Of a stretch of 64,000 bases of DNA, positions 1-64,000 are shown piece after piece. A model generated the notes under the pieces. That model made no database searches and was not told the origin of the DNA. It saw only the letters and a program-made list of their open reading frames with translations. The number at the start of each line of letters is the position of its first letter. Within the stretch, counting starts at the first letter, position 1. Where the stretch lies: the NCBI RefSeq assembly GCF_005780165.1, contig NZ_VAUV01000006.1, forward strand, positions 248,001 to 312,000, written 5' to 3'. The stretch is from Phragmitibacter flavus (GTDB lineage: Bacteria; Verrucomicrobiota; Verrucomicrobiia; Verrucomicrobiales; Verrucomicrobiaceae). A program made the translations under genes and the position numbers.

Positions 1-569
1 TCTACCATAAAACCTACGGAAGCCACCAAAACATCGCTCCTGAATTCCTTGCCTAAGAAGCCAGGCAAATAGTCCCATTTCCCCGCACCTTCACTGAGCT
101 TTGCCCCGTCCAAATAACTTCTTGGACACCCATAAGTTAAAATCAGATCGCGAACCTCAACCTCCTTAATCAAAGTGCGAAGCATTGGAAAAAAGAATCT
201 CTTTGGAAGAGACGAGATGTCAAGGATTATCGATGAACCCTTCTTGGCGAGAGTGTCCGAAATAGCCTGAATCTCATGAAGTTCGGCAAGTAACTCAATC
301 TGATACACATCGGAATTCTCTGCACACAACAATCGGAACTGGCGCATTCTTTCAACAAGCCTATCTTGAGTTTTGAGGAAATAGCGCGTGCCCAACATCG
401 GATCCACTTGAACCATTGAAATACTTCTGACTAAGCCAAGATCTTTGACCCAACGCAATGCGCTGAGTGAACGATCCTCCGTTCCAATTGCACCAATGAA
501 ATTCCATTCCCTTGGTTCAGAGATCGAAATCGCCCAGTCCAACAAACCCCACGGCCTAAATCTGCTCAT
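1..569 (-). CDS. Unrecognised protein of the left-edge operon, 5' part only
   Basis: The frame opens at ATG 569 (MSRFRPWGLLDW) and stays open to the window edge, so about 189 N-terminal residues are visible and the C-terminus is missing. I do not recognise the family. Visible features are an acidic stretch GAIGTEDRSLSAL, a hydrophobic strand followed by LDISSLPKRFFFP near residues 118-130, and then LILTYGCPRSYLDGAKLSE and a WDYLPGF segment. This strand-loop pattern suggests an alpha/beta Rossmann-like fold, which is inference. It lies 11 bases downstream of the ATPase gene on the same strand, so it is probably the fourth gene of the cytosine methyltransferase/PRTase/ATPase operon. Base composition is AT-rich like its partners. 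The coding call is firm; the function is unknown. Confidence 0.8.
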   Translation of the reverse strand, partial: MSRFRPWGLLDWAISISEPREWNFIGAIGTEDRSLSALRWVKDLGLVRSISMVQVDPMLGTRYFLKTQDRLVERMRQFRLLCAENSDVYQIELLAELHEIQAISDTLAKKGSSIILDISSLPKRFFFPMLRTLIKEVEVRDLILTYGCPRSYLDGAKLSEGAGKWDYLPGFLGKEFRSDVLVASVGFMV

Positions 570-580
570 ACTTTAAATAT

Positions 581-2698
581 TCAGAATAGCTTTAATTGCT
601 CGTCACTTTCATCACCAGCATTTCTAATGCGGAGAACCTTTTTTGCCTCCCAATCTTCTGATGCAACAAGCGTGAGCGGCACCTCGGCTTCTTTGAGAAT
701 CCAAATCAGTTGATTTATTTCCCAGTAGAGCGGCTCTTTAGTGTGCGCCACGGGCAGCTGAAAAACCGGGGAAAGAACAGGGTGAAGATAAAACTTCAGT
801 CGTTGTTCACCAGATTGCTTCTTTGTTGTGTGATCGGAAACTACCAGCGCACCCCATCCCACGCACTGTTTTAAAAAACTCCATGCAATTCGATTCTCGG
901 GTGCATCTAACTCAAGGACGTTCACCTCTAAAGAAAATCCGTTGCCCCCAGGATAAGACATTTTCTTATCTTCCCGAAGGGAACGTCTCAAATAATTTCC
1001 AAGCTTTCCGATGAAGCGTTGCCTTATATCACCACCGGGCTTATGTTCGGCAAGTTTATTATACCAAACCTTACTAGCTTCCTGTATTCCCAATGCCTGA
1101 TACTTTCTGTCGATAAACTCTCCAATCAAGGGATTGGACTGCCTCTCCCCTAATGCCTTCTTTCCCTGCTCTATTTTGAGAAACTGATTCCAGATTCCAT
1201 GACATATTCCAAGAAATGCCAGAATATTCCCACCACTGAGATCTAAAATATCTCGCTTTCCCCACCACATGAGTCGCTGACCTCGTCGGGCTGCGAGCTG
1301 CAATGCAGCCAGTGTCAGCCTTTCTTTCCGCCACCATTGGTTTTCCCAAGGATAAGGAGATTCGGTTGGTGGGGGAGCACTACGATGCTCAAGCTTACCT
1401 CTCCCACCTCCAGTTTGCCGTCCCCACGCAGCTGCAAGCACTGCTTCAAGCGGTTCTTTTATAAACAACTCTGACAAAAACGATTTCCATTCCTTACTCC
1501 AAAGTAGAGTTTCCTCTTTGTCGGTGATTGCAAGCGCTCTTTCGTAAGAACCAGCCGCAGGAGAAGGCGAACTAAAAATCGATTGGGTGCGATCTCGCTT
1601 GAGTGCTGAGCAAGAAAATACAGCCTCTAGCGGGTCAAGCCTCTGATCGATATCCTCATCCAAATAATACTTAATCCGCCGCAAAAACGCATCTTTAGCA
1701 AAAATTTCAAATGTGCCTTTCACATTCTCAGTCCTTCTCCACGCAGCATCGAAATCTGTGATGTGGTAGTCTCTTTCCTCCTCAAGGACTCCTCCTCCGA
1801 AAACGCCAAGACACCCCTCAGTATTCCAACCGTAGGGCCGCGAACCCAGTCTATAAGCCACGCGAAGATCTCGCTTTCCAAGGGCACCATTGAGCATTTG
1901 CCTGAAAGCCAATCGTAGGCTTGCCGGTAAACCAGCGGGAGCATGAACCAATTCTTCAATTTGATCAATCCTTATGAAAACGGGCACGTCATCAATCACA
2001 CCGGTTGATTTTAAGCAATCAACGGTCCTTAAGATAGGCTCTCCGACCATACTCTTTGAATCCCTCAAGAGTTTGGGTGCTCCGTCGAAGCGCATATTGT
2101 GCCCCATCCAGTTACGATAGCACGCTATGCGGTCCTTGATGCGAACCATCAGATCACCAGACGTTTGGCAACCATTTAATGCACCAGCCCAACAATCTTG
2201 TTTGATAAGCTTCTTGACAAATTGCTTTTCAGCCGAAAGAGACACAAGCGATCCAAATGTATCTGGATTCTCTTCAATTATCTTTAGATTCTCCATTAGA
2301 TCGAGAATCACTTTATAGTTGAATAAATCCCCAAAGTAATACGGCAACTCCTGGATGTCATGCTGCTGCCCTTGACCCAAGGTAACTCCCGCAAGATGGG
2401 CGATACCGCTCTTCGTGAGATTGATTCCCGCCGAAAGGAATTGAGCATGATCAGCAGGAACGGGGAACGGTTCTTTGTATTTGCGATATGCAATTCGAAT
2501 CTCAGGTCGCAACAGGGTTAATAGCATCGTTTTGCCGCATCCTTGGGAGCCCAAAAGAACGACATTGCCTGCTTGAAAAAGCTGATGAAACTCAACAAGC
2601 GAATCCATCGGCTTGCTACTAAATAGCCGCACAAAGTGCTCTTGATCAACGGAATCAGCGACATATAATTCCTGAAATGGATTATGTGAATAATTCAT
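581..2698 (-). CDS. ORC/CDC6-like P-loop ATPase, putative conflict-system component
   Basis: A 705-residue protein with a clear Walker A, GSQGCGKT, at residues 50-57 and a Walker-B-like strand FIRIDQIEEL near residue 240. The P-loop sits close to the N-terminus after a short NPFQELYV segment, the arrangement seen in prokaryotic ORC/CDC6-type AAA ATPases found beside conflict genes. That family assignment is from memory and not tested. The C-terminal half is long, has no recognised domain and may be a winged-helix or interaction region. Its ATG lies 3 bases after the PRTase-like stop codon, so translation is probably coupled. Function is inferred: an ATP-dependent sensor or regulator for the neighbouring proteins. 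No transmembrane segment is evident. Confidence 0.72.
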   Translation of the reverse strand: MNYSHNPFQELYVADSVDQEHFVRLFSSKPMDSLVEFHQLFQAGNVVLLGSQGCGKTMLLTLLRPEIRIAYRKYKEPFPVPADHAQFLSAGINLTKSGIAHLAGVTLGQGQQHDIQELPYYFGDLFNYKVILDLMENLKIIEENPDTFGSLVSLSAEKQFVKKLIKQDCWAGALNGCQTSGDLMVRIKDRIACYRNWMGHNMRFDGAPKLLRDSKSMVGEPILRTVDCLKSTGVIDDVPVFIRIDQIEELVHAPAGLPASLRLAFRQMLNGALGKRDLRVAYRLGSRPYGWNTEGCLGVFGGGVLEEERDYHITDFDAAWRRTENVKGTFEIFAKDAFLRRIKYYLDEDIDQRLDPLEAVFSCSALKRDRTQSIFSSPSPAAGSYERALAITDKEETLLWSKEWKSFLSELFIKEPLEAVLAAAWGRQTGGGRGKLEHRSAPPPTESPYPWENQWWRKERLTLAALQLAARRGQRLMWWGKRDILDLSGGNILAFLGICHGIWNQFLKIEQGKKALGERQSNPLIGEFIDRKYQALGIQEASKVWYNKLAEHKPGGDIRQRFIGKLGNYLRRSLREDKKMSYPGGNGFSLEVNVLELDAPENRIAWSFLKQCVGWGALVVSDHTTKKQSGEQRLKFYLHPVLSPVFQLPVAHTKEPLYWEINQLIWILKEAEVPLTLVASEDWEAKKVLRIRNAGDESDEQLKLF

Positions 2699-2701
2699 AG
2701 A

Positions 2702-3745
2702 TCAAGCCCTTGAGGATCGTGGGAACAGTGGTATCCACCTATTCTTTAGCACTTTTTGATGAATCAATGACAACGAATTGTTCGGAACATTGGAGTATGT
2801 CACAACTGAACAGCCAGTTTCTTTGTAGCCGAAAGGTTCTTTTATACCATGCGATGACACCAATCTATTCGCCAAATCCTCCATTTCATTTCTCTGTTCC
2901 CAAGTGTTTTCAGATTCACCATTTGCCCCAAGCAGATTATCGGGACCAATTTCTACAACCGGAGATGCCGTGAGAAGACTTGGATAGTCATCAATCATTT
3001 CATTCAGAACAATCATTCCTGGCCCACAAATAATCAATGGAACAACGAGAATCTGAATATCAAGTCGTTGCGCGGCCCACTTTACTGCAGATTTCATCTG
3101 AGTTCCGCTGCCCACAAAGTCTTCCAACAGCACAAGGCGTTTGAGTGGCCTTTCCCTTCTTGGTCCCCGGTCTGGCTTTTTCATGAATCCTTTTAAGTTA
3201 TCCAATAGAGTTTGGTCTGGAGCAAGATTGATTGGATTTAGCATTGCTAGAGTTGAAAAGCTCGGACGATGTTCAATGCCACTAATATGATTTGCGTGAT
3301 AAAACTCGTTAATACCCATGCTGTCGGTTATTGGGCAATACCAAGTATGCCTTTTAAGTTCACGTTCTAATTTCCTGGAGAAATGAGGATCACTAAATCG
3401 CAGTCCTGCTTGCGTAATTACCCATCTAGTGATGGGACCACAAAAAGCCGCTCTGTATAGAGAAATAAAATCTTGATGAGAAAAAAAGCTGATTCTCTGA
3501 GCGTATTCTAATAGTAATTTTTGATCCTCGGAACTATCGACATTTCCAATCCATGAAGCTAATCGATCTAGAAATCCGATTTCAAAAGCAGCGCTCTCGG
3601 CTGGAACATAGTTACACCACTCATGTTTGCCTAGAAACTCCAGCCGATTAAGGATTTCTAAATATTTCGATGTGAGTTCGATGTTATCGCCGATATACCC
3701 AGCATCCCATTCCCCGACGGCATCTCTTAGTGCATTAATTTTCAT
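2702..3745 (-). CDS. Phosphoribosyltransferase-like protein (PRTase-CE type)
   Basis: About 347 residues from ATG 3745; a TTG at 3751 would add two residues but overlaps the methyltransferase stop. Near residues 205-216 is the segment VLLEDFVGSGTQ, which matches the hydrophobic-acidic-acidic-x-x-x-G-T PRPP-binding loop of phosphoribosyltransferases. The rest, including an N-terminal helical part of about 200 residues, has no domain I recognise, so it is unlike the short salvage PRTases. Related PRTase-like proteins have been noted in comparative genomics of prokaryotic conflict systems (recalled, not checked). The gene is 2 bases downstream of the methyltransferase and 3 bases upstream of the ATPase. 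A role as an effector acting on nucleotides or PRPP is inference. Confidence 0.68.
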   Translation of the reverse strand: MKINALRDAVGEWDAGYIGDNIELTSKYLEILNRLEFLGKHEWCNYVPAESAAFEIGFLDRLASWIGNVDSSEDQKLLLEYAQRISFFSHQDFISLYRAAFCGPITRWVITQAGLRFSDPHFSRKLERELKRHTWYCPITDSMGINEFYHANHISGIEHRPSFSTLAMLNPINLAPDQTLLDNLKGFMKKPDRGPRRERPLKRLVLLEDFVGSGTQMKSAVKWAAQRLDIQILVVPLIICGPGMIVLNEMIDDYPSLLTASPVVEIGPDNLLGANGESENTWEQRNEMEDLANRLVSSHGIKEPFGYKETGCSVVTYSNVPNNSLSLIHQKVLKNRWIPLFPRSSRA

Positions 3746-3747
3746 AA

Positions 3748-4926
3748 TCAATTACCAAGTAAGCGTTTTGCCAATTTGGCAGCAAGACAACCAAGTGGAG
3801 GTGGAACGGCATTTCCAATAAGCCGGTATTGCGCCTGCTCTCCTCCGCTAAAAACATAGGAATCGGGGAAACCCTGGATCCGAGCCGCTTCACGCACCGA
3901 GAACCCCCTCTGCTTCGATGGATGCAGGAAATATCGTGGCGATCCGAAGCGCGTATCCACTGTGTAGCTCGGCTTATCCCAAGCCAATCTGCGATATTTT
4001 CCATTGAAGGTTCCAACTAGGTCCACGGTGTCAGCGATTCTCCGCAGATAACCTTTTTCGATTAACCCTTCCAAAAGTTGATGAAACGTTTCTCCAAGTG
4101 CTGCCTCTAGTCGTTTTATGGATACAGGGTCAGCATCGCCATAACTCCGCGCGCGCTCCTGCCTCCGAAGCCGCCTAAGCAGTTCCAGAACAGTGCGCTC
4201 GTGTTGCGTAACACTTCCAAATACCTCCGGTATATCCCAAGTTGCTACAGCGTTCTCACCACCACGGACATTCGAAAGTTTTTGTCCCTGTAAGATGCGC
4301 TTTGCAATCAATGCATCCCGTCCGCCAGGATCAAGCTGAATGGGATTGTGATTCTTTTCCTTGTAGGCACCTGTAAGGACCGTTCGGAGATCGCCAGCCG
4401 CCTTATTGTCTATCTCGAAATCACCATCCCTTTTAGTCCTCCAGGCTATGAACAGAACTCGACGTCTTAACTGTGCCATTCCAAGATCTGCGGTCTGACA
4501 TCGAATAGTTTTCGTCAGATACCCTGCATCCTTCATCATTCCGTCCAATGCATTGAAATACTTTACATGTTCCCCGGAGAGGGCGCCAGACACGTTCTCA
4601 ACCACCAGAACTTTAGGGGAGATTCTAAGCGCTAGCGTTCCAGTTAGGGTGAGGAGATGGTTCCGCTTATCATCCACAAGCCGCTTTCCGGCGGTAGAGA
4701 AACCTTGGCATGGTGGCCCCGCGATCAGGACGTCAACATTTCGAAGGTTTCGTTCATGTGGGATTCCATTAGTTAAATCTGTTCGATAGATCTCCCCACA
4801 TACGTTAGATTCAAAATTTTTCACAGCCTCATGATCAAGATCATATGCACCTTTAGGGCGAAATCCGCTGGAAGTGAAGCCGAGGTCAAAGCCTCCGCAT
4901 CCTGAAAAAAGGCTAGCGAATGTCAT
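3748..4926 (-). CDS. DNA (cytosine-5-)-methyltransferase
   Basis: A C5-cytosine methyltransferase with the family motifs in order. Motif I is FASLFSGCGGFDLGF at the N-terminus, motif IV is GPPCQGFSTAGKR with catalytic Cys near residue 73, motif VI is ENVSG near 110, motif VIII is QLRRRVLF near 150, and motif X is RLIGNAVPPPLG near 375. The variable region between VIII and X is about 200 residues and would set the target sequence. I chose ATG 4926 because AAAGGA lies just upstream and motif I then begins at residue 3; in-frame starts at 4941 and 4959 are possible. No restriction endonuclease is visible beside it. Instead it leads an operon with the PRTase-like and ATPase genes, suggesting host-DNA marking in a larger system. 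Confidence 0.92.
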   Translation of the reverse strand: MTFASLFSGCGGFDLGFTSSGFRPKGAYDLDHEAVKNFESNVCGEIYRTDLTNGIPHERNLRNVDVLIAGPPCQGFSTAGKRLVDDKRNHLLTLTGTLALRISPKVLVVENVSGALSGEHVKYFNALDGMMKDAGYLTKTIRCQTADLGMAQLRRRVLFIAWRTKRDGDFEIDNKAAGDLRTVLTGAYKEKNHNPIQLDPGGRDALIAKRILQGQKLSNVRGGENAVATWDIPEVFGSVTQHERTVLELLRRLRRQERARSYGDADPVSIKRLEAALGETFHQLLEGLIEKGYLRRIADTVDLVGTFNGKYRRLAWDKPSYTVDTRFGSPRYFLHPSKQRGFSVREAARIQGFPDSYVFSGGEQAQYRLIGNAVPPPLGCLAAKLAKRLLGN

Positions 4927-5287
4927 ACATCCTTTCGTCATACCAACGCGAATAAGCACTGATGATTGGTTTCTTGAAAACCTTGCTGAGGAGCCACCAT
5001 TCCCCCTCCAGCACGCCGTTCCCCAATTCCTTGATAATGAATGGCTGATTCGCTAACAAGATGTCTGCGGGGAACTCCGGGAGCTGGTCCCGGGTGACAG
5101 TGTCCGCCGGTTGCTTGCCAAAGTCGATTCCGCAAATTGCCATGTTTATCGCCGCCAACCGCCGAGTAATAGGACCGCTTTCCTTCCCGTAAACCGCAGC
5201 ATCGAGATTTGACCACAGCTTGTCTGCTGTAGTCCATAGTTTTTTTTCGAGCTCACCGATGAAAGCTTGTGAATTAGAAGACTGCAT
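4913..5287 (-). pseudogene. Gutted type I restriction methylase (HsdM) relic
   Basis: The 124-residue frame starts like HsdM (LEKKLWTTADKLWSNLDAAVYG) and then jumps directly to the region around the catalytic motif (RLAAINMAICGIDFGKQPADT ... ADILLANQPF). In HsdM proteins these segments are separated by well over 100 residues, so the middle has been deleted in frame. The adenine-methylase motif IV, normally N-P-P-F/Y, reads N-Q-P-F. The C-terminal two thirds of HsdM is replaced by a short unrelated tail. No hsdS or hsdR is visible. The relic ends 14 bases inside the start of the cytosine methyltransferase and may now serve only as its leader. Confidence 0.75.
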
Positions 5288-5355
5288 TGGGGGGAATATT
5301 ACAATGCTATATCTAGATTAGTTTGCCAACTGTGACCACCCCATTTTTTCCGGAG

Positions 5356-5481
5356 CTAGATCAATACATTTGAAGAGCCTGTCCCCAGAAGGGTTGGACG
5401 CTTGGACATCGCTTCTCTCTTCGGCGATTCGTCAAAATGCATGTAGTTCGCGCCCACCCCCTCATTTTCGTGGCCTAGAGG
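5356..5481 (-). pseudogene. Probable C-terminal relic of a tyrosine recombinase
   Basis: A 41-codon frame bounded by TAG codons begins P-L-G-H-E-N-E-G-V-G-A-N-Y-M-H-F. This matches the end of tyrosine recombinase catalytic domains: LGH, then the nucleophilic Tyr nine residues after the His, then x-H. The tail is short and basic. No upstream catalytic residues can be found in the next 80 bases, so only the 3' end survives. It lies at the border between the AT-rich island and the GC-rich chromosome, where an integrase is expected. The evidence is one motif in a short frame, so this is tentative. Confidence 0.45.
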
Positions 5482-5553
5482 CTAGGCAGAAGGACGGACA
5501 AATCGAATGCCCATAATACGGCCAGCTTTCCAGAACCACACCCCGACCCAGAA

Positions 5554-7074
5554 TTACCGCGATTGTTTGGGCTGCGCCCAGGCGGGGGTGCCGAACCATT
5601 GGTGCATCTCTCCTGCAAAGGGGGCGACGACTTCAGGGGCTTCGGGAACGGCTCCACGGTCGCCCGTTTCGACCATCCAGACATCCAGGGCCGCACGCAG
5701 ACGGATCAGCGCCTCGCGATGAGCGGGCTCTTGAGATCCTGCCAGATTCTTTACCTCATGCGGATCTGCATCGGTATCATAGAGCTCCTCACAGGGGCCG
5801 CTGCGCTGCATGAGTTCCAGCGCGGGTCCGGTGAGCTTGCCCTGGGCGTGCAGGTCTCTCATGACCGGCATGATGGCAAAACACTTTTCCTTGTATCGAT
5901 TCAGGGAGGCAAAGGTCGGACCGCTGGAGATGGTGCGGATGTAATGATAACGCTCTTCGTGAACCGAGCGAATGCGCTGCTGGGTCTCATCAATGCGGTC
6001 TCTGGCGGCGAAGGCAAAGGTTCGGGGAGTTTCGGCGTGGTCACCTAAAAAGACGCGGCCCTGCATCAAGGCAGGTTTTGGCAATCCTGCCAGGGCCAGC
6101 GTGGTCGCCGTGACATCAATCAGGCTGAGAATGCGCTCATCGACGGTCCCGGGTTTGATCTGGGCCGGGGCAGGAAAGTTCTTTGGCCATTTGATGATCA
6201 TGGGCACGCGCAGGCCGTTGTCATAACACCAGTGAATGCCGCGCGGCTCCAACTGGCCGTTGTCACCGAAGAAAATGATGATGGTATCATCTTCGAGACC
6301 ATCGGCACGCAACTGGGCCAGCACCTTGCCAAAGCGAAGATCCATCCCGGAGACGGAGTTTAAATATCGCGCCCACTCCTGCCTTACGACCGGGTGATCA
6401 GGATAATAAGGCGGGGGCGTCACGGTGTCCGGTTTGGCGTGCTGGACATGGATGCGCTCGCCCACCCATTCGACCCTTTCTTTTTCCGCACTCTTGCGGT
6501 CGTAGATGTCATACTCGTTTTCCTCGGCATTCACGACGGCGAAAAAAGGCTGGCGGTTCTTCACCGATTCCCATGCGCCGGAACCTTCATGATAGATGGG
6601 GCCTTCGTTGACATAATTGAGGTCCAGCTTGCCTGTGCCCACCGTGTCCTGCCCGACGGTTTTGATGTTGGCGGTGTAGTAGCCTGCGTCCTTGAGACGG
6701 TGGGTGACAGGCCTGACTCCTTCAGGAAGTTTGAAGTCATCATCGCGATGAGCTCGCATGGGATGCGTGTCCGTCGTGGTCTGATACATGCCCGCAAAGA
6801 AAGCCGAACGGCTGGGCGCACAGGCCGGGTTGGTGGCAAACACCCGTGTGTAACGCACGCCCTCTGCGGCCAGCGCGTCCAGGTTGGGTGTGTGGACATT
6901 CTTGGCGCCATAACATCCGAGGTCATGCGAGAGATTTTCCCCAATGAGCCAGAGGATGTTGGGCCGGCGCACGCTGTCGCTGTTGCTGTCTCTGTTGCTG
7001 TCGCGGTCAGCAGCAGTTGAGGCCAAGGGCAGCATCACGCTGAATCCGAGCGATAAAATGAATCGTCTGTTCAT
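5554..7074 (-). CDS. Secreted sulfatase (formylglycine-dependent)
   Basis: A 506-residue alkaline-phosphatase-superfamily sulfatase. A signal peptide (FILSLGFSVMLPLASTAA) is followed by a low-complexity Asp/Ser/Arg stretch encoded by a short repeat. The fold starts at RPNILWLIGENLSHDLGCYG, with metal-binding D51. The formylglycine motif is C-A-P-S-R with Cys85, so the enzyme needs maturation by a sulfatase-modifying enzyme that is not visible here. IIFFGDNGQ supplies the C-terminal metal site. The C-terminus has the usual ELYDTDADPHEVKNLAG. Related enzymes desulfate polysaccharides or release sulfate from glycans; the substrate cannot be told. It is monocistronic, with a degraded sulfatase-like tail just upstream. 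Confidence 0.93.
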   Translation of the reverse strand: MNRRFILSLGFSVMLPLASTAADRDSNRDSNSDSVRRPNILWLIGENLSHDLGCYGAKNVHTPNLDALAAEGVRYTRVFATNPACAPSRSAFFAGMYQTTTDTHPMRAHRDDDFKLPEGVRPVTHRLKDAGYYTANIKTVGQDTVGTGKLDLNYVNEGPIYHEGSGAWESVKNRQPFFAVVNAEENEYDIYDRKSAEKERVEWVGERIHVQHAKPDTVTPPPYYPDHPVVRQEWARYLNSVSGMDLRFGKVLAQLRADGLEDDTIIIFFGDNGQLEPRGIHWCYDNGLRVPMIIKWPKNFPAPAQIKPGTVDERILSLIDVTATTLALAGLPKPALMQGRVFLGDHAETPRTFAFAARDRIDETQQRIRSVHEERYHYIRTISSGPTFASLNRYKEKCFAIMPVMRDLHAQGKLTGPALELMQRSGPCEELYDTDADPHEVKNLAGSQEPAHREALIRLRAALDVWMVETGDRGAVPEAPEVVAPFAGEMHQWFGTPAWAQPKQSR

Positions 7075-7081
7075 GGTGTCA

Positions 7082-7180
7082 TTAACGGATGTTTTTCAGT
7101 TCTTCCTCCAACGGATTGCGGAGTTCGGCCAGCCTGGCCTGCTGCGCAGTGTCATGGGTGAGATTTTGATCAAGCTTCTG
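7082..7180 (-). pseudogene. C-terminal remnant, possibly of a sulfatase
   Basis: A 32-codon open stretch ends in TAA at 7082, only 7 bases before the intact sulfatase start. It reads like a sulfatase C-terminus (NLTHDTAQQARLAELRN ... LEEELKNIR), comparable to the family ending with a NLA-x-DP-x-H motif and a final LRxxLxxW helix. A TAG lies directly upstream in frame, and nothing recognisable continues beyond it. It could be the leftover of a tandem duplicate; the resemblance is modest. Confidence 0.4.
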
Positions 7181-7626
7181 CTACTTTTGCAACTTGATTT
7201 CGAGTCTAGCACACACGCCTCAACACATGTCGGTGCTCTCTCATTTCGCATGACCAGCCGCTCGGTTAACCAGCCATTCCCCACCGTCGTGTTCGGCTTC
7301 AACCCGTTCGCCAGCAACACCAGATCTCCTGCCCAAGTGCCAGCGCCCTTGCCGCTTCCTTAAGTGGGGCCGGGGTCGGTCCGCGTTTTGCAACATTTGG
7401 AAGCTTTGTCCTGAAATGAAAAATGGGGCTGGGCGAGAGAAGCCTCAAAATCAAGCCAACCCCAAACCCCCGATATCCCCCCCTTTTAACCCAGTAACCC
7501 GGCTTCAAACTACCGCGCTATCCACGGAGGTGAGCTCCAGCACCTGAATGAAGGCGTCCACGCCATCACCTGCCCAGACGCAAGTGCGAGACTTGAACAA
7601 TCCGACAACGAGCGTAACTTGGAAAC
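7181..7626. other. Intergenic region without recognisable genes
   Basis: About 450 bases between the sulfatase-like relic and the DUF433 gene. Short open frames are present on both strands, but none has family-like sequence or a convincing ribosome-binding site. No hairpin-plus-T-run terminator or known RNA element was seen. Confidence 0.5.
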
Positions 7627-7845
7627 ATGATCGACCGCATCACCTTCAACGCCAATCAATGTGGCGGACGGCCTTGCATACGAGGCATGCGCATTCGTGT
7701 CAAGGATGTGCTCGACTTGCTTGCTGCGGGCGTGTCTGAGAAGGAAATCCTCGAAGATTACCCGTATTTGGAATCTGAAGACATCAGGGCCTCTCTGGAA
7801 TACGCCGCCAGCGAAATCGACCACCCTGTATTACTCGTCCGTTAG
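7627..7845 (+). CDS. DUF433 antitoxin-like protein
   Basis: A 72-residue protein of the DUF433 family, a small winged-helix/HTH-like group usually encoded before PIN-like DUF5615 toxins. It begins MIDRITFNANQCGGRPCIRG, the typical G-(R/K)-P-(C/V)-I-(R/K)-G signature, and continues with VKDVLDLLAAGVSEKEILEDYPYLESEDIRASLEYAASE, the helix-rich DNA-binding part. Length matches the family. The downstream toxin reading frame begins 3 bases after the stop but is broken, so this antitoxin may be an orphan. Autoregulation of the pair is usual in such modules but not shown here. Confidence 0.88.
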   Translation: MIDRITFNANQCGGRPCIRGMRIRVKDVLDLLAAGVSEKEILEDYPYLESEDIRASLEYAASEIDHPVLLVR

Positions 7846-7848
7846 TCC

Positions 7849-8177
7849 ATGTGATTCCTGATCGATGCGCAGTTGCCTCGGCGTTGAGCCGGTTGCTCAG
7901 CGCCAGTGGATATGCATCCGATCACGTGGCTGACCTTGGGATGAGGGATGCAGATGACGCATCTGTTTGGGCTTACGCCCTTGAGCACGGCGCGGCAATC
8001 ATCACCAAAGACGAAGATTTCTCTCTACGTTTGCGCCAGAGCGGCACGGGCCCCGCCATTGTCTGGCTGCGCATTGGCAACACCAGCCGACGGGCACTCC
8101 TGAATTGGTTCGAGCCGCTGCTCCCACAGATTATCCAGCTTATTCAGCAAGGCGATCAGCTCATTGAGGTTCGCTAA
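7849..8177 (+). pseudogene. DUF5615 PIN-like toxin broken by a stop and a frameshift
   Basis: The body of a DUF5615 (PIN-like nuclease) toxin is clear: LSRLLSASGYASDHVADLGMRDADD ... WAYALEHGAAIITKDEDF ... PAIVWLRIGN. The N-terminus is damaged. From ATG 7849 the frame reads Met-stop-F-L-I-D-A-Q-L-P-R, where TGA replaces what is probably a Trp codon, then falls out of frame at about 7879-7883 by loss of one base. Restoring both gives MWFLIDAQLPRALSRLL, the family's first strand with its acidic residue. Translation from GTG 7851 would give a protein whose first 10 residues are nonsense and which lacks that Asp. The partner DUF433 gene looks intact. Sequencing error is the alternative. Confidence 0.78.
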
Positions 8178-8314
8178 AAAGCCTCCATCATTTAGCCGAT
8201 TAAAGCGTTCACCATAGCGGTTAATGAACTCCGGCCTCGATTTTGTGTTCGCCATGGTGTTGTGTTCGCCATGGTGGTTTGGGGACAGCACCACGGAACC
8301 ATTCTCAAAACAAA

Positions 8315-8404
8315 TGGCGGACAGGGAGGGATTCGAACCCTCGGAACCCTTACGAGTTCACACACTTTCCAGGCGTGCCCGTTCGACCACTCTGGCACCT
8401 GTCC
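8315..8404 (-). tRNA. tRNA-Ser(GGA)
   Basis: The reverse complement folds into a class II tRNA. The acceptor stem is GGACAGG with CCUGUCC, followed by discriminator G and an encoded CCA. The anticodon stem is CACGC/GUGUG around loop CUGGAAA with anticodon GGA. The long variable arm has GAACUC pairing with GGGUUC, and the T arm is GAGGG-UUCGAAU-CCCUC. The long variable arm and GGA anticodon identify serine, reading UCC and UCU. Confidence 0.96.
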
Positions 8405-8476
8405 TAATTTTCCCGGTTTGACGGGCCGATAAGATGGACCGCCCGGGACGGGTTGCAAGTGTTTTTACGCGGGGCG

Positions 8477-8701
8477 TCAATGACAACCACAACCGGTGCC
8501 ACAACTGCCTCCGCTGCTGACGGCGGCGACCGGTGTCGACATGCCCATCAATCCGGCTCCTCCCATGATGACGCGGCGCACGGGTTCGCCGGTTTCGGGG
8601 TGTTGGGTCAAGGCTGCGTCTTTCATGCTCTGCTTCCACTCAAACCGACGGCTGATTTCGCCTTCTTGCTGGGGAACGGTCTCGTAAACATAGGTCGCCA
8701 T
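8477..8701 (-). CDS. FmdB-like small zinc-ribbon-family protein
   Basis: A 74-residue protein starting MATYVYET, like the MPTYxY start of the FmdB/CxxC zinc-ribbon family. It continues with FEWKQSMKDAALTQHPETGEPVRRVIMGG, the family's central signature. The usual N-terminal CxxC after the first strand is absent; instead the C-terminus is Cys-rich (GSCGTGCGCH), which could bind metal. It is a common small cytosolic protein of unclear function in this phylum. It lies between the tRNA and the FabZ-like gene. Confidence 0.75.
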   Translation of the reverse strand: MATYVYETVPQQEGEISRRFEWKQSMKDAALTQHPETGEPVRRVIMGGAGLMGMSTPVAAVSSGGSCGTGCGCH

Positions 8702-8746
8702 TTGGATGTTTTAGCAGATTTTTGTGAGGCTTCAACTCGACTCAAC

Positions 8747-9226
8747 TCAAGCGGTGGGAGAAGGAGCAGACTCAATGACCGTTCCGCTCAGGGTGATCTG
8801 CCCTTGCACCAGCAAGGTGTCGCCCACTTTCACGGTGCCTGCGGCCAACACCAGTCCGCCCATGCGGCCTTGAACTTCGGCTTCGATGACCAGTTCATCG
8901 CCTGGGGCTGCTGCGCCCAACACCTTGATGGCCCGCATGGCGGTCAGTCGCATGTCCGTCATGGCGGGAATCTCGGGATCGGTCTGCGCCGCCACCCCGG
9001 CCACCTGAGCGAGAGCCTCAACCATCAACACCGCCGGCATGATCGGCATCCCGGGAAAATGTCCTGCCAGGAAATGTTCGTCGCCGCGCAACTGATAGAC
9101 TCCGACTGCCCGTTGGCCGGGATCGAGTTCCTTCAAAAAATCCACAAACCGAAATTCAGGCCCATGGGGCAAAGATTGAAGGGCAGCAGTGAGCGAAGCG
9201 TCAGGCATGGACATGGGCATGGGCAT
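8747..9226 (-). CDS. FabZ-like 3-hydroxyacyl-ACP dehydratase
   Basis: A 159-residue hotdog-fold protein with the FabZ/FabA signature GHFPGMPIMPAVLMVEALAQ, giving candidate catalytic His56 and Glu70. The length is close to FabZ. It would dehydrate 3-hydroxyacyl-ACP in fatty-acid or related chain synthesis, as a cytosolic oligomer. The N-terminus has a repetitive MPMPMSMP from a short ATGCCC-type repeat, so the true start could be any of the Met codons. The next gene upstream on the same strand is lolA, separated by about 270 bases of repeats. The second-strand sequence differs from housekeeping FabZ, so a specialised dehydratase, as in aryl-polyene-like pathways, is possible but unproven. Confidence 0.8.
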   Translation of the reverse strand: MPMPMSMPDASLTAALQSLPHGPEFRFVDFLKELDPGQRAVGVYQLRGDEHFLAGHFPGMPIMPAVLMVEALAQVAGVAAQTDPEIPAMTDMRLTAMRAIKVLGAAAPGDELVIEAEVQGRMGGLVLAAGTVKVGDTLLVQGQITLSGTVIESAPSPTA

Positions 9227-9261
9227 GGAAGGATGTGGAGAGAGTCATGGTCCACGTCAAG

Positions 9262-9512
9262 GAGCAATGAAATGACCAGTGCCCAATGACCAATGTCCAA
9301 AGAAATGACCAAGGAACAATGAGCAATGTCCAAGGACCTTCCGGACTGCAAGGAGCGGCGGTCTCCTGCCCGCCGATGGTTTGGGGAAATTGGCTGGGGC
9401 AATGACGGCGGCCAGGAGGGCGCCGCTCCTTGATGCACAAAACCAAGAACGAAGAACCAAGAACCAAGAACTAGGAACCTCCCTTCACTTTTCACTTTTC
9501 ACTTTTCACTTT
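9262..9512. repeat. Tandem 7-bp repeat region between the FabZ-like and lolA genes
   Basis: Three blocks share a 7-base period: AATGACC/AATGTCC-type units at about 9262-9335, CCAAGAA-type units at about 9443-9475, and four exact TTCACTT units at 9484-9511. The last block runs into lolA, so its stop codon (9499-9501) and final codons are encoded by repeat units. No gene lies in the block. Confidence 0.75.
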
Positions 9513-10233
9513 GCAATTCAAACCCCGTCGTATCCACGGCAAACACACTCGCGGGGATCTTCGCATTCAAACGCTGACTGCGGACATGCGTCGCGAGGCT
9601 CGATTTGTCGCGCATCACCAACACCAGGCTCACCAAGGTTCCTTTCTCCACATCCAATGTCATCTCGATCTGGCGGACAAACACGGAGGCTTTGCGGTCC
9701 TTCAGGCCCAGATCGAATTTCCAGACGGATGCCGATTGATCTTTGCCGACACGTTCGGCATCTTTGATGTCAAAACGCTCCTCAAAATCAGCGAGGTTGG
9801 GCGATTGCATCGACTGCAACATGGCAAATCCCTGTCCGCGACCGGCTTTCTCCTCCTCCAGCAACGCTTCCTTGCTCCACACATTGGCGGTTTTCTTTTT
9901 CCCATCCAGCACGGTCACTTGCCCGTCTTGGTTGCGCACCACGGTGGTGATCGGAGGTTCGCCCACCTGCCAGCGAAACAGGCCGGACTTGTCCATCCAG
10001 ATCTTGCCGCTTTTACGCAAGGGCACCTTCACCGTGCTGAGCAATCGTAGTTGCTCGAACTCCGCCTCCACGGACTCGACCTTCTCGGCCGCCTTCATCC
10101 ATTGCTGCAAAACGGCGCGGGCCTCTTCCTGCGTCGCGGCTTGAATGGGATTCGTGGGACCAAGACCAATTGCGGTCAGACAGGTGATCGACGCGAGAAT
10201 GGCAAAAGACGAAAGACGGCGCGGGAAAGGCAT
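9499..10233 (-). CDS. lolA: Outer-membrane lipoprotein carrier protein LolA-like
   Basis: A 244-residue periplasmic protein with a signal peptide ending near IQAATQEE. It shows LolA-family features: an N-terminal helix followed by VESVEAEFEQLRLLSTVKVPLRKSGKIWMDKSGLFRWQVGEPP, then VTVLDGKKK, and a C-terminal region of beta strands ending DTTGFELQ. LolA carries lipoproteins from the inner-membrane Lol complex to the outer membrane. This supports a Gram-negative envelope, consistent with lpxA. The last codons are supplied by a 7-bp tandem repeat, so the extreme C-terminus (SEK) may vary. It is separated from the FabZ-like gene by repeats, so co-transcription is uncertain. Confidence 0.85.
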   Translation of the reverse strand: MPFPRRLSSFAILASITCLTAIGLGPTNPIQAATQEEARAVLQQWMKAAEKVESVEAEFEQLRLLSTVKVPLRKSGKIWMDKSGLFRWQVGEPPITTVVRNQDGQVTVLDGKKKTANVWSKEALLEEEKAGRGQGFAMLQSMQSPNLADFEERFDIKDAERVGKDQSASVWKFDLGLKDRKASVFVRQIEMTLDVEKGTLVSLVLVMRDKSSLATHVRSQRLNAKIPASVFAVDTTGFELQSEK

Positions 10234-10283
10234 TGGTCATTGTGCCTCCGATCCGACCATTCATCAAGGCGCGTCGCACCCAC

Positions 10284-10318
10284 AAAAAAATCGCAGCAGG
10301 CCGGAACCTGCTGCGATT
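10284..10318 (-). terminator. Rho-independent terminator after the first MFS gene
   Basis: On the minus strand a 12-bp perfect stem (AATCGCAGCAGG / CCTGCTGCGATT) with a 6-base loop is followed by a run of seven T. It lies 26 bases after the stop of the MFS gene and is correctly oriented. Confidence 0.93.
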
Positions 10319-10343
10319 GAATGAATACTCGTGGTGCGCCTAA

Positions 10344-11912
10344 CTACGCCTCCTTGTGATCAATACTGACCGGCTTGTAGCCGCCGATCATTTTGAAATA
10401 CAACATGAGCAACAGGTAGATCACTGCCATGGCGGCAGGAATGAACGAGTCGGCTTTCAGCGTTTTGCGGTCACCTGCAATGCTGGCCTCAACCACGGCG
10501 GTTTGTTCCGGGGTCTTGGGCTCGGCAGCAAGGGCTCCTGCGAGCTTCGTGCCGTCCAGTCCGTTCACCGGTTCCAGGAAGAGGAAGGAACTGGCGGTTT
10601 CTGCCTTGTATTGCTGGTAGATGGCGGGGTTGTTCGACTCAAGCGCTTCCGCAGCGAAGCGGTCCTTGGCATAACCAAGACCGGCCGAACCAAGGAGACC
10701 AGCGGACATCATGCCGCAACCACCCATGACGGACATCGCGATGGCTCCGGAGCGTGGGAAGCGGTCACCCACAACGGCGAGCATCGTTGGCCAGAAGAAG
10801 GTCTTGCCGATGGCATAAACCGAAAGGGCAAGAAGCGCACCGATGAAGGTGGTCACTCCGCTGACCATGTTCAGACCGACGACGGCGAAGACCGAGCAAA
10901 TAAGCAACAGGCCGATGGGGGAGATTTTGAGGTTCTTCTCGATGAAGTGAGCGCAGAATCGCAGGATGAACATCAGCAGGGAGGTGAAGACAAAGAGGAT
11001 TTTGCCTTGATCAGGAGTGAGGATGTTGCCGGTGATGTTCTGAATCCAGCCATCCGTGCCCAGCTCAACCGCGCCAACCAGAACGTGGGCGATGAACAGG
11101 ACAAACAGGAGGAAGGAGCCGATGGAGAACTTCGTCATGACGCCGACCACGATCAGCAAAACGCCACCGATGGCAAAGGCAGCGCCGGTAGGCAGGCCGA
11201 GCGGCCCTTCGAAAAACAGCACCAGCAAGTAGCAGGCGATGGCCGAACCGAGCAGACCCACGTCTTTCAACATCTCACCCGTGCTGAGGCCTTTGGCGGA
11301 AGCTTCCGATTTGGGGAAGGACTGCCCCATGAAGAAGATGCCGTAAATGACGGTGGGAACGAGGAAGAGACCAAGCTGGATTTTCCAGCTCACATTCATG
11401 CCTTCGGGGTTGCCGAGGGTCCAGCCGATCAAGCCACCCACCACCATGCCCAAAGGCCAGCTGGCGTGCAGGATGTTCAAATAGTGCGTGCGATTTTTCG
11501 GGAACAGGGTGGAGACCAGCGGGTTTGCCACGGCTTCCAAGGTGCCGTTCGCCAGGGCGAACACAAAGGTGCCCCAGTAGAGCAGATTGTAGGCGAGCTG
11601 TTGGGACTGCCCCTCGGTAGCACCGAAAGTAATGAAGGCAGAGAGCACGTGAAAGAAGAAGGCCGCAAACACCAGCTTGCCGTAGCCGATCTTGTCCACC
11701 ACGACCCCGCCGATGATGATGCCGAAGCAGAAGCCGATGAAGCCGGCCCCTCCGATGGCTCCGAGCTGTCCGCCCGTAAAACCGAACTCAGCACCCCAGT
11801 TGGCGAGGATGCCTCCTCGAATGCCAAAGCCTACGCCAGCCGCGAGGATGGCCATGAATCCTGCCCAAAGCAGGCGTTTTGCGTTGGGGGCGATACCTTC
11901 GTCGCTGCTCAT
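10344..11912 (-). CDS. MFS transporter (paralogue of 15536-17062)
   Basis: A 522-residue major facilitator with about 12 hydrophobic segments. The N-terminal half carries [18 protein letters not shown], an MFS motif-A-like loop between helices 2 and 3, and [38 protein letters not shown]. An extra hydrophilic loop of about 80 residues lies before the last helix (from [12 protein letters not shown] to [10 protein letters not shown]), and the C-terminus is [13 protein letters not shown]. The substrate is unknown; relatives in this phylum occur near carbohydrate-use genes. A terminator follows directly. The second copy, with the same loop and ending, lies on the other side of the beta-strand-repeat protein. 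Confidence 0.88.
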
Positions 11913-12170
11913 TGTATTTGTATTGATGGTGTTAGTATTTTGAGGTGATAAGGTGCGGGGGTGGGAAGAACCTACCCCGGCGGAAGGCCGTTTTTATCAG
12001 AAAGTTCAGCATGAACAAGAAAAAACTGGGGAAACCCCCCATGTCATCGCTGAAGAACCTCTTTATTGGCTGCCATTCAGGCCACTGACGCAAGTCCCTC
12101 ATTTGTTCCTTTGCAAAAAAACAGGGTGTTCAAATCTGACCGAATACGATAGCCTTTCACTCACGCTCCT

Positions 12171-15100
12171 ATGAACTCGCCACGCTTTGTCCTCACTCCC
12201 GCCCTTGCACTGGTCATGCTGGGATGCCTTACGCCAGCGTTGAAAGCCGCCACGTTCACCTGGACCGACACCACCGGCGGCACCAAAAACTGGAACGACG
12301 CCACCGCCCCGACCAACGTTTGGGGCCAGCCCGGCACCTTTCCCAATGCGATCGACGACATTGCCAACGTCACCGCCAACATCACCGCCGCCACCCTCAT
12401 CAACCTCAACGTGCCCATTACCATCGGCACCCTCAACATCGGCGACTCCGGCACCACCAACGCCGCCTACACCATCGCAGCAGGCACTGCGGGCAACCTC
12501 ATTTTCGACGTCACCGCCGGCAACGCCGCCATTACCCAAAACTCTGCCAGCTTCGGCGACACGATCTCGGCCAACATCACGCTCAACGACAACCTTCTCG
12601 TCACCAACAACGGCGCCACCGGAGCCGTGGCCTCCCAACGCAACCTCACCATCAGCGGCAACATCTCCACCGGCATCGGCACCACCGAATTCGCCAAAGC
12701 AGGCGGCGGCACCGTCATTCTCAGCGGCACCAACACCTACAACGGCGCCACCCGCATCACCGCCGGTGCCCTTCGGGTCAGTTCCGCTGCCTCCCTCTCC
12801 GCCAACAGCAACCTCAACCTCGCGGGCGGCATTCTCGAACTCAACCACACCACTGCTTTCACCCACGGCCTTGGCACCGGTGCAGGGCAGGTCCAGTTCA
12901 CCGCCACCAACAGCGGCTTCTCCGCCGTCAATGCCACCCGCACCGTCAACATCGGCGGCAACGTCACCCCCGACACCCTCACCTGGGCCAGCGGCGGATT
13001 CATCGGCACCGGTCAAAACCTTCAATTTGGCTCCAACACCGCCGACCAGACCGTCATTTTCTCCAACGCCATCGAACTCGCCATCGGCACCTCCACCGCC
13101 GCCACGCGCACCGTCAACCTGACTGCCGGACTCAACGCCACCTCCGAAGTGCGCTTCACCAACGTCATCAGCAACACCACCGGAACCACCGGCGGAACCC
13201 TCACCTTTCAAGGAGGTGGACACGCTGAACTCACCGCTGCCAACACCTACGACGCCGCCACCCAGGTCAGCGGCAACTCCACCCTGCGGATCACCAACCT
13301 GCAAAACGGCGGCACCGCCAGCAGTCTCGGTGCCTCCTCCAACGCGGCCAACAACCTGCGTCTGCATGGCGGTTTCGTTGAATACAACGGTGCCACGACC
13401 CCCGGCAGCACCGACCGCAATTTTTCCCTCAACAACGCCGGAGGCGGCATCAGCAACACCTCCGCCACCGCCAACACGGTCACCTGGACCGGCTCCGCCA
13501 CCATGACGGCCACCGGCAACCGCACCTTCACTCTCGGCGGCAACAACACGGGCAACAACACCTTCAGCGGCGGTGGACTCGCCGACGCCGGTGGCACCAC
13601 CACGCTCGACAAAACCGGCACCGGCACCTGGATCGTCGGCGGCACCAATACCAACTCCGTCGTGCGGGTTCGTGAAGGCACCCTCGCCGCCACGGGAGGC
13701 ACCGCCATCTCCGACACCGCCACCGTCAACGTGCTCGGCAACACCGGTGTCAACGCCACCTTTCGACTCGACTCCAGCGAAACCATTGGTGCCCTCGCCG
13801 GCAACGGCAATGTCAACGTCCAGGGCAACACCCTTACCATCACCACCAATGCCAACACCGCTTTTAACGGTTCCTTCGCCAGCAGCGCCGGCGGCAAAAT
13901 CGTCAAAACCGGCACCGGCATCATGGAACTTGGCGGCACCAGCACCGGCGTCGTCAGCACCGAATTCCAGGCCGGCACCGTCATCCTGCGCAATCCCAAT
14001 GCCCTCGGTGCCACCGGCAGCAACGCTCGCTTCGGCGACGGCACCACCATCCAGTTCGACAACCAGGGATTTCTCTCCAAACGTGCCACCAATGCCGCGC
14101 TGGGCAACACTGCCCTAGCCCCTGCCATCGGCCAGGCCGGGACTTTCGTCAGCCTGCGTCCCGACCACGCCTTCACCAACGACGCCGTCATCTTCGGCGA
14201 AAACACCGCCTGGCTGACCACTGGCATCATGGTGCAGGCCTCCGCTGCCGGTTCCTGGACTTTCGGAGAACATCACGATGATGCCGTCCGACTCTACATC
14301 AACGGCAACACCATTCTCAACAACGGCACCTGGAACAATTTCACCGGCGTCAGCGGCACGGTTTCCAACAACAACGGTGTCAACACCGCCGTCACCACCA
14401 ACACCACTGTTGGCGTGGGCACCGTCATCCAGTTCCACCTCCAAAACGGCGGTGGCGGTGTCGGACCCGTCAACGCAAACGGCATCAACTGGACCTTCAA
14501 CCCCACCACCAACCGCTTCGGCATCGGCTACGCCACCACCGACCTCGCCACTGGCGGAGCCCTCAACACCGCCCAGTCCGCCTACACCGGCTTCGAAGAA
14601 ACCGCCTCGACCGCAGATACCACGCGCTGGAAAGCCTACACCAACGCCGTCATTGCCAACGATTTTGAACTCGCCGGTGCCGTGACCTTCGACACCGAGG
14701 GCATGAATGCCGACCGCGTCATCGTCAATGGGGTTGTCAAAAACGGCACTGGCAACGGCGAGACGGGCAGCCTCATCAAAACGGGTGCCAACGCTCTCGA
14801 ACTCACCAACTCCAACACTTACATCGGCAGCACCCTCATCAACGAAGGCCGGCTGGTCGCTTCCAATACCACCGGCAGCGCCACCGGCTTCGGTCAGGTC
14901 CTCGTCGAAGCCGCCGCCGGACTCGCCGGCAATGGTCGTATCGAAACCTCTGCCGGTAACGACATTCACCTTAAGGCCGGCGCTTTTCTCATCGTCGGCG
15001 ACCCATTCACTGATCTCTCCCCCGACACCCTCACCTTCGCGCTTGGCAGCGGCGGCGAATTCCTCTCCGACGGCATCATTCAAATGCAGATCGGCACCGA

Positions 15101-15434
15101 CGGACTCGGCGCTCCCAACACCAATGCCGACAAGCTCGTCGTCAACGGAGCCGCCCTCCTCACCGGGACCCTTGACGTTTCCACCTTCATCGCCGGTCAG
15201 ATTTTTGCCGAAGGCGACACCTGGGACATTTTCGACTGGAACGGCACGGTCACCGGCTCCTTCGCCAGCATCGTTCTTCCATCACTCACTGCCTATCCTC
15301 TGCTCGCCTGGAACACCAGCGACCTCTACAATGGGGGCTCCATCAGTCTGTCCGCCGTGCCTGAACCCACCCGTGCGTTGCTGCTGATTGCGGCCGTTGC
15401 GGCAGCGTTTTTCAATCGACGCCGCAGCCGCTGA
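12171..15434 (+). CDS. Autotransporter-type beta-strand-repeat protein with PEP-CTERM tail
   Basis: A 1087-residue secreted protein. The N-terminal signal peptide (TPALALVMLGCLTPALKAATF) precedes many Gly/Thr/Asn-rich beta-helix repeats. These include the autotransporter-associated repeat pattern GGGTVILSGTNTYNGATRITAGALRVSS near residue 185 and again GALELTNSNTYIGSTLINEGRL near residue 875. A PA14-like segment (WTFGEHHDDAVRLYINGN) lies near residue 700. The C-terminus is a PEP-CTERM sorting signal: VPEP, a hydrophobic helix, then RRRSR. It should therefore be anchored and processed by an exosortase, not by an outer-membrane barrel, which is absent. It is probably a surface or matrix protein. 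The flanking convergent MFS gene is separated by a 59-bp palindrome. Confidence 0.9.
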   Translation: MNSPRFVLTPALALVMLGCLTPALKAATFTWTDTTGGTKNWNDATAPTNVWGQPGTFPNAIDDIANVTANITAATLINLNVPITIGTLNIGDSGTTNAAYTIAAGTAGNLIFDVTAGNAAITQNSASFGDTISANITLNDNLLVTNNGATGAVASQRNLTISGNISTGIGTTEFAKAGGGTVILSGTNTYNGATRITAGALRVSSAASLSANSNLNLAGGILELNHTTAFTHGLGTGAGQVQFTATNSGFSAVNATRTVNIGGNVTPDTLTWASGGFIGTGQNLQFGSNTADQTVIFSNAIELAIGTSTAATRTVNLTAGLNATSEVRFTNVISNTTGTTGGTLTFQGGGHAELTAANTYDAATQVSGNSTLRITNLQNGGTASSLGASSNAANNLRLHGGFVEYNGATTPGSTDRNFSLNNAGGGISNTSATANTVTWTGSATMTATGNRTFTLGGNNTGNNTFSGGGLADAGGTTTLDKTGTGTWIVGGTNTNSVVRVREGTLAATGGTAISDTATVNVLGNTGVNATFRLDSSETIGALAGNGNVNVQGNTLTITTNANTAFNGSFASSAGGKIVKTGTGIMELGGTSTGVVSTEFQAGTVILRNPNALGATGSNARFGDGTTIQFDNQGFLSKRATNAALGNTALAPAIGQAGTFVSLRPDHAFTNDAVIFGENTAWLTTGIMVQASAAGSWTFGEHHDDAVRLYINGNTILNNGTWNNFTGVSGTVSNNNGVNTAVTTNTTVGVGTVIQFHLQNGGGGVGPVNANGINWTFNPTTNRFGIGYATTDLATGGALNTAQSAYTGFEETASTADTTRWKAYTNAVIANDFELAGAVTFDTEGMNADRVIVNGVVKNGTGNGETGSLIKTGANALELTNSNTYIGSTLINEGRLVASNTTGSATGFGQVLVEAAAGLAGNGRIETSAGNDIHLKAGAFLIVGDPFTDLSPDTLTFALGSGGEFLSDGIIQMQIGTDGLGAPNTNADKLVVNGAALLTGTLDVSTFIAGQIFAEGDTWDIFDWNGTVTGSFASIVLPSLTAYPLLAWNTSDLYNGGSISLSAVPEPTRALLLIAAVAAAFFNRRRSR

Positions 15435-15458
15435 GTGATCTCGATTGTGAATACCAAA

Positions 15459-15517
15459 GTAGAAGGCTCGTCTCGAGCCTTGGCAAAAAAAGACAAGGGC
15501 CGGGACGGCCCTTCTAC
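15459..15517. repeat. 59-bp palindromic repeat, copy 1
   Basis: Imperfect inverted repeat with outer arms GTAGAAGG and CCTTCTAC and a GC-rich interior, about 19 of 24 positions pairing. It sits between the convergent ends of the beta-strand-repeat gene and an MFS gene and may act as a bidirectional terminator. An element of identical length with the same arms is at 26937-26995. Confidence 0.82.
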
Positions 15518-15535
15518 TTTTAATGATCAATCAGT

Positions 15536-17062
15536 TCACTCATGAATCGCCACCGGCTTGTAACCGCCGCGAGACTTGAAGTAAAAGAACATCACCAGAT
15601 AGCAAATCAGCATGAACGCGGGCAGGATCGCGATCGCCGTGAACATGCCCCTTTTGCTGGTGGCCTGCGCATCCGTCAGCACCGCCTGATCCTCGGCACC
15701 CAGCACCGCCACCTTGTCTTGATTTAGGCTCGGTGCTTCGCCAAAGATGCTGCCCTTCGGCTCGCCCACGATCTTTTCATACAAGGCGGGCTGCTCCTTC
15801 GCCAGCTGCTTGTCGAGGATGACGTCCTGCTGATAACCGATCAGCGGACTCCCCAACACGCCCAAAAACAACACCCCCACTGCGGACACTCCGTTCAACG
15901 TCAGCGCCCCGCCTTTCGGAAACTGCTCGCTCACCAATCCCAACGTCGTGCTCCATAAGAAAGCCTTGCCAAAGGCATACACCGTGGCGGCAGCAATGAT
16001 CACATAACCCGTGGCTTTCGACAGGAACAGCAGCCCCAAAATGGCAACAACCGTTCCCACCACCAGAAGCCCAATTGGCGAAAACTTGTGCACGATCGGC
16101 CCTGCATAAAAACGCAGCACCGTCATCACCACTGACGTGTAGATGAACACCCAGGTCGCAAAGCTCACCAGTTGCTCACCCGACATCCCGGCAGGACCCG
16201 ACAACTTCAACAACTCCGGCATCCATCCATCCGTGCCCAGCTCTGTTGTCGCCAGCGGTCCGATCGTGATCAGCACAAAGATGAACAGCCAGTTGCCCAA
16301 CGATTTGGTGAGAAAACCCACCACCACGGCAACCACACCCGCAATGCCAAACACCAATCCCCAGGACGCCTCCTGATTCATCATCTGCGAAACCGCCGGA
16401 ACCGTCAGTGCCGTCAGAATAAAAAAGCCCACGGCCCCCACCTCGCGCAGCATGTCCAGATAACTCACCCCCGCCGCCACCCGTTCATTCAATGGGAACA
16501 CCCGCGGAATAATCAACAACGCATAAATCACCAAGGGCACAAAACACATGCCATACTTGAACTGCCACGTTTGCGACTGGAACATCACCGTCGCCAGCGC
16601 GCCCAAGGCCATTCCCGCCGGCCAGCCCGCATGCAGAATATTGAGCCATTTGGCCTTCTCACGATGGAACATCGTCGCCACCACCGGATTCACAAAAGCC
16701 TCCACCGTGCCGTTCGCCACCGCGATCAGCAACGTCGCCCAATACAGCGATTCATAACTGTTCGCCCGTAAGGTCAGCAGCAACGAGATGGTATGACAGG
16801 TGATCGCAAACAGCGCCACCAGCTTGTAGCCAATTCGATCCACCACCAGACTGAAGAAGATGATGCTCAGCGCAAACGGCCACATCCCCGCTCCGCTGAT
16901 GTTGCCCTTCTGGGCTTCAGACAAACCAAGGTCTCCCTGGATCTGACCCAGCGTGTTCGCCCTCACCGCAAACACAAAAGAGGTGGCCACCAGCGCAATA
17001 AAACACGCCCAAAACAATTTCATGTCCGGCTTTTGCCCGGCGGAATTCTGATTCGCGGTCAT
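15536..17062 (-). CDS. MFS transporter (paralogue of 10344-11912)
   Basis: A 508-residue major facilitator with about 12 membrane segments. It shares landmark sequences with the first MFS gene: VVDRIGYKLVALFA after helix 2, NGTVEAFVNPVVATMFHREKAKWLNILHAGWPAGMALG in helices 4-5, ELGTDGWMPELL, AFGKAFLWSTTLGLVSEQFPKGGA, a long hydrophilic loop before the last helix, and the ending YFKSRGGYKPVAI. The pair flanks the PEP-CTERM protein on both sides in the same orientation, which suggests duplication. The substrate is unknown. It starts at ATG 17062, with a terminator for the upstream GlsB-type gene in between, so it has its own promoter. Confidence 0.88.
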   Translation of the reverse strand: MTANQNSAGQKPDMKLFWACFIALVATSFVFAVRANTLGQIQGDLGLSEAQKGNISGAGMWPFALSIIFFSLVVDRIGYKLVALFAITCHTISLLLTLRANSYESLYWATLLIAVANGTVEAFVNPVVATMFHREKAKWLNILHAGWPAGMALGALATVMFQSQTWQFKYGMCFVPLVIYALLIIPRVFPLNERVAAGVSYLDMLREVGAVGFFILTALTVPAVSQMMNQEASWGLVFGIAGVVAVVVGFLTKSLGNWLFIFVLITIGPLATTELGTDGWMPELLKLSGPAGMSGEQLVSFATWVFIYTSVVMTVLRFYAGPIVHKFSPIGLLVVGTVVAILGLLFLSKATGYVIIAAATVYAFGKAFLWSTTLGLVSEQFPKGGALTLNGVSAVGVLFLGVLGSPLIGYQQDVILDKQLAKEQPALYEKIVGEPKGSIFGEAPSLNQDKVAVLGAEDQAVLTDAQATSKRGMFTAIAILPAFMLICYLVMFFYFKSRGGYKPVAIHE

Positions 17063-17078
17063 AGATACAGATAAGTAT

Positions 17079-17120
17079 AAAAAAGAATGCGTCCCCTCAA
17101 CGACGTGAGGAGACGCATTC
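17079..17120 (-). terminator. Rho-independent terminator after the GlsB-type gene
   Basis: On the minus strand GAATGCGTC and GACGCATTC form a 9-bp stem with further pairing inside (CTCA/TGAG), followed by six T. It lies between the GlsB-type gene (stop at 17185) and the MFS start at 17062. Confidence 0.92.
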
Positions 17121-17184
17121 CATCAAAACCGCGCGCCAGGCGCAATGCTTTTTTCGATGCCGGGTCGGCAACAGCCCTGCCAGA

Positions 17185-17448
17185 CTATTTCCTGAACAAA
17201 CGGAAGATCAACAACAGCACAAACGATCCCGCCGTGGCGACACCAAAATTGTTCCAGTTCACGATGCTCGAACTGGTGAGGTCGAATCCGAAAAATTCAC
17301 GTCCGATAAATCCGCCCAGCAAAGCTCCGGCAATGCCGATCACACTGGTGACCAGACACCCGCCACGATCTCTTCCCGGCATCAAAAACTTCGCCACGGC
17401 TCCGGCCAAAAGACCAAGCACCATCCAAGCAAGAACATTGTAAATCAT
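17185..17448 (-). CDS. GlsB/YeaQ/YmgE family membrane protein
   Basis: An 87-residue protein of three hydrophobic helices. It has the family pattern: an N-terminal WMVLGLLAGAVAKFLMPGRDRGGCLVTSVIGIAGALLGGFIGREFFG and a third helix AGSFVLLLIFRLFRK. The Gly-rich helices resemble transglycosylase-associated/YeaQ proteins, which are often stress-induced. It is an inner-membrane protein of undefined function. It is followed by a strong terminator. Confidence 0.9.
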   Translation of the reverse strand: MIYNVLAWMVLGLLAGAVAKFLMPGRDRGGCLVTSVIGIAGALLGGFIGREFFGFDLTSSSIVNWNNFGVATAGSFVLLLIFRLFRK

Positions 17449-17594
17449 AGAGACTGAACAGGAGGGGTTGAGACGGCTGCTGCCGCGCGAGAACCGTCGT
17501 TGTTACGTCGTTTCCGTCAACATCAAATTCCCACGATTGTGACGGAAAAACCGATGCCCGGCGCGCTGGTCCAGCCGACCTGATTGGCTCAATC

Positions 17595-17879
17595 TCAATA
17601 GTAGCTGCGGCGTGCGCTGCGACGGTAATAACGCTCGTTGCGTTGGTCCTGCGCTCCACCGATCACGTTACCGCCGATGGCCCCTGCGCCCGCTCCAATG
17701 GCGGCCCCTTCAAGGCCGCGGCCACTTTGGTGTCCGATGATGCCACCTGCAGCTGCACCACCCAAGGCACCGATCACGGTTCCGGTTCGGGCGTTGGGAC
17801 CTGAAGAGCAGGAAGCAAATGAGAAAGCAGCCGTGAGGCTGACGGCGAGAAGGGTGATTTGTTTTTTCATGGTGTTCAT
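17595..17879 (-). CDS. Glycine-zipper lipoprotein
   Basis: A 94-residue protein from ATG 17879 (MNTMKKQITLLAVSLTAAFSFASC); a longer frame upstream is not protein-like. The start is a lipoprotein signal peptide with a lipobox-like FASC, so Cys24 is probably lipidated. The mature part has a glycine-zipper, TGTVIGALGGAAAGGIIGHQSGRGLEGAAIGAGAGAIGGNVIGG, then a basic Tyr/Arg-rich tail. Such proteins (YMGG-like) are outer-membrane associated and of unclear function. Confidence 0.85.
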   Translation of the reverse strand: MNTMKKQITLLAVSLTAAFSFASCSSGPNARTGTVIGALGGAAAGGIIGHQSGRGLEGAAIGAGAGAIGGNVIGGAQDQRNERYYRRSARRSYY

Positions 17880-18012
17880 AATAGATTCGGGGTTCGCGAA
17901 AGAGTTGGACGCACAGGCACCCATTTTCTTCAACCCGACCCTTGCCATCGCTGCCGTATCAAGGCTCATTGCCCCTCCCGTCCGTTCTCCTTTAACGATC
18001 CCACCTTCATTC

Positions 18013-19557
18013 ATGTCCGCCGAATCACTGCCACTCGACCGCCGGTTGAGACAGGAAATCCTTTTTGCCCGCGAACGCGTTTACCGCTTCGGCCAGCCCA
18101 CTCCCCTCGAACGCCTCATCCTTCCCGGACCCGAACCCGCTCCGGAGATCTGGGTCAAACGCGAAGACTGCGCGTCCGTGAAATCCTACAAGTGGCGCGG
18201 TGCCTGCAACTTCATGGCCTCGCTCGCCCCCGAGCAAACCGCCTGCGGTGTCGTCACCGCCTCCGCCGGCAACCATGCCCAGGGCGTCGCCCTCGTCGCC
18301 CAGGCGTTGGGCATCCGCGCACGGGTTTACATGCCGCGCTCCACCCCGCGAGTCAAACAACAGGCCGTGCGTCACCATGGCGGCGAATGGGTGGAGATCA
18401 TTCTCAGCGGCGACAGCTACGACGAAGCCGTCACCGCCGCGCGGGCCGACGAAGCAAGCACCGGCAGCCTCTACGTCCAGGCCTACGACGACCTCAAAGT
18501 CATGGCCGGTCAGGGCACCCTCGCCGATGAAGTCGTCCTCTCTGGACACGGACCCTTCGATGCCGCATTGCTGCAAATCGGCGGTGGTGGCATGGCTGCT
18601 GGCGTCTCCACCTGGCTCAAAACCTACTGGCCCAACATCGAAATCATCGGCGTCGAAGGCAACGGACAAAACTCCATGCAGGTCGCTCTCGAACAAGGCC
18701 ACCCCGTCGCGCTCGATCGTGTCGACATCTTCTGCGACGGCACCGCAGTCCGCAAAGCAGGCGAACTTCCATTCGAAATCTGCCGCGACACCATCGACCG
18801 CATGGAGCTCGTGACCAACGCCGAGGTCAGCCATGCGATCCGCGTGCTCTGGGAAACCTTGCGCTGCATCTCCGAGCCCTCTGGAGCCATGGGACTCGCC
18901 GCCGTCATCAAAAACCGCGCCGCGCTAGCTGGCAAACGTGTTTTGATCGTCCTTTCCGGAGCCAACATCGACTTCCGCCAGCTCGGCCTCATTGCCCAGA
19001 CCGATGGCGATACCCACACCCGCACCCTGCGCGTTCGCATCCCTGAACAAGCCGGGTCCATGCTCGCGCTCATCGATCGCTGTTTTGCCGGACTCAACAT
19101 CAACGACTTCCAATACGGCAAACTCAACGCCGAAGAAGCCTGGCCCATCTTCACCATCAGTGCCGACAAGCCCGAAGTCCTGCAATGCCTCCCCGCCGTG
19201 CTCGACGCCGCCGGGTATCAGTGGCAGGACCTCACCAACGCCATCGACGTGACCTTCCGCGCCATTCCCCTTCGCGGCGACCTCCTGCAAAGCCCCGCCT
19301 TCCTGCGTCTCGACTTCTACGAACGCACCGGCGCGCTCCACGACTTTCTCAGCCAGTTGGTGCGCGACCACGCCAGCATTTGTTACTTCAACTACCGCCA
19401 GACCGGCGAACGCATCGGACGCGCCCTGCTCGGCCTCGACTTCAATTCCGCCACCCAACGCGACCACTTCCTCTCCACCATTCCCGAACAAGGCGAAGGT
19501 TATCGCAGCTGCAAACGCATCGACCAGGATGCCTTGGAACGACTGATTGGCCGGTAA
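18013..19557 (+). CDS. ilvA: Biosynthetic threonine ammonia-lyase
   Basis: A 514-residue PLP enzyme from ATG 18013. It converts L-threonine to 2-oxobutanoate and ammonia, the first step to isoleucine. The catalytic lysine is in SVKSYKWRGA (K60), and the phosphate-binding loop is GGGGMAAGV. ASAGNHAQGVALVAQALG is the usual substrate-binding region. From about residue 330 two ACT-like regulatory domains follow (RTLRVRIPEQAGSMLALIDRC and SPAFLRLDFYERTGALHDFLSQL), typical of the isoleucine-inhibited form. The gene is convergent with the next one and their stop codons abut. Confidence 0.94.
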   Translation: MSAESLPLDRRLRQEILFARERVYRFGQPTPLERLILPGPEPAPEIWVKREDCASVKSYKWRGACNFMASLAPEQTACGVVTASAGNHAQGVALVAQALGIRARVYMPRSTPRVKQQAVRHHGGEWVEIILSGDSYDEAVTAARADEASTGSLYVQAYDDLKVMAGQGTLADEVVLSGHGPFDAALLQIGGGGMAAGVSTWLKTYWPNIEIIGVEGNGQNSMQVALEQGHPVALDRVDIFCDGTAVRKAGELPFEICRDTIDRMELVTNAEVSHAIRVLWETLRCISEPSGAMGLAAVIKNRAALAGKRVLIVLSGANIDFRQLGLIAQTDGDTHTRTLRVRIPEQAGSMLALIDRCFAGLNINDFQYGKLNAEEAWPIFTISADKPEVLQCLPAVLDAAGYQWQDLTNAIDVTFRAIPLRGDLLQSPAFLRLDFYERTGALHDFLSQLVRDHASICYFNYRQTGERIGRALLGLDFNSATQRDHFLSTIPEQGEGYRSCKRIDQDALERLIGR

Positions 19558-19956
19558 TTAATTTCCAGTCAGGGCTCTTTCGAGATCACGAGCGACGATC
19601 TTGCGCTCATCTTCGTGACGACCAATCATTCGCTCCAAAAAAATCGGGTCAGTCCGGAATGATCTTACACCCGACGCCCTCATCTCCTGTTCGTGTTTGA
19701 GTTCAAATTGAAGCCCCAAAATTTTACCGTCAATTTCATCGAGCCGACTTTTCAGTCTCTGAACAACCCGTTCGTCAGGCACGTAGGCGGGAGGTTCCAC
19801 AACCTTCGATTCGGCGTCGCTTCTCACTTGTGACTTGAACAAATAGTCAGCATAAAAATTGCGGCCACTTTCGGTCGAATAGATCCAAAGCATGCATGCC
19901 GCCAAACCGAGAAGTAGGTATTTTGCCATCCTTAGGAGCACAGTTTCATGATCCAT
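19558..19956 (-). CDS. Small membrane-anchored coiled-coil protein
   Basis: About 132 residues from ATG 19956 (MDHETVLLRMAKYLLLGLAACMLWIY); a start at 20031 would add 25 residues. One membrane segment near the N-terminus is followed by FYADYLFKSQ and a charged helical part (RVVQRLKSRLDEIDGKILGLQFELKHEQEMR) likely to form a coiled coil. No family was recognised. Its stop codon abuts the ilvA stop. Confidence 0.6.
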   Translation of the reverse strand: MDHETVLLRMAKYLLLGLAACMLWIYSTESGRNFYADYLFKSQVRSDAESKVVEPPAYVPDERVVQRLKSRLDEIDGKILGLQFELKHEQEMRASGVRSFRTDPIFLERMIGRHEDERKIVARDLERALTGN

Positions 19957-20399
19957 ATCATGATCGTCAAGAAGAATTGAACTGAAGTCGCTGAACTGGA
20001 CGGCGTGTTCCGATGATTTGTCGCCTCGCAAGAAACCCCTTGCACCGTTCCCCGCAAAAACGTATTTTGATGCCGTCAGTATTCAAAGCCCGCAGCTTTG
20101 AGGCCGAGAGCCACCTTCATCGGTGCCCGATCGAATGCGCACAATCATCAATCAACCCAACGCGCCCAAATGCCTCGTCATCCAGTGGAACCATTCTCTG
20201 GATTGCCTCCCTGCGACTTTGATCCCCCACACGCGGCCCAAGCTTGCTGAAACCGCCTGGGGACACTGCCTGCGAAGCCCCGCCCCAAGTTGCCCCGCAG
20301 CATCTCCGACTGTTTCGGAAATGCCCGCTCCAAGTAGAGCACGCTGCGCCACCGGCCACTTCGCGACCAACCCGATACCAACTACGAAAGAACATTCCG
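19957..20399. other. Intergenic region before the RRM gene
   Basis: About 440 bases upstream of the RRM protein. Frames here lack protein-like composition. The segment 20240-20370 is rich in short complementary GC stretches and could hold a structured 5' leader or small RNA, but no known RNA family (6S, RNase P, tmRNA, SRP) could be matched by eye. Confidence 0.45.
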
Positions 20400-21242
20400 A
20401 TGAGCGAATACAACAACAACGCGGGCGACCGTCCTCAAGGACGCGGCCGCAGCAACCGCCGCCCCGGCGGTCCACGCTCCTCCTCTTCCCGCAGCTCCTC
20501 AGGCTCAGGACGTGGAGGCTTCCGCCCCAGCCGTAAACCTCCTGAACCCACCGGGTTGCAGAAGTTTCTGACCATGATCACCTTTGGCCTCTACAAACCC
20601 CAAAGCGTCGCCCAAGTCAGATCATCCTCCTCAAGCCAAACCGGCAGCAGCAACCGCGAACCCGGCCCCATCGCCCGTTCCGACCGCGATGCCCGTGACG
20701 CCGCCCGCCGCGAAGGCCGTGAAAGCCGCCGAGATGGTCGCGAGCGCGAAGGCCGTGGCGATCGTGACAGCCGCGACCGTGACCGCGAAGGCCGCCCACC
20801 CCGCAGCAGCCAGGTTTCCACCGAAGTGCTCAACGAGCGCCTTTATGTCGGCAACCTCAGCTACGATGCCACCGAAAGCGACCTCTTCGAACTCTTCGCA
20901 GGCTCCGGCAGCGTCAAAAACTCCGAAGTCGTCGTCAACAGCCGCACCCAGCGCTCCAAAGGTTTTGCCTTTGTCACCATGATGACCCTCGACGGAGCCA
21001 AAAAAGCCGTCACCGACCTCAATGGCAAAGACTTCATGGGCCGTCCTCTCATCGTCGGCGGTGCCAAACCCATGCCTCCTCGTGAAGAACGTGGCGATCG
21101 CGACCGCGGTGAACGTTCCGATCGTGACGAACGCTCCGAGCGCAGCGAACCCGAAGAACGCCGTCCTACCGACGACGAAATCGAAGAGTCCCGCGACAAA
21201 GCCGAAGAAAGCGAGTCCAGCAGCCCCCAAGCTGTCGCCTAA
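20400..21242 (+). CDS. RRM-domain RNA-binding protein
   Basis: A 280-residue protein from ATG 20400. The N-terminal third is Arg/Gly/Ser-rich with basic low-complexity tracts. Then comes a single RRM with RNP2 LYVGNL and RNP1 KGFAFVTM, near residues 143-220. The tail is an acidic/basic low-complexity region ending in ESESSSPQAVA. Such RRM proteins bind single-stranded RNA and often act in cold response; the specific targets are unknown. The low-complexity flanks resemble domains that promote RNA-protein condensates, which is inference. A strong terminator follows 21 bases after the stop. Confidence 0.9.
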   Translation: MSEYNNNAGDRPQGRGRSNRRPGGPRSSSSRSSSGSGRGGFRPSRKPPEPTGLQKFLTMITFGLYKPQSVAQVRSSSSSQTGSSNREPGPIARSDRDARDAARREGRESRRDGREREGRGDRDSRDRDREGRPPRSSQVSTEVLNERLYVGNLSYDATESDLFELFAGSGSVKNSEVVVNSRTQRSKGFAFVTMMTLDGAKKAVTDLNGKDFMGRPLIVGGAKPMPPREERGDRDRGERSDRDERSERSEPEERRPTDDEIEESRDKAEESESSSPQAVA

Positions 21243-21263
21243 GATTTCGACCCTTTTACAGAA

Positions 21264-21300
21264 ACCGCCCGTCAGCCCAGTCTGGCCGGCGGTTTTTTTT
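21264..21300 (+). terminator. Rho-independent terminator after the RRM gene
   Basis: ACCGCC at 21264-21269 pairs with GGCGGT at 21288-21293, with further GC-rich pairing inside, and is followed by eight T. It lies just after the RRM gene stop. Confidence 0.92.
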
Positions 21301-21331
21301 ATCCTTTATCCTTCAGCCCTTAGCCTTTCCC
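21301..21331. repeat. 7-bp pyrimidine repeat before miaA
   Basis: Four units of 7 bases (ATCCTTT, ATCCTTC, AGCCCTT, AGCCTTT) follow the terminator and run directly into the TTG start of miaA at 21332. A purine-rich ribosome-binding site is therefore absent here. Confidence 0.75.
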
Positions 21332-22228
21332 TTGTCCCCCATCTACCTCGTCGGCCCCACCGCTTCCGGCAAGTCCGCGCTTGCTATCGCGCTGGCCAAC
21401 CATCTCGACGGCGAAATCGTCAACGCCGACGCCTTCCAGCTCTACCAAGGCATGCCGATCTGCACCGCCCAGCCGAGCGCGTCCGACTTCGCCCAAGCCC
21501 CTCATCATCTTTACGCCGTCCTCCCTGCCGAACAAACCTGCGACGCCGCCCGTTATGCCGACCTCGCCCGCCCCATCATCCAGCAAATCCAGGATCGCGG
21601 CAGAACCCCCCTCATCGTCGGAGGCAGCGGTCTCTATCTGAAAGCCCTCACCCACGGCCTCAGCGATCTCCCCAGCGATCCCACCCTGCGCGAAACCCTC
21701 GCCGCCTTCACGACCGAAGAACGCGTCGCTCAACTCCTTGCTCTCGATCCCCAATCCGCCGAAACCGTCAACCTCCGCAACGACCGCTACGTCAGCCGCG
21801 CCTTGGAGATCTGTCTCCTTACCGGTCAGCCCCAATCCCAACTGCGCCAGGCGTGGAAAATCCAAAGCGCCCCCACCTTCACCGGCCTCATTCTCCAATG
21901 GCCGCGACCTGGACTCAACGACCGCATCCTCCAGCGCACCCGTGCCATGATCAGCGCCGGTCTCCTCGAAGAAATCTCCGCCCTCCCCTCTCTCTCCACC
22001 ACCGCCGCCCGCGCCATCGGCATCCGCGAAGTTCAATCCCATCTTCGCGGCGAACTCACCCTCGACGAAACCATCACCGCCATCGAAATCGCCACCCGCC
22101 AATACGCCCGCCGACAGGAAAAATGGTTCCGCCGCGAATCCGGCTTCATCCCCCTTCCCGTCGACCACACCCACACCCCCGATCAAATTCTCCAAACCGC
22201 CCTCGCAGCATTGAAATTGAAATCTTGA
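21332..22228 (+). CDS. miaA: tRNA dimethylallyltransferase
   Basis: A 298-residue enzyme that adds dimethylallyl to A37 of tRNAs reading UNN codons. The P-loop GPTASGKS is at residues 8-15, the substrate Asp is in EIVNADAFQLYQGM, and LIVGGSGLYLKAL follows. ARAIGIREVQSHLRGE is the usual C-terminal signature, and the last part RQYARRQEKWFRRE contacts tRNA. The start is TTG 21332; no ATG fits before the P-loop. There is no obvious SD because a 7-bp pyrimidine repeat precedes the start. It begins a run with aroB and dprA, each separated by similar repeats. Confidence 0.94.
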   Translation: MSPIYLVGPTASGKSALAIALANHLDGEIVNADAFQLYQGMPICTAQPSASDFAQAPHHLYAVLPAEQTCDAARYADLARPIIQQIQDRGRTPLIVGGSGLYLKALTHGLSDLPSDPTLRETLAAFTTEERVAQLLALDPQSAETVNLRNDRYVSRALEICLLTGQPQSQLRQAWKIQSAPTFTGLILQWPRPGLNDRILQRTRAMISAGLLEEISALPSLSTTAARAIGIREVQSHLRGELTLDETITAIEIATRQYARRQEKWFRRESGFIPLPVDHTHTPDQILQTALAALKLKS

Positions 22229-22263
22229 TTTCAACACCGACAATCCGACCTCCCACTTCCGCG

Positions 22264-22291
22264 CCACTTTTCACTTCCCACTTTTCCCTTT
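22264..22291. repeat. 7-bp pyrimidine repeat before aroB
   Basis: Four units of 7 bases (CCACTTT, TCACTTC, CCACTTT, TCCCTTT) end 5 bases before the aroB ATG. They leave only a pyrimidine-rich stretch where an SD sequence would be expected. Confidence 0.72.
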
Positions 22292-22296
22292 CTTCA

Positions 22297-23382
22297 ATGC
22301 CCGCCTCCCACACCGTCCGCGTCGATCTCGCTGAACGCAGCTACGACATTCTCGTCGGCAAAAACCTACTCGCCCAATCCGGCCCCCTCGCCACCGACCT
22401 CCTCAATCGCAAAAAGTGCGCCGTTGTCACCGACTCCAACGTCGCCCCGCTCTACGCCCAAATCGTCCTCGACAGCCTCACCTCCGTCGGCATCACCCCC
22501 ACCCTCATCACCGTTCCCGCCGGCGAACCCAGCAAAAGCATGGCCGTCGTCGAAGACATCAACCGCCAGATGCTGCGCGCCGGACTCGACCGCAAAGCCT
22601 TCCTCATCGCCCTTGGCGGAGGGGTCATCGGCGACCTCGCGGGATTCGTCGCCTCCATTTTTCTGCGCGGCATCCCCTTCATCCAAATTCCCACCACCGT
22701 CCTCTCCCAAGTCGACTCTAGCGTCGGCGGTAAAACCGGCGTCAACACCCCCGAAGGCAAAAACCTCATTGGCACCTTTTCCCAACCCGCCCTTGTCCTC
22801 GCCGACACCGCCACCCTCGCCACCCTGCCTCCCCGCGAATACCGCGAAGGATTCGCCGAGATCATCAAACACGCCGCCATTCGCGACGCCGCCATGTTTG
22901 ACCTCATCACCAAAACCGCCACCGACTCAACACTGCTCCCCGACCTCATCGCCCGTAACGTCGCCATCAAAGCCCGCATCGTCGAAGCCGACGAACACGA
23001 ACTCAACGGCACCCGCGCCCTCCTCAACTTCGGCCACACCCTTGGTCATGCCATCGAAGCCACCGCCGGCTACGGTCAACTCTTCCACGGCGAAGCCATC
23101 TCCCTCGGCATGATCGCCGCCACCCACCTCAGCGTCCAGCACAGCGGACTCCCCCTCAGCGACGCCGAAGAAATCTTCGCCCTCCTCAAACTCTACCAAC
23201 TCCCCACCCAACTCCCTTCCTCGCTGCTCACGGACCCCATCTTGAAACACATGCAGCACGACAAAAAATTCAGCGAAGGTCAAATACGCTTCGTCCTCCT
23301 GCGCGACCTCGGCGAAGCCTTCCTCACCAAAGACCTCACCCTGGCCCACCTCACCAGCGCCCTGGAACACCTGCGCAGCTAA
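22297..23382 (+). CDS. aroB: 3-dehydroquinate synthase
   Basis: A 361-residue shikimate-pathway enzyme that makes 3-dehydroquinate from DAHP using NAD and zinc. The NAD-binding ALGGGVIGDLAGFVASIFLRGI, the QIPTTVLSQVDSSVGGKTGVN segment, EIIKHAAI, and the zinc-ligand motif NFGHTLGHAIEA are all present in order. The length is normal. The ATG at 22297 is preceded by a 7-bp pyrimidine repeat. Likely co-oriented with miaA and dprA. Confidence 0.96.
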   Translation: MPASHTVRVDLAERSYDILVGKNLLAQSGPLATDLLNRKKCAVVTDSNVAPLYAQIVLDSLTSVGITPTLITVPAGEPSKSMAVVEDINRQMLRAGLDRKAFLIALGGGVIGDLAGFVASIFLRGIPFIQIPTTVLSQVDSSVGGKTGVNTPEGKNLIGTFSQPALVLADTATLATLPPREYREGFAEIIKHAAIRDAAMFDLITKTATDSTLLPDLIARNVAIKARIVEADEHELNGTRALLNFGHTLGHAIEATAGYGQLFHGEAISLGMIAATHLSVQHSGLPLSDAEEIFALLKLYQLPTQLPSSLLTDPILKHMQHDKKFSEGQIRFVLLRDLGEAFLTKDLTLAHLTSALEHLRS

Positions 23383-23387
23383 AATTT

Positions 23388-23415
23388 AGCCTTTAGCCTT
23401 CATCCTTTATCCTTT
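23388..23415. repeat. 7-bp pyrimidine repeat before dprA
   Basis: Four units (AGCCTTT, AGCCTTC, ATCCTTT, ATCCTTT) fill most of the 41-base gap between aroB and dprA. Very similar to the tracts at 21301 and 28134. Confidence 0.78.
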
Positions 23416-23423
23416 CCCCCGAA

Positions 23424-24524
23424 ATGACCTCCACCCACGCCCGGCTCGCCCTCAATCTTCTCCCAAAAATCGGGCCCATCCGCGTCCAGCGCCTCCTCGA
23501 AGTCTTCGGCACCCCCGAAGACATCCTCCGCGCCAAAGCCAGCGACATCCAGCAAATCGATGGCTTCGGCAACGACCTCGCCAGCACCATCGCCCACTGG
23601 AAAAAGCACATCGATCTCGACCGCGAACTGCGCCGCATCCAGGAAGAGAATCTCACCCTTGTCACCCCCGAAGATTCCGTCTATCCCGACCTCCTCAGCG
23701 AGATCCACGATCCCCCGCTTCTCCTCTACGTCCGTGGCCAGATCACCGAACGCGACCGCCACGCCGTCTCCATCGTTGGCGTCCGCAACGCCACCGCCTA
23801 CGGACTTGCCACCGCCAAAAAACTCGCCTTCCAACTCGCCCAAGCTGGCTACACCATCATCAGCGGCCTCGCCCGTGGCATCGACACCGCCGCCCACGAA
23901 GGTGCCCTCGCCGCCAAAGGCCGCACCATCGCCGTCATCGGATCCGGCCACGCCAAACTCTACCCGCCCGAAAACGCCGCCCTCGCCGAACGCATCGCCG
24001 AAAGCGGGGCCGTCGTCAGCGAATATCCCGTCGACTACCCTCCCGACAAAACCACCTTCCCACAGCGAAATCGCATCGTCAGCGGCTGGAGTTCCGGCAC
24101 CATTGTCGTCGAAGCCGCCCTGCGCAGCGGCTCTCTCATCACCGCCAATCAAGCCATGGACCAGGGCCGCACCGTCTTCGCCGTCCCCGGCAACATTGAC
24201 CGCCCCTCCTCCCACGGCTGCAACCATCTCATCCAACAAGGAGCCAAACTCGTCCAGGATGCCTCCGACATCCTTGAAGAATTCAACGTCCTGCCCCTGA
24301 ACATCATCAGCAGCGCCGACGCCCCCCATGGCGGTCACCGACCCGACCTCAGCGAACAGGAAGCCGTCGTCCACAGCGCCCTCAGCACCGATGAACTCCA
24401 CATCAACGAGATCGCTCTCGCCACCAACCTCCCCATCGGCACCGTCAGCACCACCCTCATGAAACTCGAAATGAAAAGCCTCGTCCGCGCCCTCCCCGGC
24501 AAGTTTTATGTCAGGCTGGTTTAG
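23424..24524 (+). CDS. dprA: DNA-processing protein DprA
   Basis: A 366-residue protein that loads RecA onto single-stranded DNA during natural transformation. It has an N-terminal helix-hairpin-helix-like part (LLPKIGPIRVQRLLEVFG), then the Rossmann core (VSIVGVRNATAYGLATAKKLAFQLAQAGYTIISGLARGIDTAAHEGAL, FPQRNRIVSGWSSGTIVVEAALRSGSLITANQAMDQGRTVFAVPG). A C-terminal winged helix (DELHINEIALATNLPIGTVSTTLMKLEMKSLVRALPGKFYV) completes it. The 3' end overlaps the convergent PLP enzyme by 4 bases. It suggests possible competence, but no uptake genes are in the window. Confidence 0.95.
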   Translation: MTSTHARLALNLLPKIGPIRVQRLLEVFGTPEDILRAKASDIQQIDGFGNDLASTIAHWKKHIDLDRELRRIQEENLTLVTPEDSVYPDLLSEIHDPPLLLYVRGQITERDRHAVSIVGVRNATAYGLATAKKLAFQLAQAGYTIISGLARGIDTAAHEGALAAKGRTIAVIGSGHAKLYPPENAALAERIAESGAVVSEYPVDYPPDKTTFPQRNRIVSGWSSGTIVVEAALRSGSLITANQAMDQGRTVFAVPGNIDRPSSHGCNHLIQQGAKLVQDASDILEEFNVLPLNIISSADAPHGGHRPDLSEQEAVVHSALSTDELHINEIALATNLPIGTVSTTLMKLEMKSLVRALPGKFYVRLV

Positions 24525-26026
24525 GCTGAGGCGAGCTCCAACGCCCGCTTCATCCGCTCAATGATCACCTCTTCCGGCTCCAACCCGGTCGAAAACCGGA
24601 TCAACGACCGGTCTACCCCACAGCTCTCCGCCCACTCCAGCTCATCATAATGAGCCAGCAACGTATAAGGACACGCCAGCGAATAATTCGTCCCCAAGCT
24701 CGGCCCTTTGCAGAACTCCATCGCATCATAAACCGAAGGCGTTTTGCTGCGATCCTTCAGCACAAACGAAAGCAAACTTCCGTGCCCGCCATCCGCACGC
24801 TGCAGATGGTCATACACCCCGCTCTCATCGGCGATGCTGTGATACACCTTATCCACCGCAGGATGCTCACTTAAAAATTCATACAGTGCCACGCTGTTGC
24901 GGCTCATCGTCTTCACCCGTTGCACAAAATCTCGCGAGTTGACCTCCAAGGCCACCGCATCCCCACGCCAAAGTGAATGATCCGCATTCGCCTGCAAAAA
25001 CGCGGTGAAGTCATCGTGAAACGGCGAATCTCCATTCACGATCACACACCCCGCCAGCACATCCCCCATACCAGAGAACGCCTTCGTCAAACTCGTCGTC
25101 ACCACGTCCGCCAGCAAAAACGCATCAATGTTCACGCACGTCGCCACCGTATCGTCCACGATCAGCGGCACGTCCTTCTCCTCGACAAAAAGCATCTCCA
25201 CCACCTTGCGCAAATCCACGCATTTCATCAGCGGATTGCTTGGCACCTCCGCAAAAATTCCCGCCAGCGGTTCCCCTTTCACGATCTCCCGCAGACGCTC
25301 AAAATCGTCCTCATCGTTGAACGGCAAAAAGTGCGCTCCGCTGCCGAACTGCTCCTGCAGCTTCAACACATCCACATACGGAAAATCCAGCTGCACCGTT
25401 TTTCTTCCCGGCAACAGCGCCGTCAGCATCCGATGCACCGCATAATTCGCCGCCATTCCCGAAGGAAACAGAAACACATCCTCCGGCCTCTGACCCGTGA
25501 TCCCCGCCAGTCGCTCCTTGATTGTCCTCTGCGCCGCCTCCCCCTCTTCAAACGTCACCGCACTCCCTGATCCCCCAATCCCCGCAGCCGCCTCCGCCTG
25601 CCGCGCGCTCACCAACTCTCCACAAAACCGCCAGAACCGCCGCGCCACGTCATACACTTCTTTAGGAAAAACCAAAACCCCCAACTTTTCCGGTCCCCAC
25701 TCCAGCACCCGCGCCTGCACCCCGGCATGCTTGCGCACATAATCCGATCCTCGTTGCGCATGCACTTCCCTCGGAAAAACCAAAACCTTCTCCCCTGAGC
25801 CCGCGCATTCCTTCTCCACCAAATCCATCAACCCCTGCACCAAAGGCGGCACAAAAAAGCGCGGGTATCCACTCTGAAACTTCGACACCACCGCGGGATC
25901 TTTTTCCTCATAACCGATCACATGTTCCCACAAAGGCAGGCACACCGAAACTCCGTAGGGAGTTGGCGGAATCGGCAGTCCCAAATCTTCCGCCCGGCAC
26001 AAAGGATCAACGAACAAATCGCGCAT
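24521..26026 (-). CDS. Cystathionine gamma-synthase-like PLP enzyme with N-terminal extension
   Basis: About 501 residues of the Cys/Met-metabolism PLP family. The PLP lysine is in TSLTKAFSG; FAEVPSNPLMKCVDL and LIVDDTVATCVN supply the usual PLP contacts. It is longer than MetB (about 390 residues), because some 150 residues precede the AQRTIKERLA region, as in fungal-type cystathionine gamma-synthases. I chose ATG 26026 because GAGG lies about 6 bases upstream; ATG 26038 is possible. It would link cysteine to an activated homoserine, but the acyl donor cannot be told. It converges on dprA. Confidence 0.86.
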   Translation of the reverse strand: MRDLFVDPLCRAEDLGLPIPPTPYGVSVCLPLWEHVIGYEEKDPAVVSKFQSGYPRFFVPPLVQGLMDLVEKECAGSGEKVLVFPREVHAQRGSDYVRKHAGVQARVLEWGPEKLGVLVFPKEVYDVARRFWRFCGELVSARQAEAAAGIGGSGSAVTFEEGEAAQRTIKERLAGITGQRPEDVFLFPSGMAANYAVHRMLTALLPGRKTVQLDFPYVDVLKLQEQFGSGAHFLPFNDEDDFERLREIVKGEPLAGIFAEVPSNPLMKCVDLRKVVEMLFVEEKDVPLIVDDTVATCVNIDAFLLADVVTTSLTKAFSGMGDVLAGCVIVNGDSPFHDDFTAFLQANADHSLWRGDAVALEVNSRDFVQRVKTMSRNSVALYEFLSEHPAVDKVYHSIADESGVYDHLQRADGGHGSLLSFVLKDRSKTPSVYDAMEFCKGPSLGTNYSLACPYTLLAHYDELEWAESCGVDRSLIRFSTGLEPEEVIIERMKRALELASA

Positions 26027-26074
26027 GAGGACCCTCATTCTGCCTCAAATCCCACCGCATGCAAATTCGATCAT

Positions 26075-26243
26075 TTCTTCTCCTCGTCCTCGTTCTCCTA
26101 CTCGTCCTCCTACTCCCCACACCAAACTCCAAGTCTTTGCAGATCCACCGATTCACCCGAGTCATGTTCCCGCCCTTGACCGCTTCATTCGCAACGCTCT
26201 GCCATCAGGAGAGGAGGAGTAAGAGTAAGAGTAGGAGGACGAT
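26075..26243. repeat. Short derivative of the four-helix-bundle repeat element
   Basis: A pyrimidine-rich CTCGTCCTCCTACTC tract at 26075-26118 is mirrored by a purine-rich GAGTAAGAGTAGGAGG tract at 26210-26243. The end of the left tract matches the element at 54694 over 23 bases (through CCCCACACCAAAC), and the right tract shares AAGAGTAGGAGGA with it. Only about 90 bases lie between, with a possible decayed start (KLQVF) of the four-helix-bundle frame. It is probably a deletion derivative. Confidence 0.68.
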
Positions 26244-26250
26244 TCCCCCC

Positions 26251-26892
26251 TCACTCACTCTCCAGCAGCGACTCAACCAACGCCGAGCCATCCGTCTCGC
26301 CGTGCATCACCTCACCGATCACCGGTATATTCAGCGACTCCTCGAGAATCATCCGGTGCGTGATCGACGCCGGATGACGTTCATCGGCCACATGATTCAA
26401 AATGATCCCCGCACAGGTCAACCCGCGCGAATGAATCGATCGCGCCGTCAAAATCGTGTGGTTCAACGCCCCCAGCTTGCTGTTCACCACAATCAGCACC
26501 GGCAAACCCAGCCGACGCGCAAAATCCGCCACCGTCACCCTCGGCGCCAACGGCACCTCCCAGCCGCCCACCCCCTCCACCAGCACATGCCTATACTCCC
26601 CGGCCAGCTCGCGGAAATCCGCATGCAAAGCGTCCAGATCCAGCTTGCGATTTTCAATCAAAGCTCCCGTGTAAGGCGACGCCGGCGTCTTCAAATAAAC
26701 CGGATTCACCTTGTCCATCGTCATCCCCGGTGCACCCGCTGCCAGCAGCGCCTTGGCATCCTCCCGACTCCCACACGCAAACGGCTTGAACCCCACCGCA
26801 GGTCTCCCCGCCTGATTCAACGCCTTCAACAAAAGCGAAACCACATGAGTCTTTCCCACGTCAGAATCCGTGCCCGTCACAAACCAATGCAT
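26251..26892 (-). CDS. bioD: Dethiobiotin synthetase
   Basis: A 213-residue ATP-dependent enzyme that forms the ureido ring of dethiobiotin from 7,8-diaminononanoate and CO2. It starts MHWFVTGTDSDVGKTHV, the BioD P-loop (GTDTxVGKT), followed by GFKPFACGSREDA. EGVGGWEVPL is the conserved switch segment. The C-terminus LESLLESE is normal. The remaining bio genes are not in the window. It is divergent from the EamA gene and follows the repeat element. Confidence 0.93.
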   Translation of the reverse strand: MHWFVTGTDSDVGKTHVVSLLLKALNQAGRPAVGFKPFACGSREDAKALLAAGAPGMTMDKVNPVYLKTPASPYTGALIENRKLDLDALHADFRELAGEYRHVLVEGVGGWEVPLAPRVTVADFARRLGLPVLIVVNSKLGALNHTILTARSIHSRGLTCAGIILNHVADERHPASITHRMILEESLNIPVIGEVMHGETDGSALVESLLESE

Positions 26893-26936
26893 GCCCCTCC
26901 ATAATCGGATAACTCCACTCCGGCAACCCGCAAAAC

Positions 26937-26995
26937 GTAGAAGGTCCGTCCCGGGCCTTTCATCTATCCTCCAAGGCCCGGGACGGGCCTTCTAC
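26937..26995. repeat. 59-bp palindromic repeat, copy 2
   Basis: A near-perfect inverted repeat with arms GTAGAAGG and CCTTCTAC and a GGCCCGGGAC core; about 20 bases pair with one mismatch. Its length and arms equal those of the element at 15459-15517. It lies between divergent bioD and the EamA leader. Confidence 0.88.
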
Positions 26996-27041
26996 TTTCC
27001 CGCCACTTGCAATACCGATCACCCCGCGCTAAATCCCCATC

Positions 27042-27210
27042 GTGCATCAACCTGCTGCCACCATCATCATCATTACCAAGCTCTCCTGGCTAAAGTCCGG
27101 CGGACGGCAGTCGATGTTTGGTTGATGATACCCCTGAAATTTCTCAACCCTCTCATTCTTTCACCTACCCGCCCGCCCGCCACCACCAGCGCGCGGGTTT
27201 TTTGTTTTTT
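27042..27210 (+). promoter_or_regulatory. Candidate attenuator: short leader peptide then terminator
   Basis: A GTG-initiated 27-codon frame (27042-27125) contains a Thr-Ile-Ile-Ile-Ile-Thr run (ATIIIIT), then stops. It is followed by a GC-rich hairpin and T-run ending exactly at the EamA start codon. This is the layout of amino-acid attenuators, where stalling at the rare codons controls the terminator. There is no clear SD before the GTG, and no competing antiterminator was worked out. The alternative frame gives a His run, but has no start. Treat it as a hypothesis. Confidence 0.4.
27168..27210 (+). terminator. Hairpin and T-run directly before the EamA gene
   Basis: The 5' arm CCCGCCCGC (27168-27176) pairs with GCGCGCGGG (27189-27197) with one C-C mismatch; six T, a G and six more T follow up to the ATG at 27211. 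It could be an attenuator or simply end an upstream transcript. Confidence 0.65.
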
Positions 27211-28128
27211 ATGTCCCTGTCCCTCCGCACCTCCCTCATCACCTTCGCGATCGTCGCCACGAGCTCCCTTTTCTTCTGCTCCAAAGCGATCTTCGTCAAA
27301 CTTGCCTACCGATACGACCTCGACGCCGTCACCGTCCTCGCCCTGCGCATGGCCATCGCCCTGCCCTTTTTCCTCATCGGCGGCTACCTCAACTCGCGCT
27401 CCCGCAAAAACGACACCGTGCCGCTCACCGGAAAAGACTGGCTCCACCTCGCCGCCCTCGGCTTCTGCGGCTGGTATCTCTCCTCCGTGGTCAACTTCAT
27501 CGGACTCCAGCACGTCAGCGTCAGCCTTGAACGCATGATCCTTTACACCTACCCCTCGCTGGTCGTCATCGGCTCCGTGCTGTTCCTAGGCAAACCCATG
27601 CGCGCCCGCATCATCATCGCCATGCTCGTTTCCTACCTCGGCATCGTCATCGCTTATCAAGCCGAAGCCACCAGCCATCTCGGCCAAAACAACAACACCC
27701 TGCTCGGTGCCACCCTCATCTTCATCAGCGCCGTCACCTACGCCATCTTTGTCCTCCTCAGCGGACAGATGGTCAAACGCATCGGCCCCACGCGCTTCAC
27801 CTCCTGCGTCGTCGGCTTCTCCGCCGTCTTCGTGCTCATCCACTTCGCCCTCACCCATCCGATCTCCGCCCTCACCAACCTTCCGCCCGGTGCCTACGGC
27901 TGCGGAGTGCTCCTCGCCATCCTCGGCACCGTCATCCCCTCCTACCTCTTCGGCATCGGCATCCAACGCGCCGGTTCTCAAGCCTTCGCCATCATCGGCA
28001 TGATCGGTCCCCTCGGCACCGTCGTTCTCGCTTGGTTCCTCCTCGGCGAAACCATCAACCCCATCCAGGTCCTCGGTCTCCTCCTCACCCTCGCAGGCGG
28101 CGTCGCCGTCAGCTTGGTGAAATCATAA
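27211..28128 (+). CDS. DMT-superfamily (EamA) exporter
   Basis: A 305-residue inner-membrane protein with ten predicted helices in two EamA repeats. Landmarks are FFCSKAIFVKLAYRYDLDAVTVLALRMAIALPFFLIGG, NFIGLQHVSVSLERMILYTYPSLVVIGSVLFLGKPM, and in repeat two AILGTVIPSYLFGIGIQRAGSQAFAIIGMIGPLGTVVLAWFLLGETI. Family members such as RhtA export threonine and homoserine, but the substrate here is unknown. ATG 27211 directly follows a T-run, so there is no SD sequence. It is divergent from bioD. Confidence 0.9.
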   Translation: MSLSLRTSLITFAIVATSSLFFCSKAIFVKLAYRYDLDAVTVLALRMAIALPFFLIGGYLNSRSRKNDTVPLTGKDWLHLAALGFCGWYLSSVVNFIGLQHVSVSLERMILYTYPSLVVIGSVLFLGKPMRARIIIAMLVSYLGIVIAYQAEATSHLGQNNNTLLGATLIFISAVTYAIFVLLSGQMVKRIGPTRFTSCVVGFSAVFVLIHFALTHPISALTNLPPGAYGCGVLLAILGTVIPSYLFGIGIQRAGSQAFAIIGMIGPLGTVVLAWFLLGETINPIQVLGLLLTLAGGVAVSLVKS

Positions 28129-28133
28129 AATTC

Positions 28134-28161
28134 ATCCTTTCGCCTTCATCCTTTATCCTTG
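28134..28161. repeat. 7-bp pyrimidine repeat between convergent genes
   Basis: Four units (ATCCTTT, CGCCTTC, ATCCTTT, ATCCTTG) lie after the EamA gene. The stop codon of the convergent isomerase-like gene (28153-28155) is inside this repeat. Confidence 0.75.
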
Positions 28162-29106
28162 TGAAGCCCCCCACCACTCCGTCAACGTCGCCAAATCTCC
28201 CTTCGTCGCCGCAATCGCCTTCTCGAGATACCCCTCCTCCTTTACCGACCCCTTCAAATATTCCACGTGCAGCGACACCGGTCCGGTCCACTTCAACTTC
28301 TTCAACTCCTCCACATACCCCTTGCCGACCACCCCATCCTTGAGCGGGCAATCCTGAAACTTTCCGCCCTCCATCGGCTTGAAATTTTTGAAGTAATACG
28401 CCCCCACATTTTCCTTCACCAACGCCAGCTCCAGCGGCCACGATTTCCCCCCTTCAATCATCGCATGCATGATGTCGAAAGCGAACGACATCTGCTCCAC
28501 CGGATACTCCCGCAACACTCCATAAGCATCCCACACCGGTGCCCCAAAATACTCCTTGCCCGAGTGATTCTGATACATCGCCCCAATGCCAATCTCCTTG
28601 CTCAACGCCGCCAGATCCTTGATCGCCGGCTTCCATTCCTCCACCTGATCCCAGATCGGTTTCTTCAAATCATACCGGAAATAATTCATCCGGTAATGCA
28701 TCACCCCCAGCGCCTTCGCCGTGCGCAACACCTTTTCCGTGTGCTGCTCCTCATTCACTGCATTGATCCCCGTCGTCAGCATCGTCAACGTCAGCCCGCG
28801 ATCCTTCAACACCGCCGCCAGCTTCGGCAAATCCTCCTCCACCCGTTCCGGCTCCACATGCCCGCCCTTGCGCACCGGTGCATCCACACCCTTCACGCCC
28901 GTCGCCACAATCGCATCCGCCAGCCGCTCAAAATCCAACCCCTGAAAATGTTTCGTAAACACCGACACCATCGGCATCTCACCCGCTCCTTCGCCCTCAG
29001 CCGCCCGAACTCCCTCGACTCCGCCCAAAAGCGCCCCACCCGTCGCCAAAACCGAACGCCCCAAAAACCCACGCCGCGAAAAATTCTTCGTCATCATATT
29101 CATCAC
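28153..29106 (-). CDS. Secreted sugar phosphate isomerase/epimerase-like protein
   Basis: A 317-residue protein of the xylose-isomerase-like TIM-barrel family. It begins with a twin-arginine signal (FSRRGFLGRSVLATGGALLGG), so it is probably folded and cofactor-bound before export. Barrel strands include MVSVFTKHFQGLDFERLADAIVATGVKGVD, LTLTMLTTGIN, YQNHSGKEYFG, FAFDIMHAMIEGG and PVSLHVEYLKG, with the family's acidic and His residues for metal at the strand ends. The substrate is unknown; this family is expanded in Planctomycetota and Verrucomicrobiota. Its stop codon lies in a 7-bp repeat. Confidence 0.88.
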   Translation of the reverse strand: MMNMMTKNFSRRGFLGRSVLATGGALLGGVEGVRAAEGEGAGEMPMVSVFTKHFQGLDFERLADAIVATGVKGVDAPVRKGGHVEPERVEEDLPKLAAVLKDRGLTLTMLTTGINAVNEEQHTEKVLRTAKALGVMHYRMNYFRYDLKKPIWDQVEEWKPAIKDLAALSKEIGIGAMYQNHSGKEYFGAPVWDAYGVLREYPVEQMSFAFDIMHAMIEGGKSWPLELALVKENVGAYYFKNFKPMEGGKFQDCPLKDGVVGKGYVEELKKLKWTGPVSLHVEYLKGSVKEEGYLEKAIAATKGDLATLTEWWGASQG

Positions 29107-29192
29107 TCAAACACAACGCCCCCAATCCCGTCAATCTCGCCAGCAATTCATCAACCACAGCAGGACACCGACAGATCAATCAGAGCGAAACT

Positions 29193-29325
29193 ATTCGTGT
29201 AAATTTGTGTCCATTCGTGGTTCCCTGAGTTTTAATCACGAATGGACACAAATTCACACGAATCCTAACCACAGCATCTAAGAATATCTGTGTTCATCTG
29301 TGTCCATCTGTGGTTAAAAAGAAAA
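29193..29325. repeat. 27-bp inverted repeat and 10-bp tandem units
   Basis: ATTCGTGTAAATTTGTGTCC at 29193 and its complement ending at 29263 pair over 27 bases with one mismatch, forming a long hairpin. Three 10-base units (ATCTGTGTTC, ATCTGTGTCC, ATCTGTGGTT) follow at 29286-29315. Similar units recur at 30123-30154. It lies between the divergent isomerase-like gene and radC. Confidence 0.85.
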
Positions 29326-29356
29326 CCCCTGTTTGTCCACCCACCCCCAAACCCCC

Positions 29357-30052
29357 ATGAATCTCAGAATCCACGACCTCCCCGAAAACGACCGTCCCCG
29401 CGAACGCCTTCTTGAACTCGGTGCCCGCACCCTCACCAACGCCGAACTCCTCGCCATCTTCATCAACACCGGAGCCAAAGGCGAAAACGCCATCCAGATG
29501 GCCCAGCGTCTCCTCCAGCAATACCGGACCCTCCGCCACCTCTCCACCCGCAGCGGCAAGGAACTCGTCCAACAATTTCGCGGACTCGGCCCCGCCAAAG
29601 CCGCCCACATCGCCGCCGCCTTCGAACTCGGCCGCCGCGCCTCACAGGAAGAAGTCCGCGAGCAACCCATGGACAACCCCGCCCTCATCCATCAATACCT
29701 CGGCGGCGACATGGCCCGACTCGGACACGAAACCGTGCGCATCCTGCTGCTCAACACCCGCATGCATCTCACTCACGATGAAGTCATCTTCCAGGGTTCC
29801 CTCAGCGAAAGCACCGCCCATCCCCGCGAAATCCTCCGACCCGCCATCGTCCACCGCGCCCACGCTTTTATCCTCGCCCACAACCATCCCAGCGGCGACC
29901 CCACTCCGAGCGAAGCCGACCGACGATTTACCCGCCGACTCAACGCCGCCGCCGAACTCCTGCAAATCAACTTCGCCGACCACCTCATCATCGGCGCCCC
30001 CCGCAACGGCGCCCCGCCTTACTTCTCGTTCCGCCAAGCCGGCATGATCTGA
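29357..30052 (+). CDS. radC: DNA repair protein RadC
   Basis: A 231-residue JAB/JAMM-fold protein from ATG 29357; TTG 29333 would add eight residues. It has the N-terminal HhH-like region (RERLLELGARTLTNAELLAIFINTG ... FRGLGPAKAAHI) and the C-terminal JAMM motif LAHNHPSGDPTPSEAD, with zinc His/His/Asp. RadC is widely annotated as a repair protein, but its actual function is unsettled. A 10-bp tandem family lies on both sides of the gene. Confidence 0.94.
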   Translation: MNLRIHDLPENDRPRERLLELGARTLTNAELLAIFINTGAKGENAIQMAQRLLQQYRTLRHLSTRSGKELVQQFRGLGPAKAAHIAAAFELGRRASQEEVREQPMDNPALIHQYLGGDMARLGHETVRILLLNTRMHLTHDEVIFQGSLSESTAHPREILRPAIVHRAHAFILAHNHPSGDPTPSEADRRFTRRLNAAAELLQINFADHLIIGAPRNGAPPYFSFRQAGMI

Positions 30053-30068
30053 TTCCCACCAATCGATC

Positions 30069-30156
30069 AACCACAGACGGACACCGATAAACACCGATAG
30101 CTTCCCAATATCTATCTGAGAAAATCTGTGTCCATCTGTGTCCACCTGTGGTTAAA
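30069..30156. repeat. 10-bp tandem family, second site
   Basis: The inverted form (ACAGACGGACACCGAT...) at 30069-30100 and direct units (ATCTGTGTCC, ATCTGTGTCC, ACCTGTGGTT) at 30123-30154 lie between radC and lpxA. The final TGTGGTTAAAAAG is shared with 29309-29321. Confidence 0.78.
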
Positions 30157-30196
30157 AAGCAAGACTCCCTTCCCATTTCGCATTCCGACTTCCAAA

Positions 30197-30994
30197 ATGC
30201 CCATTCATCCCAGCGCCCTAATTTCCGACGAAGCCCAGATTGACCCCACCGCCGATATCGGCCCCTACGTCATCATCGAAGGCCCCGTCCGCATCGCCGC
30301 AAATTGCCGCATCGCCGCCCACGCCCAGATCATTGGCGACACCCACCTCAGCGAAAACACCCTCATCGGTCGCGCCGCCATCATCGGCGAAAACCCCCAG
30401 GACATCGGCTTCGATCCCAACACCCCCAGCGGCGTCCGCATCGGCAAAAACAACACCATCCGCGAACACGTTACCATCCACCGCGGCTCCAAACCTGACA
30501 GTCATACCACCCTCGGCGACGGCAACTTCCTCATGGCCACCAGCCACCTCGGACACGACGTCATCCTCGGCGACAAAAACATCATCGCCAACGCCGTCCT
30601 CCTCGCCGGTCACGTCCAAGTCGGCAACGGCACCTTCATCGGCGGCGGCGCCGTGTTCCATCAATTCCTGCGCATCGGCGACGGCTGCGTCATCCAAGGC
30701 AACGGCAGCTTCAGCAAAGACATCCCCCACTTCTGCGCTGCTCAACGCATCAACCGCGTCACCGGCCTCAACGTCATTGGCCTCCGCCGCGCCGGCTTCA
30801 GTCCCGACGACCGAAAATCCCTAAAGGCCCTCTTCGATCTTATCTACCGTCAGGGCCACAACCTCACCCAAGCCCTCACCGCCGCCCGCCAACAAACCTG
30901 GCCCGAGCACGCCGAAAAATTCCTCCAGTTCCTCGAGGCCCACAGCAAAAAAGGCATCTGCCGCCTCAGTCAAGATTCCAGCGACGAAGAATAA
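30197..30994 (+). CDS. lpxA: Acyl-ACP--UDP-N-acetylglucosamine O-acyltransferase
   Basis: A 265-residue left-handed beta-helix enzyme that adds 3-hydroxyacyl to UDP-GlcNAc, the first step of lipid A. Hexapeptide repeats run from IHPSALISDEAQIDPTADIGPYVIIEG to about residue 185. The catalytic His lies in TSHLGHDVILG, and EHVTIHRG and NVIGLRRAGF are typical LpxA segments. The C-terminal helical domain follows. ATG 30197 gives the usual MPIHP start. It indicates LPS in this organism. Confidence 0.94.
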   Translation: MPIHPSALISDEAQIDPTADIGPYVIIEGPVRIAANCRIAAHAQIIGDTHLSENTLIGRAAIIGENPQDIGFDPNTPSGVRIGKNNTIREHVTIHRGSKPDSHTTLGDGNFLMATSHLGHDVILGDKNIIANAVLLAGHVQVGNGTFIGGGAVFHQFLRIGDGCVIQGNGSFSKDIPHFCAAQRINRVTGLNVIGLRRAGFSPDDRKSLKALFDLIYRQGHNLTQALTAARQQTWPEHAEKFLQFLEAHSKKGICRLSQDSSDEE

Positions 30995-31126
30995 CTCTTC
31001 CTCCTGCTCCTACTCTTACTCCTACTCCCCTCGCCAACCATCGCCAACGCCGGTTGGCTCCGCGACACCTCGCGACATCTAGCAGAATCATCTCGTCCTC
31101 GTCCTCCTACTCGAACTCGTCCTCGA
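30995..31126. repeat. Degenerate CTCCTACTC tracts
   Basis: Two pyrimidine-rich hexamer-like tracts (30995-31030 and 31091-31126) resemble the ends of the four-helix-bundle element but have the same orientation. Small GC hairpins (GCCAAC/GTTGGC) lie between. No reading frame of that family remains. Confidence 0.55.
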
Positions 31127-31175
31127 TTTTCAGGAAACACCAGCAAGAGCCCTCCTCACCCCCCGTTCTACTCCC

Positions 31176-32126
31176 ATGTCCGCTTCCAATCGCAGCCTCA
31201 TCGCCCTCCTTCTCACCCTAGTCGCCGCCCCTCTCCTCGCCGCCGACTTCAAACTCGCCCCCTCATCCAACGGCCACCTCGACATCCTGCAGGACAACAA
31301 AATCGTCGCCCGCTACATGCACGGCTTCGACCCCGCAAAACTCACCGACACCTACAAACCTTATCTCCATATCTTCGATCCCGAAGGCGAAGCCCCCATC
31401 ACCAAAGGCCCCGGCGGCGACTTCCCGCATCACCGCGCCATCTTCCTCGGCTGGAACAAAATCCTCGTCAATGGCAAAAGCTACGACCGCTGGCACATGA
31501 AAGGCGGCAATCAGATCCACCAGAAATTCACCGGCGAAAAAGCCTCAACTGACGGAGCCACCTTCACCTCCACCATCCAATGGGAAGGCGAACCCGGCGC
31601 CACCATCCTCGAAGAATCCCGCACCATCAGCGTGCTGCCTTCCACCGCCCCCTTCTACGCCACCGTCGACCTCACCTCCACCCTCATCGCCAAAGCAGGC
31701 GACACCGTCCTCGATGGCGACCCCGAACACGCCGGCCTCCAATACCGCCCCGCCCAGGAAGTCGACCGCAGCAAAACCTCCTACCTCTACCCCATCGAAA
31801 AAGCCAATCCCCAGAAAGACCTCGATTACCCCTGGTTCGCCCAGACCTACAGTTATCGCGGCAACGACTACACCGTCATCTATCTCAATCACCCCGAAAA
31901 CCCCAAAGGCGCCCGCACCTCCGCCTATCGCGACTACGGCCGCTTCGGCACCTTCTACAAAACCGACATCAAGCACAACGAAACCGCCACCATCAAAGTT
32001 CGCTTCCACATTTCCCAAGGCCCGATGCCCAGCGCCGAAGCCATCCAAAACCTCTGGAACGCCTACACCGGCAAAAGCGAACCCACCCCAGCCACCACCC
32101 TCAAATCCGCCGCCGCCAAGAAATAG
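31176..32126 (+). CDS. Secreted DUF6807 (PmoA-like) protein
   Basis: A 316-residue protein with a signal peptide (SLIALLLTLVAAPLLAAD). It has the DUF6807 landmarks: HIFDPEGEAPITKGPGGDFPHHRAIFLGWNK, RWHMKGGNQIHQKF, HAGLQYRPAQEV, YPWFAQTYSYRGNDYTVIYLNHPENP and YRDYGRFGTFYKTDIK. Such proteins are common in Planctomycetota and Verrucomicrobiota and are often called PmoA, though they have nothing to do with methane monooxygenase. Their function is unknown; carbohydrate binding or catabolism is often supposed. Confidence 0.88.
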   Translation: MSASNRSLIALLLTLVAAPLLAADFKLAPSSNGHLDILQDNKIVARYMHGFDPAKLTDTYKPYLHIFDPEGEAPITKGPGGDFPHHRAIFLGWNKILVNGKSYDRWHMKGGNQIHQKFTGEKASTDGATFTSTIQWEGEPGATILEESRTISVLPSTAPFYATVDLTSTLIAKAGDTVLDGDPEHAGLQYRPAQEVDRSKTSYLYPIEKANPQKDLDYPWFAQTYSYRGNDYTVIYLNHPENPKGARTSAYRDYGRFGTFYKTDIKHNETATIKVRFHISQGPMPSAEAIQNLWNAYTGKSEPTPATTLKSAAAKK

Positions 32127-32185
32127 CGCGCATCCAAACCCGACCCAACCCAACCCGCGAGGCGCAAAACCTTTTTCCTCCCGCC

Positions 32186-33514
32186 ATGCCCTCGGCCCAA
32201 GCAATCTTCAAGCGCCGCACGGTTCTCAAAGCAGGCTTGAGCTCACTGGCCCTAGTCAACCTCGGACGCCCCACTTCGTCTCGAGCCGTCAACCCGTCCG
32301 ACAACATCGCCGAAGCGGCGCATCAGGAAATCTGGCGACGATTCATCGACTCACGATTCGACACCATGCTACACTACGCGGGCCTCAATGGCGAAGTCAT
32401 CCTGCCCACCCGCGAAGAATGTCTGGCCGCCAAACCCAATGGCCTGAGCTGGTCGACCCCGATTGAAGACGGGCCATTCTTTGGTGGTTTGTATCTCGAC
32501 GGCCTGTGCAATCGCTGGCGAGCCAAGCGCGACGAAGAATCCGCCAATAAGGCCCATCGCATCGCCACCGGGTTGATGAAACTCGCCTCGCTAAGTCCCA
32601 CGCCCGGATTTGTGCCGCGCGGCATCGGTGCCGATGGCCAGTCCTGTTATCCCGCCAGTTCCGAAGACCAGGTGTTTCCCTGGTTCTACGGCCTGTGGTG
32701 TTACTGGCGCAGCGGACTGATGTCAGAAGCGGATCGCCCCAAACTGGTTGCCCTGTTGCGTGATACCGTGATCGCCCTTGAAAGTCATCAATGGCGTGTC
32801 CCTTGCATCCGTCCGGACTTTGGTTATCGCGGCACCTTCACCCGCGCCACGGCCCACGACGCCGCCCGCTTTTTGCTGCTGCTTCGCGCCATGCATGAAA
32901 TGACCGGCGAGGTTCAATGGCTTGAACAATATCAATCGCGCATGATCGAGAAGATCGGCAAACAAGGTCAAACCCGTCTCCAAGTTTGCGCCAGCGGACT
33001 AGAATACGGTGGCCACAACGGCAGCGAAACCTATCTCTGGACGCACTCCATGTCGCAAGCCTCCCTGCGCGCCCTCGCCGATCTGGAAACCGATGCCGAA
33101 ACACGCAACGCCTACACCACCGGCCTGCGAGTGTCCGCCGAACGTGCCGCCCCCCACCTCGAACGAGCCAGCAAGTATGACCCTTTGGCGCGATCCAACT
33201 TCGACATCGACTGGCGCTTTTTGAACGCCTCATGGAAACCCCAGAAAAACAGCGAAGAAGCCATCGCTCTGGGTCGCAGTCAGTTGCCCCTGTGGGCCAG
33301 TCACAACCCGCGCAGTCCCTACGAAGACGACACCGCGCGCGAACCCCTGTTTGCCGCCTGGATCATCGCACTGGCAGGCGAAAAAACGCACGACCAACCA
33401 CCACTCGAGTCCATGCTCAAGCGCTACGATTGGTCAAGCATGCATACCGCCAGCATGTTCATCGTCATCAACCTCCAATTTGAGTCCCACCGCGGCACAT
33501 CCCCAACCCAATAA
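32186..33514 (+). CDS. Exported protein with a helical toroid-like domain, unknown function
   Basis: A 442-residue protein with a twin-arginine-type signal (FKRRTVLKAGLSSLALVNLG). The mature part is helix-rich with many Trp and Arg residues: EDGPFFGGLYLDGLCNRWRAKRDEESANKAHRIATGLMKLA, FVPRGIGADGQSCYPASSEDQVFPWFYGLWCYWRSGL and TAHDAARFLLLLRAMHEMTGEVQWLEQY. The pattern suggests an (alpha/alpha) barrel like those in glycoside hydrolases or polysaccharide lyases, but no family was identified. It lies 59 bases after DUF6807, so the two may be co-transcribed. Confidence 0.75.
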   Translation: MPSAQAIFKRRTVLKAGLSSLALVNLGRPTSSRAVNPSDNIAEAAHQEIWRRFIDSRFDTMLHYAGLNGEVILPTREECLAAKPNGLSWSTPIEDGPFFGGLYLDGLCNRWRAKRDEESANKAHRIATGLMKLASLSPTPGFVPRGIGADGQSCYPASSEDQVFPWFYGLWCYWRSGLMSEADRPKLVALLRDTVIALESHQWRVPCIRPDFGYRGTFTRATAHDAARFLLLLRAMHEMTGEVQWLEQYQSRMIEKIGKQGQTRLQVCASGLEYGGHNGSETYLWTHSMSQASLRALADLETDAETRNAYTTGLRVSAERAAPHLERASKYDPLARSNFDIDWRFLNASWKPQKNSEEAIALGRSQLPLWASHNPRSPYEDDTAREPLFAAWIIALAGEKTHDQPPLESMLKRYDWSSMHTASMFIVINLQFESHRGTSPTQ

Positions 33515-33688
33515 TCTCGACCCAGTTTTGGAGTGCGGGGCTCAGCACCGCTTTGGATGCTCCTCCAAAAAATCTGCTTGCTCCCAGCATGACCCAGCCG
33601 GTCGCTTCCTAACGTCGCATCGTCGTGCTCGCCTCCCGAAATGTCCGAAAGCTCAACATCGCGGCGGTCATGGAGGTGTTTATCCCGG

Positions 33689-35029
33689 TCAGTGGTCATT
33701 CGATGCATCATCCACTTTTTTCCACGCGGCGGAGTCCAGGCTTTGAACCAAAACAGGTTTTCTCACCAGCAATTCGAGTTTTTGAGCGAGATCGCCAACA
33801 ATGCTAGCAACCATATCCATGGGCAGCGTTCCTTCAAAAATCACGGACAATCGTGAGCCTTCCTCCTTGTAGCGCACAACGACCCCCTGCACATCAATTC
33901 GAGTCCCATTAAAATCGTCACCTCGACGACTGTAATCATCCTCATCCCAATCGAAGGGTCCGTCTTCATCATGGACCTCACTCTCTTCCTCCTCTCTCAC
34001 TTCCGGGAGGTCCCGATAAGGCACGGGCGGATGATACAGGTGGCGGATGATCTCCAGATCCGGAACAAATCCTTTTTGATAAAGCTCCGCTGCAGCTTCC
34101 TTGGCGTAGCGGTTGCATTTACCAAACCGATTTTGAAAGTCCTCCCAAATAGACCCCGGAACAAGTTCCTCCAGCGACACCTCGGCACTGGCAGGCATGC
34201 CGTGTCCACATTCGACGGCCCAGGGGAGGCTTCGTAGATTGAACAACCCCAAATCCCTGAGTTCGCTGGACGACAACACGTAGGTTTCCCAAGGCTTCGC
34301 ACTGAGCCGCCGCCACTGCAACGTCTTCAAATCCAGCGACCACTCATCGGGATTTTCTCGAAATCCTTCACCCTTTTCTGCTACAGGGACCGTTATGCCT
34401 CCCATGATGGTGATGGTGTGGCCGTCATCACTCAATGCCGCAACGTGATCGTGCAACCAGCCTGGCTGGTCACCATGAGTCTCGATCAAACGCATCGACC
34501 AGGTTTCCAGATTCAACTCCGCCACTTGAGCAGGCTTTTCCGTTTTGCTCTCCAAATAACCGTTGTTACCGATGATGATAATTCGGTCGCCCACCAGCGT
34601 GGCGGTGTGGAAGTCCGTAGGCGGAAACACGTTTTCAGGGTATCCGTAGAGGTCAAGCGAACCATCAGGATGTTGCACGGTGACGTCATTGTAGATTTTG
34701 AAATCCGGGTCATAAAAATCCTCATGCTCGCCGGCAATCATCACCACGCGTCCGTCCGGCAATAACGTGACGGACTGACCAAAACGGGCAAAACACCATG
34801 CGGGTCCGGGCTTGCTTTCATCCCATGGCGAGGGAAAACCAAAACGCTCGCGGGCGTTGTAAGCATGCATGCGGGTGCGCACCAACCACTCCCACAGTGG
34901 ATTGTTCATGCGCTGCGGATTGGTCTCGCCAAAACGAGGCGACCACCATTTTGCAACGACCTCTGGCGTGATTGCCGAAGCATCCAGCCGGTCCGGTTTG
35001 TAGCGCTTGGGACGTTTGGCAGGCTTCAT
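33689..35029 (-). CDS. Kelch-like repeat protein of unknown function
   Basis: About 446 residues from ATG 35029 (MKPAKRPKRYKPDRLD). No signal peptide is visible. A region near residues 90-260 has kelch-type blades: FARFGQSVTLLPDGRVVMIAGEHED, TDFHTATLVGDRIIIIGNNGY, HDHVAALSDDGHTITIMGGITVP and WSLDLKTLQWRRL. The last third contains an acidic stretch (EEEESEVHDEDGPFDWDEDD) and a possible ferredoxin-like strand set. The cytosolic kelch fold suggests a binding function, but no partner is evident. Confidence 0.75.
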   Translation of the reverse strand: MKPAKRPKRYKPDRLDASAITPEVVAKWWSPRFGETNPQRMNNPLWEWLVRTRMHAYNARERFGFPSPWDESKPGPAWCFARFGQSVTLLPDGRVVMIAGEHEDFYDPDFKIYNDVTVQHPDGSLDLYGYPENVFPPTDFHTATLVGDRIIIIGNNGYLESKTEKPAQVAELNLETWSMRLIETHGDQPGWLHDHVAALSDDGHTITIMGGITVPVAEKGEGFRENPDEWSLDLKTLQWRRLSAKPWETYVLSSSELRDLGLFNLRSLPWAVECGHGMPASAEVSLEELVPGSIWEDFQNRFGKCNRYAKEAAAELYQKGFVPDLEIIRHLYHPPVPYRDLPEVREEEESEVHDEDGPFDWDEDDYSRRGDDFNGTRIDVQGVVVRYKEEGSRLSVIFEGTLPMDMVASIVGDLAQKLELLVRKPVLVQSLDSAAWKKVDDASNDH

Positions 35030-35133
35030 CTTTCCATTATCTGAGAGCACGTGGGCGAACGCCAACCTGAAAATGGCTCGCATCGACGATTACGCACTCG
35101 TCCATGTCGGAATCAGACTTTCTTCGAATGGCT

Positions 35134-35159
35134 GCAAAGGCTCGGGACCAGCCTTCTGC
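35134..35159. repeat. Half copy of the 59-bp palindrome family
   Basis: A single degenerate arm reads CAAAGGCTCGGGACCAGCC then TTCTGC, matching the right arm of the 59-bp palindromes with several changes. No opposite arm is present. Confidence 0.5.
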
Positions 35160-35210
35160 TTTGTTTTGCTTGGCGGGAAGCGCAATTTCCGATAGCCTCA
35201 GATTGCCTAA

Positions 35211-38200
35211 ATGCGCTTCACAAAAAATACTGCCCTCGGGATCTCTGCGATCCTGCTGCTGTTGCTGATCACAACAGCCGGCTTTCTTTTGTGGCAACAT
35301 CAGGATCAATCGGCTCCCTCACCGGACCTTGCAACCTCCGCACCGCAAGCACCCGCCCCATGGCAGCTGAGCCAGTCCACCGCCCGCCCGCCATCCTCTG
35401 AACCGGCAGCCTCCCCCTCCTTTCCTGCACCTCCATCCGGTGTCAATCCGCCCCCCAATTCCCAGAACCTTCCCCCAGAAATTCGCTCCGGTAAAATCAT
35501 CGCGACCACCCTTTCCTCCCCCGCCCCGACCGGCCAACGTCGCCGCACCTCCGTCTACCAGACCGATTTCAAATACCCGCTGCTGCGCACTGAAGAACAA
35601 TTCACCACCGCACCTGACGGCAGCGAAACCCTCCTCAAACGCCGCACCATGGTGGCCGACCACCTCAAGGTCCGCCTGCGCAACGGCTTCAACGAAACCC
35701 AACTGCAAACCTGGCTGGCCGGACACAATTTATCTATTCGCCGCCGCATTCCCAACACCCCTTTCTATCTGGTCGCCCTCCCCAACAGCGACTTCGCCAC
35801 CTACGACCGCGCCCTGCAAATTCTCGGCGACCGCACTGGCCCTACCGCTTACGGCGAACCCGACTACATCGTCGGCATCAACCAATCTCCCACTGCCCCC
35901 AGCGACTCCCGCTTCGCCGAACAATGGCCGCTGCGCAATACTGGTCAAACGGGTGGCGTCTCTGGCGCCGACATCAACGTCCTCCCTGCCTGGACCACCA
36001 GCACCGGCAGCGAATCCGTCATTGTTGCCGTGCTCGACACCGGCATCGACACCACCCATCCCGACCTCGTCGCCAACCTGTGGATCAACCCCGACGAGAT
36101 CGCCGGTGATGGCATCGACAACGACAACAATGGCTACGTCGACGACCTCCATGGTTTCAACTTCGTCACCAGCAACGGCGCTCCCACCGACGGACACGGC
36201 CACGGCACCCACACCGCCGGCACCGTTGGTGCCACCGGCAACAACGACATCGGCATCAGCGGCGTTGCCCAAAACGTCAAAATCATGGCGCTCAAATTCC
36301 TCTCTGACAGCGGCAGCGGCACCGATTCCGACGCCATTGAAGGCCTTGCTTATGCCACCGCCAATGGAGCCATGCTGACCTCCAACTCCTGGGGCGGAGG
36401 CGACTATTCCCAGGCCCTCGAAGAAATCATCCAGGAAGCTGCCGCCGCCGATGTCGGTTGTGTCATCGCCGCTGGCAACGACGGCACCAACAACGACATC
36501 ATTCCCGTTTATCCCGCCAACTACGACTCGCCCAACAACATCATCGTTGTTGCCGCCACCGACAGCAGCGACATGCTCGCCTGGTTCTCCTGCTACGGCA
36601 AAAACACCGTCCACCTCGCCGCCCCGGGTGTTGAAGTTCTCTCCACCCTGCCCGGCGGTGGATACGGCCTCAACAGCGGCACCTCCATGGCCACCCCTCA
36701 CGTGTCCGGAGCTGCCGCCCTGATGCGCGCCGCCAATCCCGACATGAGCTTCGCCGCCATCAAAACCGCCCTCATTGCCCAGGCCCGTCCGGTCGCGTCC
36801 CTCGATCCAAAAATCATCAGTGGCGGTGTCCTCAATGTCGGCGAAAGCATCCCCCTCGCCGTTGCACCGTATCCCGTCATGACCGCCAGCGACATCGACG
36901 ACTCCGGCACTGTCGAAGGCACCCTAGGCAACAACGACGGCATCCTCAGCCCCGGTGAAACGGCCGCCGTCACGCTGACCATTCGCAATCTTGGCGGTCC
37001 TCCTGCGGAAGCCATTACCGGCAGCATTGCCCTGAACACGGCCAGCCCTCTCATTACCCTGACCAACGACACCGCCACTTTCGGCACCATCAACAACGGG
37101 GCCACCGCTCAAAACACCGCCACGCCTTATCTCATTAGCATCGACTCCACCCACCCCACTCCCGCCGATATCCCCCTCACGCTGACGCTCACTGACGACG
37201 AAAATCGCACCTGGACCCACGACCTCGTCCTGCACCTCTATACCACCTCCACCGTCAGCGGAAGAGTCACCCAGCTTGACGGCACCACCCCCATCGCCAA
37301 CGCCACCATCACCCTCGCAGGCATCGTGCCCGTCACCACCACCACCAACGCCGAGGGCGACTACACCGCCACCGCCGTCGACGGCACCTATACCGTCACC
37401 GCGACTGCCACCAACTACATCCCTTCCGAGCCGCAATCCGTCACCGTCCCGCCCACGGTCACCAACATCAACTTCTCCCTCGGCTTCTCCAGCCTCAGCG
37501 TCACCCCCCTGCAACTCGCCGCCACTCTTCAGGAAGACACCACCACCACGCAACCCCTGTCCCTCACCAACCACGGCGACCAGTCCCTGACCTGGCAATT
37601 GCTCGAACTCGCCCAAGCCACGACTCCACCCGCCGAACCGCCGCCCACGGTCACTTCCGCAACCTCACTTCTCGCCAGCCATTTCTCTTCTCCCACTTCC
37701 AACACCAACCAACCGCGCACGATTGAAGAAGGCCCCGCCAGTCCGATGCGCGTTCCGTCAACCCCCCGAACCCTCAACAACGATACCGCCACCATCAGCA
37801 CCCTACCGTTTTTTGACGGATTCGAAGACGGCACTTATGACCTCTGGTTTGATGGATTCAGTGACGAAGCCACCCGCGAAGTCGTCACCGACCACGTCGC
37901 CGTCGGCAACCACAGCTTCCATTTCCGACTCGATGGAGCCGACGATCACCTCAGCGGCATCCATCAGGAATTCGACTTTGGCACCCGCCCCGGTTACGCC
38001 TCTTTCCGACTGCGCACCTCCGCCCGCGACCAGGCTTCGGGCTACTTCGTCCTCGGCGACGTCGCCGGCGGTTATCTCGTCGACTTCATCTGGTTCTTCG
38101 CCAACACCAACGGCCGCTTCTACATCAACGACGACGTCGGTGGCAATCAGCTCATCGCCTACGAACCCGAGCGCTGGTATCACATCGAATTCCGCAACAT

Positions 38201-40910
38201 CGACTGGACCACCCGCACCTTCGACTACGCTGTCGACGGCATCGTCATCCAGACCGGCATCCCCTTCCGCAACGGCACCGCCGCCAACGAATGCGCCTAC
38301 GCTTTTGTCTACAACTATCACAGCGGCGTCGACACCTGGTGGGACAACATCACCATCTCCAGCGACGCCCTCGACTGGCTCACGATCTCGCCCAACTCCG
38401 GAACCCTTGCCCCTGGGAGCAGCACCGACCTCACCGCCACCTTCGACGCCACCAATATCACCGCCGGCATCCATCAAGGCACGCTTCGTCTACTCACCAA
38501 CGACCCCCTCAGACCGGAGACCCTGCTCCCGGTGGAGATGACCGTCACCCCCGCCCCTAACACCGCTCCAATTGCCGACAACGCGACCATCAACGGCACC
38601 GAGGACATCAACCGCACCATCGCCCTCGGCGGCAGCGACGCCGAAGGCCAGACCCTCACCGCCCGCATCACCCAGCTACCCGAACGCGGTCAGCTTTATC
38701 AAACCAGCAACGGCATCACCCCTGGCACGCTCATCAGTCAGGTGCCTGTCGTCGTCAGCAACTCCCAAAAACAAGTCATCTACGTCCCGCCACCCAACGC
38801 CAACGGCGACAACTACGCCACCTTCCAGTTCACCATGCACGATGGCAAATTGGTTTCCCTCCCGGCCACCATCACCATCAACCTCAGCCCTCGCAACGAT
38901 CCACCGACGGTCAAACCCGACACCTACAGCACGCTTCCCGGCCAGCCCATCCAGGTCCTGTCCCTTCTCGACAACGACTACAGCGTCGACCTCAAAACCA
39001 TCAACATCAGCGCCTTCACCCAGCCCAGCGGAGGACGGGGCACGCTCACCAACAACGGCAACAACACCCTCGCTTTCACTCCCGCCGCCAGTTTCCTGTC
39101 CGGCAGCACCACGTTCAGTTACACCGTCAGCGACGGCAACCTCAGCAGCACAAGCAACGTCACCATTCGCATTGGCCCGCTCAGCAGTCCTGACTGGCCG
39201 CAGTTCGGCGGCGGTCCCCATCGCACCCACTATCACCCCTCCCTCGTCAAAGCCACCGAGCCGCTCCATCAGCTCTGGCAGGCCACCTTGAATCAAACCC
39301 CCAACGTCCCCGTCATCGGTGGTGGCCTCGCCTATTTCACGGCTCATTCCGACGGACAACCCGAGCAAATCACCGCCATCGACCTCGCCACCGGCAACGT
39401 CACCTGGAACCAAACGCAACCCACCGCCAGCGCCGTCAACCCTCCCATCTTCAACGGCACCCAGCTTTACTTCAACCGCACCACCCCAGGAGCCAACTCC
39501 TACCTCACCACCCTCACCGCGACCAACGGCACCCTCTTTTCCGCACCGAGTTATCCGGGCATCAGCAGCGAAATCGGCAAACACCTCCTTTTTGCCAACA
39601 ATCGCGTCTATCTCCCCGGCGGAGGTCCCGCGGGCAAACTCTACTCCGTTGAACCCGGCACCTCCTACGCGCCGTTTATCATCGATCTCCCCTCCACCCA
39701 AACCGCCACTCCCACCTTCGCCGACAACCTCATCCTTCTTGCCACCTTCGGCACCGTTCGCGCCCTCGACCCGTCGACCGGCATCACCCGCTGGACCTTC
39801 AAACCCGACCCTGCCCTCACCCAGGCCAGCGCCACCGGAACCATCGCCTGGCAGGCCGGTCGCGCCTTCATCGTCCTCGAAGGCAAACTGCACGCCATCA
39901 ACACCCTGCAATTCCCCGAACTCGCCTGGAGCACCGCCACCAACGGTTATCTCTTCGCTCCGATGATCGCCGGCAACCGGGTTTACGCCGCCCACAACAC
40001 CAACGAAATCCGCGCCTACGACACCAAAACCGGTGCGTTCGCTGCCACTTATCCTCTCGGTGAGGCTCCCACTCATCAACCAATCATCGCTCAGGACACC
40101 CTCGTCGTCCCGACCACCACCGGCACCCAATTGATCCGCCTCAGCGACGCCGAACCCATCCAAACTCTCCCCGCCACCGGCCACCTTGCCGCAGGCAACA
40201 ACACCCTTCTCATCACCAATCCCGCCACCCGCGTCGTCACCGCCTTTGGCACTGGTCCCCTGCTCACCTTCAATCCGCCCAGCGGCACCTTTTTGAATCC
40301 GGTCAGTGTCAGCATCGGCAGCAGCATTCCCACCGCCCTCATCCATTTCACCACTGACGGATCCCTCCCCACGGCCAACAGCCCGCTGCTCAACACGGCC
40401 ACGCCTCTGCATTTCCTGCGCAGCACCCAGCTCCGCGCTCTCGCCATCCATGGCACCCAGCAAAGCGCCGTCAAAACGGGTCACTACACCATCACCGACA
40501 GCAACGGCAACGGCATTCCTGATTGGTGGGAAAACCAATATGCCGGTCTGCGGCCCGGAAATCCCACCCAGCTCAATCCCACCAACCTCGACTTCGACAA
40601 CGATGGTTTTTCCGACCTTCAAGAGTTCATCCTTGGAACCAATCCCAACGTGTCCGACCACATTCAGCTCACCCTCACCCGCGACACCGTCGGCCACACC
40701 AGCCTGACCTGGCCCACCCAACTGGGCCGCCAATACACCATTCTCTCAAGCGACACTCTGCAATCCAACGACTGGCAACCCGAACCCACCGCCACCAACC
40801 TTTCAGGCACCGGCTCCCCCATCATCTGGCAGGACCCCTCCACGTCGCCATCCCTGAAATTCTACCGCGTCAGCGTCAGCGTTCCGCAGGAGCCAACGTT
40901 AGGGAATTAA
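35211..40910 (+). CDS. Large secreted subtilisin-like mosaic protein
   Basis: A 1899-residue exported protein with an N-terminal hydrophobic segment (GISAILLLLLITTAGFLLW). The S8 peptidase catalytic triad is visible: Asp in AVLDTGIDTTHPDL near 276, His in DGHGHGTHTAG near 333, and Ser in GTSMATPHVSG near 491. Downstream come a carboxypeptidase-regulatory-like domain near 685-745 (VSGRVTQLDGTTPIANATITLAG), a concanavalin/MAM-like region near 865-1050 and cadherin-like folds. A PQQ-type beta-propeller follows near 1320-1680 (WPQFGGGPHRTHYH), then a chitobiase C-terminal-like segment and a calcium-binding DSNGNGIPDWWENQ motif. It probably degrades or binds extracellular substrates. Confidence 0.9.
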   Translation: MRFTKNTALGISAILLLLLITTAGFLLWQHQDQSAPSPDLATSAPQAPAPWQLSQSTARPPSSEPAASPSFPAPPSGVNPPPNSQNLPPEIRSGKIIATTLSSPAPTGQRRRTSVYQTDFKYPLLRTEEQFTTAPDGSETLLKRRTMVADHLKVRLRNGFNETQLQTWLAGHNLSIRRRIPNTPFYLVALPNSDFATYDRALQILGDRTGPTAYGEPDYIVGINQSPTAPSDSRFAEQWPLRNTGQTGGVSGADINVLPAWTTSTGSESVIVAVLDTGIDTTHPDLVANLWINPDEIAGDGIDNDNNGYVDDLHGFNFVTSNGAPTDGHGHGTHTAGTVGATGNNDIGISGVAQNVKIMALKFLSDSGSGTDSDAIEGLAYATANGAMLTSNSWGGGDYSQALEEIIQEAAAADVGCVIAAGNDGTNNDIIPVYPANYDSPNNIIVVAATDSSDMLAWFSCYGKNTVHLAAPGVEVLSTLPGGGYGLNSGTSMATPHVSGAAALMRAANPDMSFAAIKTALIAQARPVASLDPKIISGGVLNVGESIPLAVAPYPVMTASDIDDSGTVEGTLGNNDGILSPGETAAVTLTIRNLGGPPAEAITGSIALNTASPLITLTNDTATFGTINNGATAQNTATPYLISIDSTHPTPADIPLTLTLTDDENRTWTHDLVLHLYTTSTVSGRVTQLDGTTPIANATITLAGIVPVTTTTNAEGDYTATAVDGTYTVTATATNYIPSEPQSVTVPPTVTNINFSLGFSSLSVTPLQLAATLQEDTTTTQPLSLTNHGDQSLTWQLLELAQATTPPAEPPPTVTSATSLLASHFSSPTSNTNQPRTIEEGPASPMRVPSTPRTLNNDTATISTLPFFDGFEDGTYDLWFDGFSDEATREVVTDHVAVGNHSFHFRLDGADDHLSGIHQEFDFGTRPGYASFRLRTSARDQASGYFVLGDVAGGYLVDFIWFFANTNGRFYINDDVGGNQLIAYEPERWYHIEFRNIDWTTRTFDYAVDGIVIQTGIPFRNGTAANECAYAFVYNYHSGVDTWWDNITISSDALDWLTISPNSGTLAPGSSTDLTATFDATNITAGIHQGTLRLLTNDPLRPETLLPVEMTVTPAPNTAPIADNATINGTEDINRTIALGGSDAEGQTLTARITQLPERGQLYQTSNGITPGTLISQVPVVVSNSQKQVIYVPPPNANGDNYATFQFTMHDGKLVSLPATITINLSPRNDPPTVKPDTYSTLPGQPIQVLSLLDNDYSVDLKTINISAFTQPSGGRGTLTNNGNNTLAFTPAASFLSGSTTFSYTVSDGNLSSTSNVTIRIGPLSSPDWPQFGGGPHRTHYHPSLVKATEPLHQLWQATLNQTPNVPVIGGGLAYFTAHSDGQPEQITAIDLATGNVTWNQTQPTASAVNPPIFNGTQLYFNRTTPGANSYLTTLTATNGTLFSAPSYPGISSEIGKHLLFANNRVYLPGGGPAGKLYSVEPGTSYAPFIIDLPSTQTATPTFADNLILLATFGTVRALDPSTGITRWTFKPDPALTQASATGTIAWQAGRAFIVLEGKLHAINTLQFPELAWSTATNGYLFAPMIAGNRVYAAHNTNEIRAYDTKTGAFAATYPLGEAPTHQPIIAQDTLVVPTTTGTQLIRLSDAEPIQTLPATGHLAAGNNTLLITNPATRVVTAFGTGPLLTFNPPSGTFLNPVSVSIGSSIPTALIHFTTDGSLPTANSPLLNTATPLHFLRSTQLRALAIHGTQQSAVKTGHYTITDSNGNGIPDWWENQYAGLRPGNPTQLNPTNLDFDNDGFSDLQEFILGTNPNVSDHIQLTLTRDTVGHTSLTWPTQLGRQYTILSSDTLQSNDWQPEPTATNLSGTGSPIIWQDPSTSPSLKFYRVSVSVPQEPTLGN

Positions 40911-40947
40911 CCAGCCCCGCGGGCGTCCTTAGGACGTAAGTCTTCCC

Positions 40948-41811
40948 GTGAACCCGCTTCTTCTCTCTTCTCTGATCGCCGACTCCATCGCCCTTGGACC
41001 CCACTGGATCTACGACAGCGCCGTCATCGACCAGCATTTCCCCAACGGCCTCAGCGGCTTCGAAAATCCCCGCTCCAGTTATCATCCCGGAAAGAAAGCG
41101 GGCGATCAAACCCACTACGGCGACCAGACCCTCGCCCTCGTCTCCAGCCTCCAAAAACGCGGCGATCAATGGACACTCGAAGGCTGGCGCGAAGACTGGC
41201 AAACGTTTTGGAAAACCTCCACCAGCTATCGCGATCACGCCACCCGCGAGACCCTGGCCCACTTGCAGCAAGGCTCCACCCAGCCCTCCGATTCCGGTGA
41301 ACTCGGCGGCGCAGTCCGTGCCGTTGCCGTGGTCGCGACCATTCCACCTGACCAACTCGAACGAAGGGTTCGTGTCGCCCGTGACTCCACCCAATTGACC
41401 CATGGCGATCCCCAGGTAGTGGACGTTGCTGAATGGTTGGTTCGCGTCAGCACGCTCATCGAAAACGGTGAGACCTTTGCTGAAGCCTTTCACAAGGCAT
41501 CTTTGAATCTCCCCCCGGTCCTGCAGCTTGCCAACAAGGTCACTCAAGCGGCGTCCGACGATTTATCATCCCTGCGCATGGTCGGAAAAGACTTGGGACT
41601 CAACTGCGGGCTCGATGCCGCCTTGCCCCTTGCGCTTGGACTCTGCCTTCGATTTGAAAACGATCCCGTCAAAGCCGTTGTCACCAACGCCCTGCTTGGT
41701 GGCGATTCCGCCGCACGAGGAATGCTCATCGGCTGGCTGTTGGGCGCGCGGCATGGAATCTCCCACTGGCCAGAATCATGGTTCGACAACTTGCACGCTG
41801 CGCGCGCTTAG
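40948..41811 (+). CDS. ADP-ribosylglycohydrolase-family protein (copy 1)
   Basis: A 287-residue protein starting at GTG 40948. It is related to the ADP-ribosyl-hydrolase (ARH/DraG) family: LIADSIALGPHWIYD, YGDQTLALVSSLQKRG and ALLGGDSAARGMLIGWLLGARHG near the C-terminus. The metal-binding Asp pairs (GxxxxDDT and DTDTxG) are only partly kept: DDT reads GDQT and the second motif is GGDSAARG. It may therefore act on another substrate or be catalytically altered. It is followed by hairpin repeats. A second family member with intact motifs lies 1.2 kb away. Confidence 0.82.
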   Translation: MNPLLLSSLIADSIALGPHWIYDSAVIDQHFPNGLSGFENPRSSYHPGKKAGDQTHYGDQTLALVSSLQKRGDQWTLEGWREDWQTFWKTSTSYRDHATRETLAHLQQGSTQPSDSGELGGAVRAVAVVATIPPDQLERRVRVARDSTQLTHGDPQVVDVAEWLVRVSTLIENGETFAEAFHKASLNLPPVLQLANKVTQAASDDLSSLRMVGKDLGLNCGLDAALPLALGLCLRFENDPVKAVVTNALLGGDSAARGMLIGWLLGARHGISHWPESWFDNLHAARA

Positions 41812-41816
41812 GAATT

Positions 41817-41998
41817 GGGGAGCACACGCATCTTGCGTGTCGTTCTGCGCATCTTGCGTAGAACCCGAACGTTTGCACGCTCACACAGGCCGAACGAATC
41901 AACGAGTTTTTGTGTGATCCAACTGCTGGCGGATTCTCGGCAAGATGCCGAGAATGACACGCAAGCTGCGAAGCCGCGCAGCGATCCGTGTGCTCCCC
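41817..41998. repeat. GCATCTTGC hairpin repeat pair
   Basis: A block bounded by inverted GGGGAGCACACG and CGTGTGCTCCCC. Inside are hairpins around GCATCTTGC: ACACGCATCTTGCGTGT, TTCTGCGCATCTTGCGTAGAA, and TTCTCGGCATCTTGCCGAGAA (complement strand). The right half recurs inverted at 44593. Confidence 0.82.
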
Positions 41999-42015
41999 TA
42001 AGGCCTTTCGCTAAC

Positions 42016-43050
42016 TCACACTGAAAATCCAGCCGCATCCGCCAGCAACGCATCCACATCCGCCTGCGTCGTTTTCCACGAACACATGAATCGCGCACCG
42101 CCGCCGATGAACTGGTAAAATTTCCATCCCGCTTCGCGCAAACGGGTCTCCACCTCCGGCGTCAGCTTCGCAAACACCGCATTCGCCTGCACCTCGTGCA
42201 ACAACTGCACGCCCGCAATGGCCTGCAAGCCCCGGGCGAGGGACTGCGCAAGCTCATTGGCATGGCGGGCATGTTTGAGCCAAAGACCGTTTTCCAGCAA
42301 GCGATGCCACTGGGCCGACGCAAAACGCATCTTGCTGTTGAGCTGACCCGCCTGTTTGCAGCGCCAGGAAAAATCTTCCGACAGGCTCTTGTTGAAAAAC
42401 ACCACGGCTTCCGTCATCGCCATGCCCATCTTGGTGCCACCAAAACACAACACTTCCACCCCTGAACGCCAGGTGATGTCGGCAGGCGAAGCATCCAGCG
42501 ACGCCACCGCATTGGCAAACCTCGCCCCGTCCATGTGCAGATGAACGCAGTGTCCTTTCACGCCGTCCCACAAGGTTTGAAGCTCGCTGGGCTGGTAAAT
42601 GGTGCCAAATTCCGTGCTCTGACTGACACTCAACACCTTGGGTTTGGGATAATGCAGATCCTTGCGCTGGGTGATCAAACGCTGCACATCCACCACATCA
42701 CACTTGCCTGCCTCCCCGCTGGCGAGAAGGATTTTTGAGCCGTTGGAAAAGAACTCCGGTGCGCCGCATTCATCGGTTTCCACATGCGCCGCCTGATGCG
42801 CAATGACGCTGTGGTAGCTCTGGCAAAGCGAAGCCAGCGCGAGGGCATTGGCAGCGGTGCCGGTGAACACAAAATACACGTCGCAATCAGTCTCGAACAG
42901 GTCCCGCAACTGGTCGCAGGCCTTGCGGGTGAACGGATCGTCGCCGTAGGAAGAATGAAAGCCCTGATTGGCCTCCGCCATGGCCTCCCAAGCCTCGGGG
43001 CAAATTCCTGCGGTATTGTCACTGGCAAACTGGCAACCTGGGGCGATCAT
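42016..43050 (-). CDS. Low-specificity L-threonine aldolase-like PLP enzyme
   Basis: A 344-residue PLP enzyme of the beta-eliminating-lyase/threonine-aldolase type from ATG 43050. Landmarks are FASDNTAGICPEAWEAMAEANQG, FTGTAANALALASLC, HVETDECGAPEF, HMDGARFANAVASL with the PLP-contacting Asp, and the PLP lysine in CFGGTKMGMA. It would cleave threonine or allo-threonine to glycine and acetaldehyde. Its ATG is only 9 bases from the divergent ADP-ribosylglycohydrolase ATG, so promoters must overlap coding sequence. Confidence 0.88.
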   Translation of the reverse strand: MIAPGCQFASDNTAGICPEAWEAMAEANQGFHSSYGDDPFTRKACDQLRDLFETDCDVYFVFTGTAANALALASLCQSYHSVIAHQAAHVETDECGAPEFFSNGSKILLASGEAGKCDVVDVQRLITQRKDLHYPKPKVLSVSQSTEFGTIYQPSELQTLWDGVKGHCVHLHMDGARFANAVASLDASPADITWRSGVEVLCFGGTKMGMAMTEAVVFFNKSLSEDFSWRCKQAGQLNSKMRFASAQWHRLLENGLWLKHARHANELAQSLARGLQAIAGVQLLHEVQANAVFAKLTPEVETRLREAGWKFYQFIGGGARFMCSWKTTQADVDALLADAAGFSV

Positions 43051-43059
43051 GGCTCTAAC

Positions 43060-44022
43060 ATGGTGAGACCGCACGAGTTTGAAAGTCAAATTACGGGAGC
43101 GTTGTGGGGATCGGTTGTTGGTGATGCCCTCGGCGTCCCTGTCGAGTTCCTGACCCGCGAAGAAATCTCCGCCAATCCTGTCTCCGGCATGCGCGGCTAC
43201 GGCACCCATCAACAACCCGCCGGCACCTGGTCGGATGACACCTCATTGATGATTTGCACGGTCGAGTCATTGTTGGGCAGCAACACGCTCAACACCCGCG
43301 ACATGGCCACGCGGTTCCGCCGCTGGTTGTTGGAAGGTCACTGGACGCCGTATGGTGAGGTGTTTGACCTCGGCATCGCCACCCGTCAGGCACTGGCGCG
43401 ATTTTGTGCGGGCAAACCTCCGGAGCGATGTGGCGGTCGCGAGGAGTTCGACAACGGCAACGGCTCATTGATGCGCGTGTTACCGGCCTGCCTGTGGTTT
43501 CACACCGCCCACATCAGCACCCAATTGGAGGCCATCCATCGCGTGTCCAGCATCACCCATGCCCATCCCAGGGCATTGATCGCCTGCGGGTTTTTCACCC
43601 TGATGGTGCGCGCGCTGTTTGCCGGCAAACCCCCGGCGGAGGCACTTCAGGATGCCTGGCAACAAGCGAAGTCCTATTACACCGTGCTCGAAGAATTTGC
43701 CGGAGAATGGTCCCATTTTGCCCGACTGGACCCCGCCACCTTTGCGCAGATTCCCCAGTCGGAAATCCGGGGCAGCGGCTATTGCGTTCACACTTTGGAA
43801 GCGTCGATCTGGTGTCTGCTGCACGGGTCGTCGTTTGAAGACACCCTGCTGCAGGCGGTGAATCTGGGGGAGGACACGGATACCACGGGATCAGTGACCG
43901 GTGCCCTGGCGGGTTTGCATTATGGCTATGCAGCGATCCCGCCCGCCTGGCTCGAGCTGCTGGCGAGACGGTATGAGATCAAATCGGTGTTCAAAGTTTT
44001 TGCCACCCGTTTGCGCTGTTGA
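43060..44022 (+). CDS. ADP-ribosylglycohydrolase-family protein (copy 2)
   Basis: A 320-residue DraG/ARH-family enzyme from ATG 43060. Both metal-binding signatures are intact: GTWSDDTSLM near residue 49 and GEDTDTTGSVTGALAG near the C-terminus, with ALWGSVVGDALGVPVEF at the start and NGSLMRVLP in the middle. It should remove ADP-ribose from proteins or small acceptors. The target is unknown; no mono-ADP-ribosyltransferase is seen in the window. Divergent from the aldolase with 9 bases between start codons. Confidence 0.93.
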   Translation: MVRPHEFESQITGALWGSVVGDALGVPVEFLTREEISANPVSGMRGYGTHQQPAGTWSDDTSLMICTVESLLGSNTLNTRDMATRFRRWLLEGHWTPYGEVFDLGIATRQALARFCAGKPPERCGGREEFDNGNGSLMRVLPACLWFHTAHISTQLEAIHRVSSITHAHPRALIACGFFTLMVRALFAGKPPAEALQDAWQQAKSYYTVLEEFAGEWSHFARLDPATFAQIPQSEIRGSGYCVHTLEASIWCLLHGSSFEDTLLQAVNLGEDTDTTGSVTGALAGLHYGYAAIPPAWLELLARRYEIKSVFKVFATRLRC

Positions 44023-44090
44023 GATGGAGAATTCGATTGCACGGCGTCCGTCATCTGACAGACTGACGTTTGCTGTTTTAATTCATTTAT

Positions 44091-44585
44091 ATGCGCTGTC
44101 CCAAATGTGGAACCCTCGAGGACAAGGTAATCGACTCACGCGAAGCGAAGGATGGTGCTTCCGTGCGTCGGAGGCGCGAATGCACCACCTGCAATCATCG
44201 TTTCACCACCTATGAACAGGTCGAGCATGATGAATTGAGCGTCATCAAACGCAACGATTCGCGCCAGGTGTGGGATCGGGACAAGCTGATCGACAGCATG
44301 AAGAAGGCATGTGGCAAGCTTTCGGTGAGCATTGTCACCCTGGAACATGCAGCGGACGCGATCCTGGCTGAAATTGTAACGGAAGGATACCGCGAAGTGC
44401 CGGCACGAATCATCGGCGTGAAGGTGATGCAGCATCTGGAAAAAATCAGCCACATCGCCTACGTGCGGTATGCGTCCATCTACCGCGAATTTAAGGATGT
44501 GGGCGAGTTCATCGACGAAATTCACTCCCTCGGCACCCGCGTGCCCAAAGATGCCAAACAGCCGGAGTTGTTCAGCAAAAAGTGA
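44091..44585 (+). CDS. nrdR: Transcriptional repressor NrdR
   Basis: A 164-residue repressor of ribonucleotide reductase genes. The N-terminal zinc ribbon has Cys pairs CPKC and CTTC. It is followed by an ATP-cone domain (SVIKRNDSRQVWDRDKLIDSMKKACGK ... YVRYASIYREFKDVGEFIDEI) that senses ATP/dATP. The length is normal, with a short basic tail. The nrd genes are not in the window. Repeat hairpins follow directly after the gene. Confidence 0.96.
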   Translation: MRCPKCGTLEDKVIDSREAKDGASVRRRRECTTCNHRFTTYEQVEHDELSVIKRNDSRQVWDRDKLIDSMKKACGKLSVSIVTLEHAADAILAEIVTEGYREVPARIIGVKVMQHLEKISHIAYVRYASIYREFKDVGEFIDEIHSLGTRVPKDAKQPELFSKK

Positions 44586-44592
44586 GCAACCC

Positions 44593-44665
44593 GGGGAGCA
44601 CACGGATCACTGCGCGGCTTCGCAGCCTGTGTGTTGTTCCCGGCATCTTGCCGAGAACCCGCTGG
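44593..44665. repeat. GCATCTTGC hairpin repeat, inverted copy
   Basis: Matches 41926-41998 in inverted orientation over about 73 bases: GGGGAGCACACGGATC, then hairpins CTGCGCGGCTTCGCAG and CCCGGCATCTTGCCGAG. It lies just after nrdR. Confidence 0.85.
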
Positions 44666-44712
44666 CAGGTTAAACCATACAAAATCCATCGCGCTCCGAG
44701 CACGCCCCTGGG

Positions 44713-47700
44713 TTACGGCGCGGCAATCTTGGCAGCTTCGCGAACACCCACTCCGTGGCGATCACTCAAGCGGTCGCCAAGATCTTCGCGGGCGGATTCG
44801 GCGAGCATCAGCAACCGATCCAAAACGGCGGGATTTTTTCCAGCAACATTGGTGGTTTCACTGATGTCGGTGGCGAGGTGATATAGTTCGGGCGCTTCGA
44901 GTTTGCGCTGACCATAGGAAACGGGCTGGCCGTCGCTGCGGGTGGGTTCCGCTACGGTTCGATAGGCGTGGGGCAGGTAAAGTTTCCACTCCCCGTCGCC
45001 ACTCATCACGGCTTGGAGCTCGTTTTGTTTGTGGTAGAAGTAATACGCGGCGTGGGGGTTTTTCGCCCCGGATTGGGCGGTCAACAGCGGCAGAACATCA
45101 AGACCATCGATGCGGTGATCGGGGAGTTTGGCATCGAGAATTTTGGCGATGGTGGGGAGCATGTCGATGGTCATGGCGGGCTCGTTCATGGTGGTGCCGG
45201 CGGGGATCACTCCGGGCCAGCGCGCGATGAAGGGGACTCGCACGCCGCCTTCCCAGACGGTGCCTTTGCCTTCGCGGAGTGGAGTCGCCACGCCGGAATG
45301 GGTGCCATAGTTGAGCCAGGGACCGTTGTCGGAGGTGAAGATCACAAGGGTATTTTCATCAAGGCCGTTCTCTTTGAGGGCGCGCAGGATTTCGCCGGTA
45401 GACCAGTCGATTTCTTCGATGACGTCGGCGTAAAGTCCGTGGGGCGATTTTTTGTCATGCCTGGCGCTCACGAAAAGAGGGACGTGGGGCATGCTGTGGG
45501 CGAGATAGAGGAAGAAGGGCTTTTCTTTGTTTTGCTGGATGAACTGGACGGCGCGTTCGGTGTATTGGGTGGTGAGATGGGTCTGGTCTTCAGCGGTGAC
45601 GTCGGGATCGATGACGGTGGTGTTTTCGATCAGAGGGAGTGCAGGAAACGGAACTTTGCGATTGGCATTTTCGGGATGGTGCGGCCACATGTCATTGGAG
45701 TAGGGAAGGCCAAAGTATTGATCGAAGCCGTGGTTGGTGGGGAGCAGGGTGGGGTGATCACCGAGATGCCATTTGCCGATGGCGGCGGTGGCATAGTTTT
45801 TTTGTTTCGCGATCTCCGCGAGGGTGGTTTCGTTGAGATTGAGGCCGGTTTTTGCACCGGGACCGAGGGCTCCCTGGATGCTGACGCGGCTGGGGTAACA
45901 GCCGGTTAGCAGGGCGGCTCGAGAAGCGGAACAGACGGGTTGCGGAACGTAGAAACGGGTGAGGCGGGTGCCGTCTTTGGCAAGCTGGTCGAGGTGAGGC
46001 GTGCGGTTGGTCTTGGAACCATAACTGCCGAGATCGGCGTAGCCCATGTCATCGGTGAAGATGAGCACGACGTTGGGGGTCTTTGCGCCACTCGCGGAAG
46101 TCGTGGGAAGTCGTTGGCCGCTGTAGATCTCAAGGTTTTGAATGGAGCCGATGAAACTCTGGGCGAGGTCCGGGTTGATGACAGGACTGCCGGTGTCGCT
46201 GCCGATCTGCATGGAGTCGGCGGGATCGCGGGCGATGAATGCGGCAGACGCTTCAGCGAGAAGCTGGCCATCGGCGAAGAGTTGGGCCTTTTGGTCGCTG
46301 GTGATGGCGGCGGTGAGTTCGGTCCATCGGTCAAGAATGGGAGTTTTGCCGCTGATGGTGACGGGAGTGCTGCCGGTATTGACGGTGAAGGTAGGTTTGC
46401 CTTGGGCGTCAATGTAGAGGGCGTAACCTAGCCCTTCACCACCACGGGCGAGAATGATGCCGGAGGGTTTCGCTGCCTTGACGCTGGCCGTGATGGTGAG
46501 GGGGATGTCGGAGGGGTCGAGCGAGTCGCTTTTGTCGATTTGGAGGTGCGTTTTGCCATCAAAATGGCGGGCACGTGTGCCTTCATCCTGATGAACACGC
46601 GACGTTCCCTGAAGTTTGGCGTGGTTGTTGAAACCCGAGCTGTCCTCAAGAGAGTCGGCGCTGAAATCAAGTTTAAGGACGGGAGCGTTGAGAGCTTTGC
46701 GCGCTTTTTTGTCTTTGCGGCCACCTTGAAATCCGGGGGGATCGGGGTCGGGAACTTTGAGTTCTTTGCGAAGTCGGTCGAGTTCGGCTTTCAGTTCGGC
46801 CTGGACCTGCGTGTAGTCGCTGTAGTCGTAGTAACTGCGGACTTCGTTGGGATCTTTTTGGCGGTCGTAGAGTTCCCAGTAATCGACGTCAGGGGCGTAG
46901 TAGTGGACGAGTTTGTGCTGTTCGGTGATCACGCCGTAGTGAGGACGAACGCGGTGGGGCACGGGGAATTCGTAATAGTGATAGTAGAAACTCTTGCGCC
47001 AGTCGGCCGGGGTTTGTCCTTTGAGAATGGGGACGAGACTGGCACCCTGGGCATCGGGGATGGGGTCGGCTTTGGCGATGTCGAGGAAGGTTTGGGCGAA
47101 GTCGAGGTTGGAAACGATGTCGTTGTTGACGCTGCCAGGTTTGGTTTGGCCGGGCCAGCGGACGACGAGGGGGGTGCGCAGGGATTCTTCGAGGATCCAG
47201 CGTTTGTCGAACCAACCATGCTCACCGAGGAAGAATCCCTGGTCGGAGGCGTAGACGACGATGGTGTTTTCAGCAAGGCCGTTGTCGTCGAGGTATTTGA
47301 GCAGTCTGCCGATGCTTTCGTCAACGGCTTTGATGGTGCCGAGGTAGTCGTGCATGTAGCGTTGGTAGCGCCAGCGGACGAGGTCTTTGCCCTGGGGGTT
47401 GGCTTTTTTAAAGGCGGCGTTGCGGGGTTCGTAATAGGCATCCCACTGGGCTTTTTGTTCGGGGGTGAGGTTGCGTGGGGCGATGAGTTTGGCGTCTTTA
47501 TCGGTGAAGGTTTTTTCCAGGGACATGTCCTGGTCGCTGGTGGCGAGACCGCGATTGGCGTAGTCGTCAAAAAGGGTTTCAGGCTCGGGATAAACGCGGT
47601 CGTTGTCATGATTGAGGTGGCGCAGGGCAGGTTCCCATTCGCGATGGGGGGCCTTGTGCTGCGACATGAGCAGGAAGGGTTTCGTCTTGTCGCGTTTCTC

Positions 47701-48246
47701 AAGCCATTCGATGGAGCGGTCGGTGATGATGTCGGTGACGTAGCCTTGCTCCGTGATTTTTTCTCCATTGCGGATCATCGGCGGATTGTAGTAAGCACCT
47801 TGTCCGGGGAGAATCTGCCAGTGGTCGAATCCCGTGGGATCAGTTTCGAGGTGCCATTTGCCGATGATGGCGGTGGAGTAGCCGACTTTTTGCAGGTGTT
47901 TGGGGAAGGTGGGCTGTGAGCCGTCGAAGTGGCTGTTGGAGTTGTTCGGGAAGCCGTTGAGGTGGGAGTATTTGCCGGTGAGGATGGTGGCGCGGGAGGG
48001 GCCACAGATGGAGTTGGTGACGAGGCAGCGGTTGAAACGCATGCCGTCTTTGGCGATGCGATCAATGTTCGGAGTGTCGATGAGTTTGCGGTTTTCGCCG
48101 TAGGCACTGATGGCCTGGAAGGCGTGGTCATCGGAGAAGATGAAGAGGATGTTGGGCGGTTGGGAAGTTTCGGCGGCAGACGCGTGGAGTCGGCCAAAAA
48201 ACACCAGGGGGAGGAGGAGAAGGAAATGGAAATGAAAGCGTGTCAT
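44713..48246 (-). CDS. Double sulfatase fusion with a LamG-like linker domain
   Basis: A 1177-residue exported protein with a signal peptide (FHFLLLLPLVFFGRLHASA). It contains two complete sulfatase modules. The first has the formylglycine motif C-G-P-S-R (C81), KWHLETD and DQGFFLGEHGW, and runs to about 520. Residues 540-735 form a LamG/concanavalin-like domain (LKLDFSADSLEDSSGFNNHAKLQG). The second module from about 740 has C-S-A-S-R (C772), KWHLGD and FTSDNGPW. Each motif would need formylglycine conversion. One chain could carry two desulfation activities joined by a glycan-binding module. It is divergent from the next sulfatase. Confidence 0.93.
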   Translation of the reverse strand: MTRFHFHFLLLLPLVFFGRLHASAAETSQPPNILFIFSDDHAFQAISAYGENRKLIDTPNIDRIAKDGMRFNRCLVTNSICGPSRATILTGKYSHLNGFPNNSNSHFDGSQPTFPKHLQKVGYSTAIIGKWHLETDPTGFDHWQILPGQGAYYNPPMIRNGEKITEQGYVTDIITDRSIEWLEKRDKTKPFLLMSQHKAPHREWEPALRHLNHDNDRVYPEPETLFDDYANRGLATSDQDMSLEKTFTDKDAKLIAPRNLTPEQKAQWDAYYEPRNAAFKKANPQGKDLVRWRYQRYMHDYLGTIKAVDESIGRLLKYLDDNGLAENTIVVYASDQGFFLGEHGWFDKRWILEESLRTPLVVRWPGQTKPGSVNNDIVSNLDFAQTFLDIAKADPIPDAQGASLVPILKGQTPADWRKSFYYHYYEFPVPHRVRPHYGVITEQHKLVHYYAPDVDYWELYDRQKDPNEVRSYYDYSDYTQVQAELKAELDRLRKELKVPDPDPPGFQGGRKDKKARKALNAPVLKLDFSADSLEDSSGFNNHAKLQGTSRVHQDEGTRARHFDGKTHLQIDKSDSLDPSDIPLTITASVKAAKPSGIILARGGEGLGYALYIDAQGKPTFTVNTGSTPVTISGKTPILDRWTELTAAITSDQKAQLFADGQLLAEASAAFIARDPADSMQIGSDTGSPVINPDLAQSFIGSIQNLEIYSGQRLPTTSASGAKTPNVVLIFTDDMGYADLGSYGSKTNRTPHLDQLAKDGTRLTRFYVPQPVCSASRAALLTGCYPSRVSIQGALGPGAKTGLNLNETTLAEIAKQKNYATAAIGKWHLGDHPTLLPTNHGFDQYFGLPYSNDMWPHHPENANRKVPFPALPLIENTTVIDPDVTAEDQTHLTTQYTERAVQFIQQNKEKPFFLYLAHSMPHVPLFVSARHDKKSPHGLYADVIEEIDWSTGEILRALKENGLDENTLVIFTSDNGPWLNYGTHSGVATPLREGKGTVWEGGVRVPFIARWPGVIPAGTTMNEPAMTIDMLPTIAKILDAKLPDHRIDGLDVLPLLTAQSGAKNPHAAYYFYHKQNELQAVMSGDGEWKLYLPHAYRTVAEPTRSDGQPVSYGQRKLEAPELYHLATDISETTNVAGKNPAVLDRLLMLAESAREDLGDRLSDRHGVGVREAAKIAAP

Positions 48247-48379
48247 GAGGAGCGAGGGCGAATGGTGGAGTTTTTAAACGACGAAAGTGCGGGGACATTT
48301 CGGCAATTGTTGCGCAGGGATCAGGACAGCAAAATTCTGCTGAAAGATCAACCCTGTTTGCACACGATACAGGGATCCT

Positions 48380-49912
48380 ATGAAATGGTCGCGCTTCTAT
48401 TCTGGTCTGCTGGCTTTTGCCTGGTCGGCTGCTTCGTTGTCATTGCAGGCGCAGCAAAAACCGAATGTGGTGCTGATCATGGCGGATGACGTGGGGTATG
48501 GCGATCTGGGATGTTATGGGGGCAAACATGCAAAGACGCCGAATCTGGACAAGCTGGCGAAAGAGGGGCGCCGTTTCACCGATGGGCATTCCCCGGCCGC
48601 CACCTGCACGCCTTCGCGTCGCGCTTTGCTGACGGGAGTTTATTCGTGGCGGCAACAGCCGGGATCGGCCATTGCCCCCGGGGATGCGGCGATGACGATC
48701 GCGCCCGGCACGACCACGATTGCGACATTGATGAAGTCGGCGGGTTATCGCACGGGAATCGTGGGCAAATGGCACCTGGGATTGGGGCCGGAGGGCGGGC
48801 CGGATTGGAATGGGGAGATCCGGCCGGGGCCAATGGATCTTGGGTTCGATGAGGTGTTCATCATGGCGGCGACGGGGGATCGGGTGCCAACGGTTTATGT
48901 GAAGGATCGCCGGGTGGTGGGGCTTGATCCCAACGATCCCATCCAAGTGAGTTACAAGCAGAAAATTGGCAACGAGCCGACGGGAAGAGAGAATCCCGAA
49001 TTGCTGAAGCTGAAACACACGCATGGGCATGACATGACGATCGTGAATGGCATTGGCAGGATCGGATGGATGACCGGCGGGAAGTCGGCGCGATGGGTCG
49101 ATGAAGACATGTCGGACACCTTTGCTGGCGAGGCGGTGAAGTTCATTGATGCGCACAAGTCGAAGCCGTTTTTCCTGTGCTTCACGCCGCACAACGTTCA
49201 TGTGCCTCGGGTGCCCCATGCGCGATTCAAGGGAAGCAGTGCTGTGGGAACTCGCGGGGACCATCTGCAGGAACTGGATGACGCGGTTGGACAGGTGCTG
49301 GCGGCGCTCGAGAAGAATGGTTTGGTGGAAAATACACTGGTGATTTTCACCAGCGACAACGGTGGGGTGATGGATGATGGCTATGAGGATGTGGGAAGTT
49401 TTGATTATCACCCAAATGCGCCGCTGACGGGCTACAAAGGCGGATTGTATGAGGGCGGGCATCGCGTGCCTTTCATGGCGCGCTGGCCAAAAGGCATTGC
49501 GGCAGGGTCAGATTCGGACGCATTGATCACGGCCGTCGACATCGCGGCAACCCTGGCGAAGCTGGTGGGCACGACCATTCCGGCAGGTCAATGTCGGGAC
49601 AGCTTGGATGTGCTGGAGGCTTTCACGGGAGAAGGCGAATTGACGAAACCGTTGCGCGAGACCTTCATCATGCACAGTGGCGGCACCAAGGGGCCGTTTG
49701 GGGTGCGCATGAACCAATGGAAGTTCATCGAACGTGGCGGTCGCGCCCAGTATCGCAAAGGCAAGGAAACGGAGACAGCGATTCCAGGCGAACGGCTCTA
49801 TGATTTGTCAAAGGACCTGGCAGAGGAGAGAAATGTGATCGAACAGCATCCAGAGATCGCGGCACAAATGCGGAAGATTCTGGTGGATGAGGGAGCGCGG
49901 AAACAACCTTAA
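48380..49912 (+). CDS. Secreted arylsulfatase-like protein
   Basis: A 510-residue sulfatase with a signal peptide (SGLLAFAWSAASLSLQAQ). The metal-site Asp pair is in VLIMADDVGYGDLGCYGG, the formylglycine motif is C-T-P-S-R with Cys76, and KWHLGLGPEGGPDWNG follows. FTSDNGGVMDDGYEDVG carries the C-terminal metal residues. GVRMNQWKFIERGG and LYDLSKDLAEERNVIEQHPEIAAQM are the normal family ending. The substrate is unknown. It is divergent from the double sulfatase, with 133 bases between, so the two could share regulation for use of one sulfated glycan. Confidence 0.94.
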   Translation: MKWSRFYSGLLAFAWSAASLSLQAQQKPNVVLIMADDVGYGDLGCYGGKHAKTPNLDKLAKEGRRFTDGHSPAATCTPSRRALLTGVYSWRQQPGSAIAPGDAAMTIAPGTTTIATLMKSAGYRTGIVGKWHLGLGPEGGPDWNGEIRPGPMDLGFDEVFIMAATGDRVPTVYVKDRRVVGLDPNDPIQVSYKQKIGNEPTGRENPELLKLKHTHGHDMTIVNGIGRIGWMTGGKSARWVDEDMSDTFAGEAVKFIDAHKSKPFFLCFTPHNVHVPRVPHARFKGSSAVGTRGDHLQELDDAVGQVLAALEKNGLVENTLVIFTSDNGGVMDDGYEDVGSFDYHPNAPLTGYKGGLYEGGHRVPFMARWPKGIAAGSDSDALITAVDIAATLAKLVGTTIPAGQCRDSLDVLEAFTGEGELTKPLRETFIMHSGGTKGPFGVRMNQWKFIERGGRAQYRKGKETETAIPGERLYDLSKDLAEERNVIEQHPEIAAQMRKILVDEGARKQP

Positions 49913-49997
49913 AATTTCGACCGCTCCGGTCGCTTAAGCCAAGCTGTCCAAGAGCGAGGGCGAAGGATTCAGGTTCTACACCACGCTCCGTTGTGGG

Positions 49998-51167
49998 TCA
50001 TGAAACAAGCGCTTCGCCGATCTTGCGGCTCTCGGTAAGTGCCATGGCAACAATTTGGTCCATGTTGTAATAACGATAAGTGGCAAGCCGGCCGATGAAG
50101 CTGAGGTTCGGGTGTTGTTTGGTCAATTCCACATAGCGTCGCCGAAGCTCATCGCTTTCTGGATGGGGCACGGGATAATAAGGCTCTTTGCCGGGGCCGT
50201 AGTCATCTGGATATTCGCGCACAATCGTGGTGTTTTCGCAGTCCTGACGTGTGGCGTGTTTGATTTCGACGATGCGCGTGAAGTCTTCGTCGTTGGGATA
50301 GTTCACCTGCATGGCGGGTTGCCAGAAACCTTTTTTGCGGGAGATGGGTTCGCGCAATTGCAGTTGTTCGGGAGTGAAGGATTCGTTTTCGAAACGGAGC
50401 GATCGATAGGGCAACGCGCCGAAGCGATGGTCGAAGAATTCGTCCAGTGGTCCGGTGTAAATCATGTGTTTGAAATGGATGCCGGAAAGCACGTCGCGGT
50501 AGTCGGTGTTCAGCAACACCTGAACCTGGTCGCCTGCCGCCGCTAACATGGATTCAAACATGCGGGTGTAACCTTCTTTGGGCAGTGCCTGAAAGTCCTC
50601 CTTCAGATAACGGTTGTCGCGATTGGTGCGCACCGGGATGCGTCCGCACACGCTGGCATCCAGCTCGCGAGGATGACGCTTCCATTGTTTCAGGGTGTAG
50701 CCGAGAAAGAATTTTTCATACAGCTCCCAGCCCACTTGGGAGATCATCACTTCCTCGGAGTTGGCGGGTTCGGCGATGGGGACTTTTTTTTCGTTGAGAT
50801 ACTGCTGAAATTCTTCTTCGGTGGCTGGGCGACCAATCAACTGTTCATAAGTATTGAGGTTGATGGGAAACTGCCAGTATTGATCATTCGTGAATGACAG
50901 CACTTGGTATTGCGTGGGCAGCCACTCGGTAAATTGCGAAAGGTATTGCACGACCTTGTCGGAATTGCTGCGGAAATAGTGGGGACCATAGCGGTGCAGC
51001 AGAACTCCAGCAGCGTCTTTCTCGTCGTAGGCGTTGCCGCCCAAATGATGGCGTTTTTCCACGATCAGGGACCGCAGACCATGCTGGGTGGCCAGCTGCT
51101 CGGCAGCCACCACACCGGCAAAGCCTGCGCCAACAATCAAAACATCCACATCTTTATCTACGGGCAT
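49998..51167 (-). CDS. glf: UDP-galactopyranose mutase
   Basis: A 389-residue flavoenzyme from ATG 51167 that converts UDP-galactopyranose to UDP-galactofuranose for surface glycans. It has the FAD motif VLIVGAGFAGVVAAEQLA at the N-terminus, EKRHHLGGNAYDE and HRYGPHYFRSNSDKV. TLKQWKRHPRELDASVCGRIPVRTNRDNRYL and RLATYRYYNMDQIVAMALTESRKIG are strong family signatures. A longer frame upstream is not conserved in style. Divergent from rfbA, which also feeds surface polysaccharide synthesis. Confidence 0.95.
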   Translation of the reverse strand: MPVDKDVDVLIVGAGFAGVVAAEQLATQHGLRSLIVEKRHHLGGNAYDEKDAAGVLLHRYGPHYFRSNSDKVVQYLSQFTEWLPTQYQVLSFTNDQYWQFPINLNTYEQLIGRPATEEEFQQYLNEKKVPIAEPANSEEVMISQVGWELYEKFFLGYTLKQWKRHPRELDASVCGRIPVRTNRDNRYLKEDFQALPKEGYTRMFESMLAAAGDQVQVLLNTDYRDVLSGIHFKHMIYTGPLDEFFDHRFGALPYRSLRFENESFTPEQLQLREPISRKKGFWQPAMQVNYPNDEDFTRIVEIKHATRQDCENTTIVREYPDDYGPGKEPYYPVPHPESDELRRRYVELTKQHPNLSFIGRLATYRYYNMDQIVAMALTESRKIGEALVS

Positions 51168-51268
51168 CCTGCGTGGCCTAACGCAGGGAGGGGAGGGAGT
51201 CAATTGCCGTTGTTGACGGATGCATTGACGGTTGCAAGGCCAGCAAAAACCGCCCAAAGTCCGGGCAC

Positions 51269-52177
51269 ATGTCAGCACGCAAAGGAATCATACTCGCAGG
51301 AGGCTCGGGCACCCGGCTCTATCCGTTGACCATCGCAGTGAGCAAACAGCTCATGCCGGTCTACGACAAGCCGATGATCTATTATCCCCTGTCGGCTTTG
51401 ATGCTGGCGGACATCCGAGAAATTTTGATCATCTCGACCCCGCACGATTTGCCCGGATTCAAGAAACTGCTGGGTGATGGTTCCCAGTTCGGTGTGAAAT
51501 TCGAATACGCGGAACAGCCAAAACCGGAAGGCCTCGCCCAGGCATTCATCATTGGCGAAGAATTCCTTGATGGCAGCGCGGCGGCCCTCGTTCTCGGCGA
51601 CAACCTTTTTTACGGCACCCAATTTCGCAAGGCAATGGAACGCGCGGCAGCTCAAGAATACGGCGCGACCATTTTTGGTTATTACACGGCGACACCTGAT
51701 CAGTATGGCGTGGTGGAGTTCGACAAGGAAGGCAAGGCCATTTCTCTTGAGGAAAAACCCAAGCAGCCCAAGTCCAACTACGCGGTGCCGGGGGTTTATT
51801 TTTATGACAAGCGGGTCTGCGAAATCGCGCGTTCCATCAAACCAAGCCCACGCGGTGAGTTGGAGATCACCGACCTCAACCGCATCTATCTTGACGCTGG
51901 AGAATTGCGCGTGGAAGTGCTGGGCCGTGGCGTGGCATGGCTCGATACCGGATCGCCGGACTCGTTGCTTGAGGCCGCCGAATTCGTTCAGGTCATTCAG
52001 CATCGTCAGGGATTGAAGATTTCCTGCATCGAAGAAATCGCCCACAACAAGCAGTGGATCACCAAAGCGGATCTGCTGGCGGCGGCGGACAAATTCGGCA
52101 AGACCGAGTATGGAGATTACTTGCGCAAACTGGCGCAATACGATCACACCACCGCCTCCCACGGACCGATTTACTGA
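51269..52177 (+). CDS. rfbA: Glucose-1-phosphate thymidylyltransferase
   Basis: A 302-residue nucleotidyltransferase forming dTDP-glucose from dTTP and glucose-1-phosphate, the first step to dTDP-rhamnose. The signature [16 protein letters not shown] is at the N-terminus, followed by [45 protein letters not shown] and [21 protein letters not shown]. The other rml/rfb genes (rfbBCD) are not in the window. It is divergent from glf with about 100 bases between. Confidence 0.96.
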
Positions 52178-52313
52178 CCGAATTTTGGATTCGATCCAAG
52201 TCTGACAGACTTATCACCAATCAGGCATTGCTTAGGACGACATCCTTTCGTTAGCATGGACTGACTGGATTGATCATTCGTCATCCCCGGTCTCACCCAT
52301 CTTGTTCCGTGTC

Positions 52314-53438
52314 ATGAAACCTTTTGCTGAATCTGCACAACGTCTTGAGAAGGATTTCACGGCCGGCGGGATCCTGGATCTCTCGGAAAAACCCCGCGGC
52401 AGCACGGGCGATGAGGATCTGGATGATCAATTGCGCGATCTGGCCTCCACCTGGACGGAAGACCCGCGCAAGCGTGATCTGATTGCAGGCTTGTTGATGA
52501 CCAGTCTGAAAATTGGTCGCGATGGACTCGGCATGGCGGACCTGAAGCTGATGCACCGCGCGCTGCGTGAAATGCGTTACGCGGCCAAGGTGTTTCATCC
52601 TTACCGGCATGTGCGCAAGATCACCGTGTTTGGTTCCGCCCGCACGCCCCAGGATCATCCAGCATCGATGGCCGCGCGGCAGTTTTCCCAACGCATGGTG
52701 GAGGAGGGATTCATGGTCATCACCGGCGCCGGTGAAGGCATCATGGGTGCCGCACAACTGGGTGCAGGGCGGGAAAAAAGTTTTGGACTCAACATCAAGC
52801 TGCCCTTTGAACAGTCGGCCAATCATACCATCGTGGGTGATGAGAAGCTGATCACCTTCAATTACTTTTTCACCCGCAAGCTCTCGTTTGTGAAAGAGGC
52901 GGATGCGTTCGCGATGTTCCCGGGCGGGTTTGGAACCATGGACGAGCTGTTTGAAAGCATCACGCTGATCCAGACCGGCAAGGCCAACATTCTGCCCGTA
53001 GTGTTGGTCGATGTGCCCGGCGGCACTTACTGGCAGTCCTTCCTCAGTTTTCTCAACGAGCATCTTCTGGCTCACGGGTTGATCTCTCCGGAAGATCCTG
53101 GTCTGATGCGCATCACGGATGACATCGAAGAAGCGGTGCGCGAGATCACCCATTTTTATCACACCTTCCATTCCTACCGGCTGGTGAAGGAAAAAACGGT
53201 GTTCCGTTTGAAGCATCCTTTGACGCCCGACGCACTGGAGAAACTCAATCACGATTTTGCCGATCTTCTCAAGTCAGGCAAGTTTGAGCAGGGAGCCGCC
53301 CTGCCGGATGAAGCCAACGAACCCGGCCTCGCCCACCTTCCGCGCCTCATCGCCACGTTGCGACGCGCCAACTATGGACGCTGGCGCGTGTTGATTGATG
53401 CGATCAATGACGCCGAAGTGTGGCCGAAAAAGCCTTGA
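52314..53438 (+). CDS. LOG-family (TIGR00730-like) protein
   Basis: A 374-residue protein from ATG 52314. It has an N-terminal helical extension of about 90 residues before the Rossmann LOG core: ITVFGSARTPQDHPASMAARQFSQRMVEEGFMVITGAGEGIMGAAQLGA and the diagnostic PGGFGTMDELFE. Simple LOG proteins are cytokinin-activating phosphoribohydrolases of about 190 residues, but longer bacterial members have uncertain substrates. The C-terminus (LPRLIATLRRANYGRWRVLIDAIN) is an added helical tail. Confidence 0.88.
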   Translation: MKPFAESAQRLEKDFTAGGILDLSEKPRGSTGDEDLDDQLRDLASTWTEDPRKRDLIAGLLMTSLKIGRDGLGMADLKLMHRALREMRYAAKVFHPYRHVRKITVFGSARTPQDHPASMAARQFSQRMVEEGFMVITGAGEGIMGAAQLGAGREKSFGLNIKLPFEQSANHTIVGDEKLITFNYFFTRKLSFVKEADAFAMFPGGFGTMDELFESITLIQTGKANILPVVLVDVPGGTYWQSFLSFLNEHLLAHGLISPEDPGLMRITDDIEEAVREITHFYHTFHSYRLVKEKTVFRLKHPLTPDALEKLNHDFADLLKSGKFEQGAALPDEANEPGLAHLPRLIATLRRANYGRWRVLIDAINDAEVWPKKP

Positions 53439-53644
53439 GTTCGCAGCAAGCGACATCATCAGGAGGCTGATCAGCATCGGCGACCGTCGGCGCCAACGTG
53501 GAAATCATCCGACTGGACCTGCGGAGTGAAACCGCGGTTTTTTCCAAAGATGGCAGTTCACTCACGTATTGCCTTGCAGCCATCCTTGTTTTTTGTTGGG
53601 ATGCCACATTCGATACCAGATATCAAAGAGAAGTTCCGACCCGT

Positions 53645-54676
53645 ATGTCCAGCCCCAGTCAACCCACCACCACCGGGTCGCCTCCGCAAGAGCAGGACGA
53701 CGTCGCCGCCATCAACGAACTCCGCACCGTCTACGGCCGACTCACGGCTGAACTCGGCAAGATCATCGTCGGCCAGCAGCAGGTCATTGAGCAGCTCGCC
53801 ATCTGCCTCTTCGCCCGCGGCCACGCCCTGCTCATGGGTGTTCCCGGTCTCGCCAAAACGTTGCTCATCAGCCGCTTGGCCGAAACGTTGTCCCTCAGTT
53901 TTAGCCGCATCCAGTTCACGCCCGACCTGATGCCCATGGACATCACCGGCACCGACATCCTCCAGGAACTCCCCGGTGGAAAACGCGCCTTCGAATTCGC
54001 CAAAGGACCCGTCTTCGCCAACATCGTGCTGGCCGACGAAATCAACCGCGCCCCCGCCAAAACCCAGGCCGCGATGCTCGAAGCCATGCAGGAACACCGC
54101 GTCACCGTCGCCGGCCGCACCTACACCCTCGACTCCCCCTTCTTTGTCCTCGCCACCCAAAACCCCATCGAACAGGAAGGCACCTATCCATTGCCCGAAG
54201 CCCAGCTCGACCGCTTCATGTTCATGATCGGCGTCGGTTACCCCAGTCGCGAAGAAGAACTCGCCATCGCCCGCAGCACCACCGGAGCCACCCTGCCCCA
54301 GCTCAACCACATCCTCGACGGCGAAAAAGTCCTCTTTTTCCAGAACCTCGTCCGTCGCGTTCCCGTGCCCGACCATATCTATGAATTCGCCGTCGATCTC
54401 GTCCGTCGCACCCGACCCAACGAACCCGAAGCCCCCGCTTGGTTGAAACCCCTGGTCGGCTGGGGTGCCGGACCTCGTGCCGTGCAGTATCTGATCTTGG
54501 GAGCCAAAGCCCGCGCCGCCCTGCACGGCAGTTATATCGTCCGACACGAAGACATCATTGCCGTCGCCGATCCCGTCTTGCGTCATCGCGTCATGACCAC
54601 CTTCACCGCCGAGTCCGAGGGCGTTTCCAGCCAGGACGTCACCCGCCGTCTGGTCAGTGAACTTGAGAAGTCTTAA
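53645..54676 (+). CDS. MoxR-family AAA+ ATPase
   Basis: A 343-residue AAA+ protein from ATG 53645 (a longer frame starts at 53498). It has Walker A GVPGLAKT, Walker [11 protein letters not shown], and [28 protein letters not shown], typical of MoxR. The C-terminal lid helices follow ([40 protein letters not shown]). MoxR proteins act as chaperone-like ATPases with VWA-domain partners, here DUF58 and the BatA-type genes downstream. The operon is interrupted by the four-helix-bundle element right after this gene. Confidence 0.95.
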
Positions 54677-54693
54677 AAGTAACCTTCTGCCAA

Positions 54694-55201
54694 TCCTCCT
54701 CTTCCTCTTACTCCTCCTCCTACTCCCCACACCAAACCCCCAACAACTCGAATGCCCCCCAAATTCGATCACGAAAAACTCAAGGTCTACCAATTCGAAC
54801 TCCACTTCATCACCTGGCTCACCCAACTCCTCGCCGAACTCAAACAATCCCACCCACGCGGCATGACCACCATCATCGACCAACTCGACCGCGCCAGCCT
54901 TTCCGTCCTCCTGAACACCGCCGAAGGAAACGGTCGACGAGCGACTCAACAACGCATCCGCTTCTTGGACGACGCCCGCGGTTCAGCCACCGAATGCGCC
55001 GCGTGTCTCGATGCTCTCGTCGCAAAAAGTCTAACATCCCCACCCCGCATCGACAGCGGCAAAGATCTCCTCATCAGCATCGTCTCCATGCTCACCAAAC
55101 TGATCGAACTCTTCGAAGGTAAATTAGACAAACCACTACCCTCAAAACCCCTTGGTTCCACAGACGGGGAGTAGGAGGAGGAGGAAGAGTAGGAGGAAGA
55201 T
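54694..55201. mobile_element. Four-helix-bundle repeat element with pyrimidine/purine inverted ends
   Basis: A left pyrimidine tract (54694-54731, CTCCTCCTCCTACTCCCC at its inner end) is mirrored by a right purine tract (55165-55201). The inner 18 bases are perfect inverted complements. The only cargo is a four-helix-bundle gene. A short derivative with the same ends is at 26075-26243, and degenerate tracts lie at 30995. Mobility is inferred from copy number and structure; no transposase is present and target-site duplication was not found. It sits between the MoxR and DUF58 genes, which are normally adjacent. Confidence 0.65.
54752..55174 (+). CDS. Four-helix-bundle protein (23S rRNA IVP-like family)
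   Basis: A 140-residue protein of the four-helix-bundle family that includes 23S rRNA intervening-sequence proteins. Features are FDHEKLKVYQFELHFITWLTQLLAEL, IDQLDRASLSVLLNTAEGNGRR, FLDDARGSATECAACLDALVAKSL, and a final helix ISIVSMLTKLIELFEGKL. This family binds nucleic acid or oligomerises in some members, but no function is established here. It is the cargo of the repeat element and uses its end tract near the stop codon. Confidence 0.88.
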   Translation: MPPKFDHEKLKVYQFELHFITWLTQLLAELKQSHPRGMTTIIDQLDRASLSVLLNTAEGNGRRATQQRIRFLDDARGSATECAACLDALVAKSLTSPPRIDSGKDLLISIVSMLTKLIELFEGKLDKPLPSKPLGSTDGE

Positions 55202-55207
55202 CCAACC

Positions 55208-56116
55208 ATGACTAACCCCACCCGCCAATTCCTCAATCCCGCACTCCTCGCCCGTCTCCGTGCCCTACCCCTCCACGCCCGCACGGCCATGATCGGCAGC
55301 GTCTCCGGCAAACACCGGTCCCCCGTCAAAGGCTCCTCCCTCGAATTCGCCCAATACCGCAAATACGTCCCCGGCGACGACACCCGCCGCCTCGACTGGC
55401 GCACCTGGGGCCGCACCGACCGCTTCTACATCAAAGAATTCGAAGCCGACACCAACCTCCGCCTCAACCTCATCCTTGATGCCAGCGGCAGCATGAACTT
55501 CGGCCCCCCCGGCCACACCCGGCTCGACTATGCCCGCCAGCTCGCCGGCTCCCTCGCCTGGCTCGCCGCCCGTCAAGGCGACGCCGTCGGACTCTGGACC
55601 GTCCATCCCGACACCACCCACGAAATCCCCTGCAAACGCGGCCCCACCCACCTTGGTCTCGTCCTCGACCGCATCGGTGAAACCCAGGCCAGCGGCGAAA
55701 CCCGACTCATCCCCGCCCTTCACGAAGCCGCCGAAAAAGTCCGCCAACGCTCCCTCACCGTCATCCTATCCGACCTCTTCATCCCCCCCGCCGAACTCAA
55801 ACCCGCCCTCCAGCACCTGCGCTTCCGCAATCACGACACCGTCATCCTCCATCTCCTCGACCAGGCCGAACTCGACTTCAACATCGACCGCCCCGCCCGT
55901 TTCGTCGACATGGAAGGCACCGAACACGTGCTCGCCGACCCCTCCCTCGTCACCCGCCAATACCGCGAAGCCATTGCCCAATACCTCAGCGAACTCGACA
56001 CCATCGTCCGCGACACCGGCATCGACTACCACCGCATCAAACTCCACGAAAACCCCGAAGAAGTCCTCGCCCGCTTCCTCCTCAACCGCACCCCCAAGAG
56101 AGGAGCCCGCTCATGA
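55208..56116 (+). CDS. DUF58 protein with a VWA-like domain
   Basis: A 302-residue DUF58 protein. The N-terminal part has KHRSPVKGSSLEFAQYRKYVPGDDTRRLDWRTWGRTDRFYIKEFEAD, the family signature. The VWA-like MIDAS is in LILDASGSMNF. It is the usual partner of MoxR ATPases and probably binds metal and client proteins at the membrane. The N-terminal membrane segments of longer DUF58 proteins are absent. The C-terminus ends LLNRTPKRGARS. It is separated from MoxR by the inserted element. Confidence 0.94.
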   Translation: MTNPTRQFLNPALLARLRALPLHARTAMIGSVSGKHRSPVKGSSLEFAQYRKYVPGDDTRRLDWRTWGRTDRFYIKEFEADTNLRLNLILDASGSMNFGPPGHTRLDYARQLAGSLAWLAARQGDAVGLWTVHPDTTHEIPCKRGPTHLGLVLDRIGETQASGETRLIPALHEAAEKVRQRSLTVILSDLFIPPAELKPALQHLRFRNHDTVILHLLDQAELDFNIDRPARFVDMEGTEHVLADPSLVTRQYREAIAQYLSELDTIVRDTGIDYHRIKLHENPEEVLARFLLNRTPKRGARS

Positions 56117-56130
56117 CCTCTCTAGTCCCC

Positions 56131-56248
56131 CCGACGTCTCGTCGGTCAGAAAACCATGGAGCGCCGACGTATCGTCGGCATAGACTCCCCCCCATCGGAC
56201 CACCGACGTTTCGTCGGCCATCAGCCCAGACCACGAAGTTTCACTTCG
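56131..56248. repeat. Array of short hairpins between DUF58 and the membrane-protein gene
   Basis: Three copies of CCGACGTNTCGTCGG (56131-56145, 56164-56178 within a slightly longer palindrome, 56203-56217) and a related CGAAGTTTCACTTCG (56234-56248). Each folds into a 6-bp stem with a 3-base loop, spaced about 18-24 bases. They are direct and self-complementary, unlike CRISPR repeats. Confidence 0.88.
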
Positions 56249-56297
56249 CCCCATCAACCCAGGCCCCAAAGCCAACCCGTCACCAAGGAGCCCGATC

Positions 56298-56732
56298 ATG
56301 AACGACCAACAAATTGATCGCCTGGCAACCTCCATCACTTTCGGTGTCAAAAACGCTCTCAACGCCTTCTTCATCCTCCCACTCATCGCTCTGGGAATTT
56401 ACTTCCTGCACACTGCCCAGCAGTTCTCCAAACCAGCCGATCAATCGCCTTTCGAGGTCAGTGCTATCATCTATCTGTCCGGAGCCCTCTGGTGCTCCAT
56501 CCTGCTGTATCAACGCAGGAAACTCCATCGCGGAATTTTCTCTGAACTCCTTCTCATCCTCTTCCTCTCGTCAGCATTTTATCACTGGCTCCAGCCAGCC
56601 GAAAACCAACCGCAGCAAAACATCCGCATCGCCTACCTGCTCATCACCATCGGCCTGCTTCTCGGCGTTCTTAGAGAATGGTGGCAGCACGGTAAAGCCA
56701 AAGAAACCCCCACCCAAGGAGGCCCCCCATGA
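56298..56732 (+). CDS. Small membrane protein of the MoxR operon
   Basis: A 144-residue protein with four hydrophobic segments, approximately residues 22-42, 55-72, 80-98 and 107-125. The N-terminus (NDQQIDRLATSITFGVKNALNAF) is hydrophilic, and the short tail is cytosolic. No family was identified. It starts with ATG 56298 and its stop overlaps the BatA-type start by 4 bases, so it is translationally coupled to it. Probably part of the same operon. Confidence 0.78.
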   Translation: MNDQQIDRLATSITFGVKNALNAFFILPLIALGIYFLHTAQQFSKPADQSPFEVSAIIYLSGALWCSILLYQRRKLHRGIFSELLLILFLSSAFYHWLQPAENQPQQNIRIAYLLITIGLLLGVLREWWQHGKAKETPTQGGPP

Positions 56733-58762
56733 CCTTTCTCCAACCTCTCCTCCTCTGGGCCCTCCCCCTTGCCGCGCTGCCCATCCTCATCCACCTCATC
56801 CATCTCCATCGCCGCCGCACCATCCCGTGGGCCGCGATGATGTTCCTCTTCGCCGCCCAGAAGATGAACAAAGGCTTCACCCGCCTGCGTCAGTGGCTCA
56901 TCCTCGCCCTGCGCACGCTCGCCGTTCTCGCGCTTCTTTTCATGATCGCCCGCCCCCTCGCCGGTGGCTGGCTCGGCCTCACCGGCGGCAGTCCCGATAC
57001 CGTCCTCATCCTGCTCGACCGCTCCGCCAGCATGGAACAAATCAACCCCCTCACCGGCAGCAGCAAACGCCACACCGGCCTGCAAAAACTTGCCGCCGCC
57101 ATGCAGGAAACCTATCGCGACCGCTCCCAACTCATCCTCATCGACAGCGCCACCCTCACTCCCATCCCCCTCACCAAAGCCGCCCAACTTCCCGATCTCC
57201 CCCAAACCGCCGCCACCAGCACCACCGCCGACCTCCCCTCCCTCCTCCAGGCCGCCCTCGACCACATCACCACCAACCAAACCGGCCGCACCGACCTCTG
57301 GATTCTCTCCGACCTGCAATCGTCCGACTGGGACCCGTCCAGCGGCCGATGGGAAAACCTCCGAACCGCCTTCGCCACCCTCCCCGGCCTCCGCTTCCAC
57401 CTTCTCGCTTATCCCCAACCCGCCCAAAACAACCTCTCCATCACCCTCGAAAACCTCACCCGACGCCAGTCCACCGACAAAGCCGAACTCCTTCTCGACC
57501 TCCGCATCGCCCGCCACGACACCTCCACCAACCTCAACCCTATCGAACTCCCCCTCCGCTTCGTCATCAACGGCACCGCCACCACCACCACCGTCACCCT
57601 CAAAGAACAACAACGCGAACTCCTCCTCCAGGGCCACAACATCCCCCTCGACCAGCAAACCACCCGCGGCTGGGGCCGCATTGAACTCCCCAACGACACC
57701 CAACCCGCCGACAACATCGCTCATTTCGCCTTCGACCAGCCCCCCGTTCTCCATTCCGTCATCATCACCGACACCCCCGAAGAAACCGCCCCACTCCAGG
57801 CCATCCTCACCGCTCCCGCCGATCCCCTCCGCCGCTACAGCGCCCAAACTTTTCCCTCCACCCGCAGCGCCGAAATCGACTGGGAAACCACCGCCCTCAT
57901 CGTCTGGCAATCCCCCCTCCCCGCCGCTGACACCCTCATCGCCAAACAACTCCAAAACCACCTCGCCGCCGGTCACACTCTCCTCTTCCTCCCTCCGGAA
58001 TCAGAAATCGAAACCAGCACCACTCCATTCCTCAACCTCACCTGGGGCCCCTGGCAAACCTCTCCCACCCATCAAACCCAATCCGTCGAATGGTGGCGCA
58101 CCGACACCGGCCCACTGGCAAACACCCGCGACGGCAAAGCCCTCCCGCTCGGCGAACTCGAAATCCTCCGCCATCGACAGCTCCTCGGCGAATCCGCCAC
58201 CCCCTTTGCCCGCCTCGCCAACCAGCACCCTCTCCTCCTCCGCGCCAACACCGATCAAACCCAAAATCACCACGCCTGGTTCCTCACCACCCTTCCCGGC
58301 TCTGGCAGTTCCACCCTCGCCCGCGATGGGGTCAACCTCTTCGCCCTCCTTCACCGACTCCTCAACGACGGCGCCCGCACCCTCGGCAAAACCCAGCAAC
58401 GCATCGCCTCCCTCACCGCCCTTGGCGACGAACCCCTCACCCCCTGGACCCCTCTCTCACCCACCATCCCCATCACCCCACCCTACGCGATTCACGACGG
58501 CATTTACACCTCCACCGACCGCCTCATCGCCCTCAACCGACCTCCCGCCGAAGACCACTACACGCCCCTTCCCAACTCCACCCTCGACGAACTCTTCAAA
58601 GACCTCGACCACCGCCGCATCGAAGACAACCTCGAAAACCAGAGCAGCCTCACCAGCGAAATCTGGCGCACCCTTCTTTTCGTCATGGCCCTCTTCCTCA
58701 TCGCCGAAGCCCTCCTCTGCCTCCCTCAAAAAGAAAAAGCCACCAAACCCATCCCCGCGTAA
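56729..58762 (+). CDS. BatA-domain/VWA membrane protein
   Basis: A 677-residue protein. The N-terminus is the BatA-type segment FLQPLLLWALPLAALPILIHLIHLHRRRTIPWAAMMFLFAAQ, followed by a second membrane helix (LILALRTLAVLALLFMIARPLA). A VWA domain has MIDAS VLILLDRSASME near residue 95. The long periplasmic middle part has no recognised domain. A C-terminal membrane segment (LLFVMALFLIAEALLCL) anchors it. It overlaps the previous stop by 4 bases, which implies coupled expression. Ends just before a 12-unit 7-bp tandem array. Confidence 0.9.
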   Translation: MTFLQPLLLWALPLAALPILIHLIHLHRRRTIPWAAMMFLFAAQKMNKGFTRLRQWLILALRTLAVLALLFMIARPLAGGWLGLTGGSPDTVLILLDRSASMEQINPLTGSSKRHTGLQKLAAAMQETYRDRSQLILIDSATLTPIPLTKAAQLPDLPQTAATSTTADLPSLLQAALDHITTNQTGRTDLWILSDLQSSDWDPSSGRWENLRTAFATLPGLRFHLLAYPQPAQNNLSITLENLTRRQSTDKAELLLDLRIARHDTSTNLNPIELPLRFVINGTATTTTVTLKEQQRELLLQGHNIPLDQQTTRGWGRIELPNDTQPADNIAHFAFDQPPVLHSVIITDTPEETAPLQAILTAPADPLRRYSAQTFPSTRSAEIDWETTALIVWQSPLPAADTLIAKQLQNHLAAGHTLLFLPPESEIETSTTPFLNLTWGPWQTSPTHQTQSVEWWRTDTGPLANTRDGKALPLGELEILRHRQLLGESATPFARLANQHPLLLRANTDQTQNHHAWFLTTLPGSGSSTLARDGVNLFALLHRLLNDGARTLGKTQQRIASLTALGDEPLTPWTPLSPTIPITPPYAIHDGIYTSTDRLIALNRPPAEDHYTPLPNSTLDELFKDLDHRRIEDNLENQSSLTSEIWRTLLFVMALFLIAEALLCLPQKEKATKPIPA

Positions 58763-58791
58763 CGAGCACTCTCACTGCCCACTGCCCACCT

Positions 58792-58875
58792 CCGACTTCC
58801 GACTTCCGACTTCCGACTTCCGACTTCCGACTTCCGACTTCCGACTTCCCACTTCCCACTTCCCACTTCCCACTT
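58792..58875. repeat. 12-unit 7-bp tandem array before the next VWA gene
   Basis: Eight exact CCGACTT units are followed by four exact CCCACTT units, 84 bases in all. The last T of the array is the first base of the TTG start of the next gene. Copy-number change could alter the leader and distance between the two genes but cannot shift the downstream frame if that TTG is used. Confidence 0.95.
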
Positions 58876-61070
58876 TGAAATCCTCCCTCGTCTTCCATCC
58901 CACCCCGCTGTCCCTCACAGCGGGCATCGGACTGGTCGTCGTCATCGCCCTCCTCAGCTACCTCGGCTGGAAACGCTCCAACTACAAACGCACCACCGGC
59001 TGGCTCGAACTCCTCCGCTTCGGCATCGCCACCGGCATCGCCCTCACCCTCAACCAGCCCGAGTGGCACCAAACCTTCACCCCCGACACCAAACCCGTGC
59101 TCGCCATCCTTTGGGACAACTCCCGCAGCATGGAAACCCGCGACGTCATCGACCCCGCCACTCCCGCTTCCGAACCCCGCTCCCGCGCCGAAACCCTCCC
59201 TCCCCTCATCGACCCCAATCTCTGGCAGCCCCTCGCCAAACGCCTCAACATCCTCATCGGCCCCTTCTCCTCCGCCCAAACTCCCCCCGAAGAAGGCACC
59301 GACATCAATGCCGCCCTCCAGTCCCTCCTCGAACAACAACCCAACCTCGCCGCCGTCCTCCTTCTCTCCGACGGCGACTGGAACACCGGCACCCCACCCG
59401 CCCAGGCCGCCACCCGCCTGCGCATGCGCGACACCCCCCTCTTCACCGTCCCCATTGGCTCCGACACCAAACTTCCCGACCTCGAACTCACCGCCTTCGA
59501 TGTCCCCACCTTCGCCATCGCCGGCAAACCCCTGCGCATCCCCTTCACCATCACCAGCTCACTCCCGCGCGACGAAACCCTCACCGTTGAACTCAAAACC
59601 CCCGGCGGCGAAATCATCAGCAAGACCCTCACCCTCCCCGCCATGGCCACCCACCAGGACAGCATCGCCTGGCGACCTGCCGATCCCGGCGAAACCACTC
59701 TCACCCTCACCCTTCCGAAAACCGGGGCCGAACGTTACCTCGAAAACAACACCCTCAGCGCCCCCCTCACCATCCGCAAAGAACAGCTCCGCGTCCTCCT
59801 CGTTGAAACCTATCCCCGCTGGGAATACCGCTACCTCCGCAACGCCCTCGACCGCGACCCCGGCATCGATGTCCACTGCCTCCTTCTCCATCCCGGCCTC
59901 GGCAAACCCGCCACCGGAAACGGCTACCTCCCCGCCTTTCCCAAAGACGACCAGCTCGCCCAATATGACGTCATCTTCCTCGGCGACATCGGCCTCACCC
60001 CCGGTCAACTCACCCAGGAAAACGTCGTCGCCCTGCAAAAACTCATTCGCGACCAGGCCACCGGACTCGTCTTCCTCCCCGGTATCCACGGCCATCAGCT
60101 TACCCTCGCCAACACCCCCCTCGCCGACCTCCTCCCCATCCAGTGGGACGAAACCCAACCCCGCGGTTGGGGCTCCACCACCCCCGGCAAAATCGTCCTC
60201 ACCGAAACCGGCGCCCAATCCCTCCTCACCAAACTCGGCGACACCGACGAGCTGAGCACCTCCGTCTGGGCCACCCTCCCCGGCTTCCAATGGCACGCCC
60301 CCGCCCTCCGCGCCAAAGCTGGCAGTGAAGTCCTCGCCACCCACGGCAGCGAATCCAACCGCTTCGGCCGCATCCCCCTCATCGTCACCAAAACCTACGG
60401 CGCCGGCAAAATCCTCTACATGGGAGCCGACGGAGCCTGGCGCTGGCGACGCGGCGTCGAAGACCGCCACCACTACCGCTTCTGGGGCCAGGTCGTCCGC
60501 TGGATGGCCTACCAACGCAACATGGCCGGCGGCGACCGCATCCGCCTCTTCTACACCCCCGACCGACCAAAAACCGGCGACACCCTCACCCTCAACGCCA
60601 ACGTCATGACCCTCAGCGGCGAACCCCAGCGCGACGGTGCCGTCATCGCTCAGATCGCCACCCCCACCGGCAAGACCAGCAGCATCCGCCTCACCCCCGC
60701 CGGCGACGAAGCCTGGGGACTCTTCACCGCCACCTTCACCCCCACCGAACCCGGCGAACATCAAATCAACCTCACCAGTCCCAGCGCCAACGCCAGTCTC
60801 GAAACCAAACTCTCCGTCCAGGGCAGCACCCGTGAAAAACTCGGTCAGCCCATCAAAAAAGAACTTCTTCGCGAACTCGCCCAAATCACCCGCGGCCAGC
60901 TTCTCGAAACCACCGACCCCACCGCCCTCCTCGCCACCCTCACCAACCTCCCCGAACCCCAACCCACCGAGCGACGTATTCCTCTCTGGGCACACCCCGT
61001 TTGGGCTGGTATATTGCTCACATTAATGGCCCTTTTCTGGATCGGCCGCAAAGCCACCGGCGCTTTTTGA
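58875..61070 (+). CDS. VWA/glutamine-amidotransferase-like membrane protein
   Basis: About 731 residues if TTG 58875 is the start; no ATG fits and the frame stays open through the repeat array upstream. N-terminal membrane helix GIGLVVVIALLSYLGW, a second helix near LELLRFGIATGIALTL, then a VWA-like MIDAS in LAILWDNSRSME. Next is a beta-rich domain and a glutamine-amidotransferase-like Rossmann part (LRVLLVETYPRWEYRYLRNALDRDPGIDVHCLLLHPG, LVFLPGIHGHQ, GAGKILYMGADGAWRWRR). A C-terminal membrane helix closes it. It belongs to the MoxR/DUF58/BatA set. Confidence 0.85.
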   Translation: MKSSLVFHPTPLSLTAGIGLVVVIALLSYLGWKRSNYKRTTGWLELLRFGIATGIALTLNQPEWHQTFTPDTKPVLAILWDNSRSMETRDVIDPATPASEPRSRAETLPPLIDPNLWQPLAKRLNILIGPFSSAQTPPEEGTDINAALQSLLEQQPNLAAVLLLSDGDWNTGTPPAQAATRLRMRDTPLFTVPIGSDTKLPDLELTAFDVPTFAIAGKPLRIPFTITSSLPRDETLTVELKTPGGEIISKTLTLPAMATHQDSIAWRPADPGETTLTLTLPKTGAERYLENNTLSAPLTIRKEQLRVLLVETYPRWEYRYLRNALDRDPGIDVHCLLLHPGLGKPATGNGYLPAFPKDDQLAQYDVIFLGDIGLTPGQLTQENVVALQKLIRDQATGLVFLPGIHGHQLTLANTPLADLLPIQWDETQPRGWGSTTPGKIVLTETGAQSLLTKLGDTDELSTSVWATLPGFQWHAPALRAKAGSEVLATHGSESNRFGRIPLIVTKTYGAGKILYMGADGAWRWRRGVEDRHHYRFWGQVVRWMAYQRNMAGGDRIRLFYTPDRPKTGDTLTLNANVMTLSGEPQRDGAVIAQIATPTGKTSSIRLTPAGDEAWGLFTATFTPTEPGEHQINLTSPSANASLETKLSVQGSTREKLGQPIKKELLRELAQITRGQLLETTDPTALLATLTNLPEPQPTERRIPLWAHPVWAGILLTLMALFWIGRKATGAF

Positions 61071-61133
61071 AAATTTAATTCTCAATTGCTGCAAATATTG
61101 AATCGACGGAACTCAATCAAGCCCGCCAAAACT

Positions 61134-61766
61134 ATGAGCTACTACACCAATTTCGTTAAAGACTTTCCCAGTCGATGCCTAGACTTACTAAAGTTTGAAA
61201 TGGAGGCAAAGAACAAAAATCTTGAGGTTACGTTGCTTCTTGTGGTCGCCGGACAAGCGATCTTCATGCCTTACGAGAGGCTGGATTTAAACAACTCAAA
61301 AAACAAGCACCCCTCAAAAGACTTCGAAAAATTTGAAACCGCGAGGTCTGATCTTCAAAAGGAGTTAGCTAAAAAATGCAAAGACTCCAGGCTATTTAAA
61401 GATGAAAATGGATCCTACAATTCCCATGCTTGGATCTACAAAGAATGTGCACCGGATCAAGTGAACCATGAAGCCGTCCCTGGTATGAGGCCAGTCGAAG
61501 ATAAGCTTGCCCTCACGATTGTTAAAATCCTTCGAAACGCACTTGCGCATGGCAATCTTCGAACGAACGGAAATCCCATCGATCGCTTGGTTTTCTTGTC
61601 CGGTATATACGAGTCTCCGAACTATAATCGCCTGGAATGCACTCCAGATAGCTTGCGATGCTTTCTGAAAAATTGGGCGACGATGCTGAAAAAATTAAAA
61701 ATTGATCATGCAACCATCATCGAAGGTCAATTCGGATCAGAGCTTCTCGAATCAGATGCCGCCTAA
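61134..61766 (+). CDS. HEPN-like protein in an AT-rich islet
   Basis: A 210-residue protein from ATG 61134. Its C-terminal half has the HEPN signature VEDKLALTIVKILRNALAHGNL, with R-N-x4-H (RNALAH). HEPN domains with this motif are metal-independent RNases in many toxins and defence proteins. The N-terminal part (FVKDFPSRCLDLLKFEMEAKNKNLEVTLLLVVAGQAIFMPYERLD) is helical. The gene's base composition is markedly more AT-rich than the flanking operon. It overlaps the next gene by 11 bases. The protein is not followed by a MNT-type nucleotidyltransferase, the usual HEPN partner. Confidence 0.75.
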   Translation: MSYYTNFVKDFPSRCLDLLKFEMEAKNKNLEVTLLLVVAGQAIFMPYERLDLNNSKNKHPSKDFEKFETARSDLQKELAKKCKDSRLFKDENGSYNSHAWIYKECAPDQVNHEAVPGMRPVEDKLALTIVKILRNALAHGNLRTNGNPIDRLVFLSGIYESPNYNRLECTPDSLRCFLKNWATMLKKLKIDHATIIEGQFGSELLESDAA

Positions 61767-62250
61767 ACTAGCATTTTATCCCTGCTGCGCAACCGATATC
61801 GAGGAACCGCGACATCTGCTATCCGGAATTGTAGATGAAATAATTTTCTGTGATATTCGGGAATACGAATCTTGGGAACCACTCGCAACTAGCCCAAATC
61901 TCCCTCAAGCTCGTTTTGTTATCATGGATGTTCGAAACGATCTATCACTCCTACCGCAGATTGATGTTTTCTTCTATCGTCGTGATTCTAATGGCGAGGG
62001 AGGCAGTGGTGTTTTCCTTCTATCTAAAACCTATCTAGATAAAATTATGAGGCGCATGAACCCTTCTGGAGGACTTCTTATTACCGATGGATCCAACCGA
62101 GGAAATGGAATTTATAAGAAAATGCTACGCGCTGGGGGATACACTAATCAGGCTTGGGGCAAGCACTTCCAGCTTTCACCTCATCAAGATCATTTCGAAG
62201 TTCACGGTCTAAAGAAAATTGAAATCTCGCCAGCAGAGCCAACCCGCTAA
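61756..62250 (+). CDS. Rossmann-like protein paired with the HEPN gene
   Basis: A 164-residue protein from ATG 61756 (MPPKLAFYPCCATDIEEPRH); a start at 61702 is less likely. The order of elements resembles a class I SAM-methyltransferase-like fold: FYPCCATDIEEP, then IIFCDIRE, ARFVIMDVRNDL, DVFFYRRDSNGEGGSG and KIMRRMNPSGGLLITDGSN. No clear SAM motif is certain, so this is structural inference. Its start overlaps the HEPN stop by 11 bases, so the two are probably a unit, perhaps toxin and antitoxin. No family was recognised. Confidence 0.7.
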   Translation: MPPKLAFYPCCATDIEEPRHLLSGIVDEIIFCDIREYESWEPLATSPNLPQARFVIMDVRNDLSLLPQIDVFFYRRDSNGEGGSGVFLLSKTYLDKIMRRMNPSGGLLITDGSNRGNGIYKKMLRAGGYTNQAWGKHFQLSPHQDHFEVHGLKKIEISPAEPTR

Positions 62251-62270
62251 ATCTCAAATCTCAACCCGCC

Positions 62271-64000
62271 ATGACCACTCCTCTCCCACCCATCCTTGAG
62301 GAAAAACTCGCCGCCTTCCGTCGGCGCGTGTGGCTCATCAAACTCACCGAAGGTCTTCTCGCCGGACTCTTCGGTCTCGCCCTCTCCTACCTGCTCGTCT
62401 TCGTCCTCGACCGCTTCTTCGAAACCCCCACCAGCGTCCGACTCGCCATCCTCCTCACTGGCACCTCCGTGCTCGCCCTCGGCCTCCCACTCAAATGGCA
62501 CCGCTGGGTCTGGCGTCAGCGCAAACTCGAAGATGCCGCCCGACTCATCCGTAAAAAATTCCCCCGACTCGGCGACCAGCTCCTCGGTCTCGTCGAACTC
62601 GCCCATCTCGAAAGCGGCCAAGGCGGACGCAGCGAAACCCTCGTGCGCGCCGCCATGCAGCAAACCGCCGAAGCCGTCAAAGATCGCGACTTCACCGAAG
62701 CCGTCCCCCACGCCCGCCATCGACCCTGGGCCTTCGCCTGCACCGCCCTGCTCGCCATCGCCATCGCCGCCCTCATCCTCGTCCCCGATGCCGCCCGCAA
62801 CGCCCTCGCCCGCTGGCTCACCCCCTGGCAAAACATCGAACGATACACTTTTGCCCGCGTCGAAAAACTCCCCTCCACCCTCGTTGTCCCCATCGCCGAG
62901 AACTTCGACCTCAACATCCAGCTCGCCGCCAACACCCAGTGGACCCCCCAAAGCGCCAACGCCCGCATTCCCAATCAACCGACGCTAACCGCCGGACTCG
63001 ACCCCAAAAAAACCTACCCCTTCACCTTCCCCGCCCAGAAAGCCGACACCACCCTTTCCCTCCGACTCGGCGACATCCGTCAAACTCTGCAACTCCATCC
63101 CCGTCCCCGACCCGAACTCACCCATCTCACCGCCCATCTCCGTCTCCCTTCCTACCTCCAATACAAAACCGAACCCCAGCAAGAAATCCACAGCGGCACC
63201 TTCACCCTCCTGCGCGGCACCGAAGCCGCCATCGAAGCCACCGCCAGTCGCGACCTCGCCCACGCCGAGATGGACGGCCAGATCCAAACCGTCAAAGCCG
63301 CCACCATCCGCACCTCCTACCGACAGATCGAAAACCCCACCCAGCACCAGCTCACTTGGCGCGACCAGCACGGCCTCACCCCCCGCGAACCCCTCACCCT
63401 CACTCTCAATCCCACCGAGGACCAGCCCCCCAAAGTCAACGCCCGTCGCGACAGCAACGAACAAGTCATCCTCGAGACCGAAACCATCACCCTCGACCTC
63501 AACATCAACGACGACTACGGCGTCCGCGAAGCCGGCCTCGAATGGCAGGGACTCTCCCCTGCGCCCGACGGCAAAACCCTCACCGGCAGCAAAATCACCG
63601 GCGGCGGCAATCCCGAAGCCCGCCAGTTCGAAACCCGCGCCACCTTCAGCCCCGCCCGTGACAAGGTCCCCCCTCAAACCATCGAACTCCGTGCCTGGGC
63701 CACCGACTACCTTCCGGACCGACCCCGCACCCGCTCCACCCCCTTCCTTCTTCACATCCTCAATCCCACCGACCACGCCCTCTGGCTCACCGACCAGTTC
63801 TCCCGCTGGCTGCAGGTCGCCCGTGAAAGCTACGACCGTGAACAGCAGCTCCACGAAACCAACCGCGAACTCCGCGCCCTCTCTCCCTCCGAACTCGACC
63901 GACCCGAAAACCGTCGTCGCGCCCAGCAACAAGCTGCCGCCGAAACCGCCAACGCCAACCGTCTCGACCAGCTCACCGATTCCGGTCGCGACCTCGTCAA
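62271..64000 (+). CDS. Large membrane protein, 5' part (DUF4175-like)
   Basis: The frame opens at ATG 62271 and is still open at the window edge, giving 576 residues. Two N-terminal membrane helices (EGLLAGLFGLALSYLLVFVL and AILLTGTSVLALGLPL) precede a cytosolic stretch (RKLEDAARLIRKKFPRLGDQLLGLVELAHLESG) and a third helix near residue 145. A long periplasmic part follows, with beta domains and then a helix-rich Glu/Arg/Gln stretch. The arrangement resembles DUF4175-type proteins often encoded beside MoxR/DUF58/BatA genes; this is from memory. It follows the HEPN islet and is the last gene of the operon seen. Confidence 0.82.
   Translation, partial: MTTPLPPILEEKLAAFRRRVWLIKLTEGLLAGLFGLALSYLLVFVLDRFFETPTSVRLAILLTGTSVLALGLPLKWHRWVWRQRKLEDAARLIRKKFPRLGDQLLGLVELAHLESGQGGRSETLVRAAMQQTAEAVKDRDFTEAVPHARHRPWAFACTALLAIAIAALILVPDAARNALARWLTPWQNIERYTFARVEKLPSTLVVPIAENFDLNIQLAANTQWTPQSANARIPNQPTLTAGLDPKKTYPFTFPAQKADTTLSLRLGDIRQTLQLHPRPRPELTHLTAHLRLPSYLQYKTEPQQEIHSGTFTLLRGTEAAIEATASRDLAHAEMDGQIQTVKAATIRTSYRQIENPTQHQLTWRDQHGLTPREPLTLTLNPTEDQPPKVNARRDSNEQVILETETITLDLNINDDYGVREAGLEWQGLSPAPDGKTLTGSKITGGGNPEARQFETRATFSPARDKVPPQTIELRAWATDYLPDRPRTRSTPFLLHILNPTDHALWLTDQFSRWLQVARESYDREQQLHETNRELRALSPSELDRPENRRRAQQQAAAETANANRLDQLTDSGRDLV

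Follow-up and report, generated by a model that had tools for sequence, protein, structure and literature searches.

Organization of a methyltransferase-led operon

What does a DNA cytosine methyltransferase do at the head of a tight operon that holds no restriction endonuclease? The question is raised by one edge of a 64,000-nucleotide stretch of the Phragmitibacter flavus genome (contig NZ_VAUV01000006.1, positions 248,001 to 312,000; the window), for which an initial annotation had suggested that methylation marks self DNA, an ATPase senses unmarked DNA and a PRTase-like protein acts on nucleotides or PRPP. The ORF listing for window positions 1-4926 places four adjoining ORFs on the minus strand, the methyltransferase (MTase) first: the C5-cytosine DNA MTase (3748..4926, 392 aa; PF00145, E 4.3e-53), a PRTase-CE protein predicted to be a nucleotide-targeting effector (2702..3745, 347 aa, ATG start; PF24390, E 3.6e-27), an ORC-CDC6-like ATPase (581..2698, 705 aa; PF24389, E 6.7e-34), and the 5' part of a CARF6 gene (1..569), which as a whole (329 aa) lies at L003:11581-12570, about -420..569 in window coordinates. 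The ORF positions bear out the annotated gaps of 2 (MTase/PRTase), 3 (PRTase/ORC) and 11 bases (ORC/CARF6). An upstream GTG at 4959 is a possible alternative start of the MTase. The operon had also been described as AT-rich in GC-rich surroundings, and this is the case, with a GC content of 46.0% in 1-4926 versus 58.9% in the rest of the window, where the lowest value is 55.5% and none of 109 sliding 4926-bp windows is as low as the operon. Profile searches agreed with the annotated C5 MTase, PRTase-like and ORC/CDC6-like domains; it had been overlooked that Pfam already lists both the PRTase and the ORC family as named domains. The fourth protein, which had been called unknown, is a CARF6 protein (PADLOC CARF6--CARF_CARF_CARF, E 6.8e-87) whose gene is truncated by the window edge.

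The methyltransferase and its surroundings

The MTase motifs PCQGFS, ENV, QLRRR and GNAVPPP are all present; among PADLOC models the protein scores best against those of plain type II MTases (E 1.5e-70), with further matches to DruM (E 5.3e-60) and DrmMII (E 1e-41). Past the window edge, beyond the CARF gene, a Pfam scan of nine L003 ORFs between 2101 and 11240 turned up no restriction endonuclease, the shorter or more distant L003 ORFs at 1-1516, 1734-2039, 5724-6011, 6016-6234 and 11277-11489 lying outside that scan. This agrees with the annotated lack of a partner nuclease, and the neighbours of the MTase in all complete copies are PRTase, ORC and CARF; on the nine ORFs scanned, a type II restriction-modification pair with its endonuclease over the edge was rejected. 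One of the scanned ORFs (L003:6501-6935) encodes a PIN domain (E 2e-8), and an Rfam scan of L003 gave no match.

When six cassette genomes were searched for C5 MTases (E 1e-10 or better), the cassette gene was the single match in four of them (G310, G387, G391, G392), while G000 and G389 gave three and two matches, respectively. Across six loci the presumed target-recognition region is 47-77% conserved, compared with 50-81% for the catalytic part; such similar conservation suggests that one recognition site has probably been kept, and this site may be read by the ORC-CARF6 core. A Vsr gene follows one cassette copy, and an integrase adjoins one copy. Searches with the MTase returned general C5 enzymes from plasmid records (27-29% identical among the matches listed) and from phages (27-36% identical among the matches listed). 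Carriage of the cassette by plasmids was rejected, as searches of 72,556 plasmid records gave nothing for ORC, CARF or PRTase, and no viral contigs were confirmed.

The PRTase-CE, ORC-CDC6-like and CARF6 proteins

The PRTase matches PF24390 with 96.3 bits against a Pfam cut-off of 27, and the PADLOC model PRTase_III-A with E 5.6e-21. The PRPP-loop-like motif VLLEDFVGSGTQ of the initial annotation was found as quoted, and the PRPP-loop motif LLED.VG[ST]G.Q is present in seven of seven PRTases. The loop differs from what we take to be the usual type I pattern, and this weighs against the favoured reading set out below, as does the modest confidence of the structure models (mean pLDDT 55.9 and 66.6). 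In a Foldseek search of the PDB, 45 of the 50 matches listed were phosphoribosyltransferases (OMP and UMP synthase included), and none of the 50 reached E 0.001; the top match was NanR (E 1.8e-3), and the best PRTase followed at E 8.8e-3. Neither the PRTase profile nor the CARF profile had a significant match among PDB sequences.

The ATPase, whose gene lies 3 bases from that of the PRTase, matches PF24389 with 118 bits (Pfam cut-off 27) and carries a Walker A motif (GSQGCGKT) and a Walker-B-like stretch (RIDQIEEL). CARF6 models of PADLOC, a group name that presumably traces to Makarova et al., NAR 2020, match all 27 scanned fourth-gene proteins; the Pfam Csa3_N profile matched the fourth protein with E 0.0096 only, which is under its cut-off. 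As modelled, the N-terminal domain of the CARF6 orthologue from the betaproteobacterial locus L044 has a Rossmann-like CARF fold, its best PDB match being Csa3 2wte (probability 1.00, E 4.6e-4, TM 0.29/0.43); the next match in the same search was an rRNA methyltransferase (E 8.1e-4), and the C-terminal half of the model is unreliable.

Distribution, subtypes and co-evolution

The initial annotation had suggested asking whether the four genes keep their order across genomes, and the same order was found in distant phyla: MTase-PRTase-ORC-CARF is complete in seven genomes of four phyla, and every visible gene of two further copies, interrupted by contig ends, agrees with the complete set. More broadly, 46 ORC-positive genomes were chosen, namely 11 over the cut-off in a first sample (60 further genomes with weaker matches being left out) plus 11, 2 and 22 from three large samples (threshold E 1e-8), in which at most three candidates were scored per genome; 36 of these genomes hold 37 ORC-CARF6 loci, found in four phylum samples. 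No CARF6 was found by phmmer in G259, G320, G384, G723, G893, G1006, G1099 and G1145, and a contig end truncates the CARF side in G837. In G679, which was not counted, kinase, ORC and CARF-like parts are fused in one protein, with opposite-strand C5 MTases on both sides. The locus in G666, a near-copy of G515, is interrupted shortly after CARF.

Effectors and methyltransferase classes are interchanged around a constant ORC-CARF6 core. The slot before ORC is mostly filled by PRTase-CE, HD-CE or a calcineurin-like protein, or by a domain fused to ORC (kinase or TIR). The presence of TIR there suggests that this is the effector slot; in G981, a ParA-like domain is fused to ORC without a known effector, which weighs against the favoured reading. 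Of the 35 loci that could be assessed, 28 encode a DNA methyltransferase within the operon or next to it (C5 in 11, N6 in 4, D12 in 3 and N6/N4 in 10), the loci having been sampled via ORC rather than via the methyltransferase. The variation in methyl-transfer chemistry around a constant core fits methylation itself being the point. The seven remaining loci, five of which encode a HAD-type protein, mostly with PfkB, indicate that the core as such does not need methylation.

The four genes of the subtype are inherited together. In ORC and CARF trees that were built separately from the 37 loci without G666, G1157, G1043 and G1031 and with G392 added, the subtype (seven rows) was recovered at 100/100 and 100/99, respectively, with identical inner branching, and pairwise identities across the four proteins were correlated at r 0.90-0.99 (15 pairs, 6 loci). 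ORC and CARF diverge much faster than the MTase, unlike what would be predicted for a tight reader of the methylated site. A single C5 clade was weakly rejected (AU p 0.042 for ORC, 0.081 for CARF), so that independent recruitment of C5 enzymes is not firmly established; a single PRTase clade was not rejected (AU p 0.091 for ORC, 0.188 for CARF).

Proposed mechanism and alternatives

Gene context strongly favours a link to methylation, and the logic of the initial annotation (methylation as self mark, a sensing ATPase, a PRTase effector) is the inference that it supports best. We give roughly even credence to the cassette being a methylation-gated immune system. The C5 MTase would mark its own recognition site on resident DNA, and the ORC-like ATPase, which probably loads onto DNA, would form a sensing core with CARF6, which would bind a nucleotide-type ligand or signal. 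Unmarked DNA, or an accompanying ligand, would cause the core to set the PRTase-CE effector free; the effector would degrade nucleotides, probably by way of the glycosidic bond or of PRPP consumption, and phage replication or the cell would stall. Predicted from its genes, the system is most likely an abortive or replication-blocking defence with an interchangeable, often nucleotide-attacking effector.

Alternatively, CARF6 could receive a nucleotide trigger (a cyclic oligonucleotide, a phage-modified nucleotide or the PRTase product) that ORC relays to the effector, methylation merely shielding host DNA from a side activity or forming a parallel layer. CARF domains of known systems bind cyclic oligoadenylates, and the modelled N-terminal fold of CARF6 matches Csa3, cA4-bound entries included. 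A SMODS match over the cut-off in G389, together with Cas10-palm matches over the cut-off in three of eight cassette genomes (G388, G390, G391) by a model that also matches the E. coli control, suggests that some carriers have a messenger maker, and the HAD/PfkB/NADAR variants point to chemistry on nucleotides or sugars instead of methylation. However, the genome under study, G310 and G387 have neither match, and methyltransferases are present in most loci, which leaves the relay of such a trigger rather unlikely. On the same searches, a role as a CRISPR type III accessory was rejected, there being no Cas10-palm match in the genome under study, and so was a CBASS-fed CARF, as SMODS is found in one of six genomes and is absent from this one.

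The core might instead watch the methylation state of the host, with loss of methylation (by phage inhibitors or loss of the element) triggering a PRTase toxin and the MTase serving as a kind of antitoxin by which the element is retained in the cell. The leading position of the MTase in the operon, its being the sole C5 match in four of six cassette genomes, its conserved recognition region and the mobile look of the cassette (low GC, the integrase beside one copy) would fit such a guard, which sequence alone does not separate from methylation-gated immunity and which we regard as improbable. Least probable is that the MTase is an orphan passenger, Dcm-like and sometimes with Vsr, beside a PRTase-ORC-CARF6 trio that works alone; the loci without an MTase and the Vsr gene behind one copy agree with a passenger, but in seven of seven complete subtype copies the MTase adjoins the trio with the gene order unchanged, the divergence of the four proteins is correlated, and other subtypes are accompanied by other MTase classes.

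Beyond methylation-gated immunity in this subtype, we tentatively suggest a general design, possible although on balance doubtful, in which the ORC-CARF6 core joins a password module (C5, N6 or N4 methylation, or a HAD/PfkB nucleotide-sugar module) to an effector module (PRTase, HD, calcineurin, TIR or kinase) and so couples epigenetic self-recognition to nucleotide destruction instead of DNA cutting. If so, methylation would license a nucleotide-destroying switch, that is, restriction-modification logic without restriction. Because methyltransferase class and effector are swappable, the system is open to direct swap experiments, and the ligand of CARF6 becomes a question in a genome that, by two models, has no known cyclic nucleotide maker.

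Comparison with known systems

No description of the four-gene set was found in the literature searched, which was available in part, and this is not proof of its being unpublished. A kinase-AAA+-CARF fusion is described in the portion of Makarova et al. 2014 (PMC4012209) that was accessible. BREX, DISARM, Druantia, MADS and other methylation-linked defence systems likewise combine a methylation gene with an ATPase-containing module and lack a classical endonuclease, but none of the three partners of the MTase best-matches their core genes. Retron type III-A has a homologous PRTase; the cassette differs in having ORC and CARF6, and it was rejected as a retron of this type because its operon consists of MTase, PRTase, ORC and CARF only, with no reverse transcriptase. 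The fourth protein shares its profile with the CARF6 group and, judged by the Cas10-palm model, is not a CRISPR accessory in its own genome. The accessible part of the report on the DprA-PRTase system of P2-like phages (PMC9122126) describes protection against T7 and lambda and proposes the PRTase as an effector behind a DNA-binding sensor. The cassette likewise pairs a predicted PRTase effector with a putative sensor; DprA stands where the cassette has ORC-CARF6, and that part of the report mentions no methyltransferase. Nucleotide-targeting effector systems with PRTase-CE, HD-CE and Calcineurin-CE share with the cassette and its variant loci the Pfam families PRTase-CE, HD-CE, wHTH-Calcineurin_assc and ORC-CDC6-like, which have neighbouring accessions (PF24389, PF24390, PF24391, PF24408). 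Nucleotide-targeting immune effectors were reportedly surveyed by Nicastro, Burroughs, Iyer and Aravind in NAR in 2023 (gkad879), and we presume that the Pfam names of the cassette domains stem from that survey. The parts of the cassette are already named families, and their joint working is what gene context leads us to propose.

Results

The window opens with four minus-strand genes, spaced 2, 3 and 11 bases apart as initially annotated, which encode a C5 methyltransferase (3748-4926; PF00145, E 4.3e-53), a PRTase-CE protein (2702-3745; PF24390, E 3.6e-27), an ORC-CDC6-like ATPase (581-2698; PF24389, E 6.7e-34) and a fourth protein (about -420 to 569). The fourth protein, previously described as unknown, was identified as CARF6 (PADLOC, E 6.8e-87; Pfam Csa3_N only 0.0096); its gene is truncated by the window edge, and is complete in the genome, where it encodes 329 aa. 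The AT-rich character ascribed to the operon was also borne out, as its GC content is 46.0% versus 58.9% elsewhere, and none of 109 equal-size windows elsewhere was as low.

Structural models were available for two of the proteins. For the betaproteobacterial CARF6 orthologue (L044), the model has a usable Rossmann-like N-terminal domain and an unreliable C-terminal half. The top PDB row for the N-terminal domain was Csa3 (E 4.6e-4, probability 1.00), with other Rossmann folds, methyltransferases foremost, scoring just behind it; cA4-bound Csa3 and a ring nuclease were also among the rows listed. For the PRTase model, 45 of the 50 listed rows were phosphoribosyltransferases (OMP and UMP synthase counted); the top listed row was NanR (E 1.8e-3), ahead of the best-scoring PRTase at E 8.8e-3.

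Upstream, the operon is abutted by a 124-aa, HsdM-like N6 methyltransferase remnant (4913-5287; PF02384, E 1.8e-7), which probably derives from a type I RM gene that decayed at this site. Past the CARF6 gene lie two ORFs on the opposite strand (182 and 124 aa), which overlap each other and had no Pfam match; the next gene on the operon's own strand follows them and encodes an inverse autotransporter (PF11924, E 1.1e-9). Elsewhere in the window, two paired genes at 7627-8177, encoding DUF433 (E 5.1e-26) and a PIN-like DUF5615 protein (E 2.8e-21), are likely a toxin-antitoxin module. An AT-rich patch at 61086-62250 (43.7% GC at 61001-62000) holds two ORFs, one of 226 aa that weakly matches HEPN pEK499_p136 (E 0.0064, under the cut-off) and one of 182 aa lacking a Pfam match. 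The same genome carries an additional C5 methyltransferase, interrupted by 4 stops (G000:C34:879-1589).

The initial annotation had proposed checking whether the four genes occur together in conserved order across genomes, and this was found. A scan of the ORC alignment against 84,980 species, one genome each, returned seven loci: five carry the complete set with order and strand unchanged, and two are cut by contig ends, in which each visible gene agrees with the cassette order. The records belong to a Nitrospirae MAG, Hydrogenophilales, a betaproteobacterium, Rhodocyclales, two Verrucomicrobia and one unplaced bacterium; one complete locus (L046) is the copy also present in the own-phylum sample as genome G310. 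Together with a copy in genome G993 and that of the window, the complete cassettes number seven, all with the same MTase-PRTase-ORC-CARF order and strand. Their flanks vary; one copy (L042) is preceded by an integrase (E 1.3e-13) and directly followed by a Vsr mismatch endonuclease (L042:7626-8087, E 1.3e-15).

Identity to the window proteins is 51-73% for the MTase, 32-45% for PRTase, 37-48% for ORC and 36-48% for CARF, and the inner branching of the set is identical in the ORC and CARF trees. Judged from sequence, the cassette MTase appears to be a subfamily dedicated to this set and to keep a single recognition site, because its presumed target-recognition region is nearly as conserved as the catalytic part and plasmid and phage relatives among the matches listed are 27-36% identical. 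Each of the 19 genomes searched has 0 to 4 C5 methyltransferase matches, and the cassette gene is the sole match in four of the six cassette genomes among them; chance adjacency in genomes with thousands of genes is not credible.

The wider family was selected via ORC (PF24389), not via the methyltransferase, in 387 genomes of the own phylum and 398, 14 and 395 of the phyla of G389, G391 and G387. ORC adjoins a CARF6 gene in 36 of the 46 selected genomes, at 37 loci (8, 9, 2 and 18 per sample, respectively); the other ten comprise a fused protein (G679), a cut locus (G837) and eight genomes that show no CARF6 by phmmer. All 27 of the 37 CARF proteins scanned with PADLOC match CARF6, and phmmer matched the remaining 10 to these. 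The G679 fusion is a single 1239-aa chain with kinase-ORC-like and CARF-like parts (L072:5994-9713; phmmer 1e-12 and 4e-7), situated between two opposite-strand C5 methyltransferases.

Two truncated loci (G1157 and G1043) were too short to judge, which left 35 assessable. A DNA methyltransferase, called by Pfam or by phmmer to Pfam-checked ones, is present in 28 (C5 11, N6 4, D12 3, N6/N4 10), separated from the other cassette genes by three genes in G758 and one in G023. Five of the seven loci in which no methyltransferase was seen are PRTase-ORC-CARF6 cassettes with a HAD-type protein (L040, L070, L071, L073 and L119), accompanied by PfkB in four (G096, G579, G418, G918) and NADAR in two (G776, G418), possibly a modified-nucleotide or nucleotide-sugar branch; the remaining two, G515 and G666, are nearly identical to each other and carry calcineurin alone.

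The position before ORC is occupied by PRTase-CE, HD-CE (PF24391, E 2e-22) or a metallophosphoesterase (PF00149, E 1.5e-12), or by ORC-fused kinase, TIR (PF13676, E 1.3e-18) or, in G981, ParA-like domains. At L115:7576-9852, TIR forms the N-terminus of the ORC-CDC6-like ATPase, beside CARF6 and N6/N4 methyltransferases, which hints that this position is an effector slot. Of the seven subtype groups listed, each except D12/calcineurin forms one side of a branch in both the ORC and CARF trees.

Discussion

The arrangement of these loci suggests that a changeable modification end, mostly methylation, and a changeable effector end are joined by ORC-CARF6. In the simplest reading, the modification would be a self mark, and the ORC-CARF6 core would fire the effector upon DNA or signals without that mark; with PRTase-CE in the slot, the outcome would be an attack on nucleotides. 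We infer the sensing step, the CARF6 ligand and the PRTase reaction.

A messenger from CRISPR or CBASS is not likely to be the CARF6 ligand in P. flavus, because its genome has neither a Cas10-palm match, by an imperfect model, nor a SMODS match. The same imperfect model gave Cas10-palm matches in G388, G390 and G391, and SMODS was matched in G389; therefore, such a messenger is possible in other carriers. As for described systems, the Pfam names PRTase-CE, HD-CE, wHTH-Calcineurin_assc and ORC-CDC6-like presumably point to Nicastro et al. 2023.

Follow-up and report, generated by a model that had tools for sequence, protein, structure and literature searches.

Comparison with described elements

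The terminal inverted repeats of the 23S rRNA intervening sequence (IVS) of Coxiella form a 28-bp stem that is cut by RNase III (PMC4990558), and rRNA inserts carrying a PF05635-type protein are known, also in bacteria of the CPR (PMC11270868). REPINs are inverted doublets that form hairpins and are linked to RAYTs, which seem unable to move themselves (PMC3116915). A third kind of element consists of heptameric repeats. Xanthomonas, Nostoc, and Beggiatoaceae have arrays of period 7 between genes, with approximately 70 convergent inverted pairs per genome in Xanthomonas, and the available text of the two reports on them draws no tie to PF05635 (PMC4692102, PMC4679880).

The locus examined here lies in the window, the whole 64,000-nucleotide stretch of Phragmitibacter flavus DNA that was analysed, and the preliminary description had likened it to rRNA intervening sequences. 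This proved to be the right comparison, as the 23S rRNA IVS (e.g., in Coxiella burnetii) and the window element both have a gene of the same family inside stem-forming terminal inverted repeats and form a unit of roughly 430–510 bp. However, the window element is located between protein genes (moxR and DUF58) instead of in rRNA and has no Rfam match, and its arms are short-tandem-repeat arrays, a structure that may set them apart from the stems of the IVS. The REPIN/RAYT system shares with the window unit a gene between inverted repeats, dispersed gene-less inverted doublets, and long persistence, and among the described systems it comes closest as a model of how a gene can have inverted copies without the gene scattered elsewhere. 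On the other hand, the window unit has no HuH (Y1) transposase; the gene between its arms belongs to PF05635 and encodes a four-helix bundle with no recognised catalytic site, and its arms are tandem arrays, whereas REP palindromes are fixed. The Avd protein of diversity-generating retroelements has a similar overall fold (4dwl, 8ub7), as judged from the predicted model, although there is no reverse transcriptase near the window gene. MITEs are likewise small, with inverted ends and no transposase, but the interiors of the gene-less copies are mostly unrelated and no target duplication was shown. Within the open-access literature, no paper was found that joins PF05635 genes to tandem-repeat arms. 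Heptamer arrays and rRNA inserts have each been described, as far as the available text of those reports goes, and the link between heptamer-type arrays and the rRNA-insert protein is provisionally regarded as new.

Anatomy of the block between moxR and DUF58

The block and its host genes have the following features:

53645..54676, + strand: MoxR-like AAA ATPase, the upstream host gene (putative start; orthologues adjoin DUF58 in relatives)
54694..54728, + strand: left arm, a degenerate pyrimidine hexamer array (TCYTMC)n ending in CTACTCCCC
54752..55174, + strand: PF05635/TIGR02436 four-helix-bundle gene, 140 aa (profile matches and predicted structure)
55166..55200, + strand: right arm, an inverted hexamer array with purines on this strand (as read from the sequence)
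55208..56116, + strand: DUF58, the downstream host gene (PF01882, E = 1.4e-39)

The gene is indeed enclosed by inverted pyrimidine and purine tracts, as had been proposed, the arms being inverted complements at 31/35 bases with the inner 18 exact (CTCCTCCTCCTACTCCCC). Both tracts are degenerate (TCYTMC)n arrays in which the order of unit variants is common to the left and right arm, and the right arm overlaps the final codons of the PF05635 gene. Folded as RNA, the block has a predicted energy of –140 kcal/mol versus –111 kcal/mol for shuffled sequences (z = –4.9), with the arms pairing and closing the element. A further early claim, that the block splits moxR from DUF58, also holds: the window moxR is 81–89% identical to orthologues beside DUF58 in relatives, and the two genes are 12–94 bp apart in relatives without the insert. 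The searches of the block returned no match to a terminator, promoter, or Rfam family, and the unit encodes no transposase of its own, as an autonomous insertion sequence would. Between DUF58 and the next gene (56130–56225), a palindromic motif, CCGACGNNNCGTCGG, occurs three times.

The 140-aa product matches PF05635 (E = 1.3e-16, 61.1 bits against a cut-off of 33.8) and TIGR02436 (E = 4.6e-16, 59 bits against a cut-off of 24). Its AlphaFold model consists of four helices with a mean pLDDT of 90.5, a confident four-helix bundle. The closest solved folds are 2gsc (XCC0516), with a TM-score of 0.74 to the predicted model when normalised to query length, and 2rld (BT_0352), followed by Avd of the Bordetella phage diversity-generating retroelement (4dwl). 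The gene is under purifying selection, with dN/dS of approximately 0.02–0.15 among the pairs with estimable dS.

Recurrence of the gene with inverted arms

PF05635 genes are generally flanked by inverted short-tandem-repeat arms, and this holds across many phyla. Within the order, PF05635 is present in 51/57 sampled genomes and most of the genes examined are flanked by inverted tandem arrays, the repeat unit of which varies between elements and is common to both arms of one element. In a multi-phylum test of 79 PF05635 genes against 1,103 control placements in the same loci, 61/79 genes exceeded the 99th percentile of the controls (27), and a score of at least 30 was reached by 58/79 genes versus 3/1,103 controls; within the order, the corresponding counts were 22/31 and 0/186. 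Because these same-locus controls lie mostly in coding sequence, ParE toxin genes were added as a gene-based control. None of the 29 ParE genes, taken from the order, reached 30 with the 300-base flanks that were also used for PF05635, while 6/29 did so with 600-base flanks, two of them via arrays of the CACAGAG kind.

The arms scoring at least 28 have a period of 7 in 68/88 cases and are G-rich when read inward in 81/88, so that the window element, with period 6 and C-rich arms read inward, is atypical. Arms were found at three of six plasmid PF05635 loci and were lacking at the other three, and two of the three armed loci represent one element. This is a PF05635 gene with period-7 arms in a block shared by two plasmids of one Calothrix strain (L150 and L151). 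The GxxExxY genes (PF13366) of the order (L243–L272), which were intended as a negative control, came out positive, with 24/29 scoring at least 30, and this outcome also led to the ParE control. Their arms differ in kind, having ACGGA or CAGAG motifs and a period of mostly 8–9. Inverted arms of this general sort therefore accompany more than one gene family and are no mark of the PF05635 protein in particular.

Gain, loss, and concerted arm change at orthologous sites

A PF05635 gene occupies the moxR-DUF58 junction in nine genomes (G000, which is the window genome, G008, G025, G029, G030, G032, G035, G094, and G096), and the nine proteins form a single clade (100/100) separate from 53 other PF05635 proteins. 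The junction is empty, at 12–94 bp, in ten genomes (G001, G003, G005, G010, G011, G013, G018, G022, G026, and G027), holds an apparent decayed start of a PF05635 gene in G009 and a GxxExxY gene in G006, and contains other small reading frames in G016. This distribution fits one old entry at the moxR site followed by inheritance and loss. The preliminary description had considered the same gene being conserved at this position across the family to be at odds with a mobile unit; it is kept here in nine species, while the site is empty, decayed, or otherwise filled elsewhere. Of the proposed mobile unit with hexamer-like ends, the recurring gene with inverted arms and no transposase inside stands, whereas recent arrival at the site does not. 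Recent transposition at this site is not supported, as the same gene is found in nine sampled species as one clade. In G023 and G027, a paralogous moxR-DUF58 junction holds a separate and unrelated PF05635 gene (L303 and L304), the arms of which have period 7.

Two sites in the genus of G055 also differ in gene content among species. At the first site, several species have 75–78 bp of intergenic sequence with a hairpin, others have a PF05635 gene with one arm set or a diverged gene with other arms, and further species have gene-less arrays. At the second site, G049 has an intact gene with arms, G052 and G055 have the arms without the gene, and apparent decayed remains are seen in G047, G043, and G091. 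The arms without a gene in G052 and G055, together with the decayed remains, indicate that gene loss can yield gene-less palindromes. Exact empty sites were sought in this genus and at the moxR site, where presence and absence are clear and the junctions are too diverged for target duplications to be read.

The arms at the moxR site are of the TCYTMC type on both sides in three species and of the TCGTCC type on both sides in five, and G035 (L222) is a hybrid around the same gene, with a left arm of the TCGTCC type and a right arm of the TCYTMC type that still pair. Both arms thus switch repeat type together at this site. The match between arms is higher within species than between species (permutation p = 0.001), and the same test gave p = 0.003 at a second orthologous locus and p = 0.07 and 0.08, short of significance, at two further ones; these values serve as guides because related sequences are not independent.

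Gene-less arrays in the same genome

A whole-genome DNA search gave 56 matches, nearly all of which are arrays. Copies with the same ends do exist, in that hexamer arrays of the TCYTMC type occur at more than 20 further places in the genome, but all of these are gene-less and, among the hexamer-array places of this genome, only the window copy has a PF05635 gene. Many of the gene-less arrays are inverted pairs flanking unrelated sequence, and a second hexamer type (TCGTCC...TCGA) is often nested inside them. Two such places are located in the window:

26075..26242, no strand assigned: palindrome without a gene, built of the hexamer family seen in the window arms, with 23 exact bases in common with the left arm
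30995..31110, no strand assigned: hexamer arrays of that family, likewise gene-less, the outer of TCCTAC type and the inner of TCGTCC type

The exact 23-base match, TCCTCCTACTCCCCACACCAAAC, is at 54715–54737 and at 26105–26127 in the palindrome. The match to this shortened relative is therefore real, although it had been placed at 26075, about 30 bases off. PF05635 remnants are absent from 27 gene-less hexamer places of the window genome, including the palindrome at 26075..26242, so that the gene-less palindromes of this genome are linked to the gene by repeat type only. A very long gene-less hexamer array of approximately 20 units is present at L018:2303–2437.

The window genome has four PF05635 genes besides the one in the window. 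Among their arm types, AAGTCGG and CTTTATC occur at many other places, GATTTAT occurs at one other place at least, and TTCTTGG was not found elsewhere; these counts are lower bounds, as 40 of 182 candidates were scored. Tandem CTTCCGA/CTTCCCA heptamers, a type flanking another PF05635 gene of the genome (L013), are located in the window at 58795–58906.

Nature of the element and alternative explanations

We judge there to be about an even chance that the block is an IVS-like stem-loop genetic element, i.e., a small gene between inverted short-tandem-repeat arms that has been placed in an operon. In the moxR-DUF58 transcript, the arms would pair into a stem of approximately 30 base pairs closing off the gene, and, by analogy with the ribosomal IVS, this stem would probably be trimmed by an enzyme that cuts double-stranded RNA, for instance RNase III. 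Such trimming would allow the insertion to be tolerated in the operon and, given the ribosomal IVS precedent (PMC4990558), is the simplest account of that tolerance. The PF05635 product, with the predicted fold of IVS and Avd proteins, probably binds nucleic acid and perhaps the arm stems. On this reading, the unit arrived at the site a single time, in a forebear shared by several genera, and has been inherited and lost since, its arms staying paired while their repeat type was rewritten, most simply through exchange with gene-less palindromes of the same type. Several observations count against the reading: the period and base composition of the window arms are atypical, GxxExxY genes have arms as well, the arms of G035 are of two types, two of the four orthologous loci fall short of significance for arm coevolution, and the gene-less palindromes of the genome are tied to the gene by repeat type only.

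An unlikely alternative is that a transposase acting in trans, e.g., a Y1 (HuH) enzyme, copies the inverted arrays to new places in the genome, whether or not they enclose the gene, with the PF05635 gene as passenger or helper, in the manner of REPINs and RAYTs. The scatter of inverted gene-less arrays across the genome and the precedent of hairpin-forming doublets linked to RAYTs (PMC3116915) would agree with this, and Y1 transposase genes are present in 54/57 relatives, with 13 in the window genome. PF05635 and Y1 counts have a raw rank correlation of 0.50, but this falls to 0.19 (p = 0.17) after correction for genome size; the Y1 count thus tracks the PF05635 count mostly because of genome size, and G038 has a PF05635 gene without any Y1 gene. 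Moreover, the gene at the moxR site was inherited and not recently moved, and neither a target duplication nor an exact empty junction was resolved among the empty sites, which are too diverged.

The gene may instead have a cell function, e.g., in regulating its own operon, in which case the arms would be stems that process or stabilise the mRNA and mobility would be incidental. We regard this as rather unlikely. Strong purifying selection and long inheritance at one place would be expected of such a host gene, and in two species a second, unrelated PF05635 gene is found at the paralogous moxR-DUF58 junction. However, many relatives have no PF05635 gene at the moxR-DUF58 junction, members of the family are dispersed over unrelated loci, and the arm sequence varies from element to element.

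Retro-transposition by a reverse transcriptase supplied in trans, which the preliminary description had raised, is very improbable and gains no support from co-occurrence, despite the Avd-like predicted fold and the presence of one reverse transcriptase in the window genome: over 57 genomes, the number of PF05635 genes does not vary with the number of reverse transcriptases (Spearman 0.12, partial –0.04), and reverse transcriptases are absent from five genomes with 9–10 PF05635 genes. A single reverse transcriptase was found in the window genome (G000:C2:80239–80865, L176); it is on another contig and appears from its sequence to be of the group II intron type. That intergenic simple repeats merely happen to flank the gene is scarcely credible, for although these genomes contain many arrays of this sort, both arms have their unit variants in the same order and the ParE genes and same-locus placements contrast sharply with the PF05635 genes in the proportion with high-scoring arms.

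Implications for the family

We consider it plausible, while leaning slightly against it, that small genes between inverted tandem-repeat arms constitute a general class of bacterial elements with at least two families (PF05635 and GxxExxY/PF13366). The rRNA IVSs would then be those members that inserted into rRNA genes, and many over-represented intergenic heptamer arrays would be members without a gene. PF05635 is widespread in the order, and the shared architecture supplies its proteins with testable partners, namely the arms. This architecture would link heptamer arrays to rRNA inserts and to another orphan family (PF13366), and a considerable share of the simple repeats found between bacterial genes could be accounted for in this way.
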